A stretch of 64,000 bases of DNA from Halobellus rufus. Its GTDB lineage: Archaea; Halobacteriota; Halobacteria; Halobacteriales; Haloferacaceae. Location: the NCBI RefSeq assembly GCF_000739575.1, contig NZ_BBJO01000002.1, positions 1-64,000 on the forward strand, written 5' to 3'. Below the pieces are notes generated by a model, which had not been told where the DNA came from, did no database searches, and saw nothing but the letters and a program-made list of their open reading frames with translations. Shown here piece after piece: positions 1 through 64,000 of the stretch (positions are counted from its first letter, which is position 1; each line of letters opens with the position of its first letter). The position numbers and the translations under genes are program-made.

Positions 1-83
1 CGACGCGCCTACTTTTGGAGTAAGCGCGAGACGGACAGAGGCGGACGGGTGACTTTTTGACCCGGGAGCGTGAGTGATCCCGT

Positions 84-1508
84 ATGGTAATGGGCGACAT
101 CGCGACGGCGACGGATCTGCTGGTGATCGGCGCGGGGCCGGGCGGCTACGTGGCCGCGATCCGCGGCGCACAGAAGGGGCTGGACACGACGCTCGTCGAA
201 AAGAACGCCTACGGCGGGGCCTGCCTCAACCGGGGATGCATCCCCTCGAAGGCGTTCATCCACGGCGCTGACGTCGTCCACGACGCGTCGAACGCCGAGG
301 AGCTCGGCATCCACGCCGACCCGGCGGTGGATATGAGCCAGATGCAGCAGTGGAAATCGGGCGTCGTCGATCAGCTGACCGGCGGCGTCGAGAAGCTCTG
401 TAAGGCCAACGGCGTCTCCCTGCTCGAAGGGACCGCGGCGTTCGAAGACGAGCACACCGCGCGAATCGCCCACGGCGGCGAGGGGCAGGGAATGGAGACC
501 GTCGAGTTCGAGCACGCGGTCGTCGCGACGGGCTCGCGACCCATCCAGGTCCCCGGCTTCGACTTCGCCGACGAGCCGGTGCTCTCCTCGGAGGACCTCC
601 TGAATATGGAGTCGCTGCCCGAGAGCCTCGTGGTCGTCGGCGCGGGCTACATCGGGATGGAGCTGTCGACGATGCTCGCGAAGCTCGGCACCGACGTGAC
701 CGTCGTCGAAATGCTCGACGACGTGCTGCCGAACTACGAGTCCGACGTTCAGCGGACCGTCCGCTCGCGCGCGGAGGATCTCGGCATTGAGTTCCACTTC
801 GGCGAGGGCGCGACCGGGTGGGAGGAGTCAGGCGACGGCGTCGCCGTCTCCACGGAGACCGAAGACGGCGAGGAGTCCGTCTACGAGGGCGACGCGGTCC
901 TGGTCGCGGTCGGTCGCCAGCCCGTGACCGACACGCTCGAACTGGAGAACATCGGGCTCGAACCCGACGAGAACGGCTTCCTCGCGACCGACGACCGCGC
1001 GCGGACGGACGTCGAGAACGTCTTCGCCGTCGGCGACGTCGCGGGCGAACCGATGCTCGCGCACAAGGCGAGCGCCGAGGGCATCGTCGCCGCCGAGGTC
1101 GCCGCTGGCGAGCCGTCGGCCCTCGATCAGCAGGCGATCCCCGCCGCGGTGTTCACCGATCCGGAGATCGCGACCGTCGGGATGACCGAGGCGGAGGCCG
1201 AAGAGACCGGCTTCGATCCGGTCGTCGGCGAGATGCCGCTGCGCGCCAGCGGTCGAGCGCTCTCGATGGGCGAGTCCGAGGGATTCGTCCGGATCGTCGC
1301 CGACGAGGAGAGCGGAATCGTCCTCGGCGGGCAGCTCGTCGGCCCGAACGCCTCCGAACTCGTCGCCGAGGTCGCGCTGGCAGTCGAGATGAGCGCGACC
1401 CTCGAAGACGTCGCGGGCACGATCCACACCCACCCCACGCTCGCGGAGGCCGTGATGGAGGCCGCCGAGAACGCGCAGGGACAGGCGATCCACACGCTGA
1501 ACCGCTGA
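84..1508 (+). CDS. lpdA: Dihydrolipoyl dehydrogenase (E3)
   Basis: FAD flavoprotein that reoxidises the dihydrolipoyl groups of 2-oxoacid dehydrogenase complexes with NAD+. The 474-residue protein has the N-terminal FAD fold (GAGPGG, residues 16-21), the redox disulfide C47-x4-C52 in GGACLNRGCIPSK, a second dinucleotide fold near GAGYIGME, the GDVAGEPMLAHKA FAD segment, and the dimer-interface pair H450/E455 in HPTLAE. All catalytic elements are present and the length is normal. The start could be ATG 84 or, two codons on, ATG 90. A T-rich stretch (actttttga, about 52-60) lies about 25 bases upstream and may be the TATA element. In haloarchaea this gene usually follows the E1 and E2 genes, which would lie left of the window; this is inference. 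Confidence 0.95.
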   Translation: MVMGDIATATDLLVIGAGPGGYVAAIRGAQKGLDTTLVEKNAYGGACLNRGCIPSKAFIHGADVVHDASNAEELGIHADPAVDMSQMQQWKSGVVDQLTGGVEKLCKANGVSLLEGTAAFEDEHTARIAHGGEGQGMETVEFEHAVVATGSRPIQVPGFDFADEPVLSSEDLLNMESLPESLVVVGAGYIGMELSTMLAKLGTDVTVVEMLDDVLPNYESDVQRTVRSRAEDLGIEFHFGEGATGWEESGDGVAVSTETEDGEESVYEGDAVLVAVGRQPVTDTLELENIGLEPDENGFLATDDRARTDVENVFAVGDVAGEPMLAHKASAEGIVAAEVAAGEPSALDQQAIPAAVFTDPEIATVGMTEAEAEETGFDPVVGEMPLRASGRALSMGESEGFVRIVADEESGIVLGGQLVGPNASELVAEVALAVEMSATLEDVAGTIHTHPTLAEAVMEAAENAQGQAIHTLNR

Positions 1509-1581
1509 CTGTTCTCCGGCCGCATCGCGGCGGCTCCCGACCGACCCAAGGAACTATTTTCCCCGGCGCGGTGTGTCGACT

Positions 1582-2529
1582 ATGACGCAGGAGCGACCGA
1601 TTCGAAGCGTCGGGATCCACGAGTGGGGAACGCACCCGGTCCCCCCGGAACGCCTCCGCGAGTTGCTCGACGGACGCGACGATCTCGACTGCGAGTTCGA
1701 GGTGTGTTCGACCGACGACGCGGCAGACCACGACGGCGTCGTGACGCTGTTTCACCACGACGAGTTCCTCGACGGCGTCGAGTGGGTCCACAACGTCCGC
1801 TCGGGCTACGAGGACTTCCCGCTGGACGACTACCGAGACCGCGGCGTCGTGATGACCAACAGCACCGGCGTCGCCGGCGACCTCGTCGCCGAGACCGTCA
1901 CTGGACTCGTGCTCACGCTGGCGAAGGGGCTCCACCGGTTCCGCGACCAGCAGCGCGACCGCGAGTGGGCGCGGCTCTCGTGGGAACGACCGTTCGAGGT
2001 CGGGAAGTCGTCGGCCTGCGTCGTCGGCTTTGGCGAACTCGGCGGGAGCGCGGCGACGCGGCTCGGCGTGTTGGGAATGGACGTCGACGGCGTCGACGTC
2101 CGACCCGTGTCGGGGCTCGGACTCGGCCGCGTGTACGACCCCGCACAGATCGAGGAGGCCGTTTCCGACGCGCGGTTCGTCGTGCTCACGACGCCGCTGA
2201 ACGAGTCGACCCGCGGGCTGGTGGATCAGTCGGTCTTCGAGGCGATGCGCGAGGATGCCTACCTGATCAACGTCAGTCGCGGCGAAATCGTCGTCGAAGA
2301 GGATCTCGTCGAGGCGTTGGAAACCGACGAGATCGCCGGGGCGGCGCTGGATGTCTTCTACGACGAACCGCTTCCGGAGGACGCGCCGTTCTGGGAGATG
2401 GACGACGTCGTCGTCACGCCGCACGCGGCGGCACAGGCCGATACGTACGGTGACCGGATCGCGGATCTCGTCGCGACGAACGTCGACCGCCTGACGAACG
2501 GCGGCACGCCGTGGAACCGTGTCGTCTGA
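1582..2529 (+). CDS. D-2-hydroxyacid dehydrogenase, NAD-binding
   Basis: Predicted cytosolic oxidoreductase of the D-isomer-specific 2-hydroxyacid dehydrogenase family, 315 residues. The Rossmann segment VVGFGELGGSAA with the following GMDVDGVD, the catalytic Arg in INVSRGEIV, the Glu in DVFYDEPLP and the His in TPHAAA are all visible, so the enzyme should be active. The substrate (glycerate, phosphoglycerate or a keto acid) cannot be read from the sequence. A GTG three codons upstream (1573) is in frame, but ATG 1582 lies about 25 bases after an A/T-rich element (aactatttt, 1551-1559) and fits leaderless transcription better. There is no operon link to the gene before it (73-base gap) and the next gene is convergent. 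Confidence 0.88.
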   Translation: MTQERPIRSVGIHEWGTHPVPPERLRELLDGRDDLDCEFEVCSTDDAADHDGVVTLFHHDEFLDGVEWVHNVRSGYEDFPLDDYRDRGVVMTNSTGVAGDLVAETVTGLVLTLAKGLHRFRDQQRDREWARLSWERPFEVGKSSACVVGFGELGGSAATRLGVLGMDVDGVDVRPVSGLGLGRVYDPAQIEEAVSDARFVVLTTPLNESTRGLVDQSVFEAMREDAYLINVSRGEIVVEEDLVEALETDEIAGAALDVFYDEPLPEDAPFWEMDDVVVTPHAAAQADTYGDRIADLVATNVDRLTNGGTPWNRVV

Positions 2530-2778
2530 CCCGTTCTGCGATACAGACGATCGATTTGTTCCCCTCTGACGAAAGTACGTATCTGTAACGCGAAGTTTTT
2601 GTCTGGAAATTCGCAGAGCACGAATTGAGATTCACTCACAGCGAACTAATACCACACCATCTTTTGTTTTGAACCGCACTGGCGGCGTAGTACGTCACGA
2701 TCCGAGAACTCACCATCGTAGCAACGCAATACGTTCGTATTTCGCGAAACAGTGTTCTCTATCTTGTTCACCGCGTGC

Positions 2779-3546
2779 TCACGAGTGCGTCTGGTTCAGT
2801 TCGATGATGTTCGCCGCGCGTCGAAGTTCCGGGAGGATCTCCGAGTCGATTCTGTCTTGGTCCATCCGACTCACCGGACCGGAGACGCTCAGTGCGCCCG
2901 TGATCGTGTCGCCGCTCAGGACCGGCACGGCGACGCAGTTGAGCCCCTTGATTCGCTCCTCTCTGTCGTAGGCGCACTCGCGCTGCCTGATCTCCGCGAG
3001 CGCCTCGAACAACTCCTCGCGCTCGGTGATCGTCCGCTCCGTCTTCGCCGGGAGGCCGTGTCTGTCGATGATCTCCTCGACGCGCTCGCGCGGTAGGTAG
3101 GCGAGAATCGTCTTTCCGAGCGCCGTCGTGTGCAGTCTGACCGACTGTCCGGTGTAGGAGTCGAGGCTGACGGCCTGGTCGCCGCGGTCGCGCGCGAGGA
3201 ACACGCCGAGGCCGTGCTCTTCGACGAGGAGGTTGGCGTACTCGCCGGTCGCGTCCGCCAACCGCTTCAGTTCGGGCGTCGCGACCGAGAAGAGTCGCTC
3301 GCGGGACCGTGCGTACCCGCCGAGGTCCAGAAACCGGAGGCCGACCTCGTACTCCCCGTCGGTCTCGACGACGTAGCCCTCGTGTTCGAGCGTCCGGAGG
3401 TAGTTGTGCGCGCTGCTCTTCGGGATGTCGAGGAGGTCCGCGAGTTCGGTCACCGTGGCTCCGTCGTGTGACTTCAGCGTCTCGACGATCCGAAACGTGG
3501 TTTGTGCGGTTTTCACCGGCGTCTTCGGCTCCGTCTGATTGCTCAT
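2779..3546 (-). CDS. IclR family transcriptional regulator
   Basis: DNA-binding regulator of 255 residues. The N-terminal winged helix (FRIVETLKSHDGATVTEL, then DIPKSSAHNYLRTLEHEGYV) is followed by the IclR effector-binding domain with typical text such as TGEYANLLVEEHGLGVFL, HTTALGKTILAYLP and CVAVPVLSGDTITGALSVSGP. IclR proteins bind a small-molecule effector in the C-terminal domain and control nearby catabolic genes. No target can be named here: the neighbours are a convergent dehydrogenase and a DUF3237 protein on the same strand upstream. I chose ATG 3546 because an A/T-rich element lies about 27-34 bases upstream on the minus strand; an in-frame ATG eight codons further up (3570) is the alternative. 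Confidence 0.9.
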   Translation of the reverse strand: MSNQTEPKTPVKTAQTTFRIVETLKSHDGATVTELADLLDIPKSSAHNYLRTLEHEGYVVETDGEYEVGLRFLDLGGYARSRERLFSVATPELKRLADATGEYANLLVEEHGLGVFLARDRGDQAVSLDSYTGQSVRLHTTALGKTILAYLPRERVEEIIDRHGLPAKTERTITEREELFEALAEIRQRECAYDREERIKGLNCVAVPVLSGDTITGALSVSGPVSRMDQDRIDSEILPELRRAANIIELNQTHS

Positions 3547-3622
3547 ACGGGAGCCGACACCGTTCACCATCTTAGTTTTTCTGTTCGGGCATTACGAATT
3601 TCCGTTTCCGAGGTCGGGACTA

Positions 3623-4111
3623 CTACGACACGCGGTAGACCGCGAGTCGGACCCCGTTCGGTTGTCTCGTCCCGGACGCGACGAAGACGCTCTCGGTCAG
3701 CCACTCCAACTCGGGGGCGGCGGTCTCGAACTCCGGAACCGAGCAGAAGTAGACGTCCTCGGGATCGACGGGTTTCCCGTCTCGGAGTCGCTTGCTGGTT
3801 TCGAGGTCGGCGAGTCGCATCCCCTTGTTTTCGACGTACACCCGATCGCCCTCGGTCGTCTCGAAGGCGTACTTCGCGACGAGTTCGGTCGGTCGCCGCT
3901 CCCGATAGAGCTGATAATCCGCGCCCGCCTCGAGGACCGTGCCCTCCACGCGACCCGTGACCGTCCCGCCGAGAATGGGGATGATCCGCCGCTGGCCGTC
4001 GCCCGTCTGGCCGATTTCGATCGGCGATTCCACGTCGATCTCCAGTTCCATCACGCGTTCGAGACCCAGTTCGAGGTTCGGATCGTCCGTCTGCCAGCTT
4101 TCGTCTGCCAT
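3623..4111 (-). CDS. DUF3237 (UPF0311-like) protein
   Basis: Small soluble protein of 162 residues with the DUF3237 pattern: an early ELEIDVESPIEIG strand, PILGGTVTGRVEGTVL, GADYQLYRERRPTELVAKYA, VYVENKGMR and the closing ESVFVASGTRQPNGVRLAVY. The family is widespread and has a beta-barrel fold; its biochemical role is not established, so none is given. I chose ATG 4111 (MADESW) rather than the in-frame ATG 4133-4135, because the eight extra residues look non-family. It is upstream of and codirectional with the IclR gene (76-base gap), so cotranscription is possible. Confidence 0.8.
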   Translation of the reverse strand: MADESWQTDDPNLELGLERVMELEIDVESPIEIGQTGDGQRRIIPILGGTVTGRVEGTVLEAGADYQLYRERRPTELVAKYAFETTEGDRVYVENKGMRLADLETSKRLRDGKPVDPEDVYFCSVPEFETAAPELEWLTESVFVASGTRQPNGVRLAVYRVS

Positions 4112-4450
4112 ACGTTCGCTGTGGTGCCAATCCACATAATCGTTGTGTGGCCTTCACCGTGGACTGGCATCGTCCGCTGCGGCTGCCGGACATAACATAT
4201 GTACTGATGTTATCTGTGGTCCCCGTCTCGCCGGAGTATAAAATATAATTAGTAAGAAGAAATTTATTAACAAATAATATATCATTAAATCTCGAAACCC
4301 TCTAAATCCAGCACTAAAGTGTTGAAATAAGTTCTTAGTCTGAATACGTTATTGACTAGTAGTTCTATATATACGAAAAATTAGGACCGTTACGGGCGAA
4401 TCACACGTGGAAATTAGTCACACAGCGGCCGTTCGAATCGGGCCGGCCGT
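4112..4450. other. A/T-rich intergenic region with an inverted repeat
   Basis: This 339-base gap holds no coding frame that reads like a haloarchaeal protein. Its left part has normal GC, but about 4230-4390 is far richer in A and T than anywhere else nearby. A 7-base inverted repeat (ataacat at 4192-4198, atgttat at 4207-4213, 8-base loop) lies just before the A/T-rich stretch. The region separates the divergently read DUF3237 upstream side from the 3' end of the decarboxylase gene. I see no IS ends and no tRNA. Confidence 0.6.
4192..4213. repeat. 7-base inverted repeat, possible operator
   Basis: Perfect arms ataacat / atgttat separated by 8 bases, in noncoding DNA about 80 bases upstream of the DUF3237 start. 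The symmetry and position suit a regulator binding site, and the IclR-type protein encoded downstream is one candidate. It is too short and A/T-rich to rule out chance. Confidence 0.3.
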
Positions 4451-5425
4451 CTAGAACAGCGCCTCGGATTCCGAGAGGATCTCTGCGGGGCCGCCGACGC
4501 TCCAGACGTCGGTGTCGACGCCGACGTCGGCGACGGCGGATTCGACCAGCTCGACGTGTTCGGCGGTCGTGTTGACGTAGACGCTCGCGCCGGTGTCCGT
4601 CGAGAAGTACACCGGGATCTCCTCGTCCTCGCGGAGCTCTCGGACGGCGTTGAACACCGCGATCGTCTCCGGTTGCCAGTAGACCCAGCCCGCGGGGCCG
4701 GTCATCGTCGTCGCCGTCAGCGACAGCGAGTCGTGCTCGGCGAGTTCGAACGCGCGGTCGAAGTCGGCCTCGAAGAGCGCGTCCCGCATCGAGTCGATCT
4801 GGTGGTGAACGTGCGCCATCCGCGCCTGGAACATGTGGCTCTCGGCGGCCTCGCGGTGCGCCTCCTCGGTCTCCTTGTACGCGGGAACGTGCGCGGCGAC
4901 GATCCGGAGGTCGTCTTCGAGATCCGTCTCGATGCGCTTCGATCGGCAGTCCTCGTCGTTCATCCCCGAGTACAGGTGCGAGAACGCGCCGGTCACCGCG
5001 CGGGCGGCCGAGGAGGAGCCCCGGCGGGCGATCGTCGAGACGTCCGGGCGCGACAGCCCGAGGTCGGCCGCTTCGGCGAGCGCCATCGCAGCGGCGGCGA
5101 AGCCGGACGACGAGGAGCCGAACCCGATGTTCGAGGGGAAGGAGTTCTCCGATTCCAGTCGGACGGCGTGGTCGAACCCCGCCAGTCCGCGGACGTGGTC
5201 GACGACGGCCTCGATGCGCTCTGCGCCGCGGCCCTCGACGGGTTCGCCGCCGATCAGGTAGACGTCCTCGTCGGCGTCGGGTCGGAACTCGACGGTCGTC
5301 TTCGTGTGGCTCGGCGCGGTGCAGACGCTGATGCTGTCGTGATACGGGAGGCGACGCTCCTCGTCGCGCATCCCGTGGTACTTGATCAGTCCCTGGATCG
5401 GGTGCGCCTTCGCGGTCGCTTTCAT
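4451..5425 (-). CDS. mvaD: Phosphomevalonate decarboxylase (GHMP family)
   Basis: Mevalonate-route enzyme of the diphosphomevalonate decarboxylase family, 324 residues, acting in the cytosol to supply isopentenyl units for archaeal lipids. Visible are the N-terminal AHPIQGLIKYHG, the GHMP nucleotide-binding Ser-rich loop SNIGFGSSSSGFAAAA, and STDTGASV, whose Asp matches the catalytic Asp of the family. Characterised haloarchaeal members act on mevalonate 5-phosphate (giving isopentenyl phosphate) rather than on the diphosphate; which substrate applies here is inferred from that. The gene stands alone, with a TATA element (gtttaa, minus strand 5451-5456) 26-31 bases before the ATG, so it is probably leaderless. 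Confidence 0.88.
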   Translation of the reverse strand: MKATAKAHPIQGLIKYHGMRDEERRLPYHDSISVCTAPSHTKTTVEFRPDADEDVYLIGGEPVEGRGAERIEAVVDHVRGLAGFDHAVRLESENSFPSNIGFGSSSSGFAAAAMALAEAADLGLSRPDVSTIARRGSSSAARAVTGAFSHLYSGMNDEDCRSKRIETDLEDDLRIVAAHVPAYKETEEAHREAAESHMFQARMAHVHHQIDSMRDALFEADFDRAFELAEHDSLSLTATTMTGPAGWVYWQPETIAVFNAVRELREDEEIPVYFSTDTGASVYVNTTAEHVELVESAVADVGVDTDVWSVGGPAEILSESEALF

Positions 5426-5450
5426 ACCCCTACGCGGGGGAGACGCCGGG

Positions 5451-5456
5451 TTAAAC
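5451..5456 (-). promoter_or_regulatory. TATA element of mvaD
   Basis: Minus-strand gtttaa centred about 28 bases before the mvaD ATG. This is the spacing expected for a haloarchaeal leaderless transcript. Confidence 0.5.
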
Positions 5457-5497
5457 GTCCCGATACATCGAGCGGGACCGGCGTGTCGAGCCCCCGC

Positions 5498-5941
5498 TTA
5501 GAGACCGATGCCGACGGCGTACGGCCACGCGCTCCCCGCGAGCGCGAGGAAGACCAACGCGCCGCCCAGCAGCGCCACGTTCTTCAGGAAGTTCGTCATC
5601 TCCGATTGCTGTTGCTCCTCGGGAACGGCCCAGAAGTCGTGCATCGTCGGCGTCGCGACGACGAGGAACAGGGCGATCGCCCCGGCGGCCAGCGCGGGAT
5701 AGACGCCCAGTGCGATGCCGAGTCCGCCGAAGAGCAGCATTCCACCGCTGAAGAGCACCGACGCGCGGCCGGCCGGAATCCCCTTCGACTCGGCGTATCC
5801 CGCCATCCCTTCGGCGTTCATGAAGTGGTTCAATCCCATAAACGCCAGTACGACGCCGAAGAGGACGCGTCCGACGAGGAACGCGATCCCGGCGGAGCCG
5901 GTATCCAGTTGCAGTACCGTCGCGGAGATATCTGGTATCAT
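5498..5941 (-). CDS. DoxX family membrane protein
   Basis: Integral membrane protein of 147 residues with about four hydrophobic segments: GIAFLVGRVLFGVVLAFMG, a second around ASVLFSGGMLLFGGLGIAL, AAGAIALFLVVATP, and one near the C terminus. The FLVGRVLFGVVLAFMGLNHF start is typical of DoxX proteins, which are linked to quinone or thiol redox chemistry in other organisms. The substrate is unknown here. A minus-strand TATA-like gatatatc lies about 30-35 bases upstream. It is followed after 72 bases by mvaD on the same strand, which has its own promoter, so cotranscription is not required. Confidence 0.85.
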   Translation of the reverse strand: MIPDISATVLQLDTGSAGIAFLVGRVLFGVVLAFMGLNHFMNAEGMAGYAESKGIPAGRASVLFSGGMLLFGGLGIALGVYPALAAGAIALFLVVATPTMHDFWAVPEEQQQSEMTNFLKNVALLGGALVFLALAGSAWPYAVGIGL

Positions 5942-6180
5942 CTCGTTAGTTGGTAAGGATACGAACTGATATATCGTTTTCCGGACATCGCTGATACCGG
6001 GTGACAGTCGTGTAACGGGGGCCGTCCGGCCCGTTCTCGACAGTTCCCCGGGAACGCCGATTCTGTTTGTAGAAATTTACAATACCTTATGTAGCACCGG
6101 TCCCATGTCACGGTACCGACCCCGATTCAGCCGCCGACCGGTCGCCTCGGTCGGCATCGCAACCCACCAGGTCCCTCGCA

Positions 6181-7722
6181 ATGAAACGCACATTCGTCAT
6201 CGCATTTCTCGTCGTATCGCTGCTCGCGAGTTCCGTGCCGGTCGCGGGATACACCACGTCGAACCCGGACATCCGCACGGTCACGCCGAACGCGACCCTC
6301 CAGCCCGGGGGCGTCAACGAACTCTCCTTCCAGTTGGTGAACGACCCCGACGGGCCCGACGACGAGGTCCGGACCGCGACGAACGTCCGCGTCCGCCCCG
6401 GTAGTGCGGGCCCCATCGACGTCGAAACCGACGAACTGTACGTGCAGTCGCTCGCCGACGGCGTCCCCGCGGACCTCTCGCTCCAGTTGAACGTCCCCTC
6501 CGACGTCGAGAGCGGCACGTACCGGATCCCCCTGCGACTCACGTACGAGTTCGATAACGGTGCCGCGGATACTGTCGAACGCCGTACGACGATCTATCTC
6601 CCCGTTCGTATCGAACCCGGCCCGCGGTTCTCCGTCGTCGACACGAACTCGACCGCGACCGTGAACGGACAGGGGACGCTCGAAGTGACGATGCAAAACG
6701 TCGGCGACTCGGCCGCCCGCGACTCGACGCTCACGCTCTCGACGTCGACCCCGGACGTGACACTCGGGTCGAGCGAGTCGAGCACGCGGTACGTCGACGC
6801 GTGGGAGCGCGGCGAGAACCGCACGTTCGAGTTCGAGACGACGGTCGGCGACAGCGCGACCGCCGGCAACTACTCCCTCGGCGCGCAGGTCGACTACGAG
6901 AAGCCCGACGGCACCACCGGGTCGACGCCGAGGCTCACCGTCCCGATGGAGACGCTCCCCGAGATGACGTTCTCGGTGTCGAACGTCGAGAGTTCGCTGC
7001 GCGTCGGCGAGACCCGAACGCTGAGCGGCACCGTCACGAACACCGGGCCGATCACCGCCGACGCCGCAGTCGTCAACTTCGCCGACCCCGGCCCGACCGT
7101 GACGCCGATCGAGACCTCGGTCGCCGTCGGCTCGCTCGCCCCCGGCGAGTCTGCGGACTTCTCGTTCGAGACCGAGGTGACGACGGCCGGCAGCGCCGGA
7201 CCGCGACAGTTCGATCTCAGCGTCGCGTACCGCGATCAGGCCGACAGACAGCGCGAGTCCGACGCGATCCCGACGCGCGTGGAGGTCGCCCCCGAGACGC
7301 CTGAGTTCGACGTCGAACCCGTGAACGCGACGTTCGAGGCCGGCTCCGGCGACGAGTTCAGCGTCACCGTGACCAACACGCGCGAGTACGCGGTCTCGGA
7401 CGTGTCCGCGAAGATCTACGCCGACTCGCCGCTGTCGACCTCCGACGACGAGGCATACATCGAACGACTCGAACCCGGCGAGTCCAGAGAGATCGTCTTC
7501 CAGGTCAGCGCGGGCGGCAGCGCGACCGCGAAGACCTACCCGGTGAAGATGGACTTCCAGTACGACGACGATGACGGCGACACCATCATCTCCAACACCT
7601 ACCAGGTGCCGGCCGAGGTGACCGAAGGGACCTCCGGCGGGCTCCCGATCGTTCCGATCGTCGCGGTCGTCGTCGTCCTCGTCGCGGTCGGCGGCTTCCT
7701 CTACTACCGACGCCGGGGCTGA
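6181..7722 (+). CDS. Exported CARDB/NEW3-repeat protein with C-terminal membrane anchor (COG1361-like)
   Basis: Secreted, surface-facing protein of 513 residues. A signal peptide (MKRTFVIAFLVVSLLASSVP) is followed by three or four Ig-like beta-sandwich repeats, each with a VxNxG(D/P) turn and an 'LxPGESxxxxFE' end: about residues 35-150, 155-260, 265-375 and 380-480. A final hydrophobic segment (IVPIVAVVVVLVAVGGFLYY) is followed by RRRG, so the chain is held in the membrane with its repeats outside. The next gene, an RND exporter, starts 3 bases after the stop, and this pairing recurs in haloarchaea. The protein may deliver or receive the exporter's cargo at the surface; this is inference. 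The start is fixed by the signal peptide. Confidence 0.82.
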   Translation: MKRTFVIAFLVVSLLASSVPVAGYTTSNPDIRTVTPNATLQPGGVNELSFQLVNDPDGPDDEVRTATNVRVRPGSAGPIDVETDELYVQSLADGVPADLSLQLNVPSDVESGTYRIPLRLTYEFDNGAADTVERRTTIYLPVRIEPGPRFSVVDTNSTATVNGQGTLEVTMQNVGDSAARDSTLTLSTSTPDVTLGSSESSTRYVDAWERGENRTFEFETTVGDSATAGNYSLGAQVDYEKPDGTTGSTPRLTVPMETLPEMTFSVSNVESSLRVGETRTLSGTVTNTGPITADAAVVNFADPGPTVTPIETSVAVGSLAPGESADFSFETEVTTAGSAGPRQFDLSVAYRDQADRQRESDAIPTRVEVAPETPEFDVEPVNATFEAGSGDEFSVTVTNTREYAVSDVSAKIYADSPLSTSDDEAYIERLEPGESREIVFQVSAGGSATAKTYPVKMDFQYDDDDGDTIISNTYQVPAEVTEGTSGGLPIVPIVAVVVVLVAVGGFLYYRRRG

Positions 7723-7725
7723 CCG

Positions 7726-10290
7726 ATGCGATTGGACTTCCAGCGGTTCGTCGACTGGGCGGACGACAACATCGTCAACCGCCCGAAGAAAGTGATGCTG
7801 GCGTTCCTGCTCGTCACGCTCATCTTCGCCGGCGGGCTCGGCAACGTCTCGACGGAGGCGGGGACCCAGCAGTTCGCCGAGGACATCCCGGCGTCGAACG
7901 CGCTCGAACGGATCGAAAACGAGTTCGAGTCGCCGTTCGCGACGAGCCCCGGGAGCACCCAGCTCGTCCAGCGGGACCGCAACGTCCTCTCGAAGCGATC
8001 GATGATCGCGATGCTGCGCGCCCAGCAGGCGCTCGAAGAGCGCGACGACATGTACGTCTCCGGCACGTCGTCGTCCGCGGCGGTCGTCGCGCGGAGCATC
8101 GATCCGGAGGCGACGACGCTCGACCGGCAGATCACCACGCTCGAACGCGCCACGGCGACGGAGATCGACCGCGCGGTCCGTGAGAACGCCGACAACTCCG
8201 CGCTCACGGGGTCGCTGAGCAACGACTTCAACCGCCGGGCGGCCTCGGCGTCGGCGACGATCGGCGTCGTCCAGCACGACCTCCCCGGCGGTTCCGGCGG
8301 CGGTTCCGTGGGGCAGTCCGGCGACAGCCCGCTGACGTCGATCCAGAACGACGCCCAGCGGATCATCGACGCGGAACTCGACGCCGACATCACCGTCTTC
8401 GGGAGCGGTATCATCGCCGACGAGTTCGGGACCGTCATCACCGACTCGCTGCTCATCGTGACGCCCGCTGCGGTGCTTCTCATCGTCGGATTCCTCGTGA
8501 TCGCCTACCGGGACCTGCTGGATCTCCTGTTGGGTATCACCTCGCTCGGGATGGCCGTCATCTGGACGTTCGGCTTCCTCGGGCTGGCGGGCATCCCGTT
8601 CAACCAGATCATGATCTCCGTCCCGCCGCTGTTGTTGGCGGTCGGCATCGACTTCGGGATCCACGCGATCAACCGCTACCGCGAGGACAGGGCCACCGGA
8701 CTGGACGTCGAGTCGGCAATGCAGCTCACCACCGACCAACTGCTCGTCGCCTTCTTCATCGTCACCGGGACGACCGTCATCGGCTTCCTCTCGAACCTCG
8801 CCTCCGACCTCCCGCCGATCCGCGACTTCGGCATCGTCGCGGGCGTCGGCATCATCTTCGTGTTCCTGATCTTCGGGATCTTCCTGCCCGCGGCGAAAGT
8901 CTGGATGGACCGCCGCCGAGAGAACTGGCCGATCCCGACGTTCAGCCAGCGCCCGCTGGGCGAGGAGGGGTCGGCCCTTGGAAAGGTACTCTCCGTCGGC
9001 GTGGTCCTCTCGCGGTACGCCCCGGTCGTCGTCCTCGTCCTGGCGCTGCTCTTCAGCGTCGGCGCGGCGGGCTACGCCACCGGCGTCGATACGTCGTTCA
9101 CGCAGGAGGACTTCCTCCCGCCGGAGGAGGTCTCACCGCTCCTGAAGTCGCTGCCGGAGCCGTTCGCGCCGAGCGATTACGGGGTCGTGGGGACGCTGAA
9201 CTTCCTCGAAGACAAGTTCACCAGCACACAGGGGGGGTCAGTGACCATATACGTCGAGGGGCGGATGGAGAACGACGCCGCCCTCGAACGGATCCACCGA
9301 GCGGGCGAGGACCCGCCCTCGGAGTTCGTCACCGACGGGAACCGCCGCGCGGAGTCGACGAGCATCGTGACGATCATTCGGGATCAGGCGGAGCGAGACC
9401 CCGAGTTCGCCGCGGTGGTCGAGCGCAACGACCGGAACGACAACGGCGTGCCCGACGACAACCTCGGGACGGTCTACGACGAACTGGCGGCGTCGTCGGC
9501 CGGATCGCAGGCGTCGCAGTACCTCGCGGAGGACCGCCGGAGCGCCCGGGTCGTCTACACCGTATCGGCGGACGCCTCCGACAGCGAAGCGACCGCCGCG
9601 GCCGACGAGGTCGCAGACCGGTTCCGCTACGAGGCGACGCCGACGGGCAACACGGTCGTCTTCCAGGAGGTCTCGGACCTCATCTTCGAGTCGGCGATCA
9701 CGAGCCTCGCGCTCGCGCTGGGGGCGACGGTCGTCTTCTTAGTCTTCATCTACTGGCTCTTGGAGGGGCTCCCGTCGCTCGGGATCGCGAACCTCGCGCC
9801 GATCGTCGTCGCGGTCGCCTCAGTCGCCGGGACGATGCGCGTGCTCGGCATCTCGTTCAACGCCTTCACCGCGACGATCCTCTCGCTGACGATCGGGCTC
9901 GGGATCGACTACTCGGTGCACGTCGTCCACCGCTTCGTCGACGAGCGGCGCGAGCGGGCGCTGATGCCGGCGCTGCAGCGCACCGTCGTCGGGACCGGCG
10001 GCGCGCTCCTCGGGAGTATGGCGACGACGGCGTTCGGCATCGGCGTCTTGGTCCTCGCCGTCCTCTCGGTCCTCGGGCAGTTCGGCGTGTTGACGGCGAT
10101 CTCGATCATCTACTCGTTCCTCGCGTCGCTGCTCGTGCTCCCCTCGGCGCTCGTCGTGTGGGACCGCCTCGTCAACGGGGACCCGTCGGTGCCGATCGGC
10201 CAGCGCGGCGACGCCGCCGGTCCCGCGGCCGACGTCGACGGGACGACGCGGGCTTCTGGCCAGAACCTCTCCGACGGGGGGCAGCTATGA
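7726..10290 (+). CDS. MMPL/RND superfamily exporter
   Basis: Twelve-helix transporter of 854 residues with the two-fold layout of the RND/MMPL family: TM1 (KVMLAFLLVTLIFAGGLG), a large exterior loop (about 45-235), a five-helix sterol-sensing-like block (about 240-395), TM7 near 425-450, a second exterior loop (about 455-650) and a second helix block to about 815. The GIDFGIHAINRYRE and GLGIDYSVHVVHRF segments are the paired helix-4 signatures, with acidic residues likely to carry protons. Archaeal members are predicted to export lipids or other hydrophobic compounds; no substrate can be read here. It sits between an exported repeat protein (3-base gap) and a TrmB regulator (ATGA overlap), so all three are probably one transcript. 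Confidence 0.88.
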   Translation: MRLDFQRFVDWADDNIVNRPKKVMLAFLLVTLIFAGGLGNVSTEAGTQQFAEDIPASNALERIENEFESPFATSPGSTQLVQRDRNVLSKRSMIAMLRAQQALEERDDMYVSGTSSSAAVVARSIDPEATTLDRQITTLERATATEIDRAVRENADNSALTGSLSNDFNRRAASASATIGVVQHDLPGGSGGGSVGQSGDSPLTSIQNDAQRIIDAELDADITVFGSGIIADEFGTVITDSLLIVTPAAVLLIVGFLVIAYRDLLDLLLGITSLGMAVIWTFGFLGLAGIPFNQIMISVPPLLLAVGIDFGIHAINRYREDRATGLDVESAMQLTTDQLLVAFFIVTGTTVIGFLSNLASDLPPIRDFGIVAGVGIIFVFLIFGIFLPAAKVWMDRRRENWPIPTFSQRPLGEEGSALGKVLSVGVVLSRYAPVVVLVLALLFSVGAAGYATGVDTSFTQEDFLPPEEVSPLLKSLPEPFAPSDYGVVGTLNFLEDKFTSTQGGSVTIYVEGRMENDAALERIHRAGEDPPSEFVTDGNRRAESTSIVTIIRDQAERDPEFAAVVERNDRNDNGVPDDNLGTVYDELAASSAGSQASQYLAEDRRSARVVYTVSADASDSEATAAADEVADRFRYEATPTGNTVVFQEVSDLIFESAITSLALALGATVVFLVFIYWLLEGLPSLGIANLAPIVVAVASVAGTMRVLGISFNAFTATILSLTIGLGIDYSVHVVHRFVDERRERALMPALQRTVVGTGGALLGSMATTAFGIGVLVLAVLSVLGQFGVLTAISIIYSFLASLLVLPSALVVWDRLVNGDPSVPIGQRGDAAGPAADVDGTTRASGQNLSDGGQL

Positions 10291-11084
10291 GCCTCGAAGA
10301 CGAGAGCGTCCCGTCCGAACACGAGGCGGTCGAGTCGCTCGAACGGCTGGGGCTCTCGAACTACGCCGCCCGGGTGTTCGTCGCGCTGCACCGACTCGGG
10401 GTGGGGACGGCCAAGCAGATTCACGAGGAGACGGACGTGCCGCGCTCGCAGGTGTACGGTGCGGCCGAGGAACTGCTCGACCGCGGGCTCGTCGAACTCC
10501 AGCAGTCGACGCCGAAGCGCTACCGGCCGATGGGGCTGGACACCGCCCGCAGGCGGCTCGCCGAGGAGCTGAAGAACGAGGCGGACCGGGCGTTCTCGTT
10601 CCTCGAAGCGCAGCGGCGCGCCCGAACTGAGCAGGAGACGCGCGACGACGTCTGGACCGTTCGCGGTCGCGAACCCGTGAGCGGCCGCGTCGTCGAACTC
10701 GCCCAGCAGGCGACTGAGACCCTGCTGTTCGCGGCGTCGGCGCCCGAGTTCGTCTCGGAGGACATCGTCGCCGCGATCGCCGAGCGGAGCGAGAACGGCG
10801 TCGCCGTCAGCGTGGTCAGCGAGGACTCGACCGTCAGAGAGCGCTTCGCGGCGCTCGACGGCGTCGACGTCGACGCCCCCCAGGAGTCACAGCCGATGGA
10901 TTACACCGGCCGGGTCCTGCTCGTCGACGACCGGGCCGTCCTGCTCTCGTCGGTGCCCGCGACGGAGAGCGGCGAGGAGACGGCGATCTGGTCGGCGGAC
11001 ACCGCGATGGCGCGGATCCTCGCGCAGGCCATCGCCGGCAGCATCGACTCGTTCGTTCGCGGGTCTGGCGTCGAGTGGAAGTAG
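10287..11084 (+). CDS. TrmB family transcriptional regulator
   Basis: Regulator of 265 residues. The N-terminal winged helix (AVESLERLGLSNYAARVFVAL, then QIHEETDVPRSQVYGAAEEL) is the TrmB DNA-binding domain. A helical linker (about 90-125) leads to a C-terminal sensor domain with VSEDIVAAIAERSENG and the closing ETAIWSADTAMARILAQA. TrmB proteins respond to small ligands, often sugars. The ATG overlaps the TGA of the exporter gene (ATGA at 10287-10290), which fixes the start and indicates translational coupling. It most likely controls the operon it ends; this is inference from position. Confidence 0.9.
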   Translation: MSLEDESVPSEHEAVESLERLGLSNYAARVFVALHRLGVGTAKQIHEETDVPRSQVYGAAEELLDRGLVELQQSTPKRYRPMGLDTARRRLAEELKNEADRAFSFLEAQRRARTEQETRDDVWTVRGREPVSGRVVELAQQATETLLFAASAPEFVSEDIVAAIAERSENGVAVSVVSEDSTVRERFAALDGVDVDAPQESQPMDYTGRVLLVDDRAVLLSSVPATESGEETAIWSADTAMARILAQAIAGSIDSFVRGSGVEWK

Positions 11085-11120
11085 GGGCTGCGGCCGTCGA
11101 TTCCCGCTCCGTTCACGTGC

Positions 11121-11402
11121 TCACCGCCGAATCGTGAAGCCCGATTCCCCTTCGGGATCCTCGTACGTCACGTCGACGTCGTCGACCGAGGCGGCCGGGC
11201 TTCCCGTCTCACACCACGCTATCATCTCCTCGACGAGCGACTCCGGCCCCTCGAACACCGCCTCGACGCGGCCGTCGTCGAGGTTCCGGACCCAGCCGTC
11301 GACGTCGCGCTCGCTGGCCGCATCCCGGGTCGACGCCCGGTAGTACACTCCCTGTACACGTCCGCTGACGTACACGTGCGCTCGGATTCGATCGTCGCTC
11401 AT
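11121..11402 (-). CDS. acyP: Acylphosphatase
   Basis: Small cytosolic enzyme of 93 residues that hydrolyses carboxyl-phosphate bonds. The N-terminal VSGRVQGVYYRAST carries the phosphate-binding loop and catalytic Arg, WVRNLDDGRVEAVFEG carries the catalytic Asn and second family motif, and the alpha/beta sandwich length is normal. The gene is convergent with the TrmB gene and stands alone. The acidic surface is typical of the host. Confidence 0.92.
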   Translation of the reverse strand: MSDDRIRAHVYVSGRVQGVYYRASTRDAASERDVDGWVRNLDDGRVEAVFEGPESLVEEMIAWCETGSPAASVDDVDVTYEDPEGESGFTIRR

Positions 11403-11613
11403 CGAGGCAGGGATTCGTTCGGCGGCCGAAAGAGCGTGTCGCCTCCGGTGGTCGGTGAGAGCACACGGAGACGTGGATCGGCCTCCGGTTTAACGAACCA
11501 CTAGGTGGTGGTGTCCGCCGGTTGTTTCGAGATTGTTAACTTTGGATCTACTTGCCTTCAATTGGCGTACGTTGGTCCTTACAATGTGCGTAGCTAGCGT
11601 GAGATAGTTCGAG

Positions 11614-12174
11614 ATGGCTACCGGGGAGCTCAGACGGCCGAGCCGTGACAGTGAGGAACGTGGGGCGATGGCGGACATCGTCTTCGACGCCCTGAGCAAT
11701 CGACGACGACGACTCGTCGTTCGCGAGTTACGTAAGGCCTCGCGACCGCTCGATATCGGAACGCTCTCGACGCGCATCGCCGCCCACGAGAACGGAATCG
11801 ATTCGAAATCAGTCACACACGGCCAACGGAAGAGCGTCTACACGTCGCTGCACCAGAACCACCTCCCGAAACTGACGGATGCGGGATTCGTCGCAGCGGA
11901 TAGGAAGTGGGTCGGACTCAGACTGACGGAGCGCGCGGCGGTGTTGGAGTCCCACCTCGACGACGACGCGCTGCGGATGGAAGATACCCGAGAGATCGAC
12001 GGCCTCACTCACCGGACGCACGTCTGGTCGACGGCGCTCGCAGTCGGGTTCTCCACGACCGGTGCGATCGCGCTCTATCCCGGCTCGAACCCCTCGAGCG
12101 TCCTCCTGGCGACCGTCGTCGCGCTCTGTGCGACGTTCGCGTGTTACTGGTTCGTGACAGACCTCGTCACCTGA
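11614..12174 (+). CDS. Membrane-anchored winged-helix protein (DUF7344-like)
   Basis: A 186-residue protein with an N-terminal winged-helix domain: IVFDALSNRRRRLVVRELRK, then SVTHGQRKSVYTSLHQNHLP and LTDAGFVAADRKWVGLRLT. This matches the haloarchaeal HTH type often annotated DUF7344. The C-terminal end has two hydrophobic helices (WSTALAVGFSTTGAIALYPG and SVLLATVVALCATFACYWFV), so the DNA-binding part should be held at the inner face of the membrane. It lies 210 bases before the giant malectin protein gene on the same strand, so it could regulate that surface locus; this is inference. Other possible starts are the ATG codons at about 11668 (MADIVF). Confidence 0.7.
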   Translation: MATGELRRPSRDSEERGAMADIVFDALSNRRRRLVVRELRKASRPLDIGTLSTRIAAHENGIDSKSVTHGQRKSVYTSLHQNHLPKLTDAGFVAADRKWVGLRLTERAAVLESHLDDDALRMEDTREIDGLTHRTHVWSTALAVGFSTTGAIALYPGSNPSSVLLATVVALCATFACYWFVTDLVT

Positions 12175-12384
12175 CTGTCGGTTATTTTGAGCCCGGTGGC
12201 CGACTGGGTTCTCTGATTCCGTTATAGAGTGGCTACAGGGCTTGAATAATTCGTTTTTTCGACGTATCGGACTAATACTCACGGTCGCTATCGGGGTAGT
12301 TCTGGCCGACCCGGCCGCCCGCAACTGTCGCCGGGATGATACGTATGGTCGATCCAGACAGACACCCTTCGAGATGGTATCGCT

Positions 12385-15300
12385 ATGACGAACGATAGGA
12401 CAAGACGCGCGTTGGTCCTGCTGGCGACGATTTTTATGATCACGTCGCCGATGGCCGGCGTCGTCGGTGCGTCGGCTGCGACCGGCGCGCACGACGGCGA
12501 CTTGCGCGCGGCAGACGTCGACGACGGGGCGCTGAACGCGGCCCAAGTAGCCGACACGACCGCGGTCGGGGAGGTGATCGCGCGCGTAAACGCGGGAGGT
12601 GACTCCGTGGCGGTCGACAGCGGCCCCGACTGGACGGGCGAGTGGGAGCAGTACCACTCCGGGAGCACCTCGACGTACAGCACGGGCGATTCGATCTCTC
12701 TGGACGCCTCAGTTCCGACTGACACGCCCGCAAGCGTGTTCCAGTCCGAAGTGTACGGCGAGCAGGAGTGGACGTTCTCAGACGGAGTTCAGAGCGGTCA
12801 GACCTACGAGGTCCGCCTCTACTTCGCCGAGATCTACCAGACCACTGACGGCGATCGGCTCTTCGACGCCACCGTCGAGGGCGAGCAGGTGCTCGACGGC
12901 TACGACATCCACGCTGACGTCGGTCACGACGTCGGCGTGATGAAGTCCGCCACCGTCACGCCCGCCGACGGAGAGATCGATATCGGTCTCACCAACGTCG
13001 AGGACAACGCGAAGATCAGCGCGATCGAGATCGTCGAGTCCGAACCCCAGCCCGACACGCTCGGTGGACCGTCGGACGTCGACTTCGGAAGCGTGGTCGT
13101 CGGCGACGCTGAGAGCGAGACGGTCACGCTGACGAACCTCGGTGGCGACGGCGACGCCGACATCACGATCGACGACGTGTCCGTCTCGGGTGACGGCGCA
13201 TTCTCGGCTGGAGCGGCGTCGCAAACGACGCTCGCCCCAGGCGAATCCGCCGACATCCCACTCACGTTCTCCCCGGACGACGCGCAGTCGGCGTCGGGGG
13301 CCGTCGAGATCACCCACTCGGGGAGTAACTCCCCGCTGAGTATCGACCTCGCCGGCGAGGGAACGAGCACTGCGCAAGTAGGCTTCGGCAAGAGCAGCCT
13401 GCAAGGGTTCGATCAGAGCTCACTGACGGCGCTCGAGTTCGGGCCGGACGGTCGGCTCTACGTCGCCAAACAGAACGGGATGGTGTACGCGCTGAACGTC
13501 ACCCGCGAGGGCGAGAACGACTACAGCGTCGAATCGCAGGAATCCGTCGACCTCGTTCAGGACATCCCGAACCACGACGACTTCGGGAACCACGAGTCCG
13601 GTGAGACGGCCCGCCAGATCACCGGCCTGACCGTCGGCGGGACGGCCTCGGAACCGGTCGTGTACGTCTCGTCGAGCGATCCGACGATCGACGTCGGGGA
13701 GGACGACGACGACACGGACACCAACTCCGGTGCGATCTCCCGGTTGACGTTCGACTGGGAGAGCGACGACACGTTGAACGGCGTCGACCACGAGGTGATG
13801 GTCCTCGGGCTGCCGCGCTCGGAGGAGAACCACGCGACCAACGGCCTCGATCTGGCCGACGACGGCGAGACGCTGTACGTCGCTCAGGGCGGGCACACGA
13901 ACCAGGGCGCACCGAGCAACAACTTCGGTCACACGCCCGAATACGCCCTCTCCGCGGCCGTTCTCGAAATCGATTTGGCACAGATCGAGACGGACCACCA
14001 GCCGAAGAACCTGCAGGACTACGACGCTGACTATCCGAACCTGGACTTCTGGTACGCGATCCCGACGATCCAGAACCACGACGGGACCGAGGGTGACGAC
14101 CTGCCGTTCGGCGGCAACGACGGGATCAACCAGGCCAAGTGGATCGAGGACGGTCCCGTGCAGGTCTACTCGACCGGGTACCGCAATCCCTACGACCTCG
14201 TCCTCTCGGAGGACGATCAGCTGTACGTCATCGACAACGGTCCCAACGGCGGCTGGGGCGGCCAGCCCGTCAACGAGGGTCCGGACGGGATGTGTACGAA
14301 CGAGCCGAACGATCCCGGTGGCGGCTCCGGTGACCAACTCCACCTCGCGACCGAGGGGTCCTACGGCGGTCACCCCGCCCCGATCCGGGCGAATCCGACG
14401 GGCGCTGACATCTACGACGCCGACGGGAACGTCATCTTCGACATCAACGAGTCGAACAGTCCCGTCCCGGCTTCGCAGGTGAACCCGATCGAGTGCGACT
14501 ACCAGAGCCCCGACGAGGACAACTCGCTCGGAGACACCTTCGGCTGGACCGGCGGTATGGACGAGTACACCGCCTCGAACTTCAGGGGCGCGATGCAGGG
14601 CGACCTGCTCGTCGTCGTCGGAGCCAGTTCCGTCGAGCGCGTCCAACTCGACGCCAGCGGGACGAGCGTCACCGAGCAGGAGAGCAACTTCTTCAGCGAC
14701 ATCAGCGCACTGGGCATCGCCGCACAGGGCGACGAGGGTCCCTTCCCGGGAACCGTCTGGACCGCCCGCGGTGATCTCACCGTGTTCGAGCCGAACGACT
14801 ACGAAGGCACCGGCGACGGCCAGCAGTGCACCGGTGCCGACGACCCATCGCTCGACGAGGACGGTGACGGCTACGACAACGCCGACGAGATCGACGCGGG
14901 ATCGGACCCGTGCTCGGCCGCCTCGACGCCGCCCGACTTCGACGACGACGGCACGTCCAACGTGAACGATCCGGACGACGACAACGACGGACAGCCCGAC
15001 ACGAGCGATCCGTTCGCGGTCGATCCAGAGGACGGGACCACGACGACGCTCCCGATTCAGATGGACTTCTCTGAGACGGAGCTGTTCGGCGAGAACGGCC
15101 AGGGTTGGACCGGCCTGATGACGAACGGCCAGACCGATTACCAGGACCTGTACGACCCCGACCAGATGACGGTCGGCGGTGCGGCGCAGGTGCTTACCGT
15201 CGAAGACGTGCCCGCCGGTGACGCGACGAACGACGACCAGCAGTACGCGTTCCAGCGCGGGTTCGACGCGCCCGAGGAACCCTTCACGGTCTCGACGACG

Positions 15301-18300
15301 GTGAACGGTCTGCCCGAGAACCCCTCGGACTACCAGTCGCTGGGGATCTACATCGGCAACGGCGATCAGGACAACTACCTGAAGCTGGTCGCCGCCGCGA
15401 ACGGCGGCACCGGGGGCGTCCAGTTCGCCGGCGAGACCGATGGCTCCTTCGAGAGCGTTCAACAGCCCGACGACTCGGCTGTCGCGGGCTCCGACAGCGA
15501 CACCGACCTCGAAATGACGGTGTACCCGAGCAACGACACCGTCGAGGCGTACTACACGCCCGAGGACGGCGAGGAGACGTACGTCGGTTCGACGACGATC
15601 CCCGGGTCGTGGCTCGACAGTTCGGACGGCAACGGCACCGCGGTGGGCGTCATCTCGACGTCCTACCAAGCCGGGTCGACGTTCGACGCTACGTGGACGA
15701 ATCTCGACGTCGAGTACGTGACCCCGCCGGAGAACCAACCACCAGTGGCCGACGCGGGCGCTGACGTCACCGTCGACGCGGGACAACAGGTCACGCTCGA
15801 CGCCTCGGGATCGACCGACCCCGACGGCGACGACGACGCGCTCGGCTACACGTGGACGCAGACCGCCGGAACGCCCGACGGACTGCTGGACATGAGCGAC
15901 GGAGAGCAGGTGTCCTTCACCGCGCCCGACGTCGATTCGGAGACGACGTACACCTTCGAGGTGAGCGTCTCCGACGGCCAGGACAGCGACACCGACACGG
16001 TGAACGTGACGGTGCAGCCCACCGACGACTCCGGCGACGGGCCGACCGACGGCGAGGTCCTCTACCGCGTGAACGCCGGTGGCTCCGAGACCGCGGCCAG
16101 CGATGGTGGCCCGTCGTGGAGCGCGGACACCGATGGCAGCCCCTCGCCGTACGTCAACGCTGACGGAGACAACGGGCTCAACACCTACAGCACGGACGAC
16201 ACCGTCTCCCTCGATAGCTCGGTGCCCGCGGACACGCCAGCGTCCCTGTTCCAGACGGAGCGGTACGACGTGAACACGACGGGCTCGGCGGCGGACGACA
16301 CCGAGATGCAGTGGTCCTTCGACGTCCAACAGGGCGAGACCTACGAGGTCCGCCTCTACTTCGCCGAGATCTTCCTCGACGCCTCGAACGTGGAGTCGCA
16401 AGGGCCGCGGACCTTCGACGTGACTGTCGAAGGCGACACGGCGCTGGACGACTACAACCTCTACGACACGTACGGACACGACGTCGGAGCGATGGAGTCG
16501 TTCGAGGTGACGCCCGCTGACGACAGCCTCGACGTCGAGTTCCTCCACGGACAGGAGAACCCGAAGGTGTCGGCGATCGAGGTCGTCGCCGTCGACGGTG
16601 ACGAACCGCCCGCGGACGGCGATCTGACCGTCGCCGAGGCCGTGGCGATGGGCGGCGAGAACGACTCACAGATCGAAGACGCGGAGATCCAAGAGGCGAT
16701 CAACTGGTGGTCGACGGACGCCGAGGTTCCCAACACCGGCGGACAGACCGTCGGTGACGCCGAGATACAGAGCCTCATCAACCTCTGGGCGACCGACGCT
16801 GCGGTCGGTGAGGGTGACGACGGCGGCGACGAGGACGGGACGACCGGATCGGCGTTCGTCGAGGTCACGCCCGACTCGGGCGTCGAGGCGTCTACCTACG
16901 GGGGCGGCTCCTTCGAAGTCACGAACACTGGCGACGAGCAGGTCTCGTCGGTTACCTTCGACCTCTCGTCGTCGGCGATGCCCGACGTGGTGTTCGATCC
17001 CGAGGGGACCGCCGGCGACCAGGCCGCGAAGGGACTGAATATCGACTCGCAGTCGGGTGACGGCGTCGGCGTCGTCAGCACCGACGACGGGGACGTGTTC
17101 AGCCAGCCGCACAACGGCGTGAACGGGTCCGACGGCTACGACGTGATGACCGTCGAGTTCGACGACTTCGACCCCGGTGAGTCGGTGTCGTTCTCGGTCG
17201 ACAACGATCCGACGAGCATCAAGGACGCGAGCATCTCCTCCCAAGAGGCGGGTCCGATCTCCGGGCTCGAACTGGCCCGCTCGACGGTGAGCGTCGAGTA
17301 CGCCGACGGCGGCGTCCAAGAGACCCAGCTGTTCGGTGACGGCAGCGCTGGCGGCGCGCAGGCGACCCTCGACGAGTCGGTCGCGTCGGCACCGAGCGTC
17401 GACGTGCAGGACGTCGCCCTCGACGACGCCGCGCTCCGTGACCACCACAGCGCGGCCACCGTTAGCGAGGCAGACCAGACCGTGACCGTCACGGGCGACC
17501 CCGGGGCGACCGTCACGCTGCTGCACTTCGAGGGCGAACTCGAACTGAGCAACGTCCCCGAGTACGACGGCACGCCCGGGTACGACGTGGAGGCCTACGA
17601 GGCCAACAAGATCGAGCAGGTGAACTACGAGACGGTCACGCTCGACTCGAGCGGCGAGGCCGAAGTGCCCGTCACGCTGCTCAACTCGACGGACGTCGGC
17701 GGGTACAACTACCTCGTGGCCGCGCAGGGTGAGCCCGACGCGGACACGGGGCTCGCCTCGAACGTCGTGGTCCTGCACTACGACGAGAGCGCCGGCGACG
17801 GCGGTGAGCCCGATCAGCCGAGTGACGTCGCCTTCGCCGTGAACGCCGGTGGCGACGAGTACACGGCTTCTGACGGCACCGTCTATCAGGCCGACACCAA
17901 CTTCGACGGCGGCGACACCTACAGCACGACGCAGTCGATCGACGGCACGCAGGACGACGAACTCTACCAGACGGAGCGCTACGGCGGCGCTCCCGGTTCG
18001 GACCCGCTGAGTTACGACGTCCCGCTCGATGACGGCGAGTACGAGGTCACCCTCCACTTCGCCGAGATCTATCAGGGCGTCGCCGACAGCGATTCGCCCG
18101 ATTCGACCGGTCCGGAGGACGGCACGAACGAGAACGACCGCGTGTTCAACGTCAGCATCGAGGGCGAGCAGGTCCTCACCGACTACGACATCTTCGCCGA
18201 AGTTGGCCCGCTGACCGCGACGCAGGAGACGTTCACGACAGAGGTCACCGACGGCGAACTGAACGTCGATTTCGCGGCGACCTACGACAACGCGAAGGTC

Positions 18301-19161
18301 AGCGCGATCGAGATCACGGAAGTCGACGGCGACGGGAACGGTGACAGCGGCGACGAGAACGCCGCACCCACGATAGACGCGATCGACGACCAGACGGTCA
18401 CCGAAGGTGAGTCGGCGAACGTCTCGGTCACCGCCCAGGACCCCGACGGCGACTCGCTGGTGCTCGCGGTGAACGGTCCCGACTTCGTCGATCTCTCGAA
18501 CGGCGACGTAACCATCGCTCCCGAATCGGGCGATGCGGGCACCTACACCGTCGAAGTCACCGCCACTGACGGCAACGGCGGCACTGCGACGGAGTCGTTC
18601 CAGGTGACCGTCGAAGAAGCCGAGGAGCCCCAGCCCGCGCAGGTCCTCCACCGCGTGAACGCCGGTGAGGACACCACGGTCGACGCGACCGACGACGGCC
18701 CCGACTGGACGGGCGTCGCCGACACGAACTCGCCGTACCTCGCGTCTGTCGCAAGCACCAGCGCCGGCAACTTCTGCGGCGGCGACGACGTCTCTCCCGG
18801 CAGTGACGTCCCTTCGACCACGCCCGACGGGGTCTGGGACTGCGAGCGTTACGGGAACTCCACGTGGGAGTTCACCGTCGACGACGGAGCCGACGTCGAC
18901 GTTCGCCTCTACTTCGCCAACTCGTTCGACGGGGCATCTGAGCCCGGCGAGCGGCAGTTCAACGTCTCCGTCGAGGGCGATCAAGTGCTGACGCAGTACG
19001 ACCCCGTGGCCGACGTCGGTCACGCGACGGGAGCGATGAAAGAGTTCGCGGCGACCGACGACGGCGACGGCACGATCACGATCGACTTCGAGACGGGAAC
19101 GGCCGAGAATCCCGAGATCAGAGCCATCGAGATCATCGAATCGGAGGAGGGCTCCCAGTAG
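12385..19161 (+). CDS. Giant secreted malectin / sugar-dehydrogenase-like / dockerin-like multidomain protein
   Basis: A 2258-residue secreted protein with an N-terminal signal segment (RALVLLATIFMITSPMAGVV). Approximate domains: malectin-like 1 (62-216); choice-of-anchor D / hydin-like sandwich (226-330); a beta-propeller of the glucose/sorbosone dehydrogenase type (332-808); Ca-binding thrombospondin-3-like Asp repeats (818-882); a LamG/DUF1080-like jelly roll (889-1112); PKD (1115-1212); malectin-like 2 (1223-1402); a dockerin-like helix pair (1412-1472); unassigned beta domains (1489-1800); malectin-like 3 (1814-1979); a cadherin/Ig-like domain (1992-2077); malectin-like 4 (2086-2252). 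It ends in ESEEGSQ with no membrane anchor or sorting signal. Malectin folds bind carbohydrate and the propeller may oxidise sugars, so a role in polysaccharide capture or breakdown at the surface is inferred. Only two short Cys pairs are seen. Codon use looks native. Confidence 0.8.
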   Translation: MTNDRTRRALVLLATIFMITSPMAGVVGASAATGAHDGDLRAADVDDGALNAAQVADTTAVGEVIARVNAGGDSVAVDSGPDWTGEWEQYHSGSTSTYSTGDSISLDASVPTDTPASVFQSEVYGEQEWTFSDGVQSGQTYEVRLYFAEIYQTTDGDRLFDATVEGEQVLDGYDIHADVGHDVGVMKSATVTPADGEIDIGLTNVEDNAKISAIEIVESEPQPDTLGGPSDVDFGSVVVGDAESETVTLTNLGGDGDADITIDDVSVSGDGAFSAGAASQTTLAPGESADIPLTFSPDDAQSASGAVEITHSGSNSPLSIDLAGEGTSTAQVGFGKSSLQGFDQSSLTALEFGPDGRLYVAKQNGMVYALNVTREGENDYSVESQESVDLVQDIPNHDDFGNHESGETARQITGLTVGGTASEPVVYVSSSDPTIDVGEDDDDTDTNSGAISRLTFDWESDDTLNGVDHEVMVLGLPRSEENHATNGLDLADDGETLYVAQGGHTNQGAPSNNFGHTPEYALSAAVLEIDLAQIETDHQPKNLQDYDADYPNLDFWYAIPTIQNHDGTEGDDLPFGGNDGINQAKWIEDGPVQVYSTGYRNPYDLVLSEDDQLYVIDNGPNGGWGGQPVNEGPDGMCTNEPNDPGGGSGDQLHLATEGSYGGHPAPIRANPTGADIYDADGNVIFDINESNSPVPASQVNPIECDYQSPDEDNSLGDTFGWTGGMDEYTASNFRGAMQGDLLVVVGASSVERVQLDASGTSVTEQESNFFSDISALGIAAQGDEGPFPGTVWTARGDLTVFEPNDYEGTGDGQQCTGADDPSLDEDGDGYDNADEIDAGSDPCSAASTPPDFDDDGTSNVNDPDDDNDGQPDTSDPFAVDPEDGTTTTLPIQMDFSETELFGENGQGWTGLMTNGQTDYQDLYDPDQMTVGGAAQVLTVEDVPAGDATNDDQQYAFQRGFDAPEEPFTVSTTVNGLPENPSDYQSLGIYIGNGDQDNYLKLVAAANGGTGGVQFAGETDGSFESVQQPDDSAVAGSDSDTDLEMTVYPSNDTVEAYYTPEDGEETYVGSTTIPGSWLDSSDGNGTAVGVISTSYQAGSTFDATWTNLDVEYVTPPENQPPVADAGADVTVDAGQQVTLDASGSTDPDGDDDALGYTWTQTAGTPDGLLDMSDGEQVSFTAPDVDSETTYTFEVSVSDGQDSDTDTVNVTVQPTDDSGDGPTDGEVLYRVNAGGSETAASDGGPSWSADTDGSPSPYVNADGDNGLNTYSTDDTVSLDSSVPADTPASLFQTERYDVNTTGSAADDTEMQWSFDVQQGETYEVRLYFAEIFLDASNVESQGPRTFDVTVEGDTALDDYNLYDTYGHDVGAMESFEVTPADDSLDVEFLHGQENPKVSAIEVVAVDGDEPPADGDLTVAEAVAMGGENDSQIEDAEIQEAINWWSTDAEVPNTGGQTVGDAEIQSLINLWATDAAVGEGDDGGDEDGTTGSAFVEVTPDSGVEASTYGGGSFEVTNTGDEQVSSVTFDLSSSAMPDVVFDPEGTAGDQAAKGLNIDSQSGDGVGVVSTDDGDVFSQPHNGVNGSDGYDVMTVEFDDFDPGESVSFSVDNDPTSIKDASISSQEAGPISGLELARSTVSVEYADGGVQETQLFGDGSAGGAQATLDESVASAPSVDVQDVALDDAALRDHHSAATVSEADQTVTVTGDPGATVTLLHFEGELELSNVPEYDGTPGYDVEAYEANKIEQVNYETVTLDSSGEAEVPVTLLNSTDVGGYNYLVAAQGEPDADTGLASNVVVLHYDESAGDGGEPDQPSDVAFAVNAGGDEYTASDGTVYQADTNFDGGDTYSTTQSIDGTQDDELYQTERYGGAPGSDPLSYDVPLDDGEYEVTLHFAEIYQGVADSDSPDSTGPEDGTNENDRVFNVSIEGEQVLTDYDIFAEVGPLTATQETFTTEVTDGELNVDFAATYDNAKVSAIEITEVDGDGNGDSGDENAAPTIDAIDDQTVTEGESANVSVTAQDPDGDSLVLAVNGPDFVDLSNGDVTIAPESGDAGTYTVEVTATDGNGGTATESFQVTVEEAEEPQPAQVLHRVNAGEDTTVDATDDGPDWTGVADTNSPYLASVASTSAGNFCGGDDVSPGSDVPSTTPDGVWDCERYGNSTWEFTVDDGADVDVRLYFANSFDGASEPGERQFNVSVEGDQVLTQYDPVADVGHATGAMKEFAATDDGDGTITIDFETGTAENPEIRAIEIIESEEGSQ
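12801..12834 (+). repeat. DNA-level repeat, malectin copy 1
   Basis: A stretch of about 34 bases starting gacctacgaggtccgcctct is repeated identically at 16338-16371 inside malectin-like domain 2 of the same gene. It encodes TYEVRLYFAEI, the core strand of the malectin fold. Identity at the third codon positions points to recent duplication or gene conversion between these two domains. Confidence 0.75.
16338..16371 (+). repeat. DNA-level repeat, malectin copy 2
   Basis: Second copy of the stretch at 12801-12834. The equivalent parts of malectin-like domains 3 and 4 encode related residues but are not identical in DNA, so copies 1 and 2 are the closest pair. Confidence 0.75.
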
Positions 19162-19427
19162 GGGCGATCGACGATGATCGACGGTCCGCCGTTCGCCGCC
19201 GCCTGCTCGCGGCCGACTCCCGAAGTCGGCACCGAGAGCGACGGCGAGGCGAACGCGCGGCCAGTCGACGAGACGACTCCTGCGAACACCGCTCCGCGAC
19301 GGCGGCCGATCGCGTTCGGGGGTAACCACCGACGCCGACGCGCGCCGGCCACGTCGCCGTGGGGCGTACGAATCGAGCGACGACCGATCCAGCGACAACA
19401 GCGAATCACACGACACACCAGCAACCG

Positions 19428-21398
19428 ATGAACGACACAGTACCCAGATATCTCAGACAGACCATCGCCGCGCTCGTGGCCGTCTCGATCGTCCTCTCGG
19501 TCTTCGGACCGGTGGGGACGGTGGCGGCGGACCCGAGCGTGTCAGTCCAGCAGTCCGCAGACAGCACGACAGTCTCACCCGGTGACACGGTCACCTTCAC
19601 GACCGAGTTAGCCGTTTCCGAACTCAACGCCCCGCAGTTGCAGTCGACGATCCCCGACGGCTGGGAGATCGAATCGCAGTCGGCCGACGGCCCGGTGGCG
19701 TACAACGACGGCACGTGGACGTGGCTCGCCGGCGACGACGACGGCGTCGACGTGAGTTACACCGTCGAGTACACCGTGAGCGTCCCCGACGACGCCGACC
19801 CCGGAGACTACGCGGTCGGCGTCGAGGGGTCGGCTCTCGCCCCCGGCGGCGAGCGAACGGCCGAGACGGACTCGACGACGATCACCGTCGAAGCGCCCGA
19901 CCAGAACCAGGCCCCCTCGGCCTCGTTCGATGTGAGTCCCGCCTCGCCAGACGTCGGTGAGGAAGTCAGCCTCGACGCCTCCGGCTCCAGCGACGCAGAC
20001 GGCTCGATCGTGAGCTACGAGTGGGACTTCGACGGCGACGGAACGGTCGATGCGACCGGATCCTCGCCCACGGCCGCGCACACGTACGACTCGGCCGACG
20101 ACTACACCGTGGAACTGACAGTTATCGACGACGACGGCGCGACCGACACGGCCACCGAGACGATAACGGTCAGCCAGGCGCCGCAGCCCGATCCGGCGGA
20201 GTTCCAGCTGTCGGCACTCGACGTGGAGTCGCCGGTCGAACAGGGGACCGACGCCGCGGTGACGGCGACGGTCGAGAACGTCGGCGGCGAGTCCGGCACG
20301 CAGACTGTCGCGCTCGACGTCGACGGCAGCGAGGTCGACAGTCAGTCCGTCACGATCGACGGCGACTCGAGCCAGCAGGTGAGCTTCGACGTCGACACCA
20401 GCGGCCTCTCGGTGGGCGATCACGACGTGACGCTCTCGACCGACGACGACAGCGCGAGCGCGACGCTCACCGTGAACGAAGCGCCGCCGGACAACCAGCC
20501 CCCGTCCGCTGCGTTCGACGTCTCCCCCGCAGATCCGGAGACGGACGAGACGGTGACCTTCGACGCGGCGGCGTCGAGCGACGCGGACGGCTCGATCGCC
20601 TCCTACGAGTGGGACTTCGGCGACGGCGAGACGGCGACCGGTGAGACGGCCACGCACTCGTACGAAACTGCCGGCGACTACACGGTCGAACTGACCGTCA
20701 CCGACGACGACGGCGCGACCGACACGGCCACCGAGACGGTGACGGTCGCTGCGCCGTCGGAGCCCGGTCCCGAGCAGTCGACGGCGGTGTCGCTGTCGCC
20801 CGACGAAGACCTCGTCGCCGTGAACGGCTCGACCACGTTCGACGTGGTCGTCGAGAACGCCGACGGCGGCGTCGGCGCGTACAGCCTCGGCGTCTCCGTC
20901 GACGACGCGTCGGCCGCGGCGATCACCGACCTCTCTGTCGACGACGGCGCGCTCTCGGACGTCGAAGTCGCCGGGGACGGGAGTTCGGCGAGCGCCGACG
21001 TGGCACTGCTCGACACCGACGACACCGGTCCCGTGACCGTCGCGACAGTGACTGTCGACGGCGAAGCCGACGGCACGACCGATCTCGCGCTCGACGTGTC
21101 CAGCCTCGGCACCGAATCCGGCGACGCGTACGAGGTCACGGAGACCAACGGCGCGACGCTGACCGTCTCCGAGCTCGTCGTCGGCGCGTCCGACCAGCCC
21201 GCCCAGGACCTCGACGACGACGGCGTCTACGAGGACGTCAACGGCGACGGCACCGTCGACGAGCTGGACGTCCAACTCCTGTTCGCCGAGCGGAACGGCG
21301 ACGTCGTGCAGGGCTCGCCCGACGCGTTCGACTTCAACGGCGACGGCGAGTTCGACATCCTCGACGTGCAGAGCCTCTACTACGAGGAGGTCGCCTGA
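19428..21398 (+). CDS. Secreted PKD/CARDB protein with cohesin-like domain and C-terminal dockerin
   Basis: A 656-residue secreted protein. Signal peptide (TIAALVAVSIVLSVFGPVGTV), an N-terminal beta domain (37-157), PKD 1 (162-249), CARDB (257-351), PKD 2 (358-441), a cohesin-like domain (450-579) with TTFDVVVENADGGVGAY, and a C-terminal dockerin (593-654). The dockerin has two Ca-binding loops of the DxNxDGxxxxxD form: DVNGDGTVDELD (603-614) and DFNGDGEFDILD (635-646), each followed by a helix (VQLLF, VQSLYYEEVA). Dockerins bind cohesins, so one chain carries both partners and could act as an adaptor. The start at 19428 is fixed by the signal peptide. The next gene, a membrane-anchored cohesin, begins 6 bases after the stop. 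Confidence 0.83.
   Translation: MNDTVPRYLRQTIAALVAVSIVLSVFGPVGTVAADPSVSVQQSADSTTVSPGDTVTFTTELAVSELNAPQLQSTIPDGWEIESQSADGPVAYNDGTWTWLAGDDDGVDVSYTVEYTVSVPDDADPGDYAVGVEGSALAPGGERTAETDSTTITVEAPDQNQAPSASFDVSPASPDVGEEVSLDASGSSDADGSIVSYEWDFDGDGTVDATGSSPTAAHTYDSADDYTVELTVIDDDGATDTATETITVSQAPQPDPAEFQLSALDVESPVEQGTDAAVTATVENVGGESGTQTVALDVDGSEVDSQSVTIDGDSSQQVSFDVDTSGLSVGDHDVTLSTDDDSASATLTVNEAPPDNQPPSAAFDVSPADPETDETVTFDAAASSDADGSIASYEWDFGDGETATGETATHSYETAGDYTVELTVTDDDGATDTATETVTVAAPSEPGPEQSTAVSLSPDEDLVAVNGSTTFDVVVENADGGVGAYSLGVSVDDASAAAITDLSVDDGALSDVEVAGDGSSASADVALLDTDDTGPVTVATVTVDGEADGTTDLALDVSSLGTESGDAYEVTETNGATLTVSELVVGASDQPAQDLDDDGVYEDVNGDGTVDELDVQLLFAERNGDVVQGSPDAFDFNGDGEFDILDVQSLYYEEVA
20125..20163 (+). 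repeat. PKD repeat segment, copy 1
   Basis: The end of PKD domain 1 shares a run of about 36 identical bases (encoding DDDGATDTATET) with 20702-20738 at the end of PKD domain 2. This indicates recent duplication or conversion between the two PKD units. Confidence 0.7.
20702..20738 (+). repeat. PKD repeat segment, copy 2
   Basis: Partner of the segment at 20125-20163. The two PKD domains diverge outside this run, including a longer, calcium-loop-like insert (DFDGDGTVDATG) in copy 1 only. Confidence 0.7.
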
Positions 21399-21404
21399 TC
21401 GACG

Positions 21405-22229
21405 ATGGCCGCGACCACGACCCGGTCTCGCAGTCGCTGTGCGGCGTGCGCACTCGCACTCGTCGTGCTCCTCGCCGCGGCGGTCGGCGTCGCGGCCGCC
21501 GCCGACACGACTGACCTCGGCGTCGCCCCGCACACAGACAACGTAGCGCCCGGAGACACGACGGAAGTCGACGTCGTCGTCGAGAGCGCCGACGGCGGCG
21601 TCGGCGCGATCAACGCGTCTGTCACGCTGTCGGACCCCGAGGTCGCCACCGTCGCCGACGTGACGATCCACGGCGATCCCCGGCTCGAAAACGTGACCGA
21701 CCACGACGACGGCGTCGAGATAAGCGCGGCTCTCGCGGACACCGAGGACACCGGGCGCGTGACGATCCTCACCCTCGTCCTCCGCGGCGAGGCTTCCGGT
21801 CAGACTGCAATCGACGTGAACGCGCGTGCGCTCGGCGACGAAGGCGGAAACGCCTACACCGTCGCCGGAATCGAGCGTCCCACGGTGACGGTCGCCGACG
21901 GGTCCGACGGCAGCGGGTCGGACGGATCGAGTCGCTCGTCCGACGGGTCGGATGCGGGCGCGTCGTCGTCCGGAGAGTCCGACAGTGCGGAGTCGCTGTC
22001 CGGTGAACCACCCGGTGATGACGGTGAGAACGACGATACAGACGCGCCGACCGCCGACGAGTCGGGAGAGACGAAGACCGTCGACACCGGGGAGCCCACA
22101 CCCGGCAACGTCGTTGGCGATGGCGGGATCGAAACCTCGCTCGGGGGTGGACCGTTGGCCCAATACGGTCCTGTCGGCGCACTCGGCGTAGTCGCGATCG
22201 GTGCGATCGTGATCTACCGCTTCCGTTGA
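21405..22229 (+). CDS. Membrane-anchored cohesin-like surface protein
   Basis: A 274-residue surface protein. The signal peptide (about 1-33, ACALALVVLLAAAVGVAAAA) is followed by one cohesin-like beta-sandwich (36-165) with the motif TEVDVVVESADGGVGAINAS, closely matching the cohesin motif of the preceding gene. A linker rich in Ser, Asp, Gly and Glu (about 166-245) spans the cell-wall space, and the chain ends in a hydrophobic helix (GPVGALGVVAIGAIVIY) with RFR, which would hold it in the membrane with the cohesin outside. It lacks a clear PGF sorting motif, although GPLAQYGPVG precedes the helix. The gene starts 6 bases after the dockerin/cohesin gene, so the two are surely cotranscribed. 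Likely role: cell-surface anchor for dockerin proteins. Confidence 0.82.
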   Translation: MAATTTRSRSRCAACALALVVLLAAAVGVAAAADTTDLGVAPHTDNVAPGDTTEVDVVVESADGGVGAINASVTLSDPEVATVADVTIHGDPRLENVTDHDDGVEISAALADTEDTGRVTILTLVLRGEASGQTAIDVNARALGDEGGNAYTVAGIERPTVTVADGSDGSGSDGSSRSSDGSDAGASSSGESDSAESLSGEPPGDDGENDDTDAPTADESGETKTVDTGEPTPGNVVGDGGIETSLGGGPLAQYGPVGALGVVAIGAIVIYRFR

Positions 22230-22278
22230 AGGCGTCTGCCCCTCTTCGTCTTCTTTCGGGGACCGTTCGGATGTCCGG

Positions 22279-22285
22279 TTTTATC
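22279..22285 (+). promoter_or_regulatory. TATA-like element of the histidine kinase gene
   Basis: ttttatc about 27 bases before the ATG at 22309, in a short intergenic gap. It suggests the kinase is transcribed separately from the cohesin genes. Confidence 0.4.
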
Positions 22286-22308
22286 ACCTCGTAGTACAAT
22301 AGCCGCAT

Positions 22309-23232
22309 ATGACTTCCGACGACATCCGATCCGGATTAGGGGTGTCGTCGGCACGCGGGATCACGATCATCTACGCCGTGGTGAGCGCCGCTTGGATCCT
22401 GTTCTCCGATCGATTGCTGGCGGCAATGGTCGCCGACCCCGCCCTCTACACCCAGTTGCAAACCGGAAAGGGCTGGGCGTTCGTCGGGGTCACCTCGGGG
22501 CTGATCTACGTCCTCATCTCCCGGCGCGAGGCCGAATTGGCCGAACAGAACGACCAGTTGGAGCGGGCGCTCCAGCAGATCTCGATCCTGCACCGGATCC
22601 TCCGGCACAACCTGCGGAACTCCTGTAACGTCGTGAAGGGATACGTCGAGGTCCTGAAACAGCGCGGAGACGGCGAGAACGAGGAAGTCGCAACGATCAT
22701 CGAGACGCACGTCGACGAACTGGTGCGGTTGAGCGAGAAATCGTACCTGCTCCGCGATATCGTTCTCGACGACAGCGACTCGGTCCAGTCCGTCGATCTC
22801 CCGTCGCTCATCGACGCCCGGGTCCGCGCGTTCGAGTCCGAACACCCGGATTCGGACGTCGACTTCGAGGTGGATCTCCCGGAGGAGTGCCTCGTTCGCG
22901 CCCACGCCCGCTTTGCCGACGCTGTCGACGAACTGTTCGAGAACGCGATCAAACACAACGACGCCGAGCGACCGACGATCCGCGTCTCGATGGGTTCGGA
23001 GACCGACGAGACGGTCGACCTCGACATCGCGGACAACGGCCCGGGGATCCCCGACATCGAACGGGCGGTCGTCGAGGAGGGAGAGGAGAAGCCGCTGTTT
23101 CACTCCCAGGGCATCGGCCTCTGGGTCGCGCGGGCGGCGGTCGTCGAGTCCGGCGGCGAGATCCGGTTCGTCGACAACGAGCCTCGCGGCTCCGTCGCCC
23201 GGATCACGCTTCCGAGGGCCTCGGCGAACTGA
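22309..23232 (+). CDS. Membrane sensor histidine kinase
   Basis: A 307-residue kinase. The N terminus has two membrane helices with the text SAAWILFSDRLLAAMV and LQTGKGWAFVGVTSGLIYVL, a module also found at the start of many bacterial kinases and cyclic-di-GMP proteins. A short coiled coil (EAELAEQNDQLERALQQIS) leads to the phospho-acceptor helix (ILHRILRHNLRNSCNVV, His of RHNLRN) and the ATPase domain with N box ELFENAIKHN, G1 DIADNGPGIP and G2 QGIGLWVARA. It has no PAS or receiver domain, and no response regulator lies beside it, as is common in haloarchaea. The signal is unknown. It lies just downstream of the surface cohesin genes but has its own promoter-like element. Confidence 0.88.
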   Translation: MTSDDIRSGLGVSSARGITIIYAVVSAAWILFSDRLLAAMVADPALYTQLQTGKGWAFVGVTSGLIYVLISRREAELAEQNDQLERALQQISILHRILRHNLRNSCNVVKGYVEVLKQRGDGENEEVATIIETHVDELVRLSEKSYLLRDIVLDDSDSVQSVDLPSLIDARVRAFESEHPDSDVDFEVDLPEECLVRAHARFADAVDELFENAIKHNDAERPTIRVSMGSETDETVDLDIADNGPGIPDIERAVVEEGEEKPLFHSQGIGLWVARAAVVESGGEIRFVDNEPRGSVARITLPRASAN

Positions 23233-23266
23233 CTCCGATTCGGCGTCGGCCGCCGCGTAAGCGTGA

Positions 23267-23273
23267 GTTTATA
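23267..23273 (+). promoter_or_regulatory. TATA element of the phosphohexomutase gene
   Basis: gtttata, 25-31 bases before the ATG at 23298, as expected for leaderless transcription. It supports 23298 as the true start. Confidence 0.6.
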
Positions 23274-23297
23274 GGTGATCGAGGGGGGACAGAGCGT

Positions 23298-24692
23298 ATG
23301 GAACTCTTCGGAACCGCCGGGATCCGCGGCTCGGCCCGCGAACGGGTGACGCCGGAACTCGCGCTCGCCGTCGGACGGGCGGTGGGCGCTGACGCCGTCG
23401 AATCCGCGGGGACGGGCGCCGCAGGGGACAGCGACGCCGGCGCCGCTGTCGTCGTCGGCCGGGACGGGCGGACGACGGGACCGGCGCTCGCGGCGGCGGT
23501 CGAGGCGGGGGTCGAATCCGCTGGCGCTGACGTCCGCCGCGTCGGCGTCGTGCCCACGCCGGCGCTGGCGTTCGCCTCGCAGGGCCGATTCGGGGTGATG
23601 CTCACCGCCTCGCACAATCCCCCGACGGACAACGGGATCAAGGTGTTCGTCGACGGCGAGGAGTACGACCGCGAGCGAGAGCGGGGCGTCGAACGCCGGG
23701 TCGAAGCAGGGGACGGCCCTGTCCGCTGGGACGCGTGGGGGGCGGCAGAGTCGCTCGACGTGCTCTCGCCGTACCGCGCGTCGGTCGTCGACTACGCCGA
23801 GTCCCACGGCGCGGACGCGACGGGGCTGGACGTCGCCGTCGACCTCGGCAACGGGATGGGCGCGCTCGGGACGCCGCAGGTCCTCCGCGAACTCGGCGCG
23901 CGCGTGGTCACGCTCAACGGACAGGTGGACGGCCACTTCCCCGGTCGGGAGTCGAAGCCGACGCCGGAGACGCTGGCGGACCTCCGGGCGTTCGTCGCCG
24001 ACGGCGCGTTCGAGTTCGGAATCGGGCACGACGGCGACGCCGACCGCATCGTCGTCGTCGACGCCGACGGCGACGTCGTCCACGAGGACACCGTCGTCGC
24101 GATCCTCGCGTCTCACTTCGTCCGCGCGTCCGAGACCGACGACCCGGTGGTCGTCACGACGCCGAACGCCTCGGGACGGATCGACGAGCGCGTTCGCGAC
24201 GCGGGCGGTCGCGTCGAGCGCGTTCGCCTCGGCGCGCTGCACGAGGGCATCGCCTCGGCGCGAGCGGGCGGCGGCGACGTCGTCTTCGCCGCCGAGCCGT
24301 GGAAGCACGTCCACCCCGCCCACGGCGGCTGGATCGACGGCATCGCCTCGGCGGCCGTGCTGACCCGACTCGTCGCGAGCGAGGGGCTCGACGGGCTTCG
24401 AGCGCCGGTCACCGAGCGGCCGTATCGAAAGGTGAGCGTCGAGTGCCCGGACGATCGGAAGGGCGAGGCGATGGAGCGACTGGCGAGGACGCTTCCCGAG
24501 GCCTACCCGGACGCGGGCGTCGACACCGAGTACGGCGTCCGACTGGAGTTCGAGGACGGCTCGTGGACGCTGGTTCGACCCTCCGGAACGGAGCCGTACG
24601 TCCGCGTCTACGCCGAGTCCGACGACGTCGACGCGTTCGTCGCCGAAGTGACGGACGTCGTCGAGGCGGCGGTCGCGGCCGTCCAAGACTGA
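23298..24692 (+). CDS. glmM: Phosphoglucosamine/phosphomanno-mutase family
   Basis: A 464-residue alpha-D-phosphohexomutase that moves a phosphate between C1 and C6 of a hexose phosphate. It has the N-terminal FGTAGIRG loop, the phosphoserine loop TASHNPP (Ser105), the metal-binding DGDADRI (about 245-251), the sugar-recognition segment AEPWKHVHPAHGGWIDG, and the C-terminal phosphate-binding RPSGTEPYVRVY. The family includes phosphoglucosamine, phosphomannose and phosphoglucose mutases; haloarchaeal copies are usually called GlmM or ManB, and the substrate cannot be settled here. The start is set by the TATA element 25 bases upstream. Products would feed sugar-nucleotide supply for surface glycosylation; this is inference. 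Confidence 0.85.
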   Translation: MELFGTAGIRGSARERVTPELALAVGRAVGADAVESAGTGAAGDSDAGAAVVVGRDGRTTGPALAAAVEAGVESAGADVRRVGVVPTPALAFASQGRFGVMLTASHNPPTDNGIKVFVDGEEYDRERERGVERRVEAGDGPVRWDAWGAAESLDVLSPYRASVVDYAESHGADATGLDVAVDLGNGMGALGTPQVLRELGARVVTLNGQVDGHFPGRESKPTPETLADLRAFVADGAFEFGIGHDGDADRIVVVDADGDVVHEDTVVAILASHFVRASETDDPVVVTTPNASGRIDERVRDAGGRVERVRLGALHEGIASARAGGGDVVFAAEPWKHVHPAHGGWIDGIASAAVLTRLVASEGLDGLRAPVTERPYRKVSVECPDDRKGEAMERLARTLPEAYPDAGVDTEYGVRLEFEDGSWTLVRPSGTEPYVRVYAESDDVDAFVAEVTDVVEAAVAAVQD

Positions 24693-24895
24693 CCATCGTC
24701 CCGCGTCTGTCTCCGTCTGCGACTGCGGGCTCCGCCGACGGCCGTGGACCGAACGGCGCGAGGGGCTCGATCGCCCCACCATCGACCCCTATCGGATGCC
24801 TGTCCACTTTTCGGAGGCAGTAACTGGAGTGCACGGCTCGAAGCGACGATTTTATGCACATCTCCCTACCCACTGTTCTATAGGTGTCCACAGCT

Positions 24896-26035
24896 ATGGA
24901 TAGACGTACCTTCGTGAAGGCGACGGGTGTCGCGGGAATTGCCGGACTGGCGGGCTGCAGTGGGGGCCCCACCGGCGGCGGCGACGGATCCGGCGACAGC
25001 TCCGGCGATTCGAGCGGCGACGGCTCCGGCGACTCCGGGAGCGACGAGACGACCACGGCCGGGAGCAGCGGCCCGGCGGCCAACGTCGGCATGGTCTACG
25101 CGACGGGCGGCCTCGGCGACGGGTCGTTCAACGACCAGGCCCAGCAGGGCGCGCTGCAGGCCGAGGAGGAACTGGGCATCTCGTTCAACGAGGCCCAGCC
25201 CGACGAGGTCTCGCAGTTCAGCTCCTTCCAGCAGCAGTTCGCCGAGTCGACTGATCCGAACTACGACCTCGTCTGCTGTATCGGCTTCCTGCAGACGGAC
25301 GCGCTCTCGGAGAACGCGGAGTCGTACCCCGACCAGAACTTCATGCTCGTCGACTCCGTGGTCGAAGCGTCGAACGTCGACAACTACGTGTTCGCCGAAC
25401 ACGAGGGCTCGTACCTCGCGGGACTGATGGCCAGCCTGCTCACGACGCGGGACTTCTCGGCCGGTGCGGGGTCGACGGCGGGCGACTCGACGAACCTCGG
25501 ATTCGTCGGCGGCGTCGAGTCCGACCTGATCCAGAAGTTCGAGGCCGGCTTCGTCGCCGGCGCGCAGGCCGGAAGCGACGACGTCGACGTCAGCACGAAC
25601 TACACGGGCAGCTTCAACGACCCCGCCGCGGGGAAGGAGGCGGCCACCGCGATGTACAACAGCGGCGCTGACATCGTCTACCACGCGGCCGGTAACACCG
25701 GGACCGGCGTCTTCCAGGCGGCGCAGGAGCAGGAGAAGTTCGCCATCGGCGTCGACCGCGACCAGTCGGTGACGAAGCCCTCCTACAGCGACGTCATCCT
25801 CGCGAGTATGGTCAAGCGCGTCGACACGGCCGTCTACAACTCCATCGAGTCGGTCGTCGAGGGCGACTTCGAGGGCGGCGACATCATCGAACTCGGCCTC
25901 GACCAGAACGGCGTCGAACTCGTCTGGGGCGATCAGCTCGGCTCGGAGATCCCCGACGACGTCGCCGAGGAAGTCGCGACCGCCCGCGAGGAGATCATCG
26001 CGGGCGACATCGACGTCCCGGACTCGCCGGAGTAA
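24896..26035 (+). CDS. BMP family ABC transporter substrate-binding lipoprotein
   Basis: A 379-residue exported binding protein. MDRRTFVKATGVAGIAGLAGC has the twin-arginine start and a lipobox ending at C21, so it is exported folded by Tat and held by lipid. A Gly/Ser/Asp-rich linker (22-60) is followed by the BMP domain (about 62-360) with GDGSFNDQAQQG, VGGVESDLIQKFEAGFVAGAQ and VYHAAGNTGTGVFQAA. BMP proteins (PnrA/TmpC, BmpA) bind nucleosides. It is the first gene of a four-gene import operon (ATPase and two permeases follow). The gap to the ATPase gene is 155 bases, with a possible processing point or second promoter. Tat export is the normal route in haloarchaea. Confidence 0.92.
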   Translation: MDRRTFVKATGVAGIAGLAGCSGGPTGGGDGSGDSSGDSSGDGSGDSGSDETTTAGSSGPAANVGMVYATGGLGDGSFNDQAQQGALQAEEELGISFNEAQPDEVSQFSSFQQQFAESTDPNYDLVCCIGFLQTDALSENAESYPDQNFMLVDSVVEASNVDNYVFAEHEGSYLAGLMASLLTTRDFSAGAGSTAGDSTNLGFVGGVESDLIQKFEAGFVAGAQAGSDDVDVSTNYTGSFNDPAAGKEAATAMYNSGADIVYHAAGNTGTGVFQAAQEQEKFAIGVDRDQSVTKPSYSDVILASMVKRVDTAVYNSIESVVEGDFEGGDIIELGLDQNGVELVWGDQLGSEIPDDVAEEVATAREEIIAGDIDVPDSPE

Positions 26036-26190
26036 CGCGGTCCGCGCGACTGGCCGACCGTCGCGCTCGGAACGCCCATTCGGTCAGCGTTTCTTCACCG
26101 ACTCGCGGAGTCTCGACAGCCGAGTGACGACTCAGCGACGCGATATCCAAACCTATTCGTTGATCCCCCGACCAAGGGAGAGACAGATCT

Positions 26191-27774
26191 ATGGATACAG
26201 CCGTCCACCTCGACGGGATCACCAAACGGTTCCCGGGTGTCGTCGCCAACGACAACGTGGACCTCGCCGTCGAGCGCGGGACTGTACACGCTCTCCTCGG
26301 TGAGAACGGTGCGGGAAAGACGACGCTGATGAACGTTCTCTACGGCCTCTACGATCCGACTGCTGGCCGCGTCCTCGTCGACGGCGCTGAGCGCTCCTTC
26401 GAGTCGCCGCGGGACGCCATCGACGCCGGGATCGGGATGATCCACCAGCACTTCATGTTGGTCGATCCGATGACGGTCACGGAGAACATCACGCTCGGCA
26501 ACGAGCCCAAAAAGTGGGGCGGGCTCGCGGTCGATCGGGAGGCGGCGCGGTCGGCGGTCGTCGACCTCTCGGAACGCTACGGGTTCGACGTCGATCCCGA
26601 CGCGCGGATCGAGGACGTCTCAGTCGGCGAACAGCAGCGCGTCGAGATCCTGAAGGCGCTCTACCGCGGGGCCGACGTGCTCATCCTCGACGAGCCGACG
26701 GCCGTGCTCACGCCGCAGGAGGTCGAAGAGCTGTTCGAGGTGCTCGAAGAGCTGACCGCCCAGGGCAAGACGATCATCTTCATCACGCACAAGCTGGGCG
26801 AGGCGATGCGCGCGGCCGACGAGATCACGGTGCTCCGCGACGGCCGCAACGTCGGAACCGTCGATGCCGCTGAGACGACGCGCGAGGGGCTCGCAGAGCT
26901 GATGGTCGGTCGCGAGGTGCTCTTGGATGTCGACAAGCCGCCAGCGGAAACCGGCGACGTCGTCGCCGCCGCGTCCGATCTGGTCGTCGAGGACGAACGC
27001 GGCGTCCGCGCCGTCGACGGGGTCGGCTTCGAGGTGAGAGCTGGAGAGGTGTTCGGCATCGCGGGCGTCGACGGCAACGGCCAATCGGAGCTCATCGAGG
27101 CCCTGACGGGGCTTTCGACGCCGGACGGCGGCCGCATCGAGTTCCTCGGCCGAGACGTCACCGACGACTCCCGCCGCAGCCGGATCGACGACGGGATGGC
27201 GTACATCCCCGAGGACAGACAGGACCGCGGCCTCGTGATGGACTTCGACCTCGTCGAGAACGCGATCCTCGGGAGCCAACACACCGCCGAGTTCGGACCG
27301 AACGGCCGCATCGACTGGCCGCACACCCGCGAGCACGCCGAGTCGATCATCGACGAGTACGACGTTCGACCGCCGAACGCCGATTCGACCTCCGAGTCGC
27401 TCTCCGGCGGGAACCAGCAGAAGTTCATCGTGGGCCGCGAGTTCGAGCGCGACCCCGAACTCGTCGTCGCCGCGCACCCGACCCGCGGGGTCGACGTCGG
27501 ATCGATCGAGTTCATCCACGAGCGGCTGTTGGAGCTCCGGAAGGAGGGCGTCGCGGTCCTGCTCGTCTCCTCGAAACTCGAGGAGGTCCAGGGCCTTTCG
27601 GACCGACTCGCCGTGATGTACGAGGGCGAGTTTATGGACGTCGTCGACCCGACGGCGACGACCGAAGAGGAACTCGGGCTGCTGATGGCCGGCGAGCGGC
27701 CCGACGCGGATTCGACCGCGACAGCCGAGACCGAGCGGGACGTCGGCGCGTCCGCCGGGGGTGAGCGCGCGTGA
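26191..27774 (+). CDS. ABC transporter ATPase, nucleoside (BMP) type, two NBDs
   Basis: A 527-residue cytosolic ATPase with two nucleotide-binding halves. The first has Walker A GENGAGKTT (37-45), signature VSVGEQQRV, and Walker B VLILDEPTAVL. The second has a degenerate Walker A (GVDGNGQSEL, without the GKT core), signature SLSGGNQQKF, and AAHPTRGVDVGS in the Walker B region. This one-active, one-degenerate layout is typical of the sugar/nucleoside RbsA-like and NupA-like ATPases. A C-terminal acidic tail follows. Its stop overlaps the GTG start of the first permease (GTGA at 27771-27774), showing tight coupling. Confidence 0.93.
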   Translation: MDTAVHLDGITKRFPGVVANDNVDLAVERGTVHALLGENGAGKTTLMNVLYGLYDPTAGRVLVDGAERSFESPRDAIDAGIGMIHQHFMLVDPMTVTENITLGNEPKKWGGLAVDREAARSAVVDLSERYGFDVDPDARIEDVSVGEQQRVEILKALYRGADVLILDEPTAVLTPQEVEELFEVLEELTAQGKTIIFITHKLGEAMRAADEITVLRDGRNVGTVDAAETTREGLAELMVGREVLLDVDKPPAETGDVVAAASDLVVEDERGVRAVDGVGFEVRAGEVFGIAGVDGNGQSELIEALTGLSTPDGGRIEFLGRDVTDDSRRSRIDDGMAYIPEDRQDRGLVMDFDLVENAILGSQHTAEFGPNGRIDWPHTREHAESIIDEYDVRPPNADSTSESLSGGNQQKFIVGREFERDPELVVAAHPTRGVDVGSIEFIHERLLELRKEGVAVLLVSSKLEEVQGLSDRLAVMYEGEFMDVVDPTATTEEELGLLMAGERPDADSTATAETERDVGASAGGERA

Positions 27775-29003
27775 GCGTCCGCGACCGCGCTCGCGACGTC
27801 CTCGAACGGCTCGCGATCGCGTCGGCGACCGAACGGATCCTGATCAGCACGGCCGCGCTCGTGCTCTCGATCCTCGTCGGGGCCGTGCTCGTGCTCGTCG
27901 CCGGTCGGATGACGGCGTGTACGGCGAACGAGGCGGTCTATTACTTCGGGACCGGGTTCTGTTACGATCCCGTCCTCGTGTTCGATCGGCTGTTCCTGGG
28001 CGCGCTCGGCGACCCCTTCAGCGGCGGCTGGTCGCCCGGTGGGCAGTTCTCGATTACGCTGCGCGAGACGACGCTGCTGCTCTTTACGGGGCTGTCGGTC
28101 GCGCTGGCGTTCCGCGCGGGCATCTTCAACATCGGCACGCAGGGCCAGATGGTCGTCGGCGCGCTCGCGACCGCCCTCGGCGTCCTCTGGGTGTCGCCGC
28201 TGGTCTCCGGGGTCGTCGGCACGGTACTCCTGATCCCGTTCGGCATCCTCGTCGGCGCGGTCTTCGGCGGGCTCTACGGCGCGATCCCCGGCCTGCTCAA
28301 GGCCTACGCGGACGCCAACGAGGTCATCACGACCATCATGCTCAACTTCATCGCGACCGGGGTCACGCTGTATCTCGTCAGCGGCGTGTTCAAGGACCCG
28401 AACAGTCCGGCGAACCAGACGGTTCCGCTGCCGGAGTACGCGCAGTTCCCGGCCGTGCTCTTCGGCGGCCGGCAGGACTTCTCGCTGATCGCGCTCGCCT
28501 TCGGACTCGTCGCCATCGGCGGGCTGTACTACCTCCTCGAACACACGGCCTTCGGCTACGACGTCCGGACGAGCGGAATCCAGCCAGACGCGGCGGAGTA
28601 CGGCGGCGTCGACGCCGCCAAGACGATCGTGTCGAGTCTGACCCTCTCGGGCGCGCTCGGCGGTATCGCCGGCGCGATGTACGTGATGATGGTCCTCGGG
28701 ACGTTCCAGACGGGGGTTCCCGACTACGGCTTCGACGGCATCACCGTCTCGATCCTCGCCGGCAACAACCCGATCGGCGTCGGCGTCGCGGCGCTGCTCT
28801 TCGGCGTCCTCAAGAGCGGGACGACGGTCGTGCAGTTCGCGACCGACGTCCCGCCGCAACTCGTCGGCGTCCTGCGGGGGCTCATCATCCTCTTCGTCGC
28901 GATGCCGGAGTTCTTCCGGCTGATCGGAAAGCGGGTGACAGACGCGGGAGAGAAGGCCGTCGCCACCGACGGCGGCCGGCCGGGAGGTGAGTCCGATGAG
29001 TGA
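27771..29003 (+). CDS. ABC transporter permease, nucleoside type (1)
   Basis: A 410-residue membrane permease of the BPD_transp_2 family with about nine to ten helices, starting with ISTAALVLSILVGAVLVLVAG. Typical family text includes FRAGIFNIGTQGQMVVGALA, YADANEVITTIMLNFIA, SGIQPDAAEYGGVDA and DYGFDGITVSILAGNNPIGV. The GTG start overlaps the ATPase stop. The extended first exterior loop contains two Cys (about residues 46 and 61), which is unusual for a haloarchaeal membrane protein and could form a disulfide. With the next permease it should form the heterodimeric channel. Confidence 0.92.
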   Translation: MSVRDRARDVLERLAIASATERILISTAALVLSILVGAVLVLVAGRMTACTANEAVYYFGTGFCYDPVLVFDRLFLGALGDPFSGGWSPGGQFSITLRETTLLLFTGLSVALAFRAGIFNIGTQGQMVVGALATALGVLWVSPLVSGVVGTVLLIPFGILVGAVFGGLYGAIPGLLKAYADANEVITTIMLNFIATGVTLYLVSGVFKDPNSPANQTVPLPEYAQFPAVLFGGRQDFSLIALAFGLVAIGGLYYLLEHTAFGYDVRTSGIQPDAAEYGGVDAAKTIVSSLTLSGALGGIAGAMYVMMVLGTFQTGVPDYGFDGITVSILAGNNPIGVGVAALLFGVLKSGTTVVQFATDVPPQLVGVLRGLIILFVAMPEFFRLIGKRVTDAGEKAVATDGGRPGGESDE

Positions 29004-30075
29004 GGCGACGGCCGGCTCGGCCGACGCCGACGAGAGCGTGCTGGAACGCTACTCCTCGCGCGTGCTCGTCGCCGGCGTCACCCTCGCCGCGCTCGCGCTG
29101 TTTCTCGTCGGCGGGTGGTTGTTCCCCGACACCATCCTCGGGACCTTCGCGGACGTGCTCACCAGTCGGAACACGCTCTCGGCGGCGCTTCGACTCTCGG
29201 TACCGATCGCGTTCGCGGCGCTCGGCGGCATCTTCTCGGAGAAGTCCGGCGTCATCAACATCGGGCTCGAAGGGCTGCTCATCATCTCGGCGTTCACCGC
29301 GATCTACGTCACCTATCTCACGGGGAACGTCTGGATCGGCTTCGGCGGCGGCGTCGTCGCTAGCGTGCTCCTCGCGCTGCTCTTCGCGGTCGTCACGATC
29401 GAGTTCCGCGCGGATCAGATCATCGCGGGGCTCGCCGTCTGGCTCATCGCGCTCGGACTCGCGCCGTTCGCCTCGCAGGTCATCTTCGGCGGTCCCAACA
29501 CGCCGACGGTCGCGACGCCCGGCGCGATCTCGGTGCCGGTGCTGGCCGACATCCCGTTCTTCGGCGCGCTGTTCTCGGCGTCCCCGTCGGTGTACCTGCT
29601 GTTCCTCGCGGTGGGGCTCTCCTGGTACGTCTTCGAGCGGACCACGTTCGGCCGCTGGGTCCGCGCCAGCGGCGAGAACCCGAAGGCGCTCGACACCGCC
29701 GGCGTGAGCGTCACGCGCGTCAGATACGCCGCGGTACTCATCTCGGGCGTGCTCTCCGGGATGGGAGGGGCGGCGCTCTCGCTGGACCTCGGGCAGTTCA
29801 CCGGCAACGGCCCGACGATGGTCAACGGCAAGGGATTCATCGCCATCGTCGCGTACCTGTTCGGCAACTACAACCCGGTCGGGGCGTTCCTCTCGACGCT
29901 GCTTTTCGCCGGGCTCGACGCGATGCAGACGTACCTCCAGTTGCAGGGGATCGGCGTCCCCCGACAGCTCATTCGCATCACCCCGTTCGTCGTCGTGATC
30001 GTCGTCCTCGCGCTCGTCGGGCGCACGCGGATTCCCGAGGCCGCGGGCGACCACTACGAGTCCGGCGAGGAGTAA
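28996..30075 (+). CDS. ABC transporter permease, nucleoside type (2)
   Basis: A 359-residue permease, second half of the channel pair, with about eight to nine helices. Family text: IPIAFAALGGIFSEKSGVINIGLEG (read as AALGGIFSEKSGVINIG), IEFRADQIIAGLAVWLIALG, RASGENPKALDTAGV and GKGFIAIVAYLFGNYNPVGA. The ATG at 28996 lies inside the end of the first permease (8-base overlap), so the start is set by coupling and not by the in-frame GTG at 28987. No nucleoside phosphorylase or deaminase gene follows, although these often sit beside such transporters. Confidence 0.92.
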   Translation: MSEATAGSADADESVLERYSSRVLVAGVTLAALALFLVGGWLFPDTILGTFADVLTSRNTLSAALRLSVPIAFAALGGIFSEKSGVINIGLEGLLIISAFTAIYVTYLTGNVWIGFGGGVVASVLLALLFAVVTIEFRADQIIAGLAVWLIALGLAPFASQVIFGGPNTPTVATPGAISVPVLADIPFFGALFSASPSVYLLFLAVGLSWYVFERTTFGRWVRASGENPKALDTAGVSVTRVRYAAVLISGVLSGMGGAALSLDLGQFTGNGPTMVNGKGFIAIVAYLFGNYNPVGAFLSTLLFAGLDAMQTYLQLQGIGVPRQLIRITPFVVVIVVLALVGRTRIPEAAGDHYESGEE

Positions 30076-30159
30076 TCGCCTCGCGGCGGCTCCGAACGGA
30101 TTCCGGCTGTGCCGACCGACAGATAAAGAGTTTTCCGCACGCACGCGAGAGTCGGAACG

Positions 30160-31530
30160 ATGAGTACCCAGGAGTACGACGTCGTCGTCGTCGGTGCGGG
30201 AACGGCGGGCTGCTACGCCGCGGCCACCGTCGCCCGCGAGGGCCTCGACGTCGCGATCGTCGAACGAAAATCCGCCGAAGAGGCGGGACACATCGCCTGT
30301 GGCGACGCGCTGAAGGGCGCTGACGCCTTCCCGGAAGCGATCCCGAAGTCCCAGATCGAGGGCGCGTTCACGAACACGGACGTCGATCACGGCCGCTTCG
30401 AGATTCCCCAGGAGGACACGGTCCTCGACATCCCCGTGCCGGGCGAGTTGGCGGTCATCGACCGCTGGGAGTACGGTCGACTCATAATCGAGGGTGCGGA
30501 GAAGGCGGGCACCGACTTCCACTACGACACCGTCGTGCAGGACGTCGTGCAGGACGACGACGGCACCGTCACGGGCGTCCGCGGCAAGTCGAACGGCGAG
30601 GTCGTCGAGTTCGAGGCCGAGGTCGTCGTCGACGGCGCGGGCTCGCTGTCGATCCTGCAGGACAAGACGGACTTCTCGAACGCCACGTTCGACACGAACG
30701 TCTCCTACTCGCAGTTCTGCTCGGCGTACCGGGAGATCGTCGAGGTCCCCGAGCCGGTCGAGTGGGACGACGCGCTGGTGTTCAAACCGACCGAGCGCGC
30801 GGCGGGCTACCTCTGGTACTTCCCGCGCACGGAGACGACGATCAACGCCGGGCTCGGCTTCCAGATGAACGAGGAGCCGATGAAGCTCGTCGAGGACCTC
30901 AAGCGGGACCTGCGAAACCGCCCCGAGTTCGAGGGCGCGGAGGTCAAAGACAAACTCGGCGCGGCGCTGCCGACGCGCCGTCCGTACGACTCGGCGGTCG
31001 CGGACGGCTTCGTCGCCGTCGGTGACGCCGCCGGCCACGTCAACCCCACCACCGGCGGCGGCATCGCCGGGGCCGCCTACGCGGGCACCTACGCCGGCCA
31101 GCAGATCGTCCACGCCATCGGCGACGGCGACGTCAGCGAGGAGTCGCTGTGGCGCTACAACGAGCGCGTGATGGACCACTTCGGCGGTCGGTACGCCGGT
31201 CTCGACGTGTACAACGTCCTCTCGACCGCCGTCGACGTCGACGACCTGATGGGCCTTCTGGCCTCGCTCCCGGGCGAGAAACTCGCGGAGGCGCTGTACT
31301 CGGGGACCACCTCCTTCGGGCCGGCGCTCGTCGCGAAGACCGCGAAGGACTCCTTCGGCTACTGGGGACAGATCCTCAACTTCTACAAGACGAAGCGTCT
31401 CGCGGACGACCTGATGGAGCACTACGCGCGCTACCCGGGCCGTCCGGAGGCGCTCGACGTCTGGCAGGAGCAGCGCGACGACCTGATGGACGACATCTAC
31501 GCGGTCACCGGCGCGGATCCGAAGTACTGA
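30160..31530 (+). CDS. Geranylgeranyl reductase family (archaeal lipid saturation)
   Basis: A 456-residue FAD enzyme. The N-terminal FAD fold VVVVGAGTAGCYAAATVARE is followed by the ribityl-binding GDAAGHVNPTTGGGIAGAAY (about 288-307), and GYLWYFPRTETTINAGLG is the family's substrate-side motif. Geranylgeranyl reductases hydrogenate the isoprenoid chains of archaeal membrane lipids (digeranylgeranylglycerophospholipid reductase) or of menaquinone. Which one applies is not certain; the length and text best match the haloarchaeal lipid reductase. A Cys at CGDALKG matches the conserved Cys in that family. The protein is peripheral to the membrane. It has its own T-rich promoter-like stretch (gagttttcc) about 30 bases before the ATG, so it is separate from the transporter operon. 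Confidence 0.88.
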   Translation: MSTQEYDVVVVGAGTAGCYAAATVAREGLDVAIVERKSAEEAGHIACGDALKGADAFPEAIPKSQIEGAFTNTDVDHGRFEIPQEDTVLDIPVPGELAVIDRWEYGRLIIEGAEKAGTDFHYDTVVQDVVQDDDGTVTGVRGKSNGEVVEFEAEVVVDGAGSLSILQDKTDFSNATFDTNVSYSQFCSAYREIVEVPEPVEWDDALVFKPTERAAGYLWYFPRTETTINAGLGFQMNEEPMKLVEDLKRDLRNRPEFEGAEVKDKLGAALPTRRPYDSAVADGFVAVGDAAGHVNPTTGGGIAGAAYAGTYAGQQIVHAIGDGDVSEESLWRYNERVMDHFGGRYAGLDVYNVLSTAVDVDDLMGLLASLPGEKLAEALYSGTTSFGPALVAKTAKDSFGYWGQILNFYKTKRLADDLMEHYARYPGRPEALDVWQEQRDDLMDDIYAVTGADPKY

Positions 31531-31598
31531 CCGCGAGGTTCGGCTTCGGGCCCGACGGCCGGTCTCTCTGTTACGTTATAGTCGGTTTCGATCGCTTT

Positions 31599-32627
31599 TC
31601 ACTGCGGATCGAGGTCCACCGCGTCGGCGAGAAGTTCGTGCGATCGGAGCCCCGTCTCCGGCTCGCTGACGACGTGCTGGAGCATCACCTCGTCGACGCC
31701 GATGCGGTCGGAGAGCTGTTCGAGTAGCCCCGCCAGCGTCTCCGGACTGCCAGAGATCGCGCGCGGCCACTCGTCGTCGTCTAAGGTCGCCGGCGTGGGC
31801 TCCGGAACGCCGCCGAGTTCGTCGATCGCCTCCTCGACGGATGGGCGAGTTCCTACCTCGCCGCGTCGGAGCCGTTGATAGGAGGCCTCCGCGACCGCCC
31901 GGAGCCGCGCGGCCTCCTCGTCGGTGTCCGCGCAGATCGCGTTGAGGGCGACGATTCCCGCCGGTTCGTTGAGCCCGCCCGGACGGGACGACGCCTCGAA
32001 CGCCTCGCGGTACTCCTCGAAGGCGGGAACGGCGAACTGCGGACGGATGAACGCCGCGAAGCAGTACCGCAGGCCGAGTTCGCCCGCGATCCTCGCGCTC
32101 GACGGGCTCGATCCCAACACCCACGGGACGGGCGGCTCCGCGTCCGATCGGGGGATCGTGAGATCGCTGTAGGCGTGTTCGTCCGGGAAGTCGTCGTAGA
32201 GATGCGAGACGACGGCCTCGATCTTCTCGCGGTGGTCGCCGTCGGGATCGTCCGCGTGTCGGTCGGTCCCGAGCGCCCGATCGGACGCCGGAGAGCCGTT
32301 CGCCCGACCCAGCCCGGCGTCGATGCGGCCGGGCGCGAGCGCGTCGAGCGACCCGAACTGCTCTGCGACCTTGAACGGGCTGTAGTGGTTGAGAAGCACC
32401 GCGCCAGACCCCAGTCGGATCGAGTCGGTCTCGGCGGCCAGGTGGCCGAGGAGGACTTCGGGTGTCGTCCCCGCGAGGACGTCGCCCATCCCGTGGTGCT
32501 CGGCGACCCAAAAGCGGGTGAACCCGAGCGCTTCTGCCTGCTGTGCGGCCTCGACGGTGTTGGCGTACGCCTCGGTCGCGGTGCCGCCCGCGGGGACCGG
32601 CGAGAGGTCGACGGCGGAGAGCTTCAT
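31599..32627 (-). CDS. LLM-class (luciferase-like) flavin oxidoreductase
   Basis: A 342-residue bacterial-luciferase-like TIM-barrel protein. Typical features are the N-terminal LSAVDLSPVPAGGTATEA, RFWVAEHHGMGDVLAGTTPE, IRLGSGAVLLNHYSPFKVAE, GRIDAGLGRANG and ALGSSPSSARIAGELGLRY-like text (read as VLGSSPSSARIAGEL). Members use FMN or F420, and haloarchaea make F420; the cofactor and substrate cannot be decided. The start at 32627 has a TATA-like gttatgg about 25 bases upstream. It sits downstream of mutY on the same strand; the apparent 4-base overlap with mutY is probably an artefact of a frameshift in mutY (see that entry). Confidence 0.88.
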   Translation of the reverse strand: MKLSAVDLSPVPAGGTATEAYANTVEAAQQAEALGFTRFWVAEHHGMGDVLAGTTPEVLLGHLAAETDSIRLGSGAVLLNHYSPFKVAEQFGSLDALAPGRIDAGLGRANGSPASDRALGTDRHADDPDGDHREKIEAVVSHLYDDFPDEHAYSDLTIPRSDAEPPVPWVLGSSPSSARIAGELGLRYCFAAFIRPQFAVPAFEEYREAFEASSRPGGLNEPAGIVALNAICADTDEEAARLRAVAEASYQRLRRGEVGTRPSVEEAIDELGGVPEPTPATLDDDEWPRAISGSPETLAGLLEQLSDRIGVDEVMLQHVVSEPETGLRSHELLADAVDLDPQ

Positions 32628-33649
32628 ATTCTTGTTCGGCCGCTGGGAGCCATAACGGTTGGGCTCTCCGAACGTCGCTTCCAACCCGATCGAGGGAGAT
32701 ACCACCTACCGTCGCAGGGAGACGGACGGGTTGTCCTCGGATTCGTCAACCGAGACGAGCCGTCGTCCGCGAGGTCGGCGAGCAGACCCCGAAGCCACTC
32801 CCGTCCGTTCTCTCCGTCGGGTGTATAGTCCACGCGGATCCGGTGACCGAGCGCATCCAGCTCCATCTCCTCGTGTTCGCCGAGCAAGCGGACGATCCGA
32901 CCCCGGAACTGTCGCCGACTCCCCTCGAAGCTCGGTTGCGTGGGCACGTCGGGCGCGGTGAAGTCGCCGGTCTGGTAGGCGTGACACCACTCGCGCCACG
33001 GACAGCTCCCCTCGTCACAGCGAGGGGCCTTCCCGCAGGCGACCCCGCCGAGTTCCATAATCGCGTTGTTCCAGACGCGGGATTCGCCGGGGGGCATCAG
33101 CGCCGCGGCGACGCGCTCGAACTCGGCGTCGTCGTCTTCGACGTCGAAGGCGCGGTAGAGCACCCGCTTGACGTTGGTGTCGACGACGGCGTCCCCGTTG
33201 TTGAACGCGAACGACGCGACCGCGTTCGCGGTGTAGGGGCCGACGCCCATCAACTCGGAGAGTTCCTCGGGCGTGCGCGGGAAGTCGCCGTCGTACTCCT
33301 CGATCACCTGCCCCGCCGCCTCGTGGAGGTACTTCGCGCGGTTGTTGTACCCCAGCGAGTGATCGCTCCAGAAGGCGATCACGTCGGCGCGGTCGGCGGC
33401 CGCCAGGTCCGCGGCGGTCGGCCACTCCTCGAGGAAGTCGCGCCACGCGTCGATGACGCGGTCGAGTTGGGTCTGCTGGCTCATCACCTCCGAGACGAGG
33501 ATCTCGTAGGGGTCGTCGGTCTCCCGCCAGGGGAACGCGCGGTGGTCTGACTCGTACCACGAGATCAGGGCCTCGCGGACGGCGTCGACGTCGTCCGGGT
33601 CGAGCGCCACGTCTTCTCCCTCGAACTTCGGCCCCTCGCCGTCGGTCAT
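32624..33649 (-). CDS. mutY: A/G-specific adenine glycosylase, C-terminal frameshift
   Basis: DNA repair glycosylase that removes adenine mispaired with 8-oxoguanine or G. HhH-GPD fold: PYEILVSEVMSQQTQL with the catalytic Glu, LMGVGPYTANAVASFAF hairpin, VVDTNVKRVL with the catalytic Asp, and a four-Cys iron-sulfur site (ACGKAPRCDEGSCPWREWC, spacing 5-4-5). As written the frame runs to 32624 with a foreign-looking tail (SSRLTNPRTTRPSP...). Adding one C at about 32758-32759 (minus-strand ggctcg to ggcctcg) gives ...ADDGLVSVDESEDNPSVSLRR and a stop at 32706, making 314 residues of normal haloarchaeal composition. The base is missing in the sequence or in the cell. The catalytic part is intact either way. 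ATG 33649 is preferred over a GTG one codon upstream. Confidence 0.85.
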   Translation of the reverse strand: MTDGEGPKFEGEDVALDPDDVDAVREALISWYESDHRAFPWRETDDPYEILVSEVMSQQTQLDRVIDAWRDFLEEWPTAADLAAADRADVIAFWSDHSLGYNNRAKYLHEAAGQVIEEYDGDFPRTPEELSELMGVGPYTANAVASFAFNNGDAVVDTNVKRVLYRAFDVEDDDAEFERVAAALMPPGESRVWNNAIMELGGVACGKAPRCDEGSCPWREWCHAYQTGDFTAPDVPTQPSFEGSRRQFRGRIVRLLGEHEEMELDALGHRIRVDYTPDGENGREWLRGLLADLADDGSSRLTNPRTTRPSPCDGRWYLPRSGWKRRSESPTVMAPSGRTRI

Positions 33650-33782
33650 TACCGAGACGTAGGCCCGCCGGGATTTGTGGATTCTGGTCGCGGCTCGCGT
33701 GCCGTTCGTCTTCGGCGACTGGCCGAAGGCCGCCGACGCCGAGACGAAAGTCGTTTGCCCGCGTCGCCCGATTCGGTGAGGT

Positions 33783-34106
33783 ATGAGCCTCGACGAACTC
33801 ACGGAAGACGTGCAGGCGGCCTACGGCGACGTCGACGAGGAGCAGTCGGTCTCGCTCGATCGGGAGACACGACACGAACTGGCGATGCTCGCGGCGGCGT
33901 TCGGCACCGACGACACCGACGAACTGCTGCGGCGCGCCGTCCATCTCCTGTTCCAGACGACCGTCGACCGCGGCACGCTGGACTTCCACCTCCGACAGGG
34001 GTACGACGTCACCTACGACGAGTACCTGTCGGGGATGACGTTCGAGGAGATGACCGGTCAGGACCAGTACCCCGCGCGCGACGACGAGCGCCGCTATCAG
34101 ATGTAG
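33783..34106 (+). CDS. Conserved haloarchaeal hypothetical protein, 107 aa
   Basis: A small, acidic, soluble protein that I do not recognise. Residues 24-60 (LDRETRHELAMLAAAF, then DDTDELLRRAVHLLFQ) form two amphipathic helices like those of small ribbon-helix-helix or dimeric helical proteins, and the C-terminal part (TYDEYLSGMTFEEMTG) looks like a second conserved block. There is no Cys, signal peptide or membrane helix. It is divergent from mutY across 133 bases; a T-rich stretch (gtttgcc) lies about 28 bases before the ATG. Codon use and acidity are native, so it is very likely a real gene. DNA binding is only a guess. Confidence 0.75.
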   Translation: MSLDELTEDVQAAYGDVDEEQSVSLDRETRHELAMLAAAFGTDDTDELLRRAVHLLFQTTVDRGTLDFHLRQGYDVTYDEYLSGMTFEEMTGQDQYPARDDERRYQM

Positions 34107-34161
34107 GCGCGGACGCTTGGAACCGGTGAACAGCCGGAACTAGCGAACGATCGGACGAGCG

Positions 34162-34169
34162 TTTATATA
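34162..34169 (+). promoter_or_regulatory. TATA element before a candidate structured RNA
   Basis: tttatata, the best TATA match in this part of the window, with no start codon of a plausible gene at the expected distance. The transcript should begin near 34188-34192, inside the 20-base motif at 34181-34200. Confidence 0.6.
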
Positions 34170-34180
34170 CGAACGGGGGC

Positions 34181-34200
34181 CCAGCACCCCCGTGATCTGA
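34181..34200 (+). repeat. Shared 20-base motif, copy A
   Basis: ccagcacccccgtgatctga here and ccagcaccgccgtgagttga at 63914-63933 agree at 17 of 20 positions. In both places the motif starts exactly 19 bases after the start of the TATA element. Neither copy is inside a recognised gene. Confidence 0.7.
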
Positions 34201-34306
34201 GACGCACCCCGCGTCGCGCCGCGGTTGTTCGGCACGTCGGCGCGGGAGGTAGTGGCGGTGACGCGGGTGAGTGCAGGCACCCTCCGTCACCGTAAGCGGT
34301 GTGCCG
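34190..34306 (+). ncRNA. Candidate structured noncoding RNA
   Basis: The stretch after the TATA element at 34162 contains three stems that can form together: outer arms gcaccccgcgtc (34204-34215) and gacgcgggtg (34260-34269) with one bulged C; an inner stem cgcgccg (34215-34221) with cggcgcg (34238-34244); and a separate hairpin ggcac...caccg (34276-34292) with cggtggtgcc-like arms to 34305 around the loop taag. The stretch agcaccccc at 34183-34191 could compete with 34204-34210 for the same partner, so two folds are possible. No plausible protein frame occupies the region, and bolA downstream has its own TATA. I do not recognise an RNA family; it does not look like tRNA, SRP RNA or RNase P RNA. 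The 3' end is uncertain. Confidence 0.4.
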
Positions 34307-34341
34307 ACTGTTCGTCCACGCGCAACCGCAGAGCGGTGAGC

Positions 34342-34347
34342 TTTATT
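34342..34347 (+). promoter_or_regulatory. TATA element of bolA
   Basis: tttatt, 24-29 bases before the ATG at 34371. It indicates that bolA is transcribed from its own promoter without a leader. Confidence 0.55.
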
Positions 34348-34370
34348 CCCCCGAGCCACCGATACCGGGT

Positions 34371-34628
34371 ATGGACACAGACGAGGTCGAACGCCTGATC
34401 GAGGAGGGGATCCCGGACGCAGAGGCGACGGTCACGCTGCCGCGGGTCCCCGACGAGGACCACGAGGACGCCCACTTCGCCGCCGTCGTCGTCTCGCCCG
34501 CGTTCGAGGGGAAGACGCTCGTCCAGCAGCACCAACTGGTGTACGACGCCCTCGGCGACGCGATGACGACCGACATCCACGCCCTCGAGATGAAGACGTT
34601 CACGCCCGAGGAGTACGACGAGCGGTAG
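34371..34628 (+). CDS. bolA: BolA family protein
   Basis: An 85-residue BolA-like protein: DEVERLIEEGIPDAEATV, FAAVVVSPAFEGKTLVQQHQ and the closing IHALEMKTFTPEEY match the class-II KH-like BolA fold, with the family's His in HALEMKT. BolA proteins work with monothiol glutaredoxins in iron-sulfur trafficking or act as regulators in other organisms; their role in haloarchaea is not established. No glutaredoxin gene is adjacent. The start at 34371 is set by the TATA spacing and by the family N terminus. Confidence 0.88.
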   Translation: MDTDEVERLIEEGIPDAEATVTLPRVPDEDHEDAHFAAVVVSPAFEGKTLVQQHQLVYDALGDAMTTDIHALEMKTFTPEEYDER

Positions 34629-34699
34629 CGATGTCGACCGAGAAGCGATAGCGACGCCCACCGAACGGGTCCGGACCGCTTCGGCGCGCTCCCGCGACG

Positions 34700-36334
34700 C
34701 TAGCCGAAGTACCGCTCGAACTCCCGGACGCTCTCGTCGGTGCCGGCGACGACGAGACGGTCGCCGGCGGTGACTTCCGTCTGCGGGCCGACGTCCGTGA
34801 GGACGTCACCGTCCCGCTCGATGGCGACGACCGTCGCGCCGGCCTTCGCGCGGACGTCGGCCTCGCCGAGCGTCTGCCCGACGATCGCCGGGGCCTGCAT
34901 CCGGACGACCTCGACCTGTTGGTTCAAAGAGAGCACGTCTCGGCCTTCGAGGACCCGCGAGGCGATCATCCGTCCCGTCACCGTCGCCAGCGAGAGCACG
35001 TAGTCGCCGCCGGCGCGGAACGTCTTCTGGACGCTCCCGCTCTCGTTGACGCGGGCGACGATCTCGGTTTCGGGTGCCAGATCCCGGGCCACGAGCGTCG
35101 CGAACTCCGTGGTCGTGTCGTCCGAGAGGGCGAGGACGATCGTCTGTGCGTCTTCGATCCCCGCCTCCACCAGCGTCTCCGGCTCGGTCGCGTCGCCGAC
35201 GACGTCGACGTCGTCTTTCTCCACTAGATCGACCACTGTGTGGGAGATGTCGGCGTCGTCGAGCGCGCCTGTGACCGTCCGGCCGACCTCGCCGTAGCCG
35301 ACGACGATCGTCTCTCCCGCGCGGAACTGTCGGAGACCGGCCTGCGTCATCGAGACGAGCGCGTCGAGTTGGTCCGAACGCCCCGAGACGAACAGCACCG
35401 TTCCAGCCGAGAGGGTCTCATTCGGCGAGAGCACGGCGTTGAACTCGCCGTGGAACCACGCGCCGATCACGTTCACGCCCGTCCGCTCTCTGATCCCGCT
35501 CTCGGCGAGGGTGCTCCCGACCAGGCGGCTCCCGTGGTAGATCGGCACCTCCGCGAGTTCGATGTCGTTTCCGACCTCGACCGACTCGTCGATCTCCGCG
35601 CGGAGCGCGGCCGTCACTTTCGCGGCGAGACTCTCTCCCAGCAGCGAGCGCGGCGATAGCACCTGATCCGCGCCCGCCAGCCGGTGATACTTCGCTCTGT
35701 CGGGCTCCTCGACGACGCTGAGAACCGAGACGTCCTCGGCCACTTCTTTCGCCGCGAGAACGATGCTCGCGTCGACCTGGTCGTCGCCGTCGGCGACGAG
35801 CGCCCGCGCTGACGACAGCCGCGCGTTCTGTAACCCCTCAGTCGACTCCGGATCCGCGCGGATCACGCGGTGGCCGTCCTCGTAGAGCGTCGCGGACTGC
35901 TCGCGGTCGGGTTCGACGATCACGTACGGCACGTCGTAGGAGTCGAGTTCGGCGGTGAGGGCGTCGACCCGCGGCGTGTACGTGCAGATCACGACGTGGT
36001 CGGACAGTGCTTCCTCGACGGCAGTCGGGATCGTCGTCGAGAAGGCGTCCTCGAGGAACGGCGTCGCCATCACCGGCAGCGCGCCGATCAACAGCGCCAT
36101 CCCGACGAGGTCCATCACGATGATGAAGGCGTTCATCTGGGGGCTCGTCCACGGCGAATCGCCGCCGAATCCGGTCGTCGTGAACATCTCGACGACGACC
36201 TGCAGGGAGTGCAGGAAGGTGACCGGGTCCGACTCGTAGACCCGCATCCCCCACTGGTACCCGAGCGCCGTGAGGAGCATCACCCCGACGAGGAAGACGG
36301 CGTACCCGACGACGCGTCGTTGCCACGTGCTCAC
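34700..36334 (-). CDS. Potassium channel with tandem RCK (TrkA) domains
   Basis: A 544-residue two-helix K+ channel with cytosolic gating domains. TM1 (YAVFLVGVMLLTALGYQWG), pore helix and filter VEMFTTTGFGGDSPW (filter TTGFG, a variant of TVGYG), and TM2 (MDLVGMALLIGALPVMA). Two RCK units follow: the first (about residues 122-330) begins HVVICTYTPRVDALT, so it lacks the GxGxxG nucleotide loop; the second (about 335-544) begins ETIVVGYGEVGRTVTGAL with an intact loop. Each half has a TrkA-C-type domain. The start is GTG 36334: it gives MSTWQRR just before TM1 and lies about 28 bases after a minus-strand TATA (gtttaa). It is divergent from fumC. Confidence 0.85.
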   Translation of the reverse strand: MSTWQRRVVGYAVFLVGVMLLTALGYQWGMRVYESDPVTFLHSLQVVVEMFTTTGFGGDSPWTSPQMNAFIIVMDLVGMALLIGALPVMATPFLEDAFSTTIPTAVEEALSDHVVICTYTPRVDALTAELDSYDVPYVIVEPDREQSATLYEDGHRVIRADPESTEGLQNARLSSARALVADGDDQVDASIVLAAKEVAEDVSVLSVVEEPDRAKYHRLAGADQVLSPRSLLGESLAAKVTAALRAEIDESVEVGNDIELAEVPIYHGSRLVGSTLAESGIRERTGVNVIGAWFHGEFNAVLSPNETLSAGTVLFVSGRSDQLDALVSMTQAGLRQFRAGETIVVGYGEVGRTVTGALDDADISHTVVDLVEKDDVDVVGDATEPETLVEAGIEDAQTIVLALSDDTTTEFATLVARDLAPETEIVARVNESGSVQKTFRAGGDYVLSLATVTGRMIASRVLEGRDVLSLNQQVEVVRMQAPAIVGQTLGEADVRAKAGATVVAIERDGDVLTDVGPQTEVTAGDRLVVAGTDESVREFERYFG

Positions 36335-36360
36335 GCTTCGACGACTGTCGACGCAGTAGC

Positions 36361-36366
36361 TTAAAC
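36361..36366 (-). promoter_or_regulatory. TATA element of the K+ channel gene
   Basis: Minus-strand gtttaa, 27-32 bases before the GTG at 36334. It decides the start, because the open frame itself continues far upstream. Confidence 0.55.
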
Positions 36367-36425
36367 GGTCTGGCTCCCCGCGGTCGCAGCCCCGGACGTC
36401 CGGGCATCGAGCGCCGAACCGACGG

Positions 36426-36433
36426 GTTTTACG
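36426..36433 (+). promoter_or_regulatory. TATA element of fumC
   Basis: gttttacg, 25-32 bases before the ATG at 36458. It lies 60 bases from the divergent TATA of the channel gene. Confidence 0.55.
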
Positions 36434-36457
36434 CGGCGGCCTCCCCTCGGTTCGGGT

Positions 36458-37867
36458 ATGTCCGACGACGAGTACCGCATCGAGCGGGACAGCCTCGGAG
36501 AGATGCAGGTGCCGAGAGACGCCTACTGGGGCGCACAGACCCAGCGGGCCGTCGAGAACTTCCCGATCTCGGGAATCGCGTTCGGCCGTCGGTTCGTCCG
36601 GGCGCTCGGGATCGTCAAGAAGGCCGCCGCACAGGCGAACCGGGACCTGGGACTCGTCGACGACGAGGTCGCAGACGCCATCGTCGAGGCCGCAGACGAG
36701 GTCATCGCCGGCGACCACGACGAGCAGTTCCCCGTCGACGTCTTCCAGACCGGCTCGGGAACGTCCTCGAACATGAACGCCAACGAGGTCATCGCCAACC
36801 GCGCCGCCGAGATCATGGGCGAGTCGATCGGCGACCGCGTCGTCCACCCGAACGACCACGTCAACTACGGGCAGTCCTCGAACGACGTGATTCCGACCGC
36901 GATGCACGTCTCGGCGCTCGAAGCCGTCCAGAAGGATTTGATTCCGGCGCTCGAAACGCTCGCGGACTCGCTCGCGGCGAAAGAAGACGAGTTCGACGGC
37001 GTGGTCAAGACCGGACGGACGCACCTGCAGGACGCGACGCCGATCCGCCTCGGCCAGGAGTTCGGGGCCTACCGCACGCAGGTCGAGAAGGGGATCACCC
37101 GGGCGGAGAACGTCAGCGACCACCTCGGCGAACTCGCGCTCGGCGGGACGGCGGTCGGAACCGGGCTCAACACGCACCCCGAGTTCCCCGAGCGCGCGGC
37201 CGACTACATCGCTGCGGAGACCGGCCTCGACTTCCGCCCGGCCGACAGCCACTTCGAGGCGCAGGCCGCCCACGACGCGATGAGCGAAGCCCACGGCGCG
37301 CTCCGCACCGTCGCGGGTTCGCTGAACAAGATAGCGAACGACCTCCGTCTCTTGGCGTCGGGGCCGCGGAACGGCCTCGGCGAGATCGAACAGCCCGAGA
37401 ACCAGCCCGGCAGTTCGATCATGCCCGGGAAGATCAACCCGGTCGTCGCCGAGGCGGTCAATCAGGTCCACAAACAGGTCGTCGGCAACGACGCCGCCGT
37501 CTCCGCGGGCGCGGCCGAGGGGCAGATCGACCTGAACCTCTACAAGCCCATCCTCGCGCACAACTTCCTCCAGTCGGCCGAACTGCTCTCGAACGCAAGC
37601 GAGGTCTTCGCCGAGCGCTTCGTCGCGAAGCTCGAAGCCAACGAGGACGTCTGCGAGGAGCAGGTCGAGCGCTCGATGGCGCTCGCGACGGCGCTGAACC
37701 CGACGATCGGCTACGACAAGGCCAGCGAGGTCGCGAAGACGGCGCTCAAAGAGGGCAAGACGGTCCGAGAGGTCGTCGTCGAGAAGGGCTATCTCACCGA
37801 GTCGGAGGCCGACGAGGTGCTCGACCCCGAGTCGATGACGCACCGCGGCATCCTCGGCGACGACTGA
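36458..37867 (+). CDS. fumC: Fumarate hydratase, class II
   Basis: Citric-acid-cycle enzyme converting fumarate and malate, 469 residues, normal for the homotetrameric iron-independent class. The N-terminal DSLGEMQVPRDAYWGAQTQRAV, the TGSGTSSNMNANEV substrate loop, HVNYGQSSNDVIPTAMH, TGRTHLQDATP with the catalytic His, and the signature GSSIMPGKINPV with the mobile-loop Ser are all present, so it should be active. It stands alone with its own TATA. The 3' neighbour is a separate unit 92 bases on. Confidence 0.95.
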   Translation: MSDDEYRIERDSLGEMQVPRDAYWGAQTQRAVENFPISGIAFGRRFVRALGIVKKAAAQANRDLGLVDDEVADAIVEAADEVIAGDHDEQFPVDVFQTGSGTSSNMNANEVIANRAAEIMGESIGDRVVHPNDHVNYGQSSNDVIPTAMHVSALEAVQKDLIPALETLADSLAAKEDEFDGVVKTGRTHLQDATPIRLGQEFGAYRTQVEKGITRAENVSDHLGELALGGTAVGTGLNTHPEFPERAADYIAAETGLDFRPADSHFEAQAAHDAMSEAHGALRTVAGSLNKIANDLRLLASGPRNGLGEIEQPENQPGSSIMPGKINPVVAEAVNQVHKQVVGNDAAVSAGAAEGQIDLNLYKPILAHNFLQSAELLSNASEVFAERFVAKLEANEDVCEEQVERSMALATALNPTIGYDKASEVAKTALKEGKTVREVVVEKGYLTESEADEVLDPESMTHRGILGDD

Positions 37868-37959
37868 GGCGGTCGCGACTCGGTCGACGACCGCGGGCAC
37901 CCTACGACCAGTCGAGTTCTCGGACGTACGCTTTTGCCGATGCGACCGTATGAACTCCT

Positions 37960-38727
37960 ATGGCGGGGCCGAAGCCCGATGAACTGCTGTCCGTCGTCGA
38001 CCGCTTCCCGAGGCCGCCGGACTCGGCGGCGTTCGACCGCGCCGACGACCTCCTCGACGGGACGTACGGCGCGATAGCCGACTCGTGGTACCCGGAGCTA
38101 CAGCGCCGCTCCGCGGCGTACGCCGACGGCGAAGTGCTCCGGGAGACGGTGCTCGAACACGTCGAGTCGGTCCCGTCGTTCCGACTGTCTGAGGGGGCGA
38201 CGCCACTGACGGAGCGGCGCGACGCTCTCGCGAGCGCGGCCGAGACGCTCGATTCGGTGGCCGCCGTCTCGACGTGGTACGCCGACCTCTGCGGGCTCCT
38301 CGCCGACTCTCGGGACGGGCTGTCCCCGCTCGAACGCCTGCTCCACGACGTCGGCTACGGGCTGGCGCACGTGCTGTTTCTCGGAGCGTCGTCGCCCGAG
38401 CAGGTGGTCCGACGGCTGCGTGTGGCGTACCGCGCGGTCGGCGTGCGGATCGAGACGACCGAAACCGAGGCCGGGACCGAACGGACGACGTTCACCTGCC
38501 CGTACCGGAACGTCGCCGCCGGAGCGTGCGGGAAACGCTGGGTGTGCCACGAGAAGCTCGATCGCGTCGACGACGGCTACGTGACGTACCTAGAAGAACG
38601 CGGCATCGACTATCAGCGGCCGCGTGGCTGCGCCGACTCCGAGCGGTGCTACTCGTCGGTCGCCCGCGACGGACCGCGGGAGTGGTGGCCGAAGACGCCG
38701 CCGGCGGCGCTCGGGGTGCAGCGGTGA
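37960..38727 (+). CDS. Cys-rich conserved haloarchaeal protein
   Basis: A 255-residue soluble protein that I cannot assign. The N-terminal two-thirds are helical, with LLHDVGYGLAHVLFLGASSPEQ as the most family-like stretch. The C-terminal third holds five Cys: FTCPYRNVAAGACGKRWVCHEK, then GCADSERCYSS (each shown in part). Such spacing could bind an iron-sulfur cluster or zinc. The stop overlaps the GTG start of a methyltransferase gene (GTGA at 38724-38727), so the two are made together and may act on the same substrate. The TATA-like gcttttgc lies about 25-30 bases upstream. Confidence 0.75.
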   Translation: MAGPKPDELLSVVDRFPRPPDSAAFDRADDLLDGTYGAIADSWYPELQRRSAAYADGEVLRETVLEHVESVPSFRLSEGATPLTERRDALASAAETLDSVAAVSTWYADLCGLLADSRDGLSPLERLLHDVGYGLAHVLFLGASSPEQVVRRLRVAYRAVGVRIETTETEAGTERTTFTCPYRNVAAGACGKRWVCHEKLDRVDDGYVTYLEERGIDYQRPRGCADSERCYSSVARDGPREWWPKTPPAALGVQR

Positions 38728-39410
38728 CCGACTCCGCCGGAGGCGACGGCCCCGCCACGACAGATCCCGAATCGATCCGGCGGATCGTCCGCGAGTACGG
38801 CGCGTGGGCACCGGTCTACGACTGGTTCGCGCGGGCGACGGCGTCGGTCGGCGGCGTCCGCGCGGGCTGTGTCGCGGCGCTGGATCTCGACCCCGGAGAC
38901 ACCGTCGTCGACTTCGGCTGCGGGCCCGGCGTGAACTTCCCGGCGCTCCGGGAGGCCGTCGGTCCCGACGGGCGGGTCGTCGGCGTCGACGTCACCGGAC
39001 CGATGCTCGACCGGGCGCGGGCGCTCGTCGAGCGTCGCGGCTGGACGAACGTCTCCGTCGTTCGCGGCGACGCGACGCGCCCGCCGATATCGCGGGCCGA
39101 CGGCGCGCTCGCCACGTTCGTCACCTCGCTGTTTCCGGACCCGTACGCGGTGGTCGCTCGCTGGTGCGACCTCGCGGACTCGGTGGTCGTCGCCAACTTC
39201 GCGCCGCACGGCGGTCGCGTTGCGAACGCCGCTCTGGGCGCGTTTGCCCGGCTGAACGCCCGGCTGTTCGATTTCGAGGTGGGCGATCCGCTCGGCCAAC
39301 TCGAAGCGCGGACCGAGGCGTCCCGGCGCGCGCTCGTCGACTGCACCGACGAGGTCGCCGTCGAGGACTACGTGTTCGGGACGATCCGCGTGCAGGCCGG
39401 GCGTTCCTGA
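38724..39410 (+). CDS. Class I SAM-dependent methyltransferase
   Basis: A 228-residue methyltransferase. Motif I is VVDFGCGPGVNFPALREAVG, then GVDVTGPMLDRARALVE (acidic residue of motif II) and VRGDATRPPI (motif III). The N-terminal YGAWAPVYDWFARATASVGG resembles UbiE/MenG-like quinone and lipid methyltransferases. The substrate is unknown. The GTG start overlaps the stop of the Cys-rich gene, which fixes the start and marks a two-gene operon. Confidence 0.82.
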   Translation: MTDSAGGDGPATTDPESIRRIVREYGAWAPVYDWFARATASVGGVRAGCVAALDLDPGDTVVDFGCGPGVNFPALREAVGPDGRVVGVDVTGPMLDRARALVERRGWTNVSVVRGDATRPPISRADGALATFVTSLFPDPYAVVARWCDLADSVVVANFAPHGGRVANAALGAFARLNARLFDFEVGDPLGQLEARTEASRRALVDCTDEVAVEDYVFGTIRVQAGRS

Positions 39411-39514
39411 GCGCGGACGGGGACGTCTGAGCGCTGCTGAGCGCCGCACGAGTGCGATCTCGCGTTCGCCCGGGAATCGATACGTTGATGGCTCGATCCG
39501 TCGAAATCCGAGGT

Positions 39515-39679
39515 ATGCAGGGCCTCCAGTACAGTCGCGACCGCGGTCGCGACCTCCTCGAATGCCGGCACTGCGGGGCGACGTTCCCCGAGGGAAGAGC
39601 GACGACCGACGGGTGGCACTACGCCTGCCCCGAGTGCGAGGAGGCCAGCGGGATCGGCGACGGGCTGCGGCGGCTGTAA
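39515..39679 (+). CDS. Zinc-finger microprotein, 54 aa
   Basis: A very small protein with two Cys knuckles, ECRHCGATF and ACPECEEASG, 19 residues apart, giving one predicted four-Cys zinc site. The start MQGLQYSRDRGRDLL and the end GIGDGLRRL read as a complete conserved haloarchaeal zinc microprotein; upstream in-frame ATGs exist at 39452 and 39488, but their text is not family-like. Such haloarchaeal microproteins are often involved in nucleic-acid or protein contacts; no role is claimed here. It stands alone upstream of gatE. Confidence 0.75.
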   Translation: MQGLQYSRDRGRDLLECRHCGATFPEGRATTDGWHYACPECEEASGIGDGLRRL

Positions 39680-39726
39680 GGTTCGCCGGGTCGCCCGCGC
39701 CGCGACCGTCGACGCGGACTGAATCA

Positions 39727-39735
39727 TTTTTTACG
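39727..39735 (+). promoter_or_regulatory. TATA element of gatE
   Basis: ttttttacg, 23-31 bases before the ATG at 39758, indicating a leaderless gatE transcript. Confidence 0.6.
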
Positions 39736-39757
39736 CCGGGCGGCGCACGTTCCGACA

Positions 39758-41626
39758 ATGACCGCCTACGACTACGACGACCTCGGCCTCGTCGCGGGAC
39801 TGGAGATCCACCAGCAGCTCGACACCGCGACGAAGCTGTTCTGCCAGTGCCTGACAGACGCCCGCGAGCCCGAGTCGGCGACGCGTTCGTTCACCCGCTA
39901 TCTCCACCCGACGAAGAGCGAACTCGGCGAACTCGACGAGGCCGCCCTCGAAGAGAGCCGCGTCGACCGGGAGTTCGAGTACCTCGCGTACGACTCGACC
40001 TGTCTCGTCGAGGAGGACGAGGAGCCCCCCCACCGACTCGACGCCGAGGCGCGCGAGGTCGTGCTGCAGATCGCCGACCTCCTCGATATGGAGCCGATCG
40101 ATCAGGCGCACGTGATGCGAAAGCTCGTCATCGACGGGTCGAACACCTCCGGATTCCAGCGGACCTCGCTCATCGCCCAGGACGGCGAGATCGAGACGAG
40201 CGACGGCCCCGTCGGCGTCGAGGACCTGATGCTCGAAGAGGAGTCCGCCCAGCGGGTCGAAGAGCGCGACGACGGCGTCACGTTTTCCCTCGATCGGCTC
40301 GGCGTCCCGCTCGTCGAGATCGGCACGCGCCCGGACATCGACTCGCCCGAACAGGCCCGCGAGGCGGCGGAGACGATCGGGATGCTCCTGCGCTCGACCG
40401 GCGCGGTCAAGCGCGGCCTGGGCACCATCCGACAGGACGTGAACGTCTCGATCGCCGAGGGCGCGCGCGTCGAGATCAAGGGCGTGCAGGCGCTGGATCA
40501 GATCGACGAGATCGTCCGCCAAGAGGTGGGTCGCCAGGTCGAACTGCTCGACATCCGCGCAGAACTGCGCGAGCGCGACGCGAGCGTCGGCGACGTCGTC
40601 GACGTCTCGGGCGTGTTCGAGGGGACCGACTCCGGCGTTATCGGCGGCGCGCTCTCGGGGGGCGGCAGAGTGATCGCCGTCCCGCTGTACGGGTTCGACG
40701 GCCTCGTCGGTCGCGAGATCCAGCCCGATCGACGCCTCGGAACCGAACTGTCCGACCACGCCAAGCGCCACGGCGCGGGCGGCATCTTCCACACCGACGA
40801 ACTGCCGGCCTACGGTGTGACCGAGTCGGAGGTCGAGGCCCTGCGCGAGGCGGTCGACGCGGGTGACGACGACGCGGTCGCCATCGTCGCCGACGACCCG
40901 GAGACGGCCGAACTGGCCGCCGATGCGGCCGCCGACCGCGCCCGGACGGCGCTGGAGGGAGTCCCGGAGGAGACCCGCGGCGCCAACGACGACGGCACGA
41001 CACGGTACCTCCGCCCGCTGCCCGGAGCGGCGCGGATGTACCCCGAGACCGACGTCCCGCCGGTCGAACTCGATCCCTCGGAGGTCGAGACGCCCGAACT
41101 GCTGACCGAGAAGGTCGACCGCTACCAGTCCGAGTTCGACCTCGACAGCGGCCTCGCAGAGCAGGTCGCGTACGGCCGCCGGATGCCGCTGTTCGAGCGC
41201 TCCGTCGACGAGGGGGTCGACGCCACCTTCGCGGCCGGACTGCTGGAGTCGACGCTGACGGAACTCCGACGAGACGACGTCGCCGTGGAGAACCTCACCG
41301 ACGAGCAGTTGCTCGCGGTGATGCACCTCGTCGAGGACGGTGAGTTGGCGAAAGAGGGCGTCGGCGACGTGCTCTCGGCGCTGGCGGCGGATCCGACGAT
41401 GAGCGCCACCGAGGCCGTCGAGGAGGCCGGGCTCTCCGGAGTCTCCGAGGACGACGTGCGCGAGGCCGTCGTCGAGGTCGTCGAGCGCAACGCCGAGCAG
41501 GTGGAATCCGAGGGAATGGGAGCGTTCTCGGGACTGATGGGCGAGGCGATGGGCGCGCTGCGCGGGAAGGCGGACGGCGAAATCGTCAGCGACGTGCTCC
41601 GCGAGGAGATTCAAAAGCGGGCGTGA
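39758..41626 (+). CDS. gatE: Glu-tRNA(Gln) amidotransferase subunit E
   Basis: Subunit E of the archaeal GatDE complex, which turns Glu-tRNA(Gln) into Gln-tRNA(Gln). The 622-residue chain has the GatB-like catalytic cradle (LVAGLEIHQQLDTATKLFCQC at the N terminus in parts, FLVEEDEEPPHRLD-like text, MRKLVIDGSNTSGFQRT, PLVEIGTRPDIDSPEQA), the GatE-specific AspRS-like insert (about 270-420, with LSGGGRVIAVPLYGFDGL), and the C-terminal YqeY-like helical tail (about 480-622). Its length is normal. GatE with GatD occurs only in archaea. GatD is not in the window. The next gene is separate. Confidence 0.95.
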   Translation: MTAYDYDDLGLVAGLEIHQQLDTATKLFCQCLTDAREPESATRSFTRYLHPTKSELGELDEAALEESRVDREFEYLAYDSTCLVEEDEEPPHRLDAEAREVVLQIADLLDMEPIDQAHVMRKLVIDGSNTSGFQRTSLIAQDGEIETSDGPVGVEDLMLEEESAQRVEERDDGVTFSLDRLGVPLVEIGTRPDIDSPEQAREAAETIGMLLRSTGAVKRGLGTIRQDVNVSIAEGARVEIKGVQALDQIDEIVRQEVGRQVELLDIRAELRERDASVGDVVDVSGVFEGTDSGVIGGALSGGGRVIAVPLYGFDGLVGREIQPDRRLGTELSDHAKRHGAGGIFHTDELPAYGVTESEVEALREAVDAGDDDAVAIVADDPETAELAADAAADRARTALEGVPEETRGANDDGTTRYLRPLPGAARMYPETDVPPVELDPSEVETPELLTEKVDRYQSEFDLDSGLAEQVAYGRRMPLFERSVDEGVDATFAAGLLESTLTELRRDDVAVENLTDEQLLAVMHLVEDGELAKEGVGDVLSALAADPTMSATEAVEEAGLSGVSEDDVREAVVEVVERNAEQVESEGMGAFSGLMGEAMGALRGKADGEIVSDVLREEIQKRA

Positions 41627-41714
41627 GCGGTCGCTTCTGCGGCTGTCTGATCCAGATTACATCTCTTGATAATTAGGTGTCAACAGTTTTCCGTAGTGGC
41701 TGAGCGGAGACTGT

Positions 41715-43643
41715 ATGGCAGCCAGTTCGGTCGGATCTCGGGAGGGGGGATCCGGGTTGGAGCGAATCGAGCACAAGATCCGGGAGTTCGTCAGATACAC
41801 GCCGAGCGGCGACACGATTCCGGACGATCGGTGGCGAAAGCGCCACCGGAACATACTCCTCGGCATCTTGGCGCACATCCCGCTGTTGTTCCTGCTGGGC
41901 ATATACGAGGGTACGGAGTCGTTCACGGGCGCGCAGATCCCCGAACTCCCGCTGAGTGCCGTCGTGACTCGCGTCGGCGTCGTCGCCGCAGTCGGCCTCT
42001 TGGCCGCGTGGCCGCGGTTCAGCCGGCGCGTTCGGTCCTCCCTCGCGACGGCGGCGCTGGCGATGTCTTCGGCGGTGTTGGTCTACTTCTCCGGCGGCTA
42101 CATCGAGGCGCACTTCCACTTCTTCGTCGTGATGGGCATCGTCGCGGTGTACGAAGACTGGGTCCCGTTCCTCGTCGGCATCGTCTTCGTGGCGGTGCAG
42201 CACGGGCTGTTCGGCCTGCTGATGCCCGAGATGGTGTACAACCACAACGCCGCGGTCACGAACCCCTTCGTGTGGGCGGGCATCCACGCGGTGTTCGTGT
42301 TGATGCTCGCCACCGCGCTGATGACGAACTGGTACTCGATCGAGCGCTCCCGCGAGGAGGCGCGGAAGCAACTCGCGGAGACCGAGGAGGCCGAAGCGAT
42401 GAAGGCGGAGGCCGAGGCTCGGGAGCGAGAGGTCGCGCAGTTGAACGAGCACCTCGAAACGAAGGCTAACCGCTACAGCGCGGCGATGGCGCAGGCCGCG
42501 GACGGCGACCTCACCGTCAGACTGGACCCCGAGAGCGAGAGCGAGGCGATGACCGAGATAGCGGCCGCCTACAACGAGATGATCGGAGAGATGGAGTCGG
42601 CGGTCCGGGACATCCAGTCGTTCACCCGCGAGGTGACCGAGGCGAGCGAGGAGGCCGACGCCGGGGCCGGGGAAGTCAGGCGAGCCAGCGAGGAGGTGAG
42701 CGAAGCGATCCAGGAGATCTCCGGCGGCACCGACGAACAGCGGGAGATGCTCGAAGAGGTCTACGGGAAGATGACCGACCTCTCGGCGACGATCGAGGAG
42801 GTCGCCTCCTCGGCGGAGACCGTCGCCCAGACGTCTCACGAGACGGCGCGGGTCGCCGCCGAGGGCGAGGAGACCGCCGAGAGCGCGATCGCGGACGCCC
42901 GAGACGGGCAGTCGGCGATCGACTCGACGGTGGACCACGTCGAACGCCTCGACGACCAGATGGAGGAGATCGGCGAGATCGTCGAACTCATCAGCGACGT
43001 CGCCGAGCAGACGAACCTCTTGGCGCTGAACGCCAACATCGAGGCGGCGCGGGTCGGCGCGGCGGGATCCGGCGTCAACGGCGACGGGTTCGCGGTCGTC
43101 GCCGACGAGATCAAGCAGTTGGCCGAGGAGACCCAGGAGTCCGCCACCGAGATCGAGCAACTGATCGACGAGACGCAGGCGCAGACGACGACGACCGTCG
43201 AGGAGGCGCGGACGGCGGAGGAACATATGCGCGACGGCGTCGAAGCCGTCGAAGACGTGCTCGACTCGTTCTCGCGGGTCGCGGCGAACACCGACGAGAC
43301 CGACAGGGGGATCCAGGAGATCAGCGAGGCGACCGACGACCAGGCGGTCAGCGCCGAGCAGGCTGTCTCGCGGGTCGAGTCCGTCGCGGAGATCAGCAAG
43401 ACGACGGCGGGGGAGGCACAGAGCGTCTCCGCGGCCGCCCAAGAGCAGGCGTCCTCGCTCTCACAGGTCAGCTCGAACGTCAGAGCCGTCGCCGAGCAGG
43501 CCGAGGAACTGCAGACCCTCGTCGGCGCGTTCGAGGTGAGCGACGGCGACGTCAGAGCGGCCGATTCGGGCTCGCGGCCCCCACACGCCGACGGGGCTCC
43601 GGGATCTGACGTGGCGCTCGGCGACGACGGCCAGTTCGACTGA
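41715..43643 (+). CDS. Methyl-accepting transducer with His-rich six-helix membrane sensor
   Basis: A 642-residue chemoreceptor-like protein. The N-terminal membrane domain (about 45-215, roughly six helices) has conserved His and acidic residues in GGYIEAHFHFFVVMGIVAVY, YEDWVPFLVGIVFVAVQHG, MVYNHNAAVTNP and WAGIHAVFVLML. This module occurs ahead of kinases and cyclases in bacteria. A coiled linker with a HAMP-like segment (about 235-300) leads to the signalling domain, whose hairpin tip is EQTNLLALNANIEAARVG (about 431-448). The C-terminal acidic tail is variable. The signal is unknown; the His cluster suggests metal, heme or redox sensing, which is inference. No CheR/CheB tail motif is visible. 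Confidence 0.85.
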   Translation: MAASSVGSREGGSGLERIEHKIREFVRYTPSGDTIPDDRWRKRHRNILLGILAHIPLLFLLGIYEGTESFTGAQIPELPLSAVVTRVGVVAAVGLLAAWPRFSRRVRSSLATAALAMSSAVLVYFSGGYIEAHFHFFVVMGIVAVYEDWVPFLVGIVFVAVQHGLFGLLMPEMVYNHNAAVTNPFVWAGIHAVFVLMLATALMTNWYSIERSREEARKQLAETEEAEAMKAEAEAREREVAQLNEHLETKANRYSAAMAQAADGDLTVRLDPESESEAMTEIAAAYNEMIGEMESAVRDIQSFTREVTEASEEADAGAGEVRRASEEVSEAIQEISGGTDEQREMLEEVYGKMTDLSATIEEVASSAETVAQTSHETARVAAEGEETAESAIADARDGQSAIDSTVDHVERLDDQMEEIGEIVELISDVAEQTNLLALNANIEAARVGAAGSGVNGDGFAVVADEIKQLAEETQESATEIEQLIDETQAQTTTTVEEARTAEEHMRDGVEAVEDVLDSFSRVAANTDETDRGIQEISEATDDQAVSAEQAVSRVESVAEISKTTAGEAQSVSAAAQEQASSLSQVSSNVRAVAEQAEELQTLVGAFEVSDGDVRAADSGSRPPHADGAPGSDVALGDDGQFD

Positions 43644-43690
43644 CCGGTCGGCGCCGTTACTCGTTTCGGCTTTTCACTCGGTGCCGCGTT

Positions 43691-44536
43691 CTACTCGTTC
43701 CCCGTGCCGCTTCGATTGGGAGTCTCGTTCGAGATCCCGTTCGCGCCCTCGCCCGTTTCTCCGGATCCGTCGTCGACGTGGTCGCCGAACGTCCGGTCTT
43801 CCAGGAGGTCGTTCGCGCGCCTGAAGATCCCCGTGAGCGTGGTGATCTCGCGCTCGGTCGGATGCGCGCGCCCGAGGAGTCGGCGCATCATCACCGACGT
43901 CTTCTCGCGTTTGTGTTGGCGGTCGTCGATAGCGCGGTGGAACGTCTCGAAGAAGTCGTAGAAGCGGTCGATGTCGCGCTCGTCGGCGCGCTCGCGTTCG
44001 ACGTTCGGTAGCTGATATTCGTCGACGGTCAGCGGTCGGAGCTCGTACAGGAGGATCGTCGCGGCCTGCCCGAGGTTCAAGACGGGGTACTCGCCGCTGG
44101 CGGGGATCGAGCACACCTCGTCGAGGCGTTTCAGCTCCTCGTTGTCGAGGCCGGTCCCCTCCCGTCCGAACACCAGCGCCGTCTCGGTGTCGACAGTCTC
44201 CAGGCTCTCTCGAACTTCGACGGGCGTCTTGAACGGGAAGCGGACGTGCTTGCGGCTGTCCTCGTTGGTGATCGCGGTCGTGCCGATCGTGTGGTACCGC
44301 TCGACGACCTCGTCGAACGTCACCTCCTCGGCGTTCGGGAGGACGTCCTCGCGGGCGTGCCCGGCGAAACCGTACGCCTCGCTGTCCCTGTCGAGTTCGG
44401 GCGGGTCGACCAGTTTCAACTCCGAGAGCCCGAAGTTCTTCATCGCGCGGGCGATCGTGCCGATGTTCCCCGGCGTCTCGGGTTCGACGACGACGACGAC
44501 CGGCTTCCGGCGTCGGGGTGACGGCTCCGACACCAT
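43691..44536 (-). CDS. trmJ: tRNA ribose 2'-O-methyltransferase, TrmJ type
   Basis: SPOUT-family RNA methyltransferase of 281 residues. The knot motifs are ETPGNIGTIARAMKNFG (motif 1), ALVFGREGTGLDNEELKR (motif 2) and YPVLNLGQAATILLYEL (motif 3). Archaeal TrmJ 2'-O-methylates C32 of tRNAs. The C-terminal extension (about 170-281) has a helical part with SVMMRRLLGRAHPTEREITT and a disordered, Ser/Gly/Asn-rich end. The ATG directly abuts the TAG of the upstream gene (44537-44539), so the two form an operon. Confidence 0.9.
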   Translation of the reverse strand: MVSEPSPRRRKPVVVVVEPETPGNIGTIARAMKNFGLSELKLVDPPELDRDSEAYGFAGHAREDVLPNAEEVTFDEVVERYHTIGTTAITNEDSRKHVRFPFKTPVEVRESLETVDTETALVFGREGTGLDNEELKRLDEVCSIPASGEYPVLNLGQAATILLYELRPLTVDEYQLPNVERERADERDIDRFYDFFETFHRAIDDRQHKREKTSVMMRRLLGRAHPTEREITTLTGIFRRANDLLEDRTFGDHVDDGSGETGEGANGISNETPNRSGTGNE

Positions 44537-45121
44537 CTACTTCGTGGGGTACTCGCGTCCGAGGTCGACGTCGCCGAGCGAGGGTTCGTCCTCCTCGTCG
44601 TCCTCGACGGTCTTGATCTCGCCCGTGCGGAGGTCGATCCGCTTGCGCTCGCCCTCGTAGTTCTCGTTGAGCCGACGGTTCAACTCGGCCGGCTCCGGCG
44701 GCGTCGGGAGCGTGTCGGGGTCGGTGTCGACGTGATCGAGCCCGCCGTAGCCCTCCGGCGCGCGGTTGCCGTCGAGGAACCACTCGTGGAACCGATCGCG
44801 GAACGTCTCGGTCCCGGCGGCCTCGGAGCCGCCGGCCTCGCGAAACCAGTAGAGGAAGTCGGCCTCGTGCTCCGAGCAGAGGAGGACCTCCTCCATCGGC
44901 TCCCCGTAGACGATCTCGGCCTGATTGCAGCGGCGCTTCTCAGCTTCGCCGTGGATCAGGTAACACGCGTCGCAGGGCTTCTCCTGCAGATAGGTGAGTC
45001 GGATGAGTCGCTTCCGCGTCTCCTCGGGCACCGAATCCAGCGGGCGGAACTCCCCCTCGTCGGTGAACACCTCCTCCTCGTCGAACCGCCAGCCGCGGAG
45101 GCCGATGCTGACTTTGGCCAT
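44537..45121 (-). CDS. Conserved haloarchaeal protein upstream of trmJ
   Basis: A 194-residue soluble, acidic protein with no family I can name. Four Cys in two groups, [18 protein letters not shown] and [14 protein letters not shown], could bind zinc. The middle (about 90-150) is helical and the C-terminal tail ends in LGREYPTK. Its stop directly abuts the start of trmJ with no gap, so translation is probably coupled and a role in RNA modification or translation is a reasonable guess. The start ATG at 45119-45121 opens with [18 protein letters not shown], which looks conserved. Confidence 0.75.
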
Positions 45122-45259
45122 TAGCGGTCGGTAACGGGCCAGCGGATAAAAAGAGCGTGTCTCGGCCGTCGGGAGTCTCCTGTGGCGGGACCGCAGCGTC
45201 CGTGTGCGGGGGGCTCACACATCTCGAACACGCATCGTTTTGTGGTGCGGATCGCTGGT

Positions 45260-46068
45260 ATGGGTATGAATATCGAACGGGGACTCGAACTGACGGAACT
45301 CGTCGTCGCTCACCACGAGCTGGTGACGTCTCTCCGGGAGAACACAGCTCTCACGAGCCGCCAACTCGAAGGAACGCTCGACTACTCGCGGGCGACGATC
45401 AATCGCCATCTGGCGGCCCTCCGCGAGCGAGGCCTCGTCACGACGACGAACGGAGAACACGCGCTCACCGAGTTCGGGACCATCGTTCTGCAGGAATTAG
45501 AGGAGTTCTGCCACCCGTTGGACGTCTCCGCCCGGCTTCCGAAGCTCGTCGAACAGCTCTCGCGCTGTCCGGTTCCGTTCGAGATCGGCCTCCTCGACGG
45601 GGCGACGGTGACGAGGGCGACCTCCGAGGAACCTACGGGATGCACGATCGGTACCTCGGGTTCTGGGACGATACCGACCAGGTGAAGGGCGCGCGGAGCA
45701 TTAGCGCGGTTCCGCCCGACATCGTCGAGCGGATCAAACCGAAACTCCGCGGCGACGTGGCGGTCGAAAGCGTCTGGACGGCGACGGCGGCGGAACAGTA
45801 CCTCAACGCGTACCCGGAGATCAAGTCCCTGTGGATCGCGGAACCGAACGCGGGGATGCTGATCTCGCCCGATCCGATTCCCGTCCAATTCGGGCTGTTC
45901 GACGACCGACTCACGTTAACCGTTCACGACGAGGAGACTGGACACCCACGCGCGTTGGTCGACACCGCCAACCCAGCGGCGCTCGAGTGGGCCCGTGATC
46001 TCTACGACTACTACGCCGCTCGATCCGAACCCCTGGACCAGTGGCTGGACGGGTCACACCAGCGGTGA
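45260..46068 (+). pseudogene. HTH transcriptional regulator broken by a one-base frameshift
   Basis: The frame from 45260 encodes a winged helix (TALTSRQLEGTLDYSRATIN, then LAALRERGLVTTTNGEHALT) and runs out of frame at 45685. The text resumes in another frame as YGMHDRYLGFWDDTDQVKG and continues through a C-terminal effector domain of the DUF1724/FilR1 type to 46068. Adding one C at about 45632 (gaacctac to gaaccctac) joins them as ...TSEEPYGMHDRYLGFW and gives 269 residues without interruption. So one base is missing either in the cell or in the sequence. If real, the regulator would keep the DNA-binding part and lose the sensor. The start could also be ATG 45266. Confidence 0.8.
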
Positions 46069-46081
46069 GCCTCGCCCCGTG

Positions 46082-47707
46082 CTACGGCATCTCCGGCATC
46101 TCGAAGTCGAAGAGTCCCTCTCTGATGTGCGCGGGGGCATCGGTCCGTCCCCACGCGAGCAGTTCGCCAGTGACCGCCGGGTCTGCGAAGTCGATGTGCC
46201 GCTCATCCTCGTTCCCCCAGTCGTAGACGCTCCGGGGGAGCCAATCAGCCCGTTTCATCGCATCGAACAGTGATTCGGCGGCGGTGCCTGCGCTGATCTC
46301 CCCCGCGGTGTAGGCGTCGAGGACGGCCGAAGAACGGTCCAACAACGCGTCTTTTTCCGGGGCGAACGGCGCGTCGTCGCCGGGGCGGGTCTCCCGAAGC
46401 AACCGATCGAGTTCCGCGGGGTCGCCGGAGGAGAGGTACTTCAGGCAGTGCCGTTGGATGTAGAGGTCGGGAAACACGGATTCGACGAGGATCAACTGCG
46501 TCCAGGCGTTCCACAGGTCGAACTCGTCCATCGACGTGTAGGCGTTGCTCACGAGCAGATCGGCCGTCTCCAACTGTCGTCGGTGGAGGTCGTCGATCGG
46601 CGCGAACCGCTCCGCCGAGAAGTCACCCACCTCGAACGCCTCCAAGAGGAGCTTCGCGGACTGAAACACCGACTCGAACGTGTGGACCATTCCCTGCGAG
46701 TACAGCGGATCGACGAACCCGTAGGTGTGGTTCGTCAGCAGATGTCGATGGCCGGACGACTCGGAGGCGCTTCGTTGTAACCGACCCGTCCGAATCCACG
46801 GCATCACCGGCTCAACCGGCCCGAGGTGTCGCTCGACGTCCGGATACGCCGAGATGATCTCGTGAAACTCCTCCTCGGCGCTGAGCGACTCGTCGCGGGG
46901 ACGGGTGTTTCGATCGAGCATGAGTCCCACGCTCGCTTTCGTCTCCGTCGAGCGGTCGAAGTTATCGAACGGGATGACCCACAGCCACCCTCCCTCGAAC
47001 ACGTGATGTAGCGTCCCGTCGTGCAGCCGATTGGTCTGCCCGGGACGGTCCTCCTCGTCGATCAGCTCGTCGAACGGCTCGAGCCCCTCGACGTGGGCGA
47101 AGATCGCCCGCGTGTCCGTTTCGAGGTCCGGCGTCTCGTCTCGGTACCCCCGCTTCTCCGCGAGGATCGAGTTGCCGCCGGTGGCGTCGACGAAGACCGC
47201 GCCGGTCGTCGTCCCCCGATCGGTGGTCACCGTCACCTCGTCATCGTCGATCTCGACGTCCGTTATCGGCGTCTCGTCGACGTACTCGACCCCGTAGCTT
47301 CCGGCGGACTCGACGAGGTAGTGATCGACGTGTTCGCGGAGGAGGTGGCTCTCCTTGTAAAACGGCATCTCGGGCGGAACCAGTTGGTGGGCGTGCTCGC
47401 CGCTGAACGGCTGCCCGCGTTCGTGGTATGCGAACCCGACCGAGTGTTTGACACCGCAGGACTCGGTGACGTTATCGACGATTCTGTTCGCGTCACTCAG
47501 GTGCTGGATCTCGGGGACGTCGAAGTACTCCCCGACGATCCACATCCACACCGCGCTCAGGGGTAACATCGCCTCGCCGATCGCGAACCGGGGGTGTTTC
47601 TTCGCCTCGATCAGCAGAACGTCGAGGTCGTTCTTCGCGAGGATCATCGAAATGGTGGATCCGGCTATTCCGCTCCCGCCGATAACCGCGTCGTAGGTGT
47701 CTCTCAC
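46082..47707 (-). CDS. Flavin-dependent halogenase-like FAD oxidoreductase
   Basis: A 541-residue FAD enzyme. The N-terminal fold is AVIGGSGIAGSTISMILA; FAIGEAMLPLS is the GESLLP-like segment of phenolic halogenases; W241-x-W243-x-I-P246 (GGWLWVIPFDN) matches the WxWxIP signature of flavin-dependent halogenases; F331-x-D-P-x-x-S337-x-G339 (YGFVDPLYSQGM) matches their FxxPxxSxG site; and K87 (CGVKHSVGF) sits where the catalytic Lys is found in that family. These enzymes chlorinate or brominate aromatic compounds. Substrate and partner are unknown: no biosynthetic cluster and no flavin reductase gene is adjacent. A related monooxygenase without halogenase activity is the alternative. It is divergent from rqcH. 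Confidence 0.72.
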   Translation of the reverse strand: MRDTYDAVIGGSGIAGSTISMILAKNDLDVLLIEAKKHPRFAIGEAMLPLSAVWMWIVGEYFDVPEIQHLSDANRIVDNVTESCGVKHSVGFAYHERGQPFSGEHAHQLVPPEMPFYKESHLLREHVDHYLVESAGSYGVEYVDETPITDVEIDDDEVTVTTDRGTTTGAVFVDATGGNSILAEKRGYRDETPDLETDTRAIFAHVEGLEPFDELIDEEDRPGQTNRLHDGTLHHVFEGGWLWVIPFDNFDRSTETKASVGLMLDRNTRPRDESLSAEEEFHEIISAYPDVERHLGPVEPVMPWIRTGRLQRSASESSGHRHLLTNHTYGFVDPLYSQGMVHTFESVFQSAKLLLEAFEVGDFSAERFAPIDDLHRRQLETADLLVSNAYTSMDEFDLWNAWTQLILVESVFPDLYIQRHCLKYLSSGDPAELDRLLRETRPGDDAPFAPEKDALLDRSSAVLDAYTAGEISAGTAAESLFDAMKRADWLPRSVYDWGNEDERHIDFADPAVTGELLAWGRTDAPAHIREGLFDFEMPEMP

Positions 47708-47911
47708 GGGGTGATCGGTAGATCGTCGGGGGCGTATTGGTAATATTCTTTGAAATCAGATACTTTGAAATGAGCGGGACGCACGTCGCGCGCAGCGCTC
47801 TTTTTCCGCGCGTCGGTCGGACAGGCTCGAGGTTTCGGTACCTCGGTACCGTCCCGTTCGACCGCACCGCGGAACGTGCGGCTTTTCCTTCCCCCGCGAG
47901 AACGGAGGGGT

Positions 47912-50029
47912 ATGGATCCGAAGCGGGAGCTCACGAGCGTCGATCTGGCCGCCCTCGTCACCGAACTGAACCGGTACGAGGGTGCGAAGGTCGACAAGGC
48001 CTACCTCTACGGCGACGACCTGCTCCGCTTCAAGATGCGCGACTTCGACCGCGGCCGCGTGGAACTGCTGCTGGAGGTCGGCGACGTCAAGCGCGCGCAC
48101 CTCGCCGACCCCGAACGGGTTCCCGACGCCCCCGGCCGCCCGCCGAACTTCGCGATGATGCTCCGCAACCGCCTCTCGGGGGCGGACTTCGCGGGCGTCG
48201 AGCAGTTCGAGTTCGATCGCATCCTCGTCTTCGAGTTCGAGCGCGACGACGAGAACACGAAACTGGTCGTCGAACTGTTCGGGCAGGGCAACGTCGCCGT
48301 CCTCGACGAGGCCGGCGAGGTCGTCCAGAGCCTCGAGACGGTGCGGTTGAAGTCGCGGACCGTCGCGCCGGGATCGCAGTACGAGTTCCCCGCCTCGCGG
48401 CTCAATCCACTCACCGTGAGTTACGAGGCGTTCGCGCGGAATATGGACGACTCCGACACCGACGTCGTGCGGACGCTCGCGACGCAGTTGAACCTCGGCG
48501 GCCTCTACGCCGAGGAGCTCTGCACCCGCGCGGGAGTCGAGAAGACGACGCCGATCGAGGAGGCCGGCGACGACGAGTACCGCGCGGTCCACGGCGCGAT
48601 CGAGGAGTTGCGGACGCGGCTTCGCTCCGGCGACTTCGACCCCCGCGTCTACACCGACGAGGACGGCGCGGTCGTCGACGCGACGCCGTTCCCGCTCGAA
48701 GAGCACGAACGAACGGGGCTCGACAGCGAGGCGTACGACACGTTCAACGACGCGCTCGACGAGTACTTCTTCCGGCTCGAACCCGAGGACGGCGAGGACG
48801 CGGAGGAGATCGGGAGTACGCGCCCCGACTTCGAGGCGGAGATCGAGAAGAAAAAACGGATCATCGACCAGCAGGAGGGCGCGATCGAGGGATTCGAGCA
48901 GCAGGCCGAGACCGAGCGCCGCCGCGCCGAACTGCTGTACGCGAACTACGACCTCGTCGACGACGTGCTCTCGACGGTCCGGGAGGCGCGGGCGGACGGG
49001 GTTCCGTGGGACGAGATCCGAGAGACCCTCGATGCGGGAGCAGAACGGGGAATCCCCGCCGCGGAGGCGGTCGTCGACGTCGACGGCGCGGAGGGGACCG
49101 TGACGATCGAACTCGACGGGACCGAGGTGGAGGTCGTCGTCGACACGGGCGTCGAGAAGAACGCGGATCGGCTCTACACGGAGGCCAAGCGGATCGAGGA
49201 GAAGAAGGAGGGCGCGCTGGCCGCCATCGAGAACACCCGCGAGGAACTCGAAGCGGTCAAGCGACGCCGCGAGGAGTGGGAGGCCGACGACGGGGACGAG
49301 GAAGAGGAGGAAACCGACGACGAGGAGTTCGAGGACCGCGACTGGCTGGAGATGGAGTCCATCCCGATCCGGAGCTCCGAGCAGTGGTACGAGCGGTTCC
49401 GGTGGTTCCACACCTCCGACGGCTTCCTCGTCATCGGCGGGCGGAACGCCGACCAGAACGAGGAGATCGTCACCAAGTACCTGAACAAGCACGACCTGTT
49501 CTTCCACACGCAGGCGCACGGCGGGCCGGTCACGGTCGTGAAGGCGACGGGGCCCTCCGAGCCCTCTGAGGCGGTGGAATTCCCCGAATCGACGAAGGAA
49601 GAGGCGGCGCAGTTCGCCGTCTCGTACTCCTCGATCTGGAAGCAGGGCCGCTACGCCGGCGAGGCGTATATGGTCACGCCGGACCAGGTCTCGAAGACGC
49701 CAGAATCGGGCGAGTACATCGAGAAGGGGTCGTTCGTCATCCGCGGCGACCGGACGTACTTCCGCGACGTCGCCGCCGAGATCACCGTCGGAATCCAGTG
49801 TGAGGGAGAGACGCGCGTGATCGGCGGACCGCCAGCGGCCATCGAAGACCGCGTGGCGACGTCGGTGACGGTACGGCCGGGTCGGTACGCCCAGAACGAC
49901 GCCGCGAAGATGCTCTACCGGGAGTTCCGCGACCGCTTCGCGGACCAGAAGTTCCTCCGGAAGGTCGCGACCCCCGATAAGATCCAGGAGTTCCTCCCGC
50001 CGGGCGGCAGCGAGTTGGTCGACGAGTAG
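47912..50029 (+). CDS. rqcH: Ribosome quality-control factor RqcH (NFACT/Rqc2)
   Basis: A 705-residue NFACT protein that binds stalled 50S-peptidyl-tRNA complexes and, in bacteria and probably archaea, adds C-terminal Ala tails. The NFACT-N domain (about 1-190) starts KRELTSVDLAALVTELNRY and has PPNFAMMLRNRLSGA and KLVVELFGQGNVAV. A helix-rich middle with two coiled coils (about 255-500) follows, then the NFACT-R domain (about 475-595) with WYERFRWFHTSDGFLVIGGR and DLFFHTQAHGGPVTVVK. The C terminus has the haloarchaeal FLPPGGSELVDE. ATG 47912 is the right start; the in-frame ATG at 47876 adds 12 unrelated residues. Pelota lies 2.2 kb downstream. Confidence 0.92.
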   Translation: MDPKRELTSVDLAALVTELNRYEGAKVDKAYLYGDDLLRFKMRDFDRGRVELLLEVGDVKRAHLADPERVPDAPGRPPNFAMMLRNRLSGADFAGVEQFEFDRILVFEFERDDENTKLVVELFGQGNVAVLDEAGEVVQSLETVRLKSRTVAPGSQYEFPASRLNPLTVSYEAFARNMDDSDTDVVRTLATQLNLGGLYAEELCTRAGVEKTTPIEEAGDDEYRAVHGAIEELRTRLRSGDFDPRVYTDEDGAVVDATPFPLEEHERTGLDSEAYDTFNDALDEYFFRLEPEDGEDAEEIGSTRPDFEAEIEKKKRIIDQQEGAIEGFEQQAETERRRAELLYANYDLVDDVLSTVREARADGVPWDEIRETLDAGAERGIPAAEAVVDVDGAEGTVTIELDGTEVEVVVDTGVEKNADRLYTEAKRIEEKKEGALAAIENTREELEAVKRRREEWEADDGDEEEEETDDEEFEDRDWLEMESIPIRSSEQWYERFRWFHTSDGFLVIGGRNADQNEEIVTKYLNKHDLFFHTQAHGGPVTVVKATGPSEPSEAVEFPESTKEEAAQFAVSYSSIWKQGRYAGEAYMVTPDQVSKTPESGEYIEKGSFVIRGDRTYFRDVAAEITVGIQCEGETRVIGGPPAAIEDRVATSVTVRPGRYAQNDAAKMLYREFRDRFADQKFLRKVATPDKIQEFLPPGGSELVDE

Positions 50030-50180
50030 CGGTAGTAATCGGTACCGCTGGCGACCGGTCGGGCCGTATGGCGGACATACTCCCAGTATTCGGCATATGT
50101 TTATCTCCGATGAGGACGTATCTCTCACCCTGAGCGAATACGGCCGTCGCGGCGTCGACGACCCCGCTCGGTGAATCCCA

Positions 50181-50900
50181 ATGATACAAGAGTCATTACA
50201 GTACCTTCGAACCGACGAGGATCGGTGGGTCAGAACCGTTCTCATCGGCGGCATCCTCAGCCTGCTGAGCGTGCTCGTCGTTCCGACGTTCCTCGTCCTC
50301 GGTTATCTGGTCCGCGTGGTCCGCGGAACGATGCACGACGACGACCGCCCGCCGGTGTTCGACGAATGGGGTGACCTCTTCGTCGACGGGCTGAAGGCGT
50401 TCGTCGTCGCGTTCGTCTACGGGCTCGTGCCCGCCGTCATCGCCACAGTCGTCGTGGGCGGAGGGATCCTCTCCTTCGCCGTCGGCGGTGGGTCGGAGTC
50501 AGGGAGCCTGATGGGCCTCGGGATGGTCGGAATCATCCTCGGAAGCCTGCTCGCGCTCGTGCTGAGCCTCCTCGCGGCGTACGTCATCCCGGCAGCCATC
50601 GCGGCCTTCGCCGAGACTGACCGGATCGGCGCGGCGTTCTCGTTCGGCGAGCTTCGCCCCGTCCTCGGCTCCGGCACGTACGCCACCGCGTGGCTCTCGG
50701 GCGTCGCGATCCTGCTCGGGGCCGGCTTGATCGCCGGCGTGCTGAACGCGGTTCCCGTCATCGGACAGATCGCCACGGCCTTCCTCGGCTTCTACGCCAC
50801 GGTGTCGGCGTACTACCTGATCGGCCACGCGTGGGGCGAACTCCGCGACGTCGAGATGACCGAGCGCGACGACGCGATGGGCGAGTCGCCCGCGGTGTGA
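50181..50900 (+). CDS. DUF4013 membrane protein (copy 1)
   Basis: A 239-residue membrane protein with about five or six helices. Family text: LRTDEDRWVRTVLIGGILSLL, FLVLGYLVRVVRGTMHDDDRPPVFDEWGDLFVDGLKAF (in parts) and AYVIPAAIAAFAETDRIGAAF. The amphipathic start and the LxxGYLxRVxR and PPxFDxWGDLxxDGLK motifs define DUF4013, a family without known function. The next gene is a paralogue, so this is a tandem duplication; identity is strongest in the first 80 residues. No cofactor site is visible. Confidence 0.82.
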   Translation: MIQESLQYLRTDEDRWVRTVLIGGILSLLSVLVVPTFLVLGYLVRVVRGTMHDDDRPPVFDEWGDLFVDGLKAFVVAFVYGLVPAVIATVVVGGGILSFAVGGGSESGSLMGLGMVGIILGSLLALVLSLLAAYVIPAAIAAFAETDRIGAAFSFGELRPVLGSGTYATAWLSGVAILLGAGLIAGVLNAVPVIGQIATAFLGFYATVSAYYLIGHAWGELRDVEMTERDDAMGESPAV

Positions 50901-50980
50901 GCCCACGCACCGATTTCGTCTCGCGATTTCCCCGTCAATAGTCGCAAGAATTACCTGTTAGTGTCGAGAGGCTCGACTCG

Positions 50981-51679
50981 ATGCTTTCAGATGCCCTCTC
51001 GTACCCGCTCGACGGTGATAGCTGGATCCGAACGGTCCTGATCGGCGGCTTGCTGAGCCTCCTGACGGTGTTCGTGGTCCCGATATTCTTCCTCCAAGGC
51101 TACTACGTTCGCGTGCTTCGCGGCGTGACCAACGACGACCCCAACCCCCCGGAGTTCAGAGACTGGGGTGACCTCCTCGTCGACGGACTGAAACTGTTCG
51201 CGGTGAACCTCGTCGTCGGACTCGTCGCCTTCCTCGCGCTGGGCGTCGTCGCGGTGATCTTCGGGGCCGGATCGCTCCTGTCCGCCGGGGGTGCCGGCGG
51301 CGATCCGGGTGCCGCCGCCGGCGGCGCCTTCGCGGCGTTCGGCGTCGTTGGGTTCCTGCTGTTCATCGCGTTCGCGCTCGTTCTCGGCTACGTCGCACCG
51401 GGGATGTTCGCGAACTTCGCCCGCGAGGACTCCATCGCCGCGGCGTTCGACGTCTCGACGATCGTCGCGGGCGTGACGACGATCGAATACCTCACCGCGT
51501 GGGTGCTCGCCGTCGTCGTCGGCCTCGTGCTCGGAACGATTGCGAGCCTCCTCAGCGTCGTCATCGTCGGGGTCTTCGTCCTGTTCTACGTGCAGGTGGT
51601 GACGTACTACCTGTTCGGACGCGGCTTCGCGGACGGACTCGATGAGAAGCGCGGCGGGTCGGCGGCGACGACGTACTAG
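50981..51679 (+). CDS. DUF4013 membrane protein (copy 2)
   Basis: A 232-residue paralogue of the preceding gene, with the same layout: YPLDGDSWIRTVLIGGLLSLL, FFLQGYYVRVLRGVTNDD, PPEFRDWGDLLVDGLKLF and YVAPGMFANFAREDSIAAAFD. The family-wide motif set is kept, and the second exterior loop has a Gly/Ala run (about 105-118) that copy 1 lacks. It begins 80 bases after copy 1, so both may be cotranscribed. No function is known. Confidence 0.82.
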   Translation: MLSDALSYPLDGDSWIRTVLIGGLLSLLTVFVVPIFFLQGYYVRVLRGVTNDDPNPPEFRDWGDLLVDGLKLFAVNLVVGLVAFLALGVVAVIFGAGSLLSAGGAGGDPGAAAGGAFAAFGVVGFLLFIAFALVLGYVAPGMFANFAREDSIAAAFDVSTIVAGVTTIEYLTAWVLAVVVGLVLGTIASLLSVVIVGVFVLFYVQVVTYYLFGRGFADGLDEKRGGSAATTY

Positions 51680-51806
51680 CCGGCTCCCGCTCCGCTGTTA
51701 TTCGGATTCGTTCGGCCTCGATCGCTCGTGAAACAGTCGGTGGGCGGCTCCGCGAACTTTGCCGATCCGCCTCCGTGAAAAATCGGATTCTCTCTCGGCC
51801 GGTAGC

Positions 51807-52055
51807 TCACTCTCCCTGTTGGACCTCGAAGATCTCATCCGCGACGAGGCCGTGGGCTTCGCGATGTACCTTCTCTCCCGCTTCTTTGCTGGGGCCCTCG
51901 AACAGGCAGAAGACGGCATCTTGGTCCTCGTCGACCCAGTAATTCAGGTATTTCACGCCGTGTTTCTCTTGCGTTTCGAGGTCCTTTTTATGAGCTTCTG
52001 CAACGTCCTCGGCACTACCGTCGACGTTCCTGTGCACGTCCATGTATAGGGGCAT
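51807..52055 (-). CDS. DUF4242 (ferredoxin-like, nickel-binding type) protein
   Basis: A small 82-residue soluble protein with the DUF4242 text: MPLYMDVHRNVDGSAEDVA, HKKDLETQEKHGVKYLNYWV, AVFCLFEGPSKEAGEKVHRE and AHGLVADEIFEVQ. The fold is ferredoxin-like; one bacterial member binds nickel through His residues, and several His occur here (H8, H22, H32, H63, H67). Its role in haloarchaea is unknown. The upstream 195 bases up to pelA are A/T-rich and probably hold both divergent promoters. Confidence 0.8.
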   Translation of the reverse strand: MPLYMDVHRNVDGSAEDVAEAHKKDLETQEKHGVKYLNYWVDEDQDAVFCLFEGPSKEAGEKVHREAHGLVADEIFEVQQGE

Positions 52056-52250
52056 AGTCGTATTCTGATAGGACGTCTCAGAGCTTAAACACCTTAGAAT
52101 AATTATGTTATTTTACGACACGGAATGTGTTGTTTAGTTGGAACTACGTAGGCCGTGATTGATGCCGTTACACTCCCCCGAATATCCCCGCCGACCGTGG
52201 AAACGAGTAGGATAGCAGGACCTTTCTCCCTGCCCCGTCGACCCCCACGT

Positions 52251-53318
52251 ATGCGAATTTCGAGCCGCGGCCGCGGCGAGGAGGGTCGCGAGCGGATGAC
52301 GCTCGTCCCCGAGAACGTCGACGACCTCTGGCACCTCTCGCACGTCCTCGAGTCCGGCGACCGCGTCTCCGGCGACACCACCCGCCGGATCCAGCGCGAC
52401 GACGACAAGATGCGAGACACCGGCGGTCAGCGCGAACACCTCTTCGTCACGATCGCCGTCGAGGACGTGGAGTTCGCGCGGTTCGCGAACCGCCTGCGCG
52501 TCGGCGGCGAGATCATCGACTGCTCCCGGGAGGATCAGTTGGGGCACCACCACACGCTGAACGTCGAGGAACACGACGAGATCACCATCGAGAAGCACTT
52601 CAAGCCCGACCAGGTCGAGCGCATCGAGGCCGCCGAGGAGGCCGCCGAGAACGCCGACGTCGCCATCGCGACCGTCGAGGAGGGCGAAGCGCACATCCAC
52701 ACGGTCGCGCAGTACGGCACCGAGGAGCGCTTCTCCTTCACCGCGCCGACGGGGAAAGGCGAGTACGCGCGGCCGCGCTCGGAGCTGTTCGCCGAGTTGG
52801 GGAAGGCGCTCGCCCGGATGGACGTCGACGCGATCATCCTCGCGGGCCCGGGCTTCACCAAGCAGGACGCCCGCGACTACATCGCCGAGAACCACGCCGA
52901 AGTCGCCGACCTCATCACCGTCGTCGACACCGCCGGCGTCGGCGACCGCGGCGTCCACGAGGTGCTGAAGCGCGGCGCGGTCGACGAGGTACAGACCCAG
53001 ACGCGGATCTCGAAGGAGGCCGAACTGCTCGACGACCTGATGGAGGGCATCGCGACCGGCGAGAAGGTGGCCTACGGGATCGAGGAAGTCGCCGAGGCCG
53101 CCGACTTCGGCGCGGTCGAGACGCTGCTCGTCGTCGACGACCGGTTGCGACAGGAGCGGCAGGGCGACGGCGACTGGGACGTCGACGTCAACGAGGTCAT
53201 CCAGACCGTCGAGCGACAGGGCGGCGAGGTGACGGTGTTCTCCGGGGAGTTCGACCCGGGCCAGCAGTTGCGGAACCTCGGCGGCATCGCGGCGCTGCTG
53301 CGCTACCGGTTGCAGTGA
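52251..53318 (+). CDS. pelA: Pelota (aPelota), mRNA surveillance and ribosome rescue
   Basis: A 355-residue eRF1-related protein that enters the A site of stalled ribosomes and, with ABCE1, splits them. It has the Sm-like N-terminal domain ([20 protein letters not shown], then [20 protein letters not shown]), the central domain (about 130-260) with [19 protein letters not shown], which lacks the GGQ motif of release factors as expected for pelota, and the C-terminal domain with [16 protein letters not shown] and [11 protein letters not shown]. The length matches the archaeal family. The start at 52251 follows family length; in-frame upstream text is not conserved. Confidence 0.94.
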
Positions 53319-53354
53319 CGACGGCGGTGCGATTTCTCCGCCGACGCAGGTCGT

Positions 53355-54446
53355 TCAGCGGAACGTGCCGAGGTTGAGCAAAAACAGCGCGTACAGAAGC
53401 AGCAGCGTCAGCCCCTCCGAGCGAGTGATCTCTCGGTCCTGCGTGACGAAAAAGTAGAGGACCGTCACGATCACCATCACGGGGAGGCCGTACGATCGGA
53501 TGCTCGCCGGGACGACGAGGTCGCCCGCGAGACTCGAGACGCCGGTCACGAGAAAACTGTTGAACAGGTTCGAGCCCAACACGTTCCCCACTGCCAGCTC
53601 GGGGACTCCCCGCCGAACGGCGATCACGCTCACGAAGACCTCCGGAAGCGACGTCCCGATTGCGACTGCCGTTATCGCGATCAGTTCGGTCCCGACGCCG
53701 AGTATCGCCGCGAGGTCGACGATGGAGCGAACGAGCACGTACGCCGCACCGAAGAGCGCACCCAGACTCGAAACTAGGCGAACGAAGGTCCAGCCGCTTA
53801 CCTCCGGTGCCGCCGCCGCAGAATCCCGCTCGCCGTCGACCGCGCTCTGCTCTGGATCGGCCGCGGTTCCGCTCTCGTCGACTCGGTCACTCGCGTCACT
53901 CGTCCCGGGCGACCCCGTCCCAGTCGGGAGCGTCCCGTCGATGATGCCGTCGCCCCCGACGAACTCCTCGACGAGCAGTCCGACGTAGCGGTCCTTCTCG
54001 GCGATCGTGAACTGGATGTACACCGCGAGGGCCGCCAGCGCGAGGACGCCCTCGTACCACACGAGCGGCGAGTCCCACGTCGCCACGAGGAGGAACACCG
54101 CCGAGCCGACGAGCAGCGGGAGATCGACTTCCACGAGTTCGCGGATGATGCGGACGTCGCCGGCGACGGCGGCGGCGATCCCGAGGACGAGCAGCATGTT
54201 CGCCACGTTCGAGCCGACGACGCTCCCGAGAACGATCTCCGGGGCACCCTGGAGGACCGCCAGAACCGACGAGACGAGTTCGGGCAGCGAGGTCCCGCCC
54301 GCGACGATCGTGACGCCGATCACGAACGGGGGGACGCCGAACGCCAGTCCGACGTCCTCGGCGGCGGACGTGAACACGTCGGAGGCCGCTAAGAGCACGA
54401 GGAGGCTTCCGACGAACAGGACCGCCACGAGGGCGAGCGCGACCAT
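53355..54446 (-). CDS. Ca2+/Na+ exchanger, CaCA family
   Basis: A 363-residue cation exchanger with two inverted repeats of about five helices each. The alpha repeats, VAGGTSLPELVSSVLAVLQG with GSVVGSNVANMLLVLG, and AIGTSLPEVFVSVIAVRRG with GNVLGSNLFNSFLVTG, carry the ion-binding Glu and Asn residues. The cytosolic loop between repeats (about 165-215) is long, disordered and very acidic (Asp, Glu, Ser, Thr). It moves Ca2+ or another divalent ion against Na+ or H+. The start lies 10 bases after the stop of the upstream ornithine-cyclodeaminase-like gene, so both are one transcript. Confidence 0.9.
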   Translation of the reverse strand: MVALALVAVLFVGSLLVLLAASDVFTSAAEDVGLAFGVPPFVIGVTIVAGGTSLPELVSSVLAVLQGAPEIVLGSVVGSNVANMLLVLGIAAAVAGDVRIIRELVEVDLPLLVGSAVFLLVATWDSPLVWYEGVLALAALAVYIQFTIAEKDRYVGLLVEEFVGGDGIIDGTLPTGTGSPGTSDASDRVDESGTAADPEQSAVDGERDSAAAAPEVSGWTFVRLVSSLGALFGAAYVLVRSIVDLAAILGVGTELIAITAVAIGTSLPEVFVSVIAVRRGVPELAVGNVLGSNLFNSFLVTGVSSLAGDLVVPASIRSYGLPVMVIVTVLYFFVTQDREITRSEGLTLLLLYALFLLNLGTFR

Positions 54447-54456
54447 CTGGGGTGGG

Positions 54457-55455
54457 TTACTCCCCCGTCAACGCCTCGCTACCGGGCGAGAAGTCGATCG
54501 TCTGTCCCAGCCCCCCCTGGCGCGCCTTCTCGTAGAGCAGGGTCGCCCCGGCGACCGTCTCGATGCCGGTGCCGCCGCTGTCGAAGAGCGTGATCTCGTC
54601 GTCGGACTGCCGTCCGGGGACGTTGCCGGCAACGACGTCGCCCAGTTCGCCGTGGACGTGGTCCTCGTCGACGACGCCCTCCTCCAGCGCGTGCAGGAAG
54701 GACCCGGCGTCCTGAAAGGCCCGCTCTCGCAGGTCGGGGACGTACGTCGCCCGCTCGATCGTCCGGGCGTCGAGTTCCCGCTTCTCGGGGTCGTACTGCC
54801 CCATCGCGGTCACGTGCGTCCCCGGTTCGAGCGCGTCGCCGTCGAACACGGGCTCGCTGGCGCTCGTCGCGGTCACGACGACGTCGGCGTCCTCGATGGC
54901 CGCGGCGGCGGAGGCGACGGCGGCCACGCTGGCGTCGAGTCGGCGGTCCATCTCACCCGCGAACGACTCGCGGTGCTCCTTCGTCGGCGAGAACACCCAC
55001 ACCGTCTCCAGGTCTCGCACCGTCGCCAGCGCGCGCAGTTGTCCCCTCGCCTGCGGCCCGCTGCCGATGATCGCCGCGGACGTGGCGTCCTCCCTCGCGA
55101 GCTCGTCGGCCGCGACCGCGCCCGCCGCGCCCGTCTTGAACGGGTTCATACTCGCGCCGTCGACGAGCGCGAGCGGTTCGCCCGACTCGGCGTCGAAGAG
55201 GGGAGTCATAAACCACGCGTCTTTCGCGCCGAACCCGGCGGAGTACATATAGCCGCCCATCGTGCCCGTTTCGGGCAGTAGGGCCGCGTAGGTCGTAAAG
55301 AAACCCGGCGGATCGGCGTTCGTGAGCTTCGTCCGCGGTTCGGCGGGCGCGCCGTTGCCGCGCTCTCGATACGCGTCGCGGACGGCGTCGACGAACTCCG
55401 AGGGCGTCGCGAGGCCGTCGACGTCGTCGCTCGTGAGGAACAGCGTCTCGGTCAT
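54457..55455 (-). CDS. Ornithine cyclodeaminase / alanine dehydrogenase / mu-crystallin family
   Basis: A 332-residue NAD(P)-dependent enzyme. The N-terminal half has GAPAEPRTKLTNADPPGFFTT and GYMYSAGFGAKDAWFMTPLF with the substrate-binding Arg and Lys residues of the family; the Rossmann part has AAIIGSGPQARGQLRALATV and VVTATSASEPVFDGDALEPG; the conserved Asp in the EEGVVDEDHVHGELGDVVAG stretch is also seen. Haloarchaeal members are annotated as ornithine cyclodeaminase or alanine dehydrogenase, and the true substrate is uncertain. It is the first gene of a two-gene unit with the Ca2+ exchanger, with no obvious functional link. Confidence 0.88.
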   Translation of the reverse strand: MTETLFLTSDDVDGLATPSEFVDAVRDAYRERGNGAPAEPRTKLTNADPPGFFTTYAALLPETGTMGGYMYSAGFGAKDAWFMTPLFDAESGEPLALVDGASMNPFKTGAAGAVAADELAREDATSAAIIGSGPQARGQLRALATVRDLETVWVFSPTKEHRESFAGEMDRRLDASVAAVASAAAAIEDADVVVTATSASEPVFDGDALEPGTHVTAMGQYDPEKRELDARTIERATYVPDLRERAFQDAGSFLHALEEGVVDEDHVHGELGDVVAGNVPGRQSDDEITLFDSGGTGIETVAGATLLYEKARQGGLGQTIDFSPGSEALTGE

Positions 55456-55565
55456 ACGAGCGGCTTCGACGGCCAGTAGTAAGAACGTGCGGGGCTCGCC
55501 TCGACGGCGTCCGTGTGAACCGGTCGACGAACGAAAAGAAACCCGAATGCAGCGCCGAAGCGGGC

Positions 55566-55796
55566 CTAGTCGGCGTTCTGCAGCGTGATAGAGCTACCCG
55601 TGTCCACCGCTTCGGACGTGGAGGTGGCGTTCACCGGCGCGCGCACGAACAGGGCGTGGCCGACGATGACCGCGGCGACGGCGGCTGCGATGGGGACGGC
55701 CTGCGTGAGCGAGAGGCTCGTCTGTACGAGGCCACCGGTGAGACCGAAGAGCGTCAGTGGAATCAGGCCGAGAACGTAGTCGTAGTACCCTGTCAT
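55566..55796 (-). CDS. Small haloarchaeal membrane protein, 76 aa
   Basis: Two hydrophobic helices (YVLGLIPLTLFGLTGGLVQ and VPIAAAVAAVIVGHALFV) followed by a short polar tail ending in ITLQNAD. I do not know the family, but similar two-helix proteins are common in haloarchaea. Base composition and spacing suit a real gene. It lies between the ornithine-cyclodeaminase-like gene and a divergent MFS gene. The upstream stretch (55797-55890) is A/T-rich and probably holds its promoter. Confidence 0.7.
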   Translation of the reverse strand: MTGYYDYVLGLIPLTLFGLTGGLVQTSLSLTQAVPIAAAVAAVIVGHALFVRAPVNATSTSEAVDTGSSITLQNAD

Positions 55797-56011
55797 AATA
55801 TACTACATACTACGGGAGTAGCCCATATAATTGTTTTCCATCGATGACTGATATATGTGGTGTTAGTGTGGCAGACGATTCTCATAACTTATGAGCGAAA
55901 GTGCGTGCGTGAGTCGCTCTCGCACGGAAAATGAGCAAAAGACCGTGTGGAATGTGCCGCAAGTCCGACCGACACCAAAGTGTTGAACTGCTCGCTCGCG
56001 GAAATTCGAAC

Positions 56012-57379
56012 GTGAACTCGAACGATCGGTCGATCGTCGCCCTGGTGTCGTTGGCTCACGGGATGGTCCACACCTACGAGCTGTCGATCCCGATCTTCGT
56101 CTCGATCTGGTTGACCGAGTTCGACGTGTTGTCGCTCGGTTTCACCGAGGTCCCCGTCACGCAGGCCACGCTGGGACTGATCGTGACGGTCGGATACGGG
56201 GTGTTCGGCGTCGGCGCGCTCCCGGGCGGCGTCCTCGTCGACCGCGTCGGATCTGCCCGACTCATCACGCTCTGTCTGTTCGGAATGGCCGGTTCGTTCC
56301 TCCTGCTCGGCCTCTCGCCGAACCTGCTCGTCGTCGCCGTCGCGCTGCTCCTCTGGGGAGTCGCCGCGAGCGTCTACCACCCGGCCGGACTCACGCTGCT
56401 CTCGAAGGGCGTCACCGCGCGCGGGACCGGCTTCGCGTACCACGGTATCGCGGGGAACGTCGGCACCGGTCTCGGTCCGCTCGCGACCGCAGTCCTCCTG
56501 CTCTTCCTCGATTGGACGGTCGTCGCGACCCTGCTGGCGGTCCCCGCGCTCGTAGCCGGCGCATATGCGACGCGCGCTCGGTTCGATGAAACCGCCGCAG
56601 TCGACGCAGCAGTCGCTCGAAACGGCGGCGAAAGCGACGACGGCCCTGGCGGCGACGACGGCGACAGCGGAAGCGACCGCGGGTCGACCGACGTCCGCTC
56701 GCTGGCGGAGTTCCTCACCGAGTCCCGACGGCTGTTCCTCGGCGGCTTCGCGCTCGTCTTCGTCGTCGTGATGGCCTCGGGGCTGTACTACCGCGGCGTG
56801 CTCACGTTCCTGCCGAACCTCCTCGAGTCGCTGCCCGGTTTCGAGCCGATCCCGCTGACGTCGGTACTGCCCGCCGCCGTGACCGACGCGCTCGGCGTCG
56901 AGGCGGGGTCCGCCCGGGCGATCAACCCCGAGCGGTACTTCTACTCCGGACTGTTGATGATCGGCGTTCTCGGTCAGTACGTCGGGGGGAAGCTCACCGA
57001 CCGGATCCCGGTCGAGGCCGGCCTCGTCGGCGGTTTCGGGCTCTTGGCGGTGCTCGCTGTCGTCTTCCTCCCCGCCGCGAACGCCGGTCTGACGCCGCTT
57101 CTCGTCGTCGGGGCGGTGCTCGGCTGTGCGCTCTTCTTGGTCCAGCCGCTGTATCAGGCGACCGTCGCGGAGTACTCCCCGCCGGGGACGCGCGGGCTCT
57201 CGTACGGCTTCACGTACCTCGGCGTCTTCGGCGTCGGCGCGCTCGGCGGGGCGATCGCCGGCGGACTCCTGACGTACGCGTCGCCGGCCGCGCTGTTCGC
57301 GACGCTGGCGGGGTTCGGTGCCGTCGGATCGGCTGTCGGACTCTATCTGCTCCGTGGGCGTCGCAGCCGGGAAAGTTGA
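56012..57379 (+). CDS. MFS transporter
   Basis: A membrane transporter of about 455 residues with twelve helices. TM1 is DRSIVALVSLAHGMVHTYEL; the MFS loop after TM2 is GALPGGVLVDRVGSARLITL; the second-half equivalent is YVGGKLTDRIPVEAGLVGGF; a charged cytosolic loop of about 50 residues (Gly, Asp, Ser-rich) joins the two halves. The substrate is not known; the text is closest to the fosmidomycin-resistance/FsR-like branch. GTG 56012 gives a start close to TM1; the in-frame ATG at 55931 would add 27 residues (MSKRPCGMC...) that are Cys- and Arg-rich and unlike the family. Confidence 0.82.
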   Translation: MNSNDRSIVALVSLAHGMVHTYELSIPIFVSIWLTEFDVLSLGFTEVPVTQATLGLIVTVGYGVFGVGALPGGVLVDRVGSARLITLCLFGMAGSFLLLGLSPNLLVVAVALLLWGVAASVYHPAGLTLLSKGVTARGTGFAYHGIAGNVGTGLGPLATAVLLLFLDWTVVATLLAVPALVAGAYATRARFDETAAVDAAVARNGGESDDGPGGDDGDSGSDRGSTDVRSLAEFLTESRRLFLGGFALVFVVVMASGLYYRGVLTFLPNLLESLPGFEPIPLTSVLPAAVTDALGVEAGSARAINPERYFYSGLLMIGVLGQYVGGKLTDRIPVEAGLVGGFGLLAVLAVVFLPAANAGLTPLLVVGAVLGCALFLVQPLYQATVAEYSPPGTRGLSYGFTYLGVFGVGALGGAIAGGLLTYASPAALFATLAGFGAVGSAVGLYLLRGRRSRES

Positions 57380-57389
57380 ATCCGTTCGC

Positions 57390-57812
57390 TCAGCCGAGAA
57401 CCTTGAAGAAGAGCCAGCGGCCGACGACCAGCGCGACGCCGCCGGTGACGAACATCACGACGCCGAAAGAGAGCTGGAAGCCGCCCGAGAACAGCGGCGA
57501 CGCCCGGAGCGCGAAGCCGACGATCGACCCCGGGACCCACGCGCGGACCGCCAGCGGAATCGCCGCTTTCGCGGATTCGGCAGCGCCGGCGGAGTACGCG
57601 CCGACGAGCGGTGCGGCGACCGCCCAGCCGACGAGGAACGGGACGAGCGTCAGGAGCCACCCGACCGGCGCGGTCGAGAGGTACTCGACGCCGTTGTGGT
57701 TGATCACGCCGACCGTGAGCACTGCCGAGAGCGCCAGCGCGTCGACGGCGACGAGCGGCGCGGCGCTGGCGTCGATGCGTCGCGCGAGGAACGACTCCTC
57801 CGAGGATGACAT
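57390..57812 (-). CDS. DUF3054 membrane protein
   Basis: A 140-residue membrane protein with four helices: LVAVDALALSAVLTVGVINH, WLLTLVPFLVGWAVAAPLVG, AIPLAVRAWVPGSIVGFALR and FGVVMFVTGGVALVVGRWLF. The DALAL start, the FLxGWxxxAPLxGAY stretch and the WxxGRxxF-like end match the DUF3054 family, which has no known function. Convergent with the MFS gene (10-base gap). Confidence 0.8.
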   Translation of the reverse strand: MSSSEESFLARRIDASAAPLVAVDALALSAVLTVGVINHNGVEYLSTAPVGWLLTLVPFLVGWAVAAPLVGAYSAGAAESAKAAIPLAVRAWVPGSIVGFALRASPLFSGGFQLSFGVVMFVTGGVALVVGRWLFFKVLG

Positions 57813-57865
57813 ACGCGGACATTCGGACGCACCCTAAAGGCTTTCTCGGATTCCGGCGGTGACCG

Positions 57866-58459
57866 TCACTCCGTGGGGACTCGCCCGACGACGACGTACT
57901 CGAACCCCTCGCGGACGATCCGCGACTCGAAGCCCGCGTCCGACAGCGCCGCGCAGAGTTCCGCGGGCGTCCAGAAGGTCGAGTCGAACCCGATCACCCG
58001 CTCGCCGGCGACGAGCGCGCGCCCGAGCGTCGTCCCCGGGTGGAACTCCTGAACGACGAGGACGCCGCCGGGTGCGACGACGCGCGCGGCCTCGCGGAGC
58101 CCCGCCTCCGGATCGGGAAGGTGATGCAGCGCGTCGACGACGACCGCCGCGTCGATCGCGTCGTCGGCGATCGGAAGCGCCCCGACGTCGCCCCTGACGA
58201 CCTCGTGACCGGCCTCGCGTGCGCGGGCGAGCATCCCCGCGGAGATGTCGACGACGACGGGGTCGAAGCCGACGCGCCGGAGACCGCGCGAGGCCCGACC
58301 GGTCCCCCCTGCGAGGTCGAGCACCCGCTCGATCGGCCGGTCCGCGAAGGCGAACCCGTCGCGGAGCGGCCGCACCCGCGCGGGCGGCATCGCGAGGTCG
58401 TACAGTCGCGCCAACCGATCGAAGAAGCGGACGTCGCCCGGGCCGAAGCGCGAGGTCAT
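57866..58459 (-). CDS. Class I SAM-dependent methyltransferase (UbiE-like)
   Basis: A 197-residue methyltransferase: motif I VLDLAGGTGRASRGLRRVG, acidic motif II FDPVVVDISAGMLARARE, motif III GDVGALPIADDAIDAAVVV, and DALHHLPDPEAGLREAARV. This is the methyltransferase-11 pattern seen in UbiE/MenG proteins, although the chain is shorter than UbiE. The substrate is unknown. It lies 53 bases upstream of the DUF3054 gene on the same strand and may be cotranscribed with it. Confidence 0.85.
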   Translation of the reverse strand: MTSRFGPGDVRFFDRLARLYDLAMPPARVRPLRDGFAFADRPIERVLDLAGGTGRASRGLRRVGFDPVVVDISAGMLARAREAGHEVVRGDVGALPIADDAIDAAVVVDALHHLPDPEAGLREAARVVAPGGVLVVQEFHPGTTLGRALVAGERVIGFDSTFWTPAELCAALSDAGFESRIVREGFEYVVVGRVPTE

Positions 58460-58535
58460 AGCGGTCGTACGGACCGGAACGGAAAGGGCCTACCGAATCG
58501 CTCGACTCTTTGGCCCCCGCGACGTATCGCGACCG

Positions 58536-59189
58536 ATGGAGTTTGTGGTTCTGGGCTGGCCGCCCGAGGGTCCGACGCTCCGGTTGGACTACCGGCGGTT
58601 CGCCTACGCGGGGAAGTTCGTGATGTCGAACACGGGCAAGGCGGTCGTCCGCGAACCCGAGACTGGCACGGAGGGAGGCGACGGCGATGCCGACGCCGAC
58701 CCCGACGATGACTACGCTGCCGACGTCGTCGCCGCGCTCGCGTTCAACGCCGACCGGACCGACGACGCGGTTCTCTGGTACCGATACGTCACTGTTCGCT
58801 CGGACGCCAAGGGTTCGGAACGCGGCCCGCGTCTGGCCGCGTTCGTCGCCCCGCGCGCCGCAGAAAGGGGATACGAGCGTCTCAGGATCGCCGTCAACAA
58901 CCCGTTCGCCTACGAGGCGATGTACAAGGCGGGGTTCGCCTGGACCGGCGAGGAGACCGGCGTCGCCGAACTGGTGCTGGAACGGCCCGCGAGTCGACCG
59001 GCGTCGACCGCGTCGACCGCGGCGTCCGAACCCGAGACGGCGGAGACCTATCGGACCGGCCTCGATCGCTACCGGGCGCGGGACCTCGGCGATCCCGAGG
59101 CGTCCTTCCTCCGCGAGCGCGTCGGCGCGGACCCGCCGGCTCTGTGCGCCGTCCCCGGTCCGCGAGGCGACGGTAACCCCGAGGATTAA
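58536..59189 (+). CDS. GNAT-like N-acetyltransferase family protein
   Basis: A 217-residue soluble protein. The first 130 residues read like a GNAT fold: MEFVVLGWPPEGPTLRLDYR, VVAALAFNADRTDDAVLWYR, GPRLAAFVAPRAAERGYERL and VNNPFAYEAMYKAGFAWTGE, with an acidic insert of Asp/Gly repeats (about 45-60). The C-terminal 70 residues are acidic and partly disordered. The family is conserved in haloarchaea but the substrate is unknown. The start at 58536 gives the family N terminus. The end of this gene overlaps the TATA element of fen1. Confidence 0.7.
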   Translation: MEFVVLGWPPEGPTLRLDYRRFAYAGKFVMSNTGKAVVREPETGTEGGDGDADADPDDDYAADVVAALAFNADRTDDAVLWYRYVTVRSDAKGSERGPRLAAFVAPRAAERGYERLRIAVNNPFAYEAMYKAGFAWTGEETGVAELVLERPASRPASTASTAASEPETAETYRTGLDRYRARDLGDPEASFLRERVGADPPALCAVPGPRGDGNPED

Positions 59190-59190
59190 A
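59185..59190 (+). promoter_or_regulatory. TATA element of fen1 inside the previous stop region
   Basis: attaaa, 27-32 bases before the ATG at 59217, overlapping the last codons of the acetyltransferase gene. It shows how compact the region is. Confidence 0.5.
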
Positions 59191-59216
59191 TCGTCCCGAA
59201 GCCGACGTCACGACAA

Positions 59217-60197
59217 ATGGGAAACGCAGATCTGCGGAGCCTCGCGGCGCTGTCCGAGATCTCCTTCGAGGAGCTCTCCGGGAGCGTCGTCGCCGTCGAC
59301 GCGCACAACTGGCTGTACCGCTATCTGACGACGACGGTCAAGTTCACGCGCGAGGAGGCGTACACGACGGATTCGGGCGAGGAAGTGGCGAACCTCATCG
59401 GCCTCGTGCAGGGGCTGCCGAAGTTCTTCGAGCACGACCTCGTCCCCGTGTTCGTCTTCGACGGCGGCGTCACGGACCTCAAAGACGACGAGGTGGCCGA
59501 GCGCCGCGCGGCCCGAGAGAAGGCCGAGGAGCTGAAAGCCGACGCCGAGGAGCGCGGCGACGCGGTCGCCGCTGCCCGCCTGGAGGCCCGGACGCAGCGC
59601 CTGACGGACGTGATCCACGAGACGACGCGCGACCTGCTCGAACTGCTCGACGTGCCGGTCGTCGAAGCTCCCGCTGAGGGCGAAGCGCAAGCGTCGCACA
59701 TGGCGCTCCGCGGCGACGTCGACTACGTCGGCAGCGAGGACTACGACACGCTGCTGTTCGGCGCTCCCTACACGCTCCGACAACTCACCTCGAAGGGGAA
59801 CCCCGAGTTGATGGATCTCGAAGCGACGCTCGCCGAGCACGACATCACCCGCGAACAGCTCGTCGACGTGGCGATCCTCTGCGGGACGGACTTCAACGAG
59901 GGGCTCTCCGGCGTCGGTCCGAAAACCGCGCTCTCGGCGGTCCGCGAGCACGGCGACCTCTGGGCGGTTCTCGACGCCCGCGAGGCCTACATCGAGAACG
60001 CCGACCGGGTGCGGGAGCTCTTCCTCGATCCGCCGGTGACGGACGACTACGAGTTCGATACCGACATCTCGCCGGACGTCGACGCCGCGCGAGCGTACGT
60101 CGTCGACGACTGGGGCGTCGCCGCCGACGAGGTCGACCGCGGCTTCGAGCGGATCGAATCCTCGCTCGTCCAGACGGGACTGGACGAGTGGACCTGA
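59217..60197 (+). CDS. fen1: Flap endonuclease 1
   Basis: Structure-specific nuclease that removes 5' flaps during Okazaki-fragment processing and base-excision repair, 326 residues. N domain: [20 protein letters not shown] with the first metal Asp, and [20 protein letters not shown] domain: [16 protein letters not shown] (the paired Glu), [18 protein letters not shown] (two Asp), [18 protein letters not shown] with the H2TH motif. The C-terminal QTGLDEWT is the PCNA-binding PIP box in its haloarchaeal form (a single aromatic). The start matches the family. It has its own TATA. Confidence 0.95.
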
Positions 60198-60295
60198 CGG
60201 TCTCGGACTGAGCGGACCGGGCCCGAGCGGAGTAGACGGCCGGATCTGACGGCGACGCGCGGTAGATTTTTGTCCCGTCGCGGTCCCCGTTCGGT

Positions 60296-61600
60296 ATGTC
60301 CGTTCTCGGGATGGGCCGTTCGCGGCTCTCGTGGTGGGCAGTGGGGCTCGCTCTCGGAGCGGCGCTGTCGTTCGTGATCTACTCCTTCGTCGGGACGTTC
60401 GTCTTCGGGCTCTTCATCTACTACGCGACGCGACCGATCTACCGGCGCATCAAGACGCGGATTCGACCGCCGAGCCTCGCCGCGGCCGTCGCGCTGTTCC
60501 TGTTGGCGCTTCCGGTACTCGCGCTCGTCGCTTACACCGGTGCAGTCGCCGTCAGCGAGATCATTCGGCTGACGAACACGGGACTGTTCGATCTCTCGCG
60601 GTATCCCATCTCCTCGGAGCAACTGGCGCAGCTCACCGACTTCGAGCGGCTCCTGACGATCGAACCGGAGTCGATCACCGGCGAGCGGATCCAACAGGTG
60701 CTGTCCTCTCTCGGCTCCGCGAGCGAAGTCCTCGGCTTCGTCGGCATCGGCCTCGTCCACCTCTTCGCGATGATCGCGCTGGCGTTTTACCTGCTCCGGG
60801 ACGACCGGAAACTCTCGCGGTGGGCGCGGTCCCGAATCGCCGACGACAGAGGCGTGATGGAGGCGTTCCTGGGCGCGGTCGACCGCGACTTCACGAAGAT
60901 CTTCTTCGGCAACATTCTGAACGCGGTGCTCACCGGGACAATCGGCGTCATCGCCTACTCGGTTTTGAACCTGTTCGCACCGCCGGGCGTCGCGATCCCG
61001 GTCGCGGCGCTCGTCGGGCTCTTCGCCGGGGTCGCGAGTCTCATCCCCGTCGTCGGGATGAAACTCGTCTACGTGCCCGTGGCAATCTATATGGGGGTCA
61101 CCTCGTATTTCGCCGATCCGACGACGATGTGGTTCACCGCGGCGTTCGTCGCCGTCTCGTTCATCGTCGTCGACACGATCCCGGACCTCGTGCTCAGACC
61201 GTACGTCTCCGGCCGGAACCTCCACGTCGGGGCCGTGATGATCGCCTACACGCTCGGACCGCTGCTGTTCGGCTGGTACGGAATCTTCCTCGGTCCGATC
61301 ATCCTCGTGCTCTTGGTCAACTTCGCGCGGCACGTGCTCCCGGTGTTGATCGCGCGAGAACCGCTCGTTCCGTACGCGGTCGATCCGGGCGTCGCGGCCG
61401 CGGACGACTCGATCCGCCCGATCGCGAGCCCGGACTCGCCGTCCGCACAGCGGGGCACGGAACCGGAGGGAACGGGGACCGACGAAGAAACCGGAGGGAC
61501 CGACGGACCGTCGCGAGAACGCAGAGGCACCGAGGCCGACGGCGGAACCGAGCCGTCCGATCCGGACGAGGGATTCGAGTTCGGCGTCGATCTCTCCTAG
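60296..61600 (+). CDS. AI-2E family transporter (UPF0118)
   Basis: A 434-residue membrane protein with about eight helices: WWAVGLALGAALSFVIYSFV, FVFGLFIYYATRPIYRRI, ALFLLALPVLALVAYTGAV, a soluble loop (about 95-145), GLVHLFAMIALAFYLLRDD, and the C-terminal pore set with VAALVGLFAGVASLIPVVGM and FIVVDTIPDLVLRPYVSGR. The PxxG and DTI-type motifs are those of the AI-2E transporter family. Members move small solutes such as autoinducer-2, Na+/H+ or polyamine-like ions; the substrate is unknown here. The C-terminal 75 residues form a disordered acidic cytosolic tail. It has a T-rich promoter element (gatttttgt) about 25-30 bases upstream. Confidence 0.87.
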   Translation: MSVLGMGRSRLSWWAVGLALGAALSFVIYSFVGTFVFGLFIYYATRPIYRRIKTRIRPPSLAAAVALFLLALPVLALVAYTGAVAVSEIIRLTNTGLFDLSRYPISSEQLAQLTDFERLLTIEPESITGERIQQVLSSLGSASEVLGFVGIGLVHLFAMIALAFYLLRDDRKLSRWARSRIADDRGVMEAFLGAVDRDFTKIFFGNILNAVLTGTIGVIAYSVLNLFAPPGVAIPVAALVGLFAGVASLIPVVGMKLVYVPVAIYMGVTSYFADPTTMWFTAAFVAVSFIVVDTIPDLVLRPYVSGRNLHVGAVMIAYTLGPLLFGWYGIFLGPIILVLLVNFARHVLPVLIAREPLVPYAVDPGVAAADDSIRPIASPDSPSAQRGTEPEGTGTDEETGGTDGPSRERRGTEADGGTEPSDPDEGFEFGVDLS

Positions 61601-61615
61601 CCGTGCTCTCCTCTC

Positions 61616-61912
61616 TCAGTCGTCGATCCCCTCGAACGAGACGTTGATGTAGTTGCTCTCCCAGTCCTTTCGCGCGGCGATCTCGCGTCGACCGCGCCGC
61701 GTGAGAGTGTAGTAGTTCGTCCGCCGGTCGCGCTGGCCCTTGTCGACGAGGCCCTTCTCGACGAGGGTGTCGAGGTTCGGATAGAGCCGCCCGTGGTGGA
61801 TCTCCTTCTCGTAGTACTCTTCGAGTTCCTCTTTGATGGCGAGTCCGTGGGGTTCGTCGAGGCCGGCAATCACGTACAGCAAGTCGCGCTGGAATCCTGT
61901 CAGGTCGTACAT
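61616..61912 (-). CDS. PadR family transcriptional regulator
   Basis: A 98-residue single-domain PadR regulator: TGFQRDLLYVIAGLDEPHGL, IHHGRLYPNLDTLVEKGLVD, and QRDRRTNYYTLTRRGRREI form the winged helix with its beta wing, and the C-terminal helix is short. Haloarchaeal PadR proteins of this size bind DNA as dimers and respond to stress or small molecules. No target is adjacent apart from the convergent AI-2E gene. The upstream 500 bases are noncoding. Confidence 0.9.
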   Translation of the reverse strand: MYDLTGFQRDLLYVIAGLDEPHGLAIKEELEEYYEKEIHHGRLYPNLDTLVEKGLVDKGQRDRRTNYYTLTRRGRREIAARKDWESNYINVSFEGIDD

Positions 61913-62416
61913 CGAAGTATTCTAGTTGTATATTAGTGTTCTCCAAAATAAACATATCGACCCGTAGTAGCTGGGGAACGGCATCTGTGGCGCGGCAGCG
62001 TCGGTTCGGGTGGTTCCTTGTAGAACGGATCTATCTATTAATTTATACGTCCGTAGTCAACGCACAAATATGTCCAATTACCTATCTTTCGTGTGCCGTG
62101 CGGTGATTGGACGCCGGTGTCCGCCGTCGACGACGGGACCGTGCGGCTCACCGAGTGCTCCGACTCGGATCGACGGCACTGGCGGACGCTAGTCTGCCTC
62201 GTACGTTCGAAAAGGAAGCAAGCCGCGTGAACTCACGCGGATGCTTGCCGCCCTGAATTGGTCCCCGCTGACGCTTCGGCCCTCCAAAGCGAAGCGTCAC
62301 TCGGTGGTAACCGACTGTCACACATAAATATATCGGCCTCGGAGAGGCGTTCCGTACTCGCCGCTCCCGGCGGCCGCTCGCGACGCGCTTTTCAGAGTCG
62401 CTCCCGAGATTCGAGT
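61913..62416. other. Noncoding gap with a strong hairpin
   Basis: A 504-base gap upstream of both the PadR gene and the zinc-ribbon gene. The left part (61913-62095) is A/T-rich and probably holds the PadR promoter. A frame from about 62093 to 62230 reads like haloarchaeal protein (GDWTPVSAVDDGTVRLTE...) but has no clear start, so it may be a relic. A long hairpin follows at 62218-62248. The right part has a TATA-like aaatatat at 62326-62333, but this is 84 bases from the next start, so its role is unclear. Confidence 0.6.
62218..62248. repeat. 12-bp hairpin, possible mobile-element end or terminator
   Basis: Arms gcaag+ccgcgtg (62218-62229) and cacgcgg...cttgc (62234-62248) around a 4-base loop (aact), with a 3-base bulge (atg) on the right arm. 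It lies in noncoding DNA with no T-run after it. Haloarchaeal IS200/IS605-type elements have hairpins near their ends, so a relic end is possible; no transposase is present. Confidence 0.45.
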
Positions 62417-63130
62417 ATGCGCATCCGTGGCCGCCGGCGCTGCAAAGCGTGCGAGCGCGAGTGGTCGTACTTCGAGACGGGGACAGTGAACTGCCCCGAC
62501 TGCGGGAGCCTGCGGAGCGTCGGGATCGGCGACCGCGAGAGACACACCGACAGCGCGGTGACGCTCGATCTGTCTCCGCACCGCGCCGAACTCGACGAAC
62601 ACACGGCGGTCGAAGACGTCGCCGAGGATCTGAAAGCGACGCTGCGAGACTACGTCCGTCAGCGGGGGTTCGTCCGCGGCGGTGACCTCCAGCCCGTAGA
62701 CGACACGGTGCTCGCGGCGGCGGAACTGCTGCAGGCCGTCGACGTACTATCTCGAACCCACGACCCCTCCGATGAGGCGCGCCTGTACGTCCTCGAACTC
62801 CTCCGAGGGGCCGACGACGGCGAACGCCCGGAGCCGTCGGCGGTCCCCGACTCGATGGCACCCGCCCGCGGTCTCGGCTACGGCGAGGTCCTCTCGACGT
62901 TCTGCAGCGACCTCGGAACGTGGCTCGACGATCACCCCGATCCGGAGGCCGAGCGCGTCCGCGAGACGCTCGAAACGAACCTCCGACGCGTCGAAGCGAT
63001 GCAGGGGGACGTCTCCGCGACGGAGTCGGAACGACTCGTCCGCGCGTCCCGCGACCTCGTCGCGTATCTGACCGACGGCGACGAGACGGCACTCGTCAGC
63101 GCCGAATCGCGGCTCTCGCAGGTCGAGTAG
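62417..63130 (+). CDS. TFIIB-type zinc-ribbon haloarchaeal protein (DUF7117-like)
   Basis: A 237-residue soluble protein. The N-terminal zinc ribbon MRIRGRRRCKACEREWSYFE, then NCPDCGSLRS, gives a four-Cys site like the TFIIB ribbon. The rest (about 45-237) is helical and acidic (AVEDVAEDLKATLRDYVRQR, ARLYVLELLRGADDG, VLSTFCSDLGTWLDDHPDPE) and unassigned, with a conserved haloarchaeal look (DUF7117-like). It may bind RNA polymerase or RNA; this is inference from the ribbon only. The start at 62417 gives the ribbon start. Confidence 0.75.
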   Translation: MRIRGRRRCKACEREWSYFETGTVNCPDCGSLRSVGIGDRERHTDSAVTLDLSPHRAELDEHTAVEDVAEDLKATLRDYVRQRGFVRGGDLQPVDDTVLAAAELLQAVDVLSRTHDPSDEARLYVLELLRGADDGERPEPSAVPDSMAPARGLGYGEVLSTFCSDLGTWLDDHPDPEAERVRETLETNLRRVEAMQGDVSATESERLVRASRDLVAYLTDGDETALVSAESRLSQVE

Positions 63131-63196
63131 GACCGCCGGCCCCCCGAATCCTCCGACGGCAACGACTTTGGTGACCGGCCGCACACCGTGTTTCCG

Positions 63197-63433
63197 ATGG
63201 CCGATCGATTCGATCAACACGCGGTCCGCCACCGGATGAAACTGCTCCGGTCGGACGGCGACGTCACGCTGTATGCGAACCGGGACGACGTCCCCTGTCC
63301 GGCCTGCGAGGAGCCGTTCGATCGGCTGCTGCTCACCGAGCGGCGGTCTCACTCGTTCGACCTCGGCGACACCGACCGGCTCTGCGTGGCCCGCGAGGCG
63401 GACCGGCTACTCGTGTGCACGCACGAGCGATGA
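63197..63433 (+). CDS. Small zinc-knuckle protein ('flagella cluster' type)
   Basis: A 78-residue protein: MADRFDQHAVRHRMKLLRSD, then VPCPACEEPFDRLLLTERRS and LCVAREADRLLVCTHER. The CPAC knuckle plus two later Cys could bind one zinc. Related haloarchaeal proteins are annotated 'flagella cluster protein' because some lie beside archaellum genes; no archaellum genes are present here, so the name says little about function. ATG 63197 is preferred to the in-frame GTG 63188. Confidence 0.75.
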   Translation: MADRFDQHAVRHRMKLLRSDGDVTLYANRDDVPCPACEEPFDRLLLTERRSHSFDLGDTDRLCVAREADRLLVCTHER

Positions 63434-63491
63434 CGCGGCCACCTCGAAATCTGAGGTACATTTATCGGTCGCTGTCGTGCACCTACTGTCG

Positions 63492-63854
63492 ATGGACGTC
63501 CTACACGCGGCGTTGAACGTCGTCGACCTAGACGCGACGATCGACTTCTACGAATCGCTGCTCGGCCTCGAACGGACGAGAACGGCCGAACTGGATGGCC
63601 AACGGATGGTGTGGGTCGGCGGCGAGGGCGACGCGGAACTCCAGTTCCTGGCGGTCGACGAGCCGGTCGAGCCCGCGGGGATCGATCACGTCGCCGTCGC
63701 CGTCGACGACGTCGAGGCCACAGTCGAGGAAGCGCAAGCCGAGTGGGGCAGCAGCGTCGTAGTCGACCCGCAGGTCGTCGGCGGCGAAGTCAGGCTGGCG
63801 TTCGTTACCGACCCCGACGGCTACCACGTCGAACTCATCGAAGAGCTGGACTGA
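63492..63854 (+). CDS. VOC / glyoxalase-fold protein
   Basis: A 120-residue vicinal-oxygen-chelate protein: HAALNVVDLDATIDFYESLL, MVWVGGEGDAELQFLAVDEP, IDHVAVAVDDVEATVEEAQA and AFVTDPDGYHVELIEELD. The metal positions of glyoxalase I-like proteins (His early, Glu in the second strand, His in IDHVAV and Glu in YHVELIE) are present, so it is likely to bind a divalent ion. It may be lactoylglutathione-lyase-like, but haloarchaea lack glutathione, so the real substrate is open. It stands alone before the candidate RNA at the window end. Confidence 0.85.
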   Translation: MDVLHAALNVVDLDATIDFYESLLGLERTRTAELDGQRMVWVGGEGDAELQFLAVDEPVEPAGIDHVAVAVDDVEATVEEAQAEWGSSVVVDPQVVGGEVRLAFVTDPDGYHVELIEELD

Positions 63855-63894
63855 GAGCGTCGACGCTGCGGTCGTCCCACGTCCGAGCCGAGCC

Positions 63895-63901
63895 TTTTTA
63901 T
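63895..63901 (+). promoter_or_regulatory. TATA element before the second shared motif
   Basis: tttttat, starting exactly 19 bases before the motif at 63914, the same spacing as at 34162/34181. Confidence 0.55.
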
Positions 63902-63913
63902 GCGAAAACGCGG

Positions 63914-63933
63914 CCAGCACCGCCGTGAGTTGA
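63914..63933 (+). repeat. Shared 20-base motif, copy B
   Basis: Partner of the motif at 34181-34200 (17 of 20 bases the same). It lies in noncoding DNA after the glyoxalase-fold gene. Confidence 0.7.
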
Positions 63934-64000
63934 ACGCCGACCGCGACGGTCACGGCGGGTGCGCGGCGCGCCGTCGCGGAGCGAGTCGATGCGCCGCCTG
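63914..64000 (+). ncRNA. Candidate structured RNA or leader, cut by the window end
   Basis: After the TATA at 63895, the arms gcaccgccgtga (63917-63928) and tcacggcgggtgc (63950-63962) form a 12-bp stem with a single bulged G and a 21-base loop, so the shared motif itself is the left arm. The continuation (gcggcgcgccgtcgcggagc) is GC-rich and self-complementary in part. The true end lies outside the window, so this may be an RNA gene or the structured leader of a gene to the right. Confidence 0.35.

Follow-up and report, generated by a model that had tools for sequence, protein, structure and literature searches.

The window analysed here, a stretch of 64,000 nucleotides, comes from a 3.85 Mb assembly of Halobellus (in the GTDB sense). 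A first-pass annotation of this DNA had described three neighbouring open reading frames, at 12385–19161 (2258 aa), 19359–21398 (679 aa from a GTG) and 21405–22229 (274 aa), and all three were found there intact, the second separated from the third by 6 bp. We refer to their products as the giant, the adaptor and the anchor. The start of the adaptor is probably an internal ATG, because the alignment of its relatives begins only at residue 24. A tRNA-Ser(CGA) gene lies directly downstream of the anchor gene (22530–22615, minus strand). PADLOC gave no match, and searches of the single proteins against PDB sequences returned only PKD and collagenase matches and one weak dockerin match. The features of the locus are as follows.

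12385–19161, + strand: giant, a secreted putative client of 2258 aa with a signal peptide, four malectin domains and no anchor
13357–14814, + strand: probable GSDH-like beta-propeller region of the giant (PF07995, 22.6 bits, E = 7.5e-5, cut-off 25)
16603–16824, + strand: HEL module, residues 1407–1480 of the giant, a duplicated helix-loop unit and the proposed plug
17830–18309, + strand: malectin domain of the giant with the best score, residues 1816–1975 (PF11721)
19428–21398, + strand: adaptor, about 656 aa from the ATG (the frame opens at GTG 19359), in the order signal peptide, NT, PKD, CARDB, PKD, cohesin (COH), dockerin (DOC)
19524–19892, + strand: NT domain, a NEW3/DUF4625-like beta-sandwich and the proposed HEL socket (33-copy profile, genome search E = 7e-39)
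20772–21176, + strand: adaptor cohesin (shared local profile; adaptor-cohesin clade support 99/92), directly adjoining the dockerin
21177–21392, + strand: adaptor dockerin, type I (PF00404, 35.5 bits), with two complete Ca-binding loops
21405–22229, + strand: anchor, 274 aa, with a signal peptide, a cohesin, an acidic Ser-rich linker and a C-terminal transmembrane helix
21501–21902, + strand: anchor cohesin (AlphaFold2 pLDDT 92–98; Foldseek against PDB cohesins E = 3e-9)
22149–22226, + strand: transmembrane segment and basic tail at the C-terminus of the anchor, sequence GPLAQYGPVGALGVVAIGAIVIYRFR

As had been described, the giant has a secretion signal and four malectin-like domains (PF11721, E = 1e-85). 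It also includes choice-of-anchor-D (ASH)/Ig and PKD/Big domains, and is probably carbohydrate-binding. The sugar-dehydrogenase-like propeller claimed for this protein was recovered as a GSDH match, but a weak one that stays below the PF07995 cut-off, and comparing the region with the PDB by sequence gave no useful match. Homologues of the giant were found at loci L034, L035, L036, L040, L044, L050, L103 and L153–L155 (L and G numbers are our handles for loci and genomes).

Near the N-terminus of the adaptor lies NT, which has a conserved W/P motif of its own (LPDGW...W.W). The copy in the window scores 22.5 bits against DUF4625, under the cut-off, and a relative at L046 reaches 25.2 bits against PF10633 (cut-off 24.4). 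We know of no docking role for the NEW3/NPCBM-associated (PF10633) and DUF4625 families, which the NT beta-sandwich matches weakly or just above cut-off. The two-loop dockerin reported at the other end of the protein exceeds the PF00404 cut-off of 22.9 bits, and both of its loops have the complete form D-x-N-x-D-G-x-x-D-x-x-D, a helix coming after each. It is preceded by a conserved D-x-D-x-D-G-x-x-E-D extension, and its profile matches the solved dockerins 1ohz, 2ccl and 2yik. No other dockerin was detected in this genome, where cohesins number two, one on the adaptor and one on the anchor.

Pfam does not reveal these cohesins: the anchor has no Pfam domain above cut-off, and PF00963 gave no usable match to either module in the window and its own genome. 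A local profile built from the two modules found 44 copies in the window and in the loci of relatives. Its best PDB sequence matches are two Ruminococcus cohesins (E = 0.047 and 0.087), not significant alone. The anchor module was modelled by AlphaFold2 at the high confidence listed above, and the model has the nine-stranded jelly-roll beta-sandwich of cohesins. Foldseek returned 111 PDB matches to it at E ≤ 0.001, and the best 50 of these are nearly all cohesins; the non-cellulosomal cohesin of Archaeoglobus fulgidus (2xdh) superposes with a TM score of 0.73. In other haloarchaea (G154, G122, G202, G187, G183, G215 and G131), PF00963 matches coincide in position with the local cohesin family, with scores under the cut-off in the cases compared. 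The cohesin-like domains proposed earlier on the adaptor and the anchor are thus both matched by the local profile. We assign them as divergent cohesins by fold rather than by PF00963 score, the anchor module from its predicted structure and the adaptor module through the profile that the two share. The anchor (P0003) has the make-up of a surface-anchoring cohesin subunit, as known from cellulosomes. When the adaptor dockerin and the anchor cohesin were modelled as one AlphaFold2 chain, the pTM was 0.64 and the second half of the dockerin was poor; this chain reads through the in-frame TGA stop between adaptor and anchor as a modelling device, with no cellular readthrough implied.

A search with the dockerin alignment yielded 19 related loci, and 195 haloarchaeal genomes were then covered by genome searches, for which all counts are among the matches listed. 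The cohesin family occurs in 73 of these genomes and dockerin in 87. The two occur together in 68, where 32.6 were expected (p = 1e-28). The adaptor adjoins the anchor in Halobellus G002, G005, G007, G009, G011, G014 and G015, as well as in G035, G051, G153 and G164 from other genera or families. Whether the three genes stay adjacent in other haloarchaea had been set as a check, and the trio does recur in Halobellus and two further families. It is whole in G002, G005, G011, G014 and G015 and, outside the family, in G051, G153 and G164, and expanded in G007, G009 and G035; the linkage spans at least three families. The Halobellus copies share the same downstream transporter genes and hence mark one syntenic site across several species. 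A common layout has a protein with cohesin-dockerin at its end and, after it, a small cohesin bearing a transmembrane tail. In proteins carrying both modules, the cohesin lies within 3 residues of the dockerin in 22 of 32, and 27 of the 195 genomes hold one dockerin and at least two cohesins (among the matches listed). Further clients with dockerins are PQQ propellers, subtilases, amidases and GMC oxidoreductases. Several haloarchaeal families have pairs of a cohesin-dockerin protein (about 890 aa) and an anchor (about 265 aa). At L047 (6355–9884), a PhoX phosphatase exported by Tat has cohesin-dockerin at its end and a small membrane-anchored cohesin as its neighbour, and L105 and L106 have a similar layout.

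The helix pair that the first-pass annotation called dockerin-like (residues 1412–1472 of the giant) is present and conserved, but it is not detectable as a dockerin, since profiles score at control level. The AlphaFold2 model of the surrounding HEL module (pLDDT 83.7) has helices at 10–16, 26–38 and 52–64 in a duplicated loop-helix unit. A dockerin assignment by profile was rejected, as hhalign comparisons with dockerins fell inside the range of shuffled controls. PF00404 found no match in HEL, and the core HEL sequences are without the Ca-ligand set. Foldseek gave no significant match for HEL; the top one is a type II dockerin (E = 0.9), and many of the others are EF-hand proteins. Weaker HEL relatives retain one EF-type loop, in places of canonical EF/dockerin form (for example DSDDDGYIGDFE), so that a distant EF-hand origin is possible.

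HEL was found in 13 of the 195 genomes, or in 17 with a broader profile (among the matches listed). Most HEL genes have a neighbour that encodes NT. Among the matches listed, NT lies within 4 kb of HEL at 16 of 18 HEL places, for each of which the chance is about 0.4%; a cohesin lies within 8 kb at 6 of the 18. In G040 and G042, HEL-NT pairs are present and the genome has no cohesin match. At L227 the putative HEL client is a subtilase, and a membrane anchor carries NT. Copy numbers at 14 giant loci agree: HEL correlates with NT (rho 0.94, p = 1e-4) and not with cohesin (−0.48), whereas dockerin correlates with cohesin (0.72); for G007 and G009 the counts take in upstream giants known only as profile matches, and the correlations are not independent because some of the compared loci are close relatives. 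Domains like NT are also found without an accompanying HEL, for instance 13 times in G038.

Further HEL proteins were noted in these genomes. L037 (3660–6200) and L039 (3278–5821) each encode a second putative HEL client of about 846 aa, with a phosphoesterase-like N-terminus, LamG and NPCBM domains and HEL near the C-terminus. Proteins of about 330 aa that combine a CARDB-type domain with HEL, and have no obvious signal peptide, were seen at L089, L093, L094, L095 and L100, mostly beside membrane-anchored NT proteins.

A natural module swap is found in G011, another Halobellus. This genome has no HEL, and its giant ends in a dockerin instead. Its adaptor is without NT, an extra cohesin occupying the N-terminal place, and its C-terminal cohesin still belongs to the common adaptor clade. 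The extra N-terminal cohesins form a clade of their own (99/92) with members at L036, L046 and L155. These three loci, and no others, have clients whose dockerins share one clade (82/91); the deep cohesin tree has many open forks, and only its well supported clades are used here. As plug and adaptor N-terminus change in G011 and the C-terminal cohesin stays constant, the N-terminus is, judging by these sequences, probably the part of the adaptor that faces the client. L155 (G164) is an imperfect case: its giant has a dockerin, its adaptor still has one NT, and there is no HEL nearby.

From the domain content, the modelled anchor cohesin, the dockerin loops, gene order, co-occurrence and the module swap, which are read from sequence or model, we propose a three-part extracellular assembly held together by two different plug-and-socket joints; for the whole, including binding, export and chain growth, we consider the case somewhat better than balanced. 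The small anchor, seated in the membrane, would present one cohesin, and this cohesin would receive the C-terminal dockerin of the adaptor. We regard this contact as very probable. It was also part of the first-pass reading, in which a cohesin-dockerin-based surface assembly has the anchor holding the adaptor, and the predicted cohesin fold and the gene order in relatives support it. The unanchored giant would plug its HEL helix pair into the adaptor, for which the likeliest socket is the N-terminal NT beta-sandwich and not the cohesin; gene linkage and one clean swap indicate that HEL probably binds NT, though genes of the same operon can co-occur without their products binding each other. 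The adaptor would then act as a converter of docking specificity, from HEL-NT to dockerin-cohesin, and would display the giant on the cell. Its own cohesin would be spare. With one dockerin detected in the genome and two cohesins, the only partner left for it is the dockerin of a further adaptor, and such contacts would build head-to-tail chains from one anchor, although we lean slightly against chains being formed.

In the first-pass annotation the giant was joined differently, HEL being a degenerate dockerin in the adaptor cohesin and the adaptor dockerin sitting in the anchor cohesin. The duplicated helix-loop unit of HEL, the canonical EF/dockerin-type loop of its weaker relatives and the type II dockerin at the head of its Foldseek matches all agree with this chain, which would also give the spare cohesin a use. 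It is nevertheless unlikely, for the profile comparison of HEL with dockerins is inside the shuffled control, HEL stands beside NT in genomes without cohesin matches, its copy number does not track that of cohesins, and the C-terminal cohesin of the G011 adaptor is unaltered despite the loss of HEL. The claim that the adaptor cohesin holds the helix pair therefore fails to find support, as HEL tracks NT, and not cohesin, across genomes and in copy number.

Alternatively, the adaptor might be a stand-alone polymer, each dockerin entering the next cohesin and one end being anchored, with the giant a mere neighbour gene whose product is otherwise attached or released. The single dockerin and two cohesins seen here and the similar surplus in 27 genomes would suit such a polymer, as would the close fusion of cohesin to dockerin in most proteins with both. 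We hold it to be distinctly improbable in view of the conservation of giant, adaptor and anchor together over at least three families and the joint change of the giant's plug and the adaptor N-terminus in G011. Even less credit is given to a reading without mutual binding, in which the cohesin-like and dockerin-like modules serve as ordinary domains of the cell surface that bind substrate or calcium. It follows descriptions of haloarchaeal dockerins as participants in substrate binding (PMC10963439, PMC13260240), and is opposed by the cohesin fold, the strong co-occurrence, the adjacency, the fixed topology of the anchor and the way in which client dockerins and adaptor cohesins change class together.

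The proposed assembly with two joints resembles several known systems in part. It shares with the non-cellulosomal pair of Archaeoglobus fulgidus (Bayer 1999 and Peer 2009, as cited in passages of PMC9012536) the archaeal cohesin fold, a type I-like dockerin and the lack of a cellulase context. In contrast to Archaeoglobus, Halobellus has a fixed gene trio, a membrane-anchored cohesin, an adaptor with fused cohesin and dockerin and an additional HEL-NT pair, in an arrangement that occurs in many haloarchaea. Bacterial adaptor and anchoring scaffoldins (ScaB of Acetivibrio cellulolyticus, OlpA of Clostridium thermocellum) likewise pair an anchor carrying cohesin with an adaptor carrying dockerin and cohesin and an unanchored client. 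Unlike these, the adaptor described here has a single cohesin, no CBM or GH domains and no cohesin array, the anchor is transmembrane instead of SLH, and the client would be joined by a non-dockerin module. Neither a multi-cohesin scaffoldin nor a dockerin-bearing glycoside hydrolase, as found in cellulosomes, was detected in this genome. The earlier label of a cellulosome-like system without cellulase is therefore apt for the absence of cellulase domains and the principle of surface anchoring, but not for a multi-cohesin scaffoldin, which the locus does not have.

Dockerin and cohesin proteins of ANME archaea (PMC9012536, in part) are also extracellular, with dockerins, up to five cohesins and a proposed surface attachment. 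Their clients differ, being substrate-binding and S-layer proteins, and the passages concerned report no HEL-NT pair and do not treat haloarchaeal members. Following Peer 2009, the same passages state that multi-cohesin scaffoldins were missing from archaea with these domains, and go on to report scaffoldin-like proteins in ANME. Our search of the open-access literature found no paper describing haloarchaeal cohesins, although Peer 2009 may list some, and neither cohesin nor dockerin is mentioned in a study comparing cellulolytic haloarchaea (PMC10267330).

Larger cohesin and dockerin sets were seen at other haloarchaeal loci. L159 and L160 (G199:C23:1–32000) form a cellulosome-like cluster with a protein, truncated where the contig ends, that has at least five cohesins, and with a single-cohesin membrane anchor; six GH5, one GH18 and one GH81 enzymes there each end in a dockerin. 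We know of no description of an archaeal cellulosome with dockerin-bearing glycosidases. L171 (G094:C1:143000–162000) encodes a 541-aa scaffoldin with three cohesins and a dockerin, flanked by dockerin proteins with malectin, GSDH, LamG and TIM-barrel domains. G038 has at least 30 dockerins and 12 cohesin modules, and its GH5 cellulase at L169 (G038:C1:2300000–2319000) has a near-cut-off dockerin. In G035, contig C3 breaks off within a cohesin gene at either end (L045, L046), so that this 596 kb replicon is probably circular with a surface-assembly locus spanning the join; the protein across the join is read in pieces only.

Because no cohesin had been seen in haloarchaea, their dockerins have been interpreted as parts that bind substrate. 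The divergent cohesin family described here, largely missed by Pfam, supplies the missing partner in 68 of the 87 dockerin-bearing genomes (among the matches listed) and points to a way of holding extracellular proteins on archaeal cells. HEL-NT would be a second, cohesin-independent docking pair of haloarchaea, with malectin giants, subtilases and a phosphoesterase-like protein as clients, coupled straight to membrane-anchored NT or, via a two-faced adaptor whose copies may chain, to cohesin-dockerin; we see this general picture as evenly poised between right and wrong. The HEL-NT joint is apparently undescribed. Since a single dockerin is paired with two cohesins, three recombinant modules are enough to put chain growth to the test, and the second docking pair, if true, would be a new orthogonal connector working at high salt.

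Follow-up and report, generated by a model that had tools for sequence, protein, structure and literature searches.

The window, i.e. the whole stretch of 64,000 nucleotides analysed here, contains three genes on the forward strand whose products combine cohesin, dockerin and candidate docking modules (Table 1). The first encodes a large secreted protein with a Pfam Malectin match in four stretches (E 1.2e-85), the second (P2) an adaptor or carrier with a cohesin-fold domain as well as a dockerin, and the third (P3) a small protein with a single cohesin-fold domain. The genes of P2 and P3 are separated by 6 bases. The original prediction had placed a chain with both cohesin and dockerin next to an anchored cohesin at 19428-22229, and these coordinates are correct. 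The start of P2 is the ATG at 19428, which opens a signal peptide; relatives begin at the equivalent MNDT..., which makes the in-frame GTG at 19359 the less probable start. Directly downstream of P3 and on the same strand lies a histidine kinase gene (22309-23232), and the region upstream of the cassette (7726-12174) encodes an MMPL/RND-type transporter, a TrmB-type regulator and a DUF7344 protein. A scan for bacterial promoters and terminators, which is ill-suited to archaea, found nothing.

Table 1. Features of the three-gene cassette (positions in the window).
Feature	Position	Strand	Description
First gene	12385..19161	+	2258-aa secreted protein: signal peptide, malectin domains, PKD/Ig-like domains
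EIQ module inside first protein	16615..16821	+	EF-hand-pair-like, two xEIQxxIxxW repeats, VPNTGG linker; candidate docking module
P2, second gene	19428..21398	+	656-aa adaptor/carrier: signal peptide, NEW3-like, PKD, CARDB, PKD, cohesin, dockerin
NEW3-like (NPCBM_assoc/DUF11-type) N-terminal domain of P2	19530..19892	+	candidate receptor of the EIQ module
P2 cohesin-fold domain	20787..21158	+	directly N-terminal to the dockerin
P2 dockerin and preceding DxDxDGxYED stretch	21201..21392	+	Pfam match, tuned profile
P3, third gene	21405..22229	+	signal peptide, cohesin, Ser/Asp-rich linker, C-terminal membrane segment
P3 cohesin-fold domain	21516..21881	+	proposed receptor of the P2 dockerin

The dockerin of P2 is recognised by the Pfam model Dockerin_1 (PF00404; E 1.1e-8, 35.6 bits against a cut-off of 22.9). 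The loop pattern DxNxDG....D occurs twice, with the calcium ligands present in both loops (DVNGDGTVDELD and DFNGDGEFDILD), and the predicted model places one helix after each loop (159-167 and 191-214), which is the two loop-helix organisation of type I dockerins. The domain had been called a true two-loop dockerin, a description that holds with two loops as the minimum, because a DxDxDGxYED-like stretch (D, D, D-G and E-D invariant) precedes the dockerin in 13 of 13 aligned relatives. This stretch (21180-21230) is a possible third calcium site of haloarchaeal dockerins; on solved clostridial dockerins, profile matches mostly begin after it. According to a tuned profile, the P2 dockerin is the only one in the genome of the window (3.85 Mb searched, 95% complete). 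The Pfam model adds one fragment on another contig (G000:C35:27920-27988, E 0.34), a single calcium-loop-like piece in a 1050-aa surface-type protein with DUF7827 (L083:1131-4283).

The Pfam cohesin model PF00963 has no match in P2, in P3 or in the whole genome of the window. It was therefore discarded as a cohesin finder in favour of profiles built in this analysis, and we file both domains as cohesins by predicted fold and not as members of the sequence family. A Foldseek search with the predicted two-cohesin model is led by cohesins for both domains, with the Archaeoglobus fulgidus cohesin 2xdh at E 1.3e-6. VIA-align of the same model yields Z 14.4 to 1g1k and Z 13.7 to 2xdh over both cohesin ranges (1-130 and 240-366), such that both domains are predicted to adopt the cohesin-type beta sandwich. 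With P3 as query, the cohesin-like domain of P2 is retrieved at E 2.6e-15 (36% identity over about 170 residues), beyond chance, and the motifs by which the original prediction had linked the two proteins are both found (VVVENADGGVGA in P2, VVVESADGGVGA in P3). The common motif VVVExADGGVGA is a signature of the entire family, as seen in the profile consensus, and hence by itself no indicator of a common dockerin specificity; we rejected it as proof thereof. The tuned profiles identify exactly two cohesins in the genome, namely those of P2 and P3. That Pfam misses both, and that the three genes encode no cellulosomal enzymes, would also fit vestigial or unrelated adhesion modules that became neighbours by chance duplication. 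We consider this highly improbable, given that an alignment shows the calcium ligands of the dockerin to be invariant over 13 relatives and that the cassette is conserved over families of the order.

Clostridial and ruminococcal cellulosomes attach dockerins to anchored cohesins and employ adaptor tiers, X-module-dockerin dyads and anchoring scaffoldins. The logic of dockerin to anchored cohesin and the adaptor tiers are also what we propose here by analogy, whereas the proteins of the window carry single cohesins. Within the three proteins, Pfam detects neither glycoside hydrolase families nor an SLH or sortase-type anchor. Likewise, a genome that holds one dockerin and two single cohesins does not match the composition of a cellulosome, i.e. 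a multi-cohesin scaffoldin and dockerin-bearing glycoside hydrolases. Also close are the non-cellulosomal cohesin and dockerin proteins of A. fulgidus, which share the archaeal cohesin fold (2xdh, Z 13.7). That organism is said, in work from Bayer in 1999 and Voronov-Goldman in 2011, to possess two neighbouring ORFs with a cohesin and dockerin chain beside a second cohesin protein. In contrast to A. fulgidus, the partner cohesin is here small and predicted to be membrane-anchored at its C-terminus, the cassette is kept behind varied haloarchaeal cargo, and the halophilic cohesins escape PF00963. PMC9705933 presents the A. fulgidus cohesin-dockerin pair as an established binding tool. For ANME and other archaeal proteins, the excerpts of PMC9012536 and PMC5244752 describe one dockerin together with one or more cohesins, up to five, with unexplained function; these excerpts give counts and architectures, and no gene-order chains or haloarchaeal anchor cassettes. 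Among the papers covered by a literature search, none dealt with haloarchaeal cohesin-dockerin chains; two haloarchaeal papers, as far as their accessible portions go, mention dockerins only, as substrate-binding.

The C-terminal hydrophobic stretch of P3 reaches a mean hydropathy of 2.1 over its best 17 residues, from which we infer that P3 is membrane-anchored. Among 293 genomes of the order, the cohesin-dockerin segment has matches in 129 and P3 in 70 (both at E 1e-3). A separate cohesin protein lies beside the carrier in 19 of 20 fetched loci, including L067 and L070, where the neighbours are long two-cohesin proteins; no C-terminal membrane segment was seen in that of L067 (same locus as L090). 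The arrangement of the window is not unusual in the order. From 327 relatives, a scan over named genomes recovered 75 loci, mostly of Halobacteriales and otherwise of Methanoregulaceae, Methanoperedenaceae and two Bipolaricaulota assemblies. We counted as carriers proteins whose dockerin is preceded by a cohesin at a distance of no more than 45 residues, and as anchors single-cohesin proteins shorter than 400 aa whose C-terminus bears a hydrophobic stretch (38 other proteins were set aside). Together with the window, the loci comprise 83 carriers and 39 anchors. An anchor lies directly downstream of 36 of the 83 carriers (47 are without), and 36 of the 39 anchors sit directly downstream of a carrier, in a sample gathered with the carrier as bait, where anchors far from carriers are under-sampled. 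Anchor-like proteins retrieved with P3 also occur elsewhere (e.g. G125:C4). The cargo in front of the carrier cohesin varies and comprises PhoX phosphatase, 5'-nucleotidase, beta helix, nuclease-like and other domains. In a tree of the 72 cohesins from the 36 pairs (matches shorter than 105 residues dropped), the carrier cohesins and the anchor cohesins branch in parallel clades inside the cassette classes; the labels carrier and anchor need 5 changes on this tree, compared to a mean of 24 for shuffled labels. In one locus (L078:11200-12014, genome G193), whose cassette is otherwise intact, two tandem carriers are followed by an anchor cohesin gene that is broken across two reading frames and represents a frameshift or pseudogene.

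Because 36 of 83 carriers have an anchored cohesin directly downstream behind such varied cargo, docking of the P2 dockerin to the P3 cohesin is the best-supported step of the proposed tether, and is well supported if indirectly. The genome of the window moreover holds a closed set of modules: one dockerin, two cohesins, one EIQ module and one NEW3-like domain, all within these three genes. Docking to the membrane protein, as put forward in the original prediction, is thereby upheld by the adjacency of anchors to carriers, the parallel clades and the closed set, while the self-polymerisation put forward alongside it is a hypothesis.

The cohesin of P2 itself allows several roles. As a second, co-inherited module it would either lend rigidity to the dockerin or receive another dockerin, which could include that of another P2 copy. 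As a first possibility, which we hold tentatively, it may resemble an X-module and pack on its own dockerin, thereby aiding the binding to P3, and would not be a receptor. The cohesin directly precedes the dockerin in all 83 carriers, as is true by the definition used, and the stretch connecting the two is predicted at pLDDT 90-93. An AlphaFold read-through of cohesin, dockerin and cohesin (pLDDT 87, pTM 0.70; global scores that name no contact) agrees better with one rigid unit than with two by our own estimate, in which we take a pTM of about 0.5 to be expected for two rigid domains and of about 0.7 for three. However, pTM is not an interface score, and the dockerins of L100, L101, L104 and L108 have no cohesin directly in front, hence such a partner is not required.

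The second role is self-polymerisation, in which the dockerin of P2 would bind the cohesin of a further P2 copy, with the resulting chain or brush capped on P3. The sole dockerin of the genome has these two cohesins alone as possible partners. Twelve genomes were searched for both modules, and in the five picked for lacking an adjacent anchor (G293, G294, G295, G296 and G297) every cohesin precedes a dockerin on the same chain, i.e. cohesins and dockerins are equal in number and no anchor is present. No diverged anchor lies downstream in L131, L138, L141 and L148, although in L136 (G297) the contig ends 388 bases past the carrier. Also, the carrier cohesin is conserved at least as well as that of the anchor in the PhoX class (mean identity 0.50 for carriers and 0.51 for anchors; 21 loci, 210 pairs of loci) and in the class of the window (0.74 and 0.64; 4 loci, 6 pairs); the Haloferax class has values of 0.78 and 0.77 (15 pairs of loci). 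A hint from the tree branches that the carrier cohesin is the more conserved one is true in the four loci of the window class, and not in the PhoX class. The anchor-less genomes and the conservation fit a cohesin-dockerin unit acting in cis equally, which the short spacing between both domains also suits. Moreover, the kept residues partly differ: in the PhoX class, 16 columns carry the same conserved residue in both cohesin sets, 3 are conserved but different, 13 are conserved in anchors only and 8 in carriers only. The two types of cohesin therefore need not bind the same partner. Retention of the cohesin-dockerin chain without an anchor thus suits homotypic chains or a cis unit, and we regard self-polymerisation as rather unlikely.

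The large malectin protein was overlooked in the original prediction, which had confined the assembly to P2 and P3. Both of these remain in it; the upstream protein probably belongs to the same assembly as its outermost part. In L063-L068, P2 is likewise preceded by large proteins. The first protein of the window carries no dockerin. It does contain the EIQ module (69 residues), for which Pfam returns no dockerin match and weak EF-hand matches alone. Classification of the module as a dockerin by profile was rejected (hhalign probability 0.1 against the dockerin alignment; the alignments are shallow). Its first loop is canonical in L192, L199 and L200, the second is degenerate, and helices are predicted at 22-34 and 48-60.

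The EIQ module occurs in 22 of the 293 genomes at E 1e-6. A NEW3-like match (E 1e-6) is found in 20 of these 22, compared to 34 of the 271 others (Fisher 1e-14, uncorrected for kinship), and in 12 of 14 after removal of the 8 genomes that supplied the seeds (Fisher 6e-9, likewise uncorrected). Across 19 EIQ loci (192 called genes), a NEW3-like domain is encoded by 14 genes apart from the EIQ genes themselves: 10 are directly downstream of the EIQ gene and 2 directly upstream, and in L206 one follows downstream with an antisense call alone between and another is the second gene. Several of these loci appear orthologous (L190, L191, L194, probably L193 and L204), which makes the independent number smaller. 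No NEW3-like domain lies beside the EIQ gene in L195, L196, L198 and L201; L197 combines both in a single protein, and the upstream EIQ protein of L202 contains a NEW3-like domain as well. The co-occurrence, often as neighbours, suggests a second docking pair. An AlphaFold read-through of the EIQ and NEW3-like domains from L192 gave pTM 0.59 and no confident interface. Its Foldseek matches are led by cohesin chains (5n5p, 2jh2) that are soon mixed with unrelated beta sandwiches, and we claim no fold kinship.

Combining the above, we slightly favour a reading of the three genes as a collinear surface tether. Modules and gene order are observed and the fold is computed, while binding, anchoring and the order of the chain are what the reading would add. 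P3 would provide a monovalent, membrane-anchored cohesin on which P2 docks by its C-terminal dockerin, and the N-terminal domain of P2 would hold the large malectin protein, in the window by the NEW3-like domain receiving the EIQ module. Against the proposal counts that the EIQ module is internal in its large protein, and not terminal, as does the absence of an anchor directly downstream of 47 of the 83 carriers. The counterpart in L087 would use an ordinary dockerin and an ordinary cohesin for the same step: its first gene ends in a dockerin and its P2 counterpart starts with an additional cohesin, both of which are absent in L085 and the window. All other modules of L087 group with those of the window despite this swap. 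In quick trees from short alignments (cohesin matches shorter than 100 residues dropped), the N-terminal cohesins encoded by the following gene in L087, L101, L104 and L108 form one clade with support 100 (61 cohesins), and the first-gene dockerins of the same loci group together at SH-aLRT 87, below the starred level (27 dockerins); the signal is confined to these four loci. Dockerin and N-terminal cohesin appear to have been swapped in together, as expected if the dockerin of gene i binds the first cohesin of gene i+1, and gene order thus looks like assembly order. Consecutive genes of L206 encode an EIQ module, then a NEW3-like domain and a dockerin, then two cohesins and a dockerin, and finally a cohesin.

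We note that multi-tier loci also occur. In L100, L101, L104 and L108, a dockerin protein is followed by one or two cohesin-dockerin proteins, and the last tier is a protein that has two or three cohesins and lacks a C-terminal membrane segment.

A cohesin-dockerin chain beside a cohesin protein is of a known kind; the novel part would be the EIQ-NEW3 pair together with the collinear chain. We advance, with some reserve, the conjecture that haloarchaea possess such a second docking pair and encode surface complexes as daisy chains: the docking module of every gene would match the N-terminal receptor of its successor, the membrane anchor would come last, and gene order would equal assembly order. 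Haloarchaea secrete enzymes that act in brine and are prone to loss by diffusion. If the tether exists, it would represent a general non-covalent means by which phosphatases, nucleotidases and sugar-handling proteins stay attached to the cell, while gene order would be a readable code for which protein sits on which. The halophilic cohesins are invisible to the standard cohesin model, which is why such systems get overlooked. The anchor-less genomes make the question of polymers directly testable.

Two further architectures were found outside the order. Two Bipolaricaulota MAGs (L146:6155-7552 and L157:4830-6227) encode a 465-aa protein with the order cohesin, dockerin, cohesin, dockerin. The genome of L135 (G303), a Methanoregulaceae MAG, contains 36 dockerin matches and 5 cohesins, a ratio that resembles that of cellulosomes.
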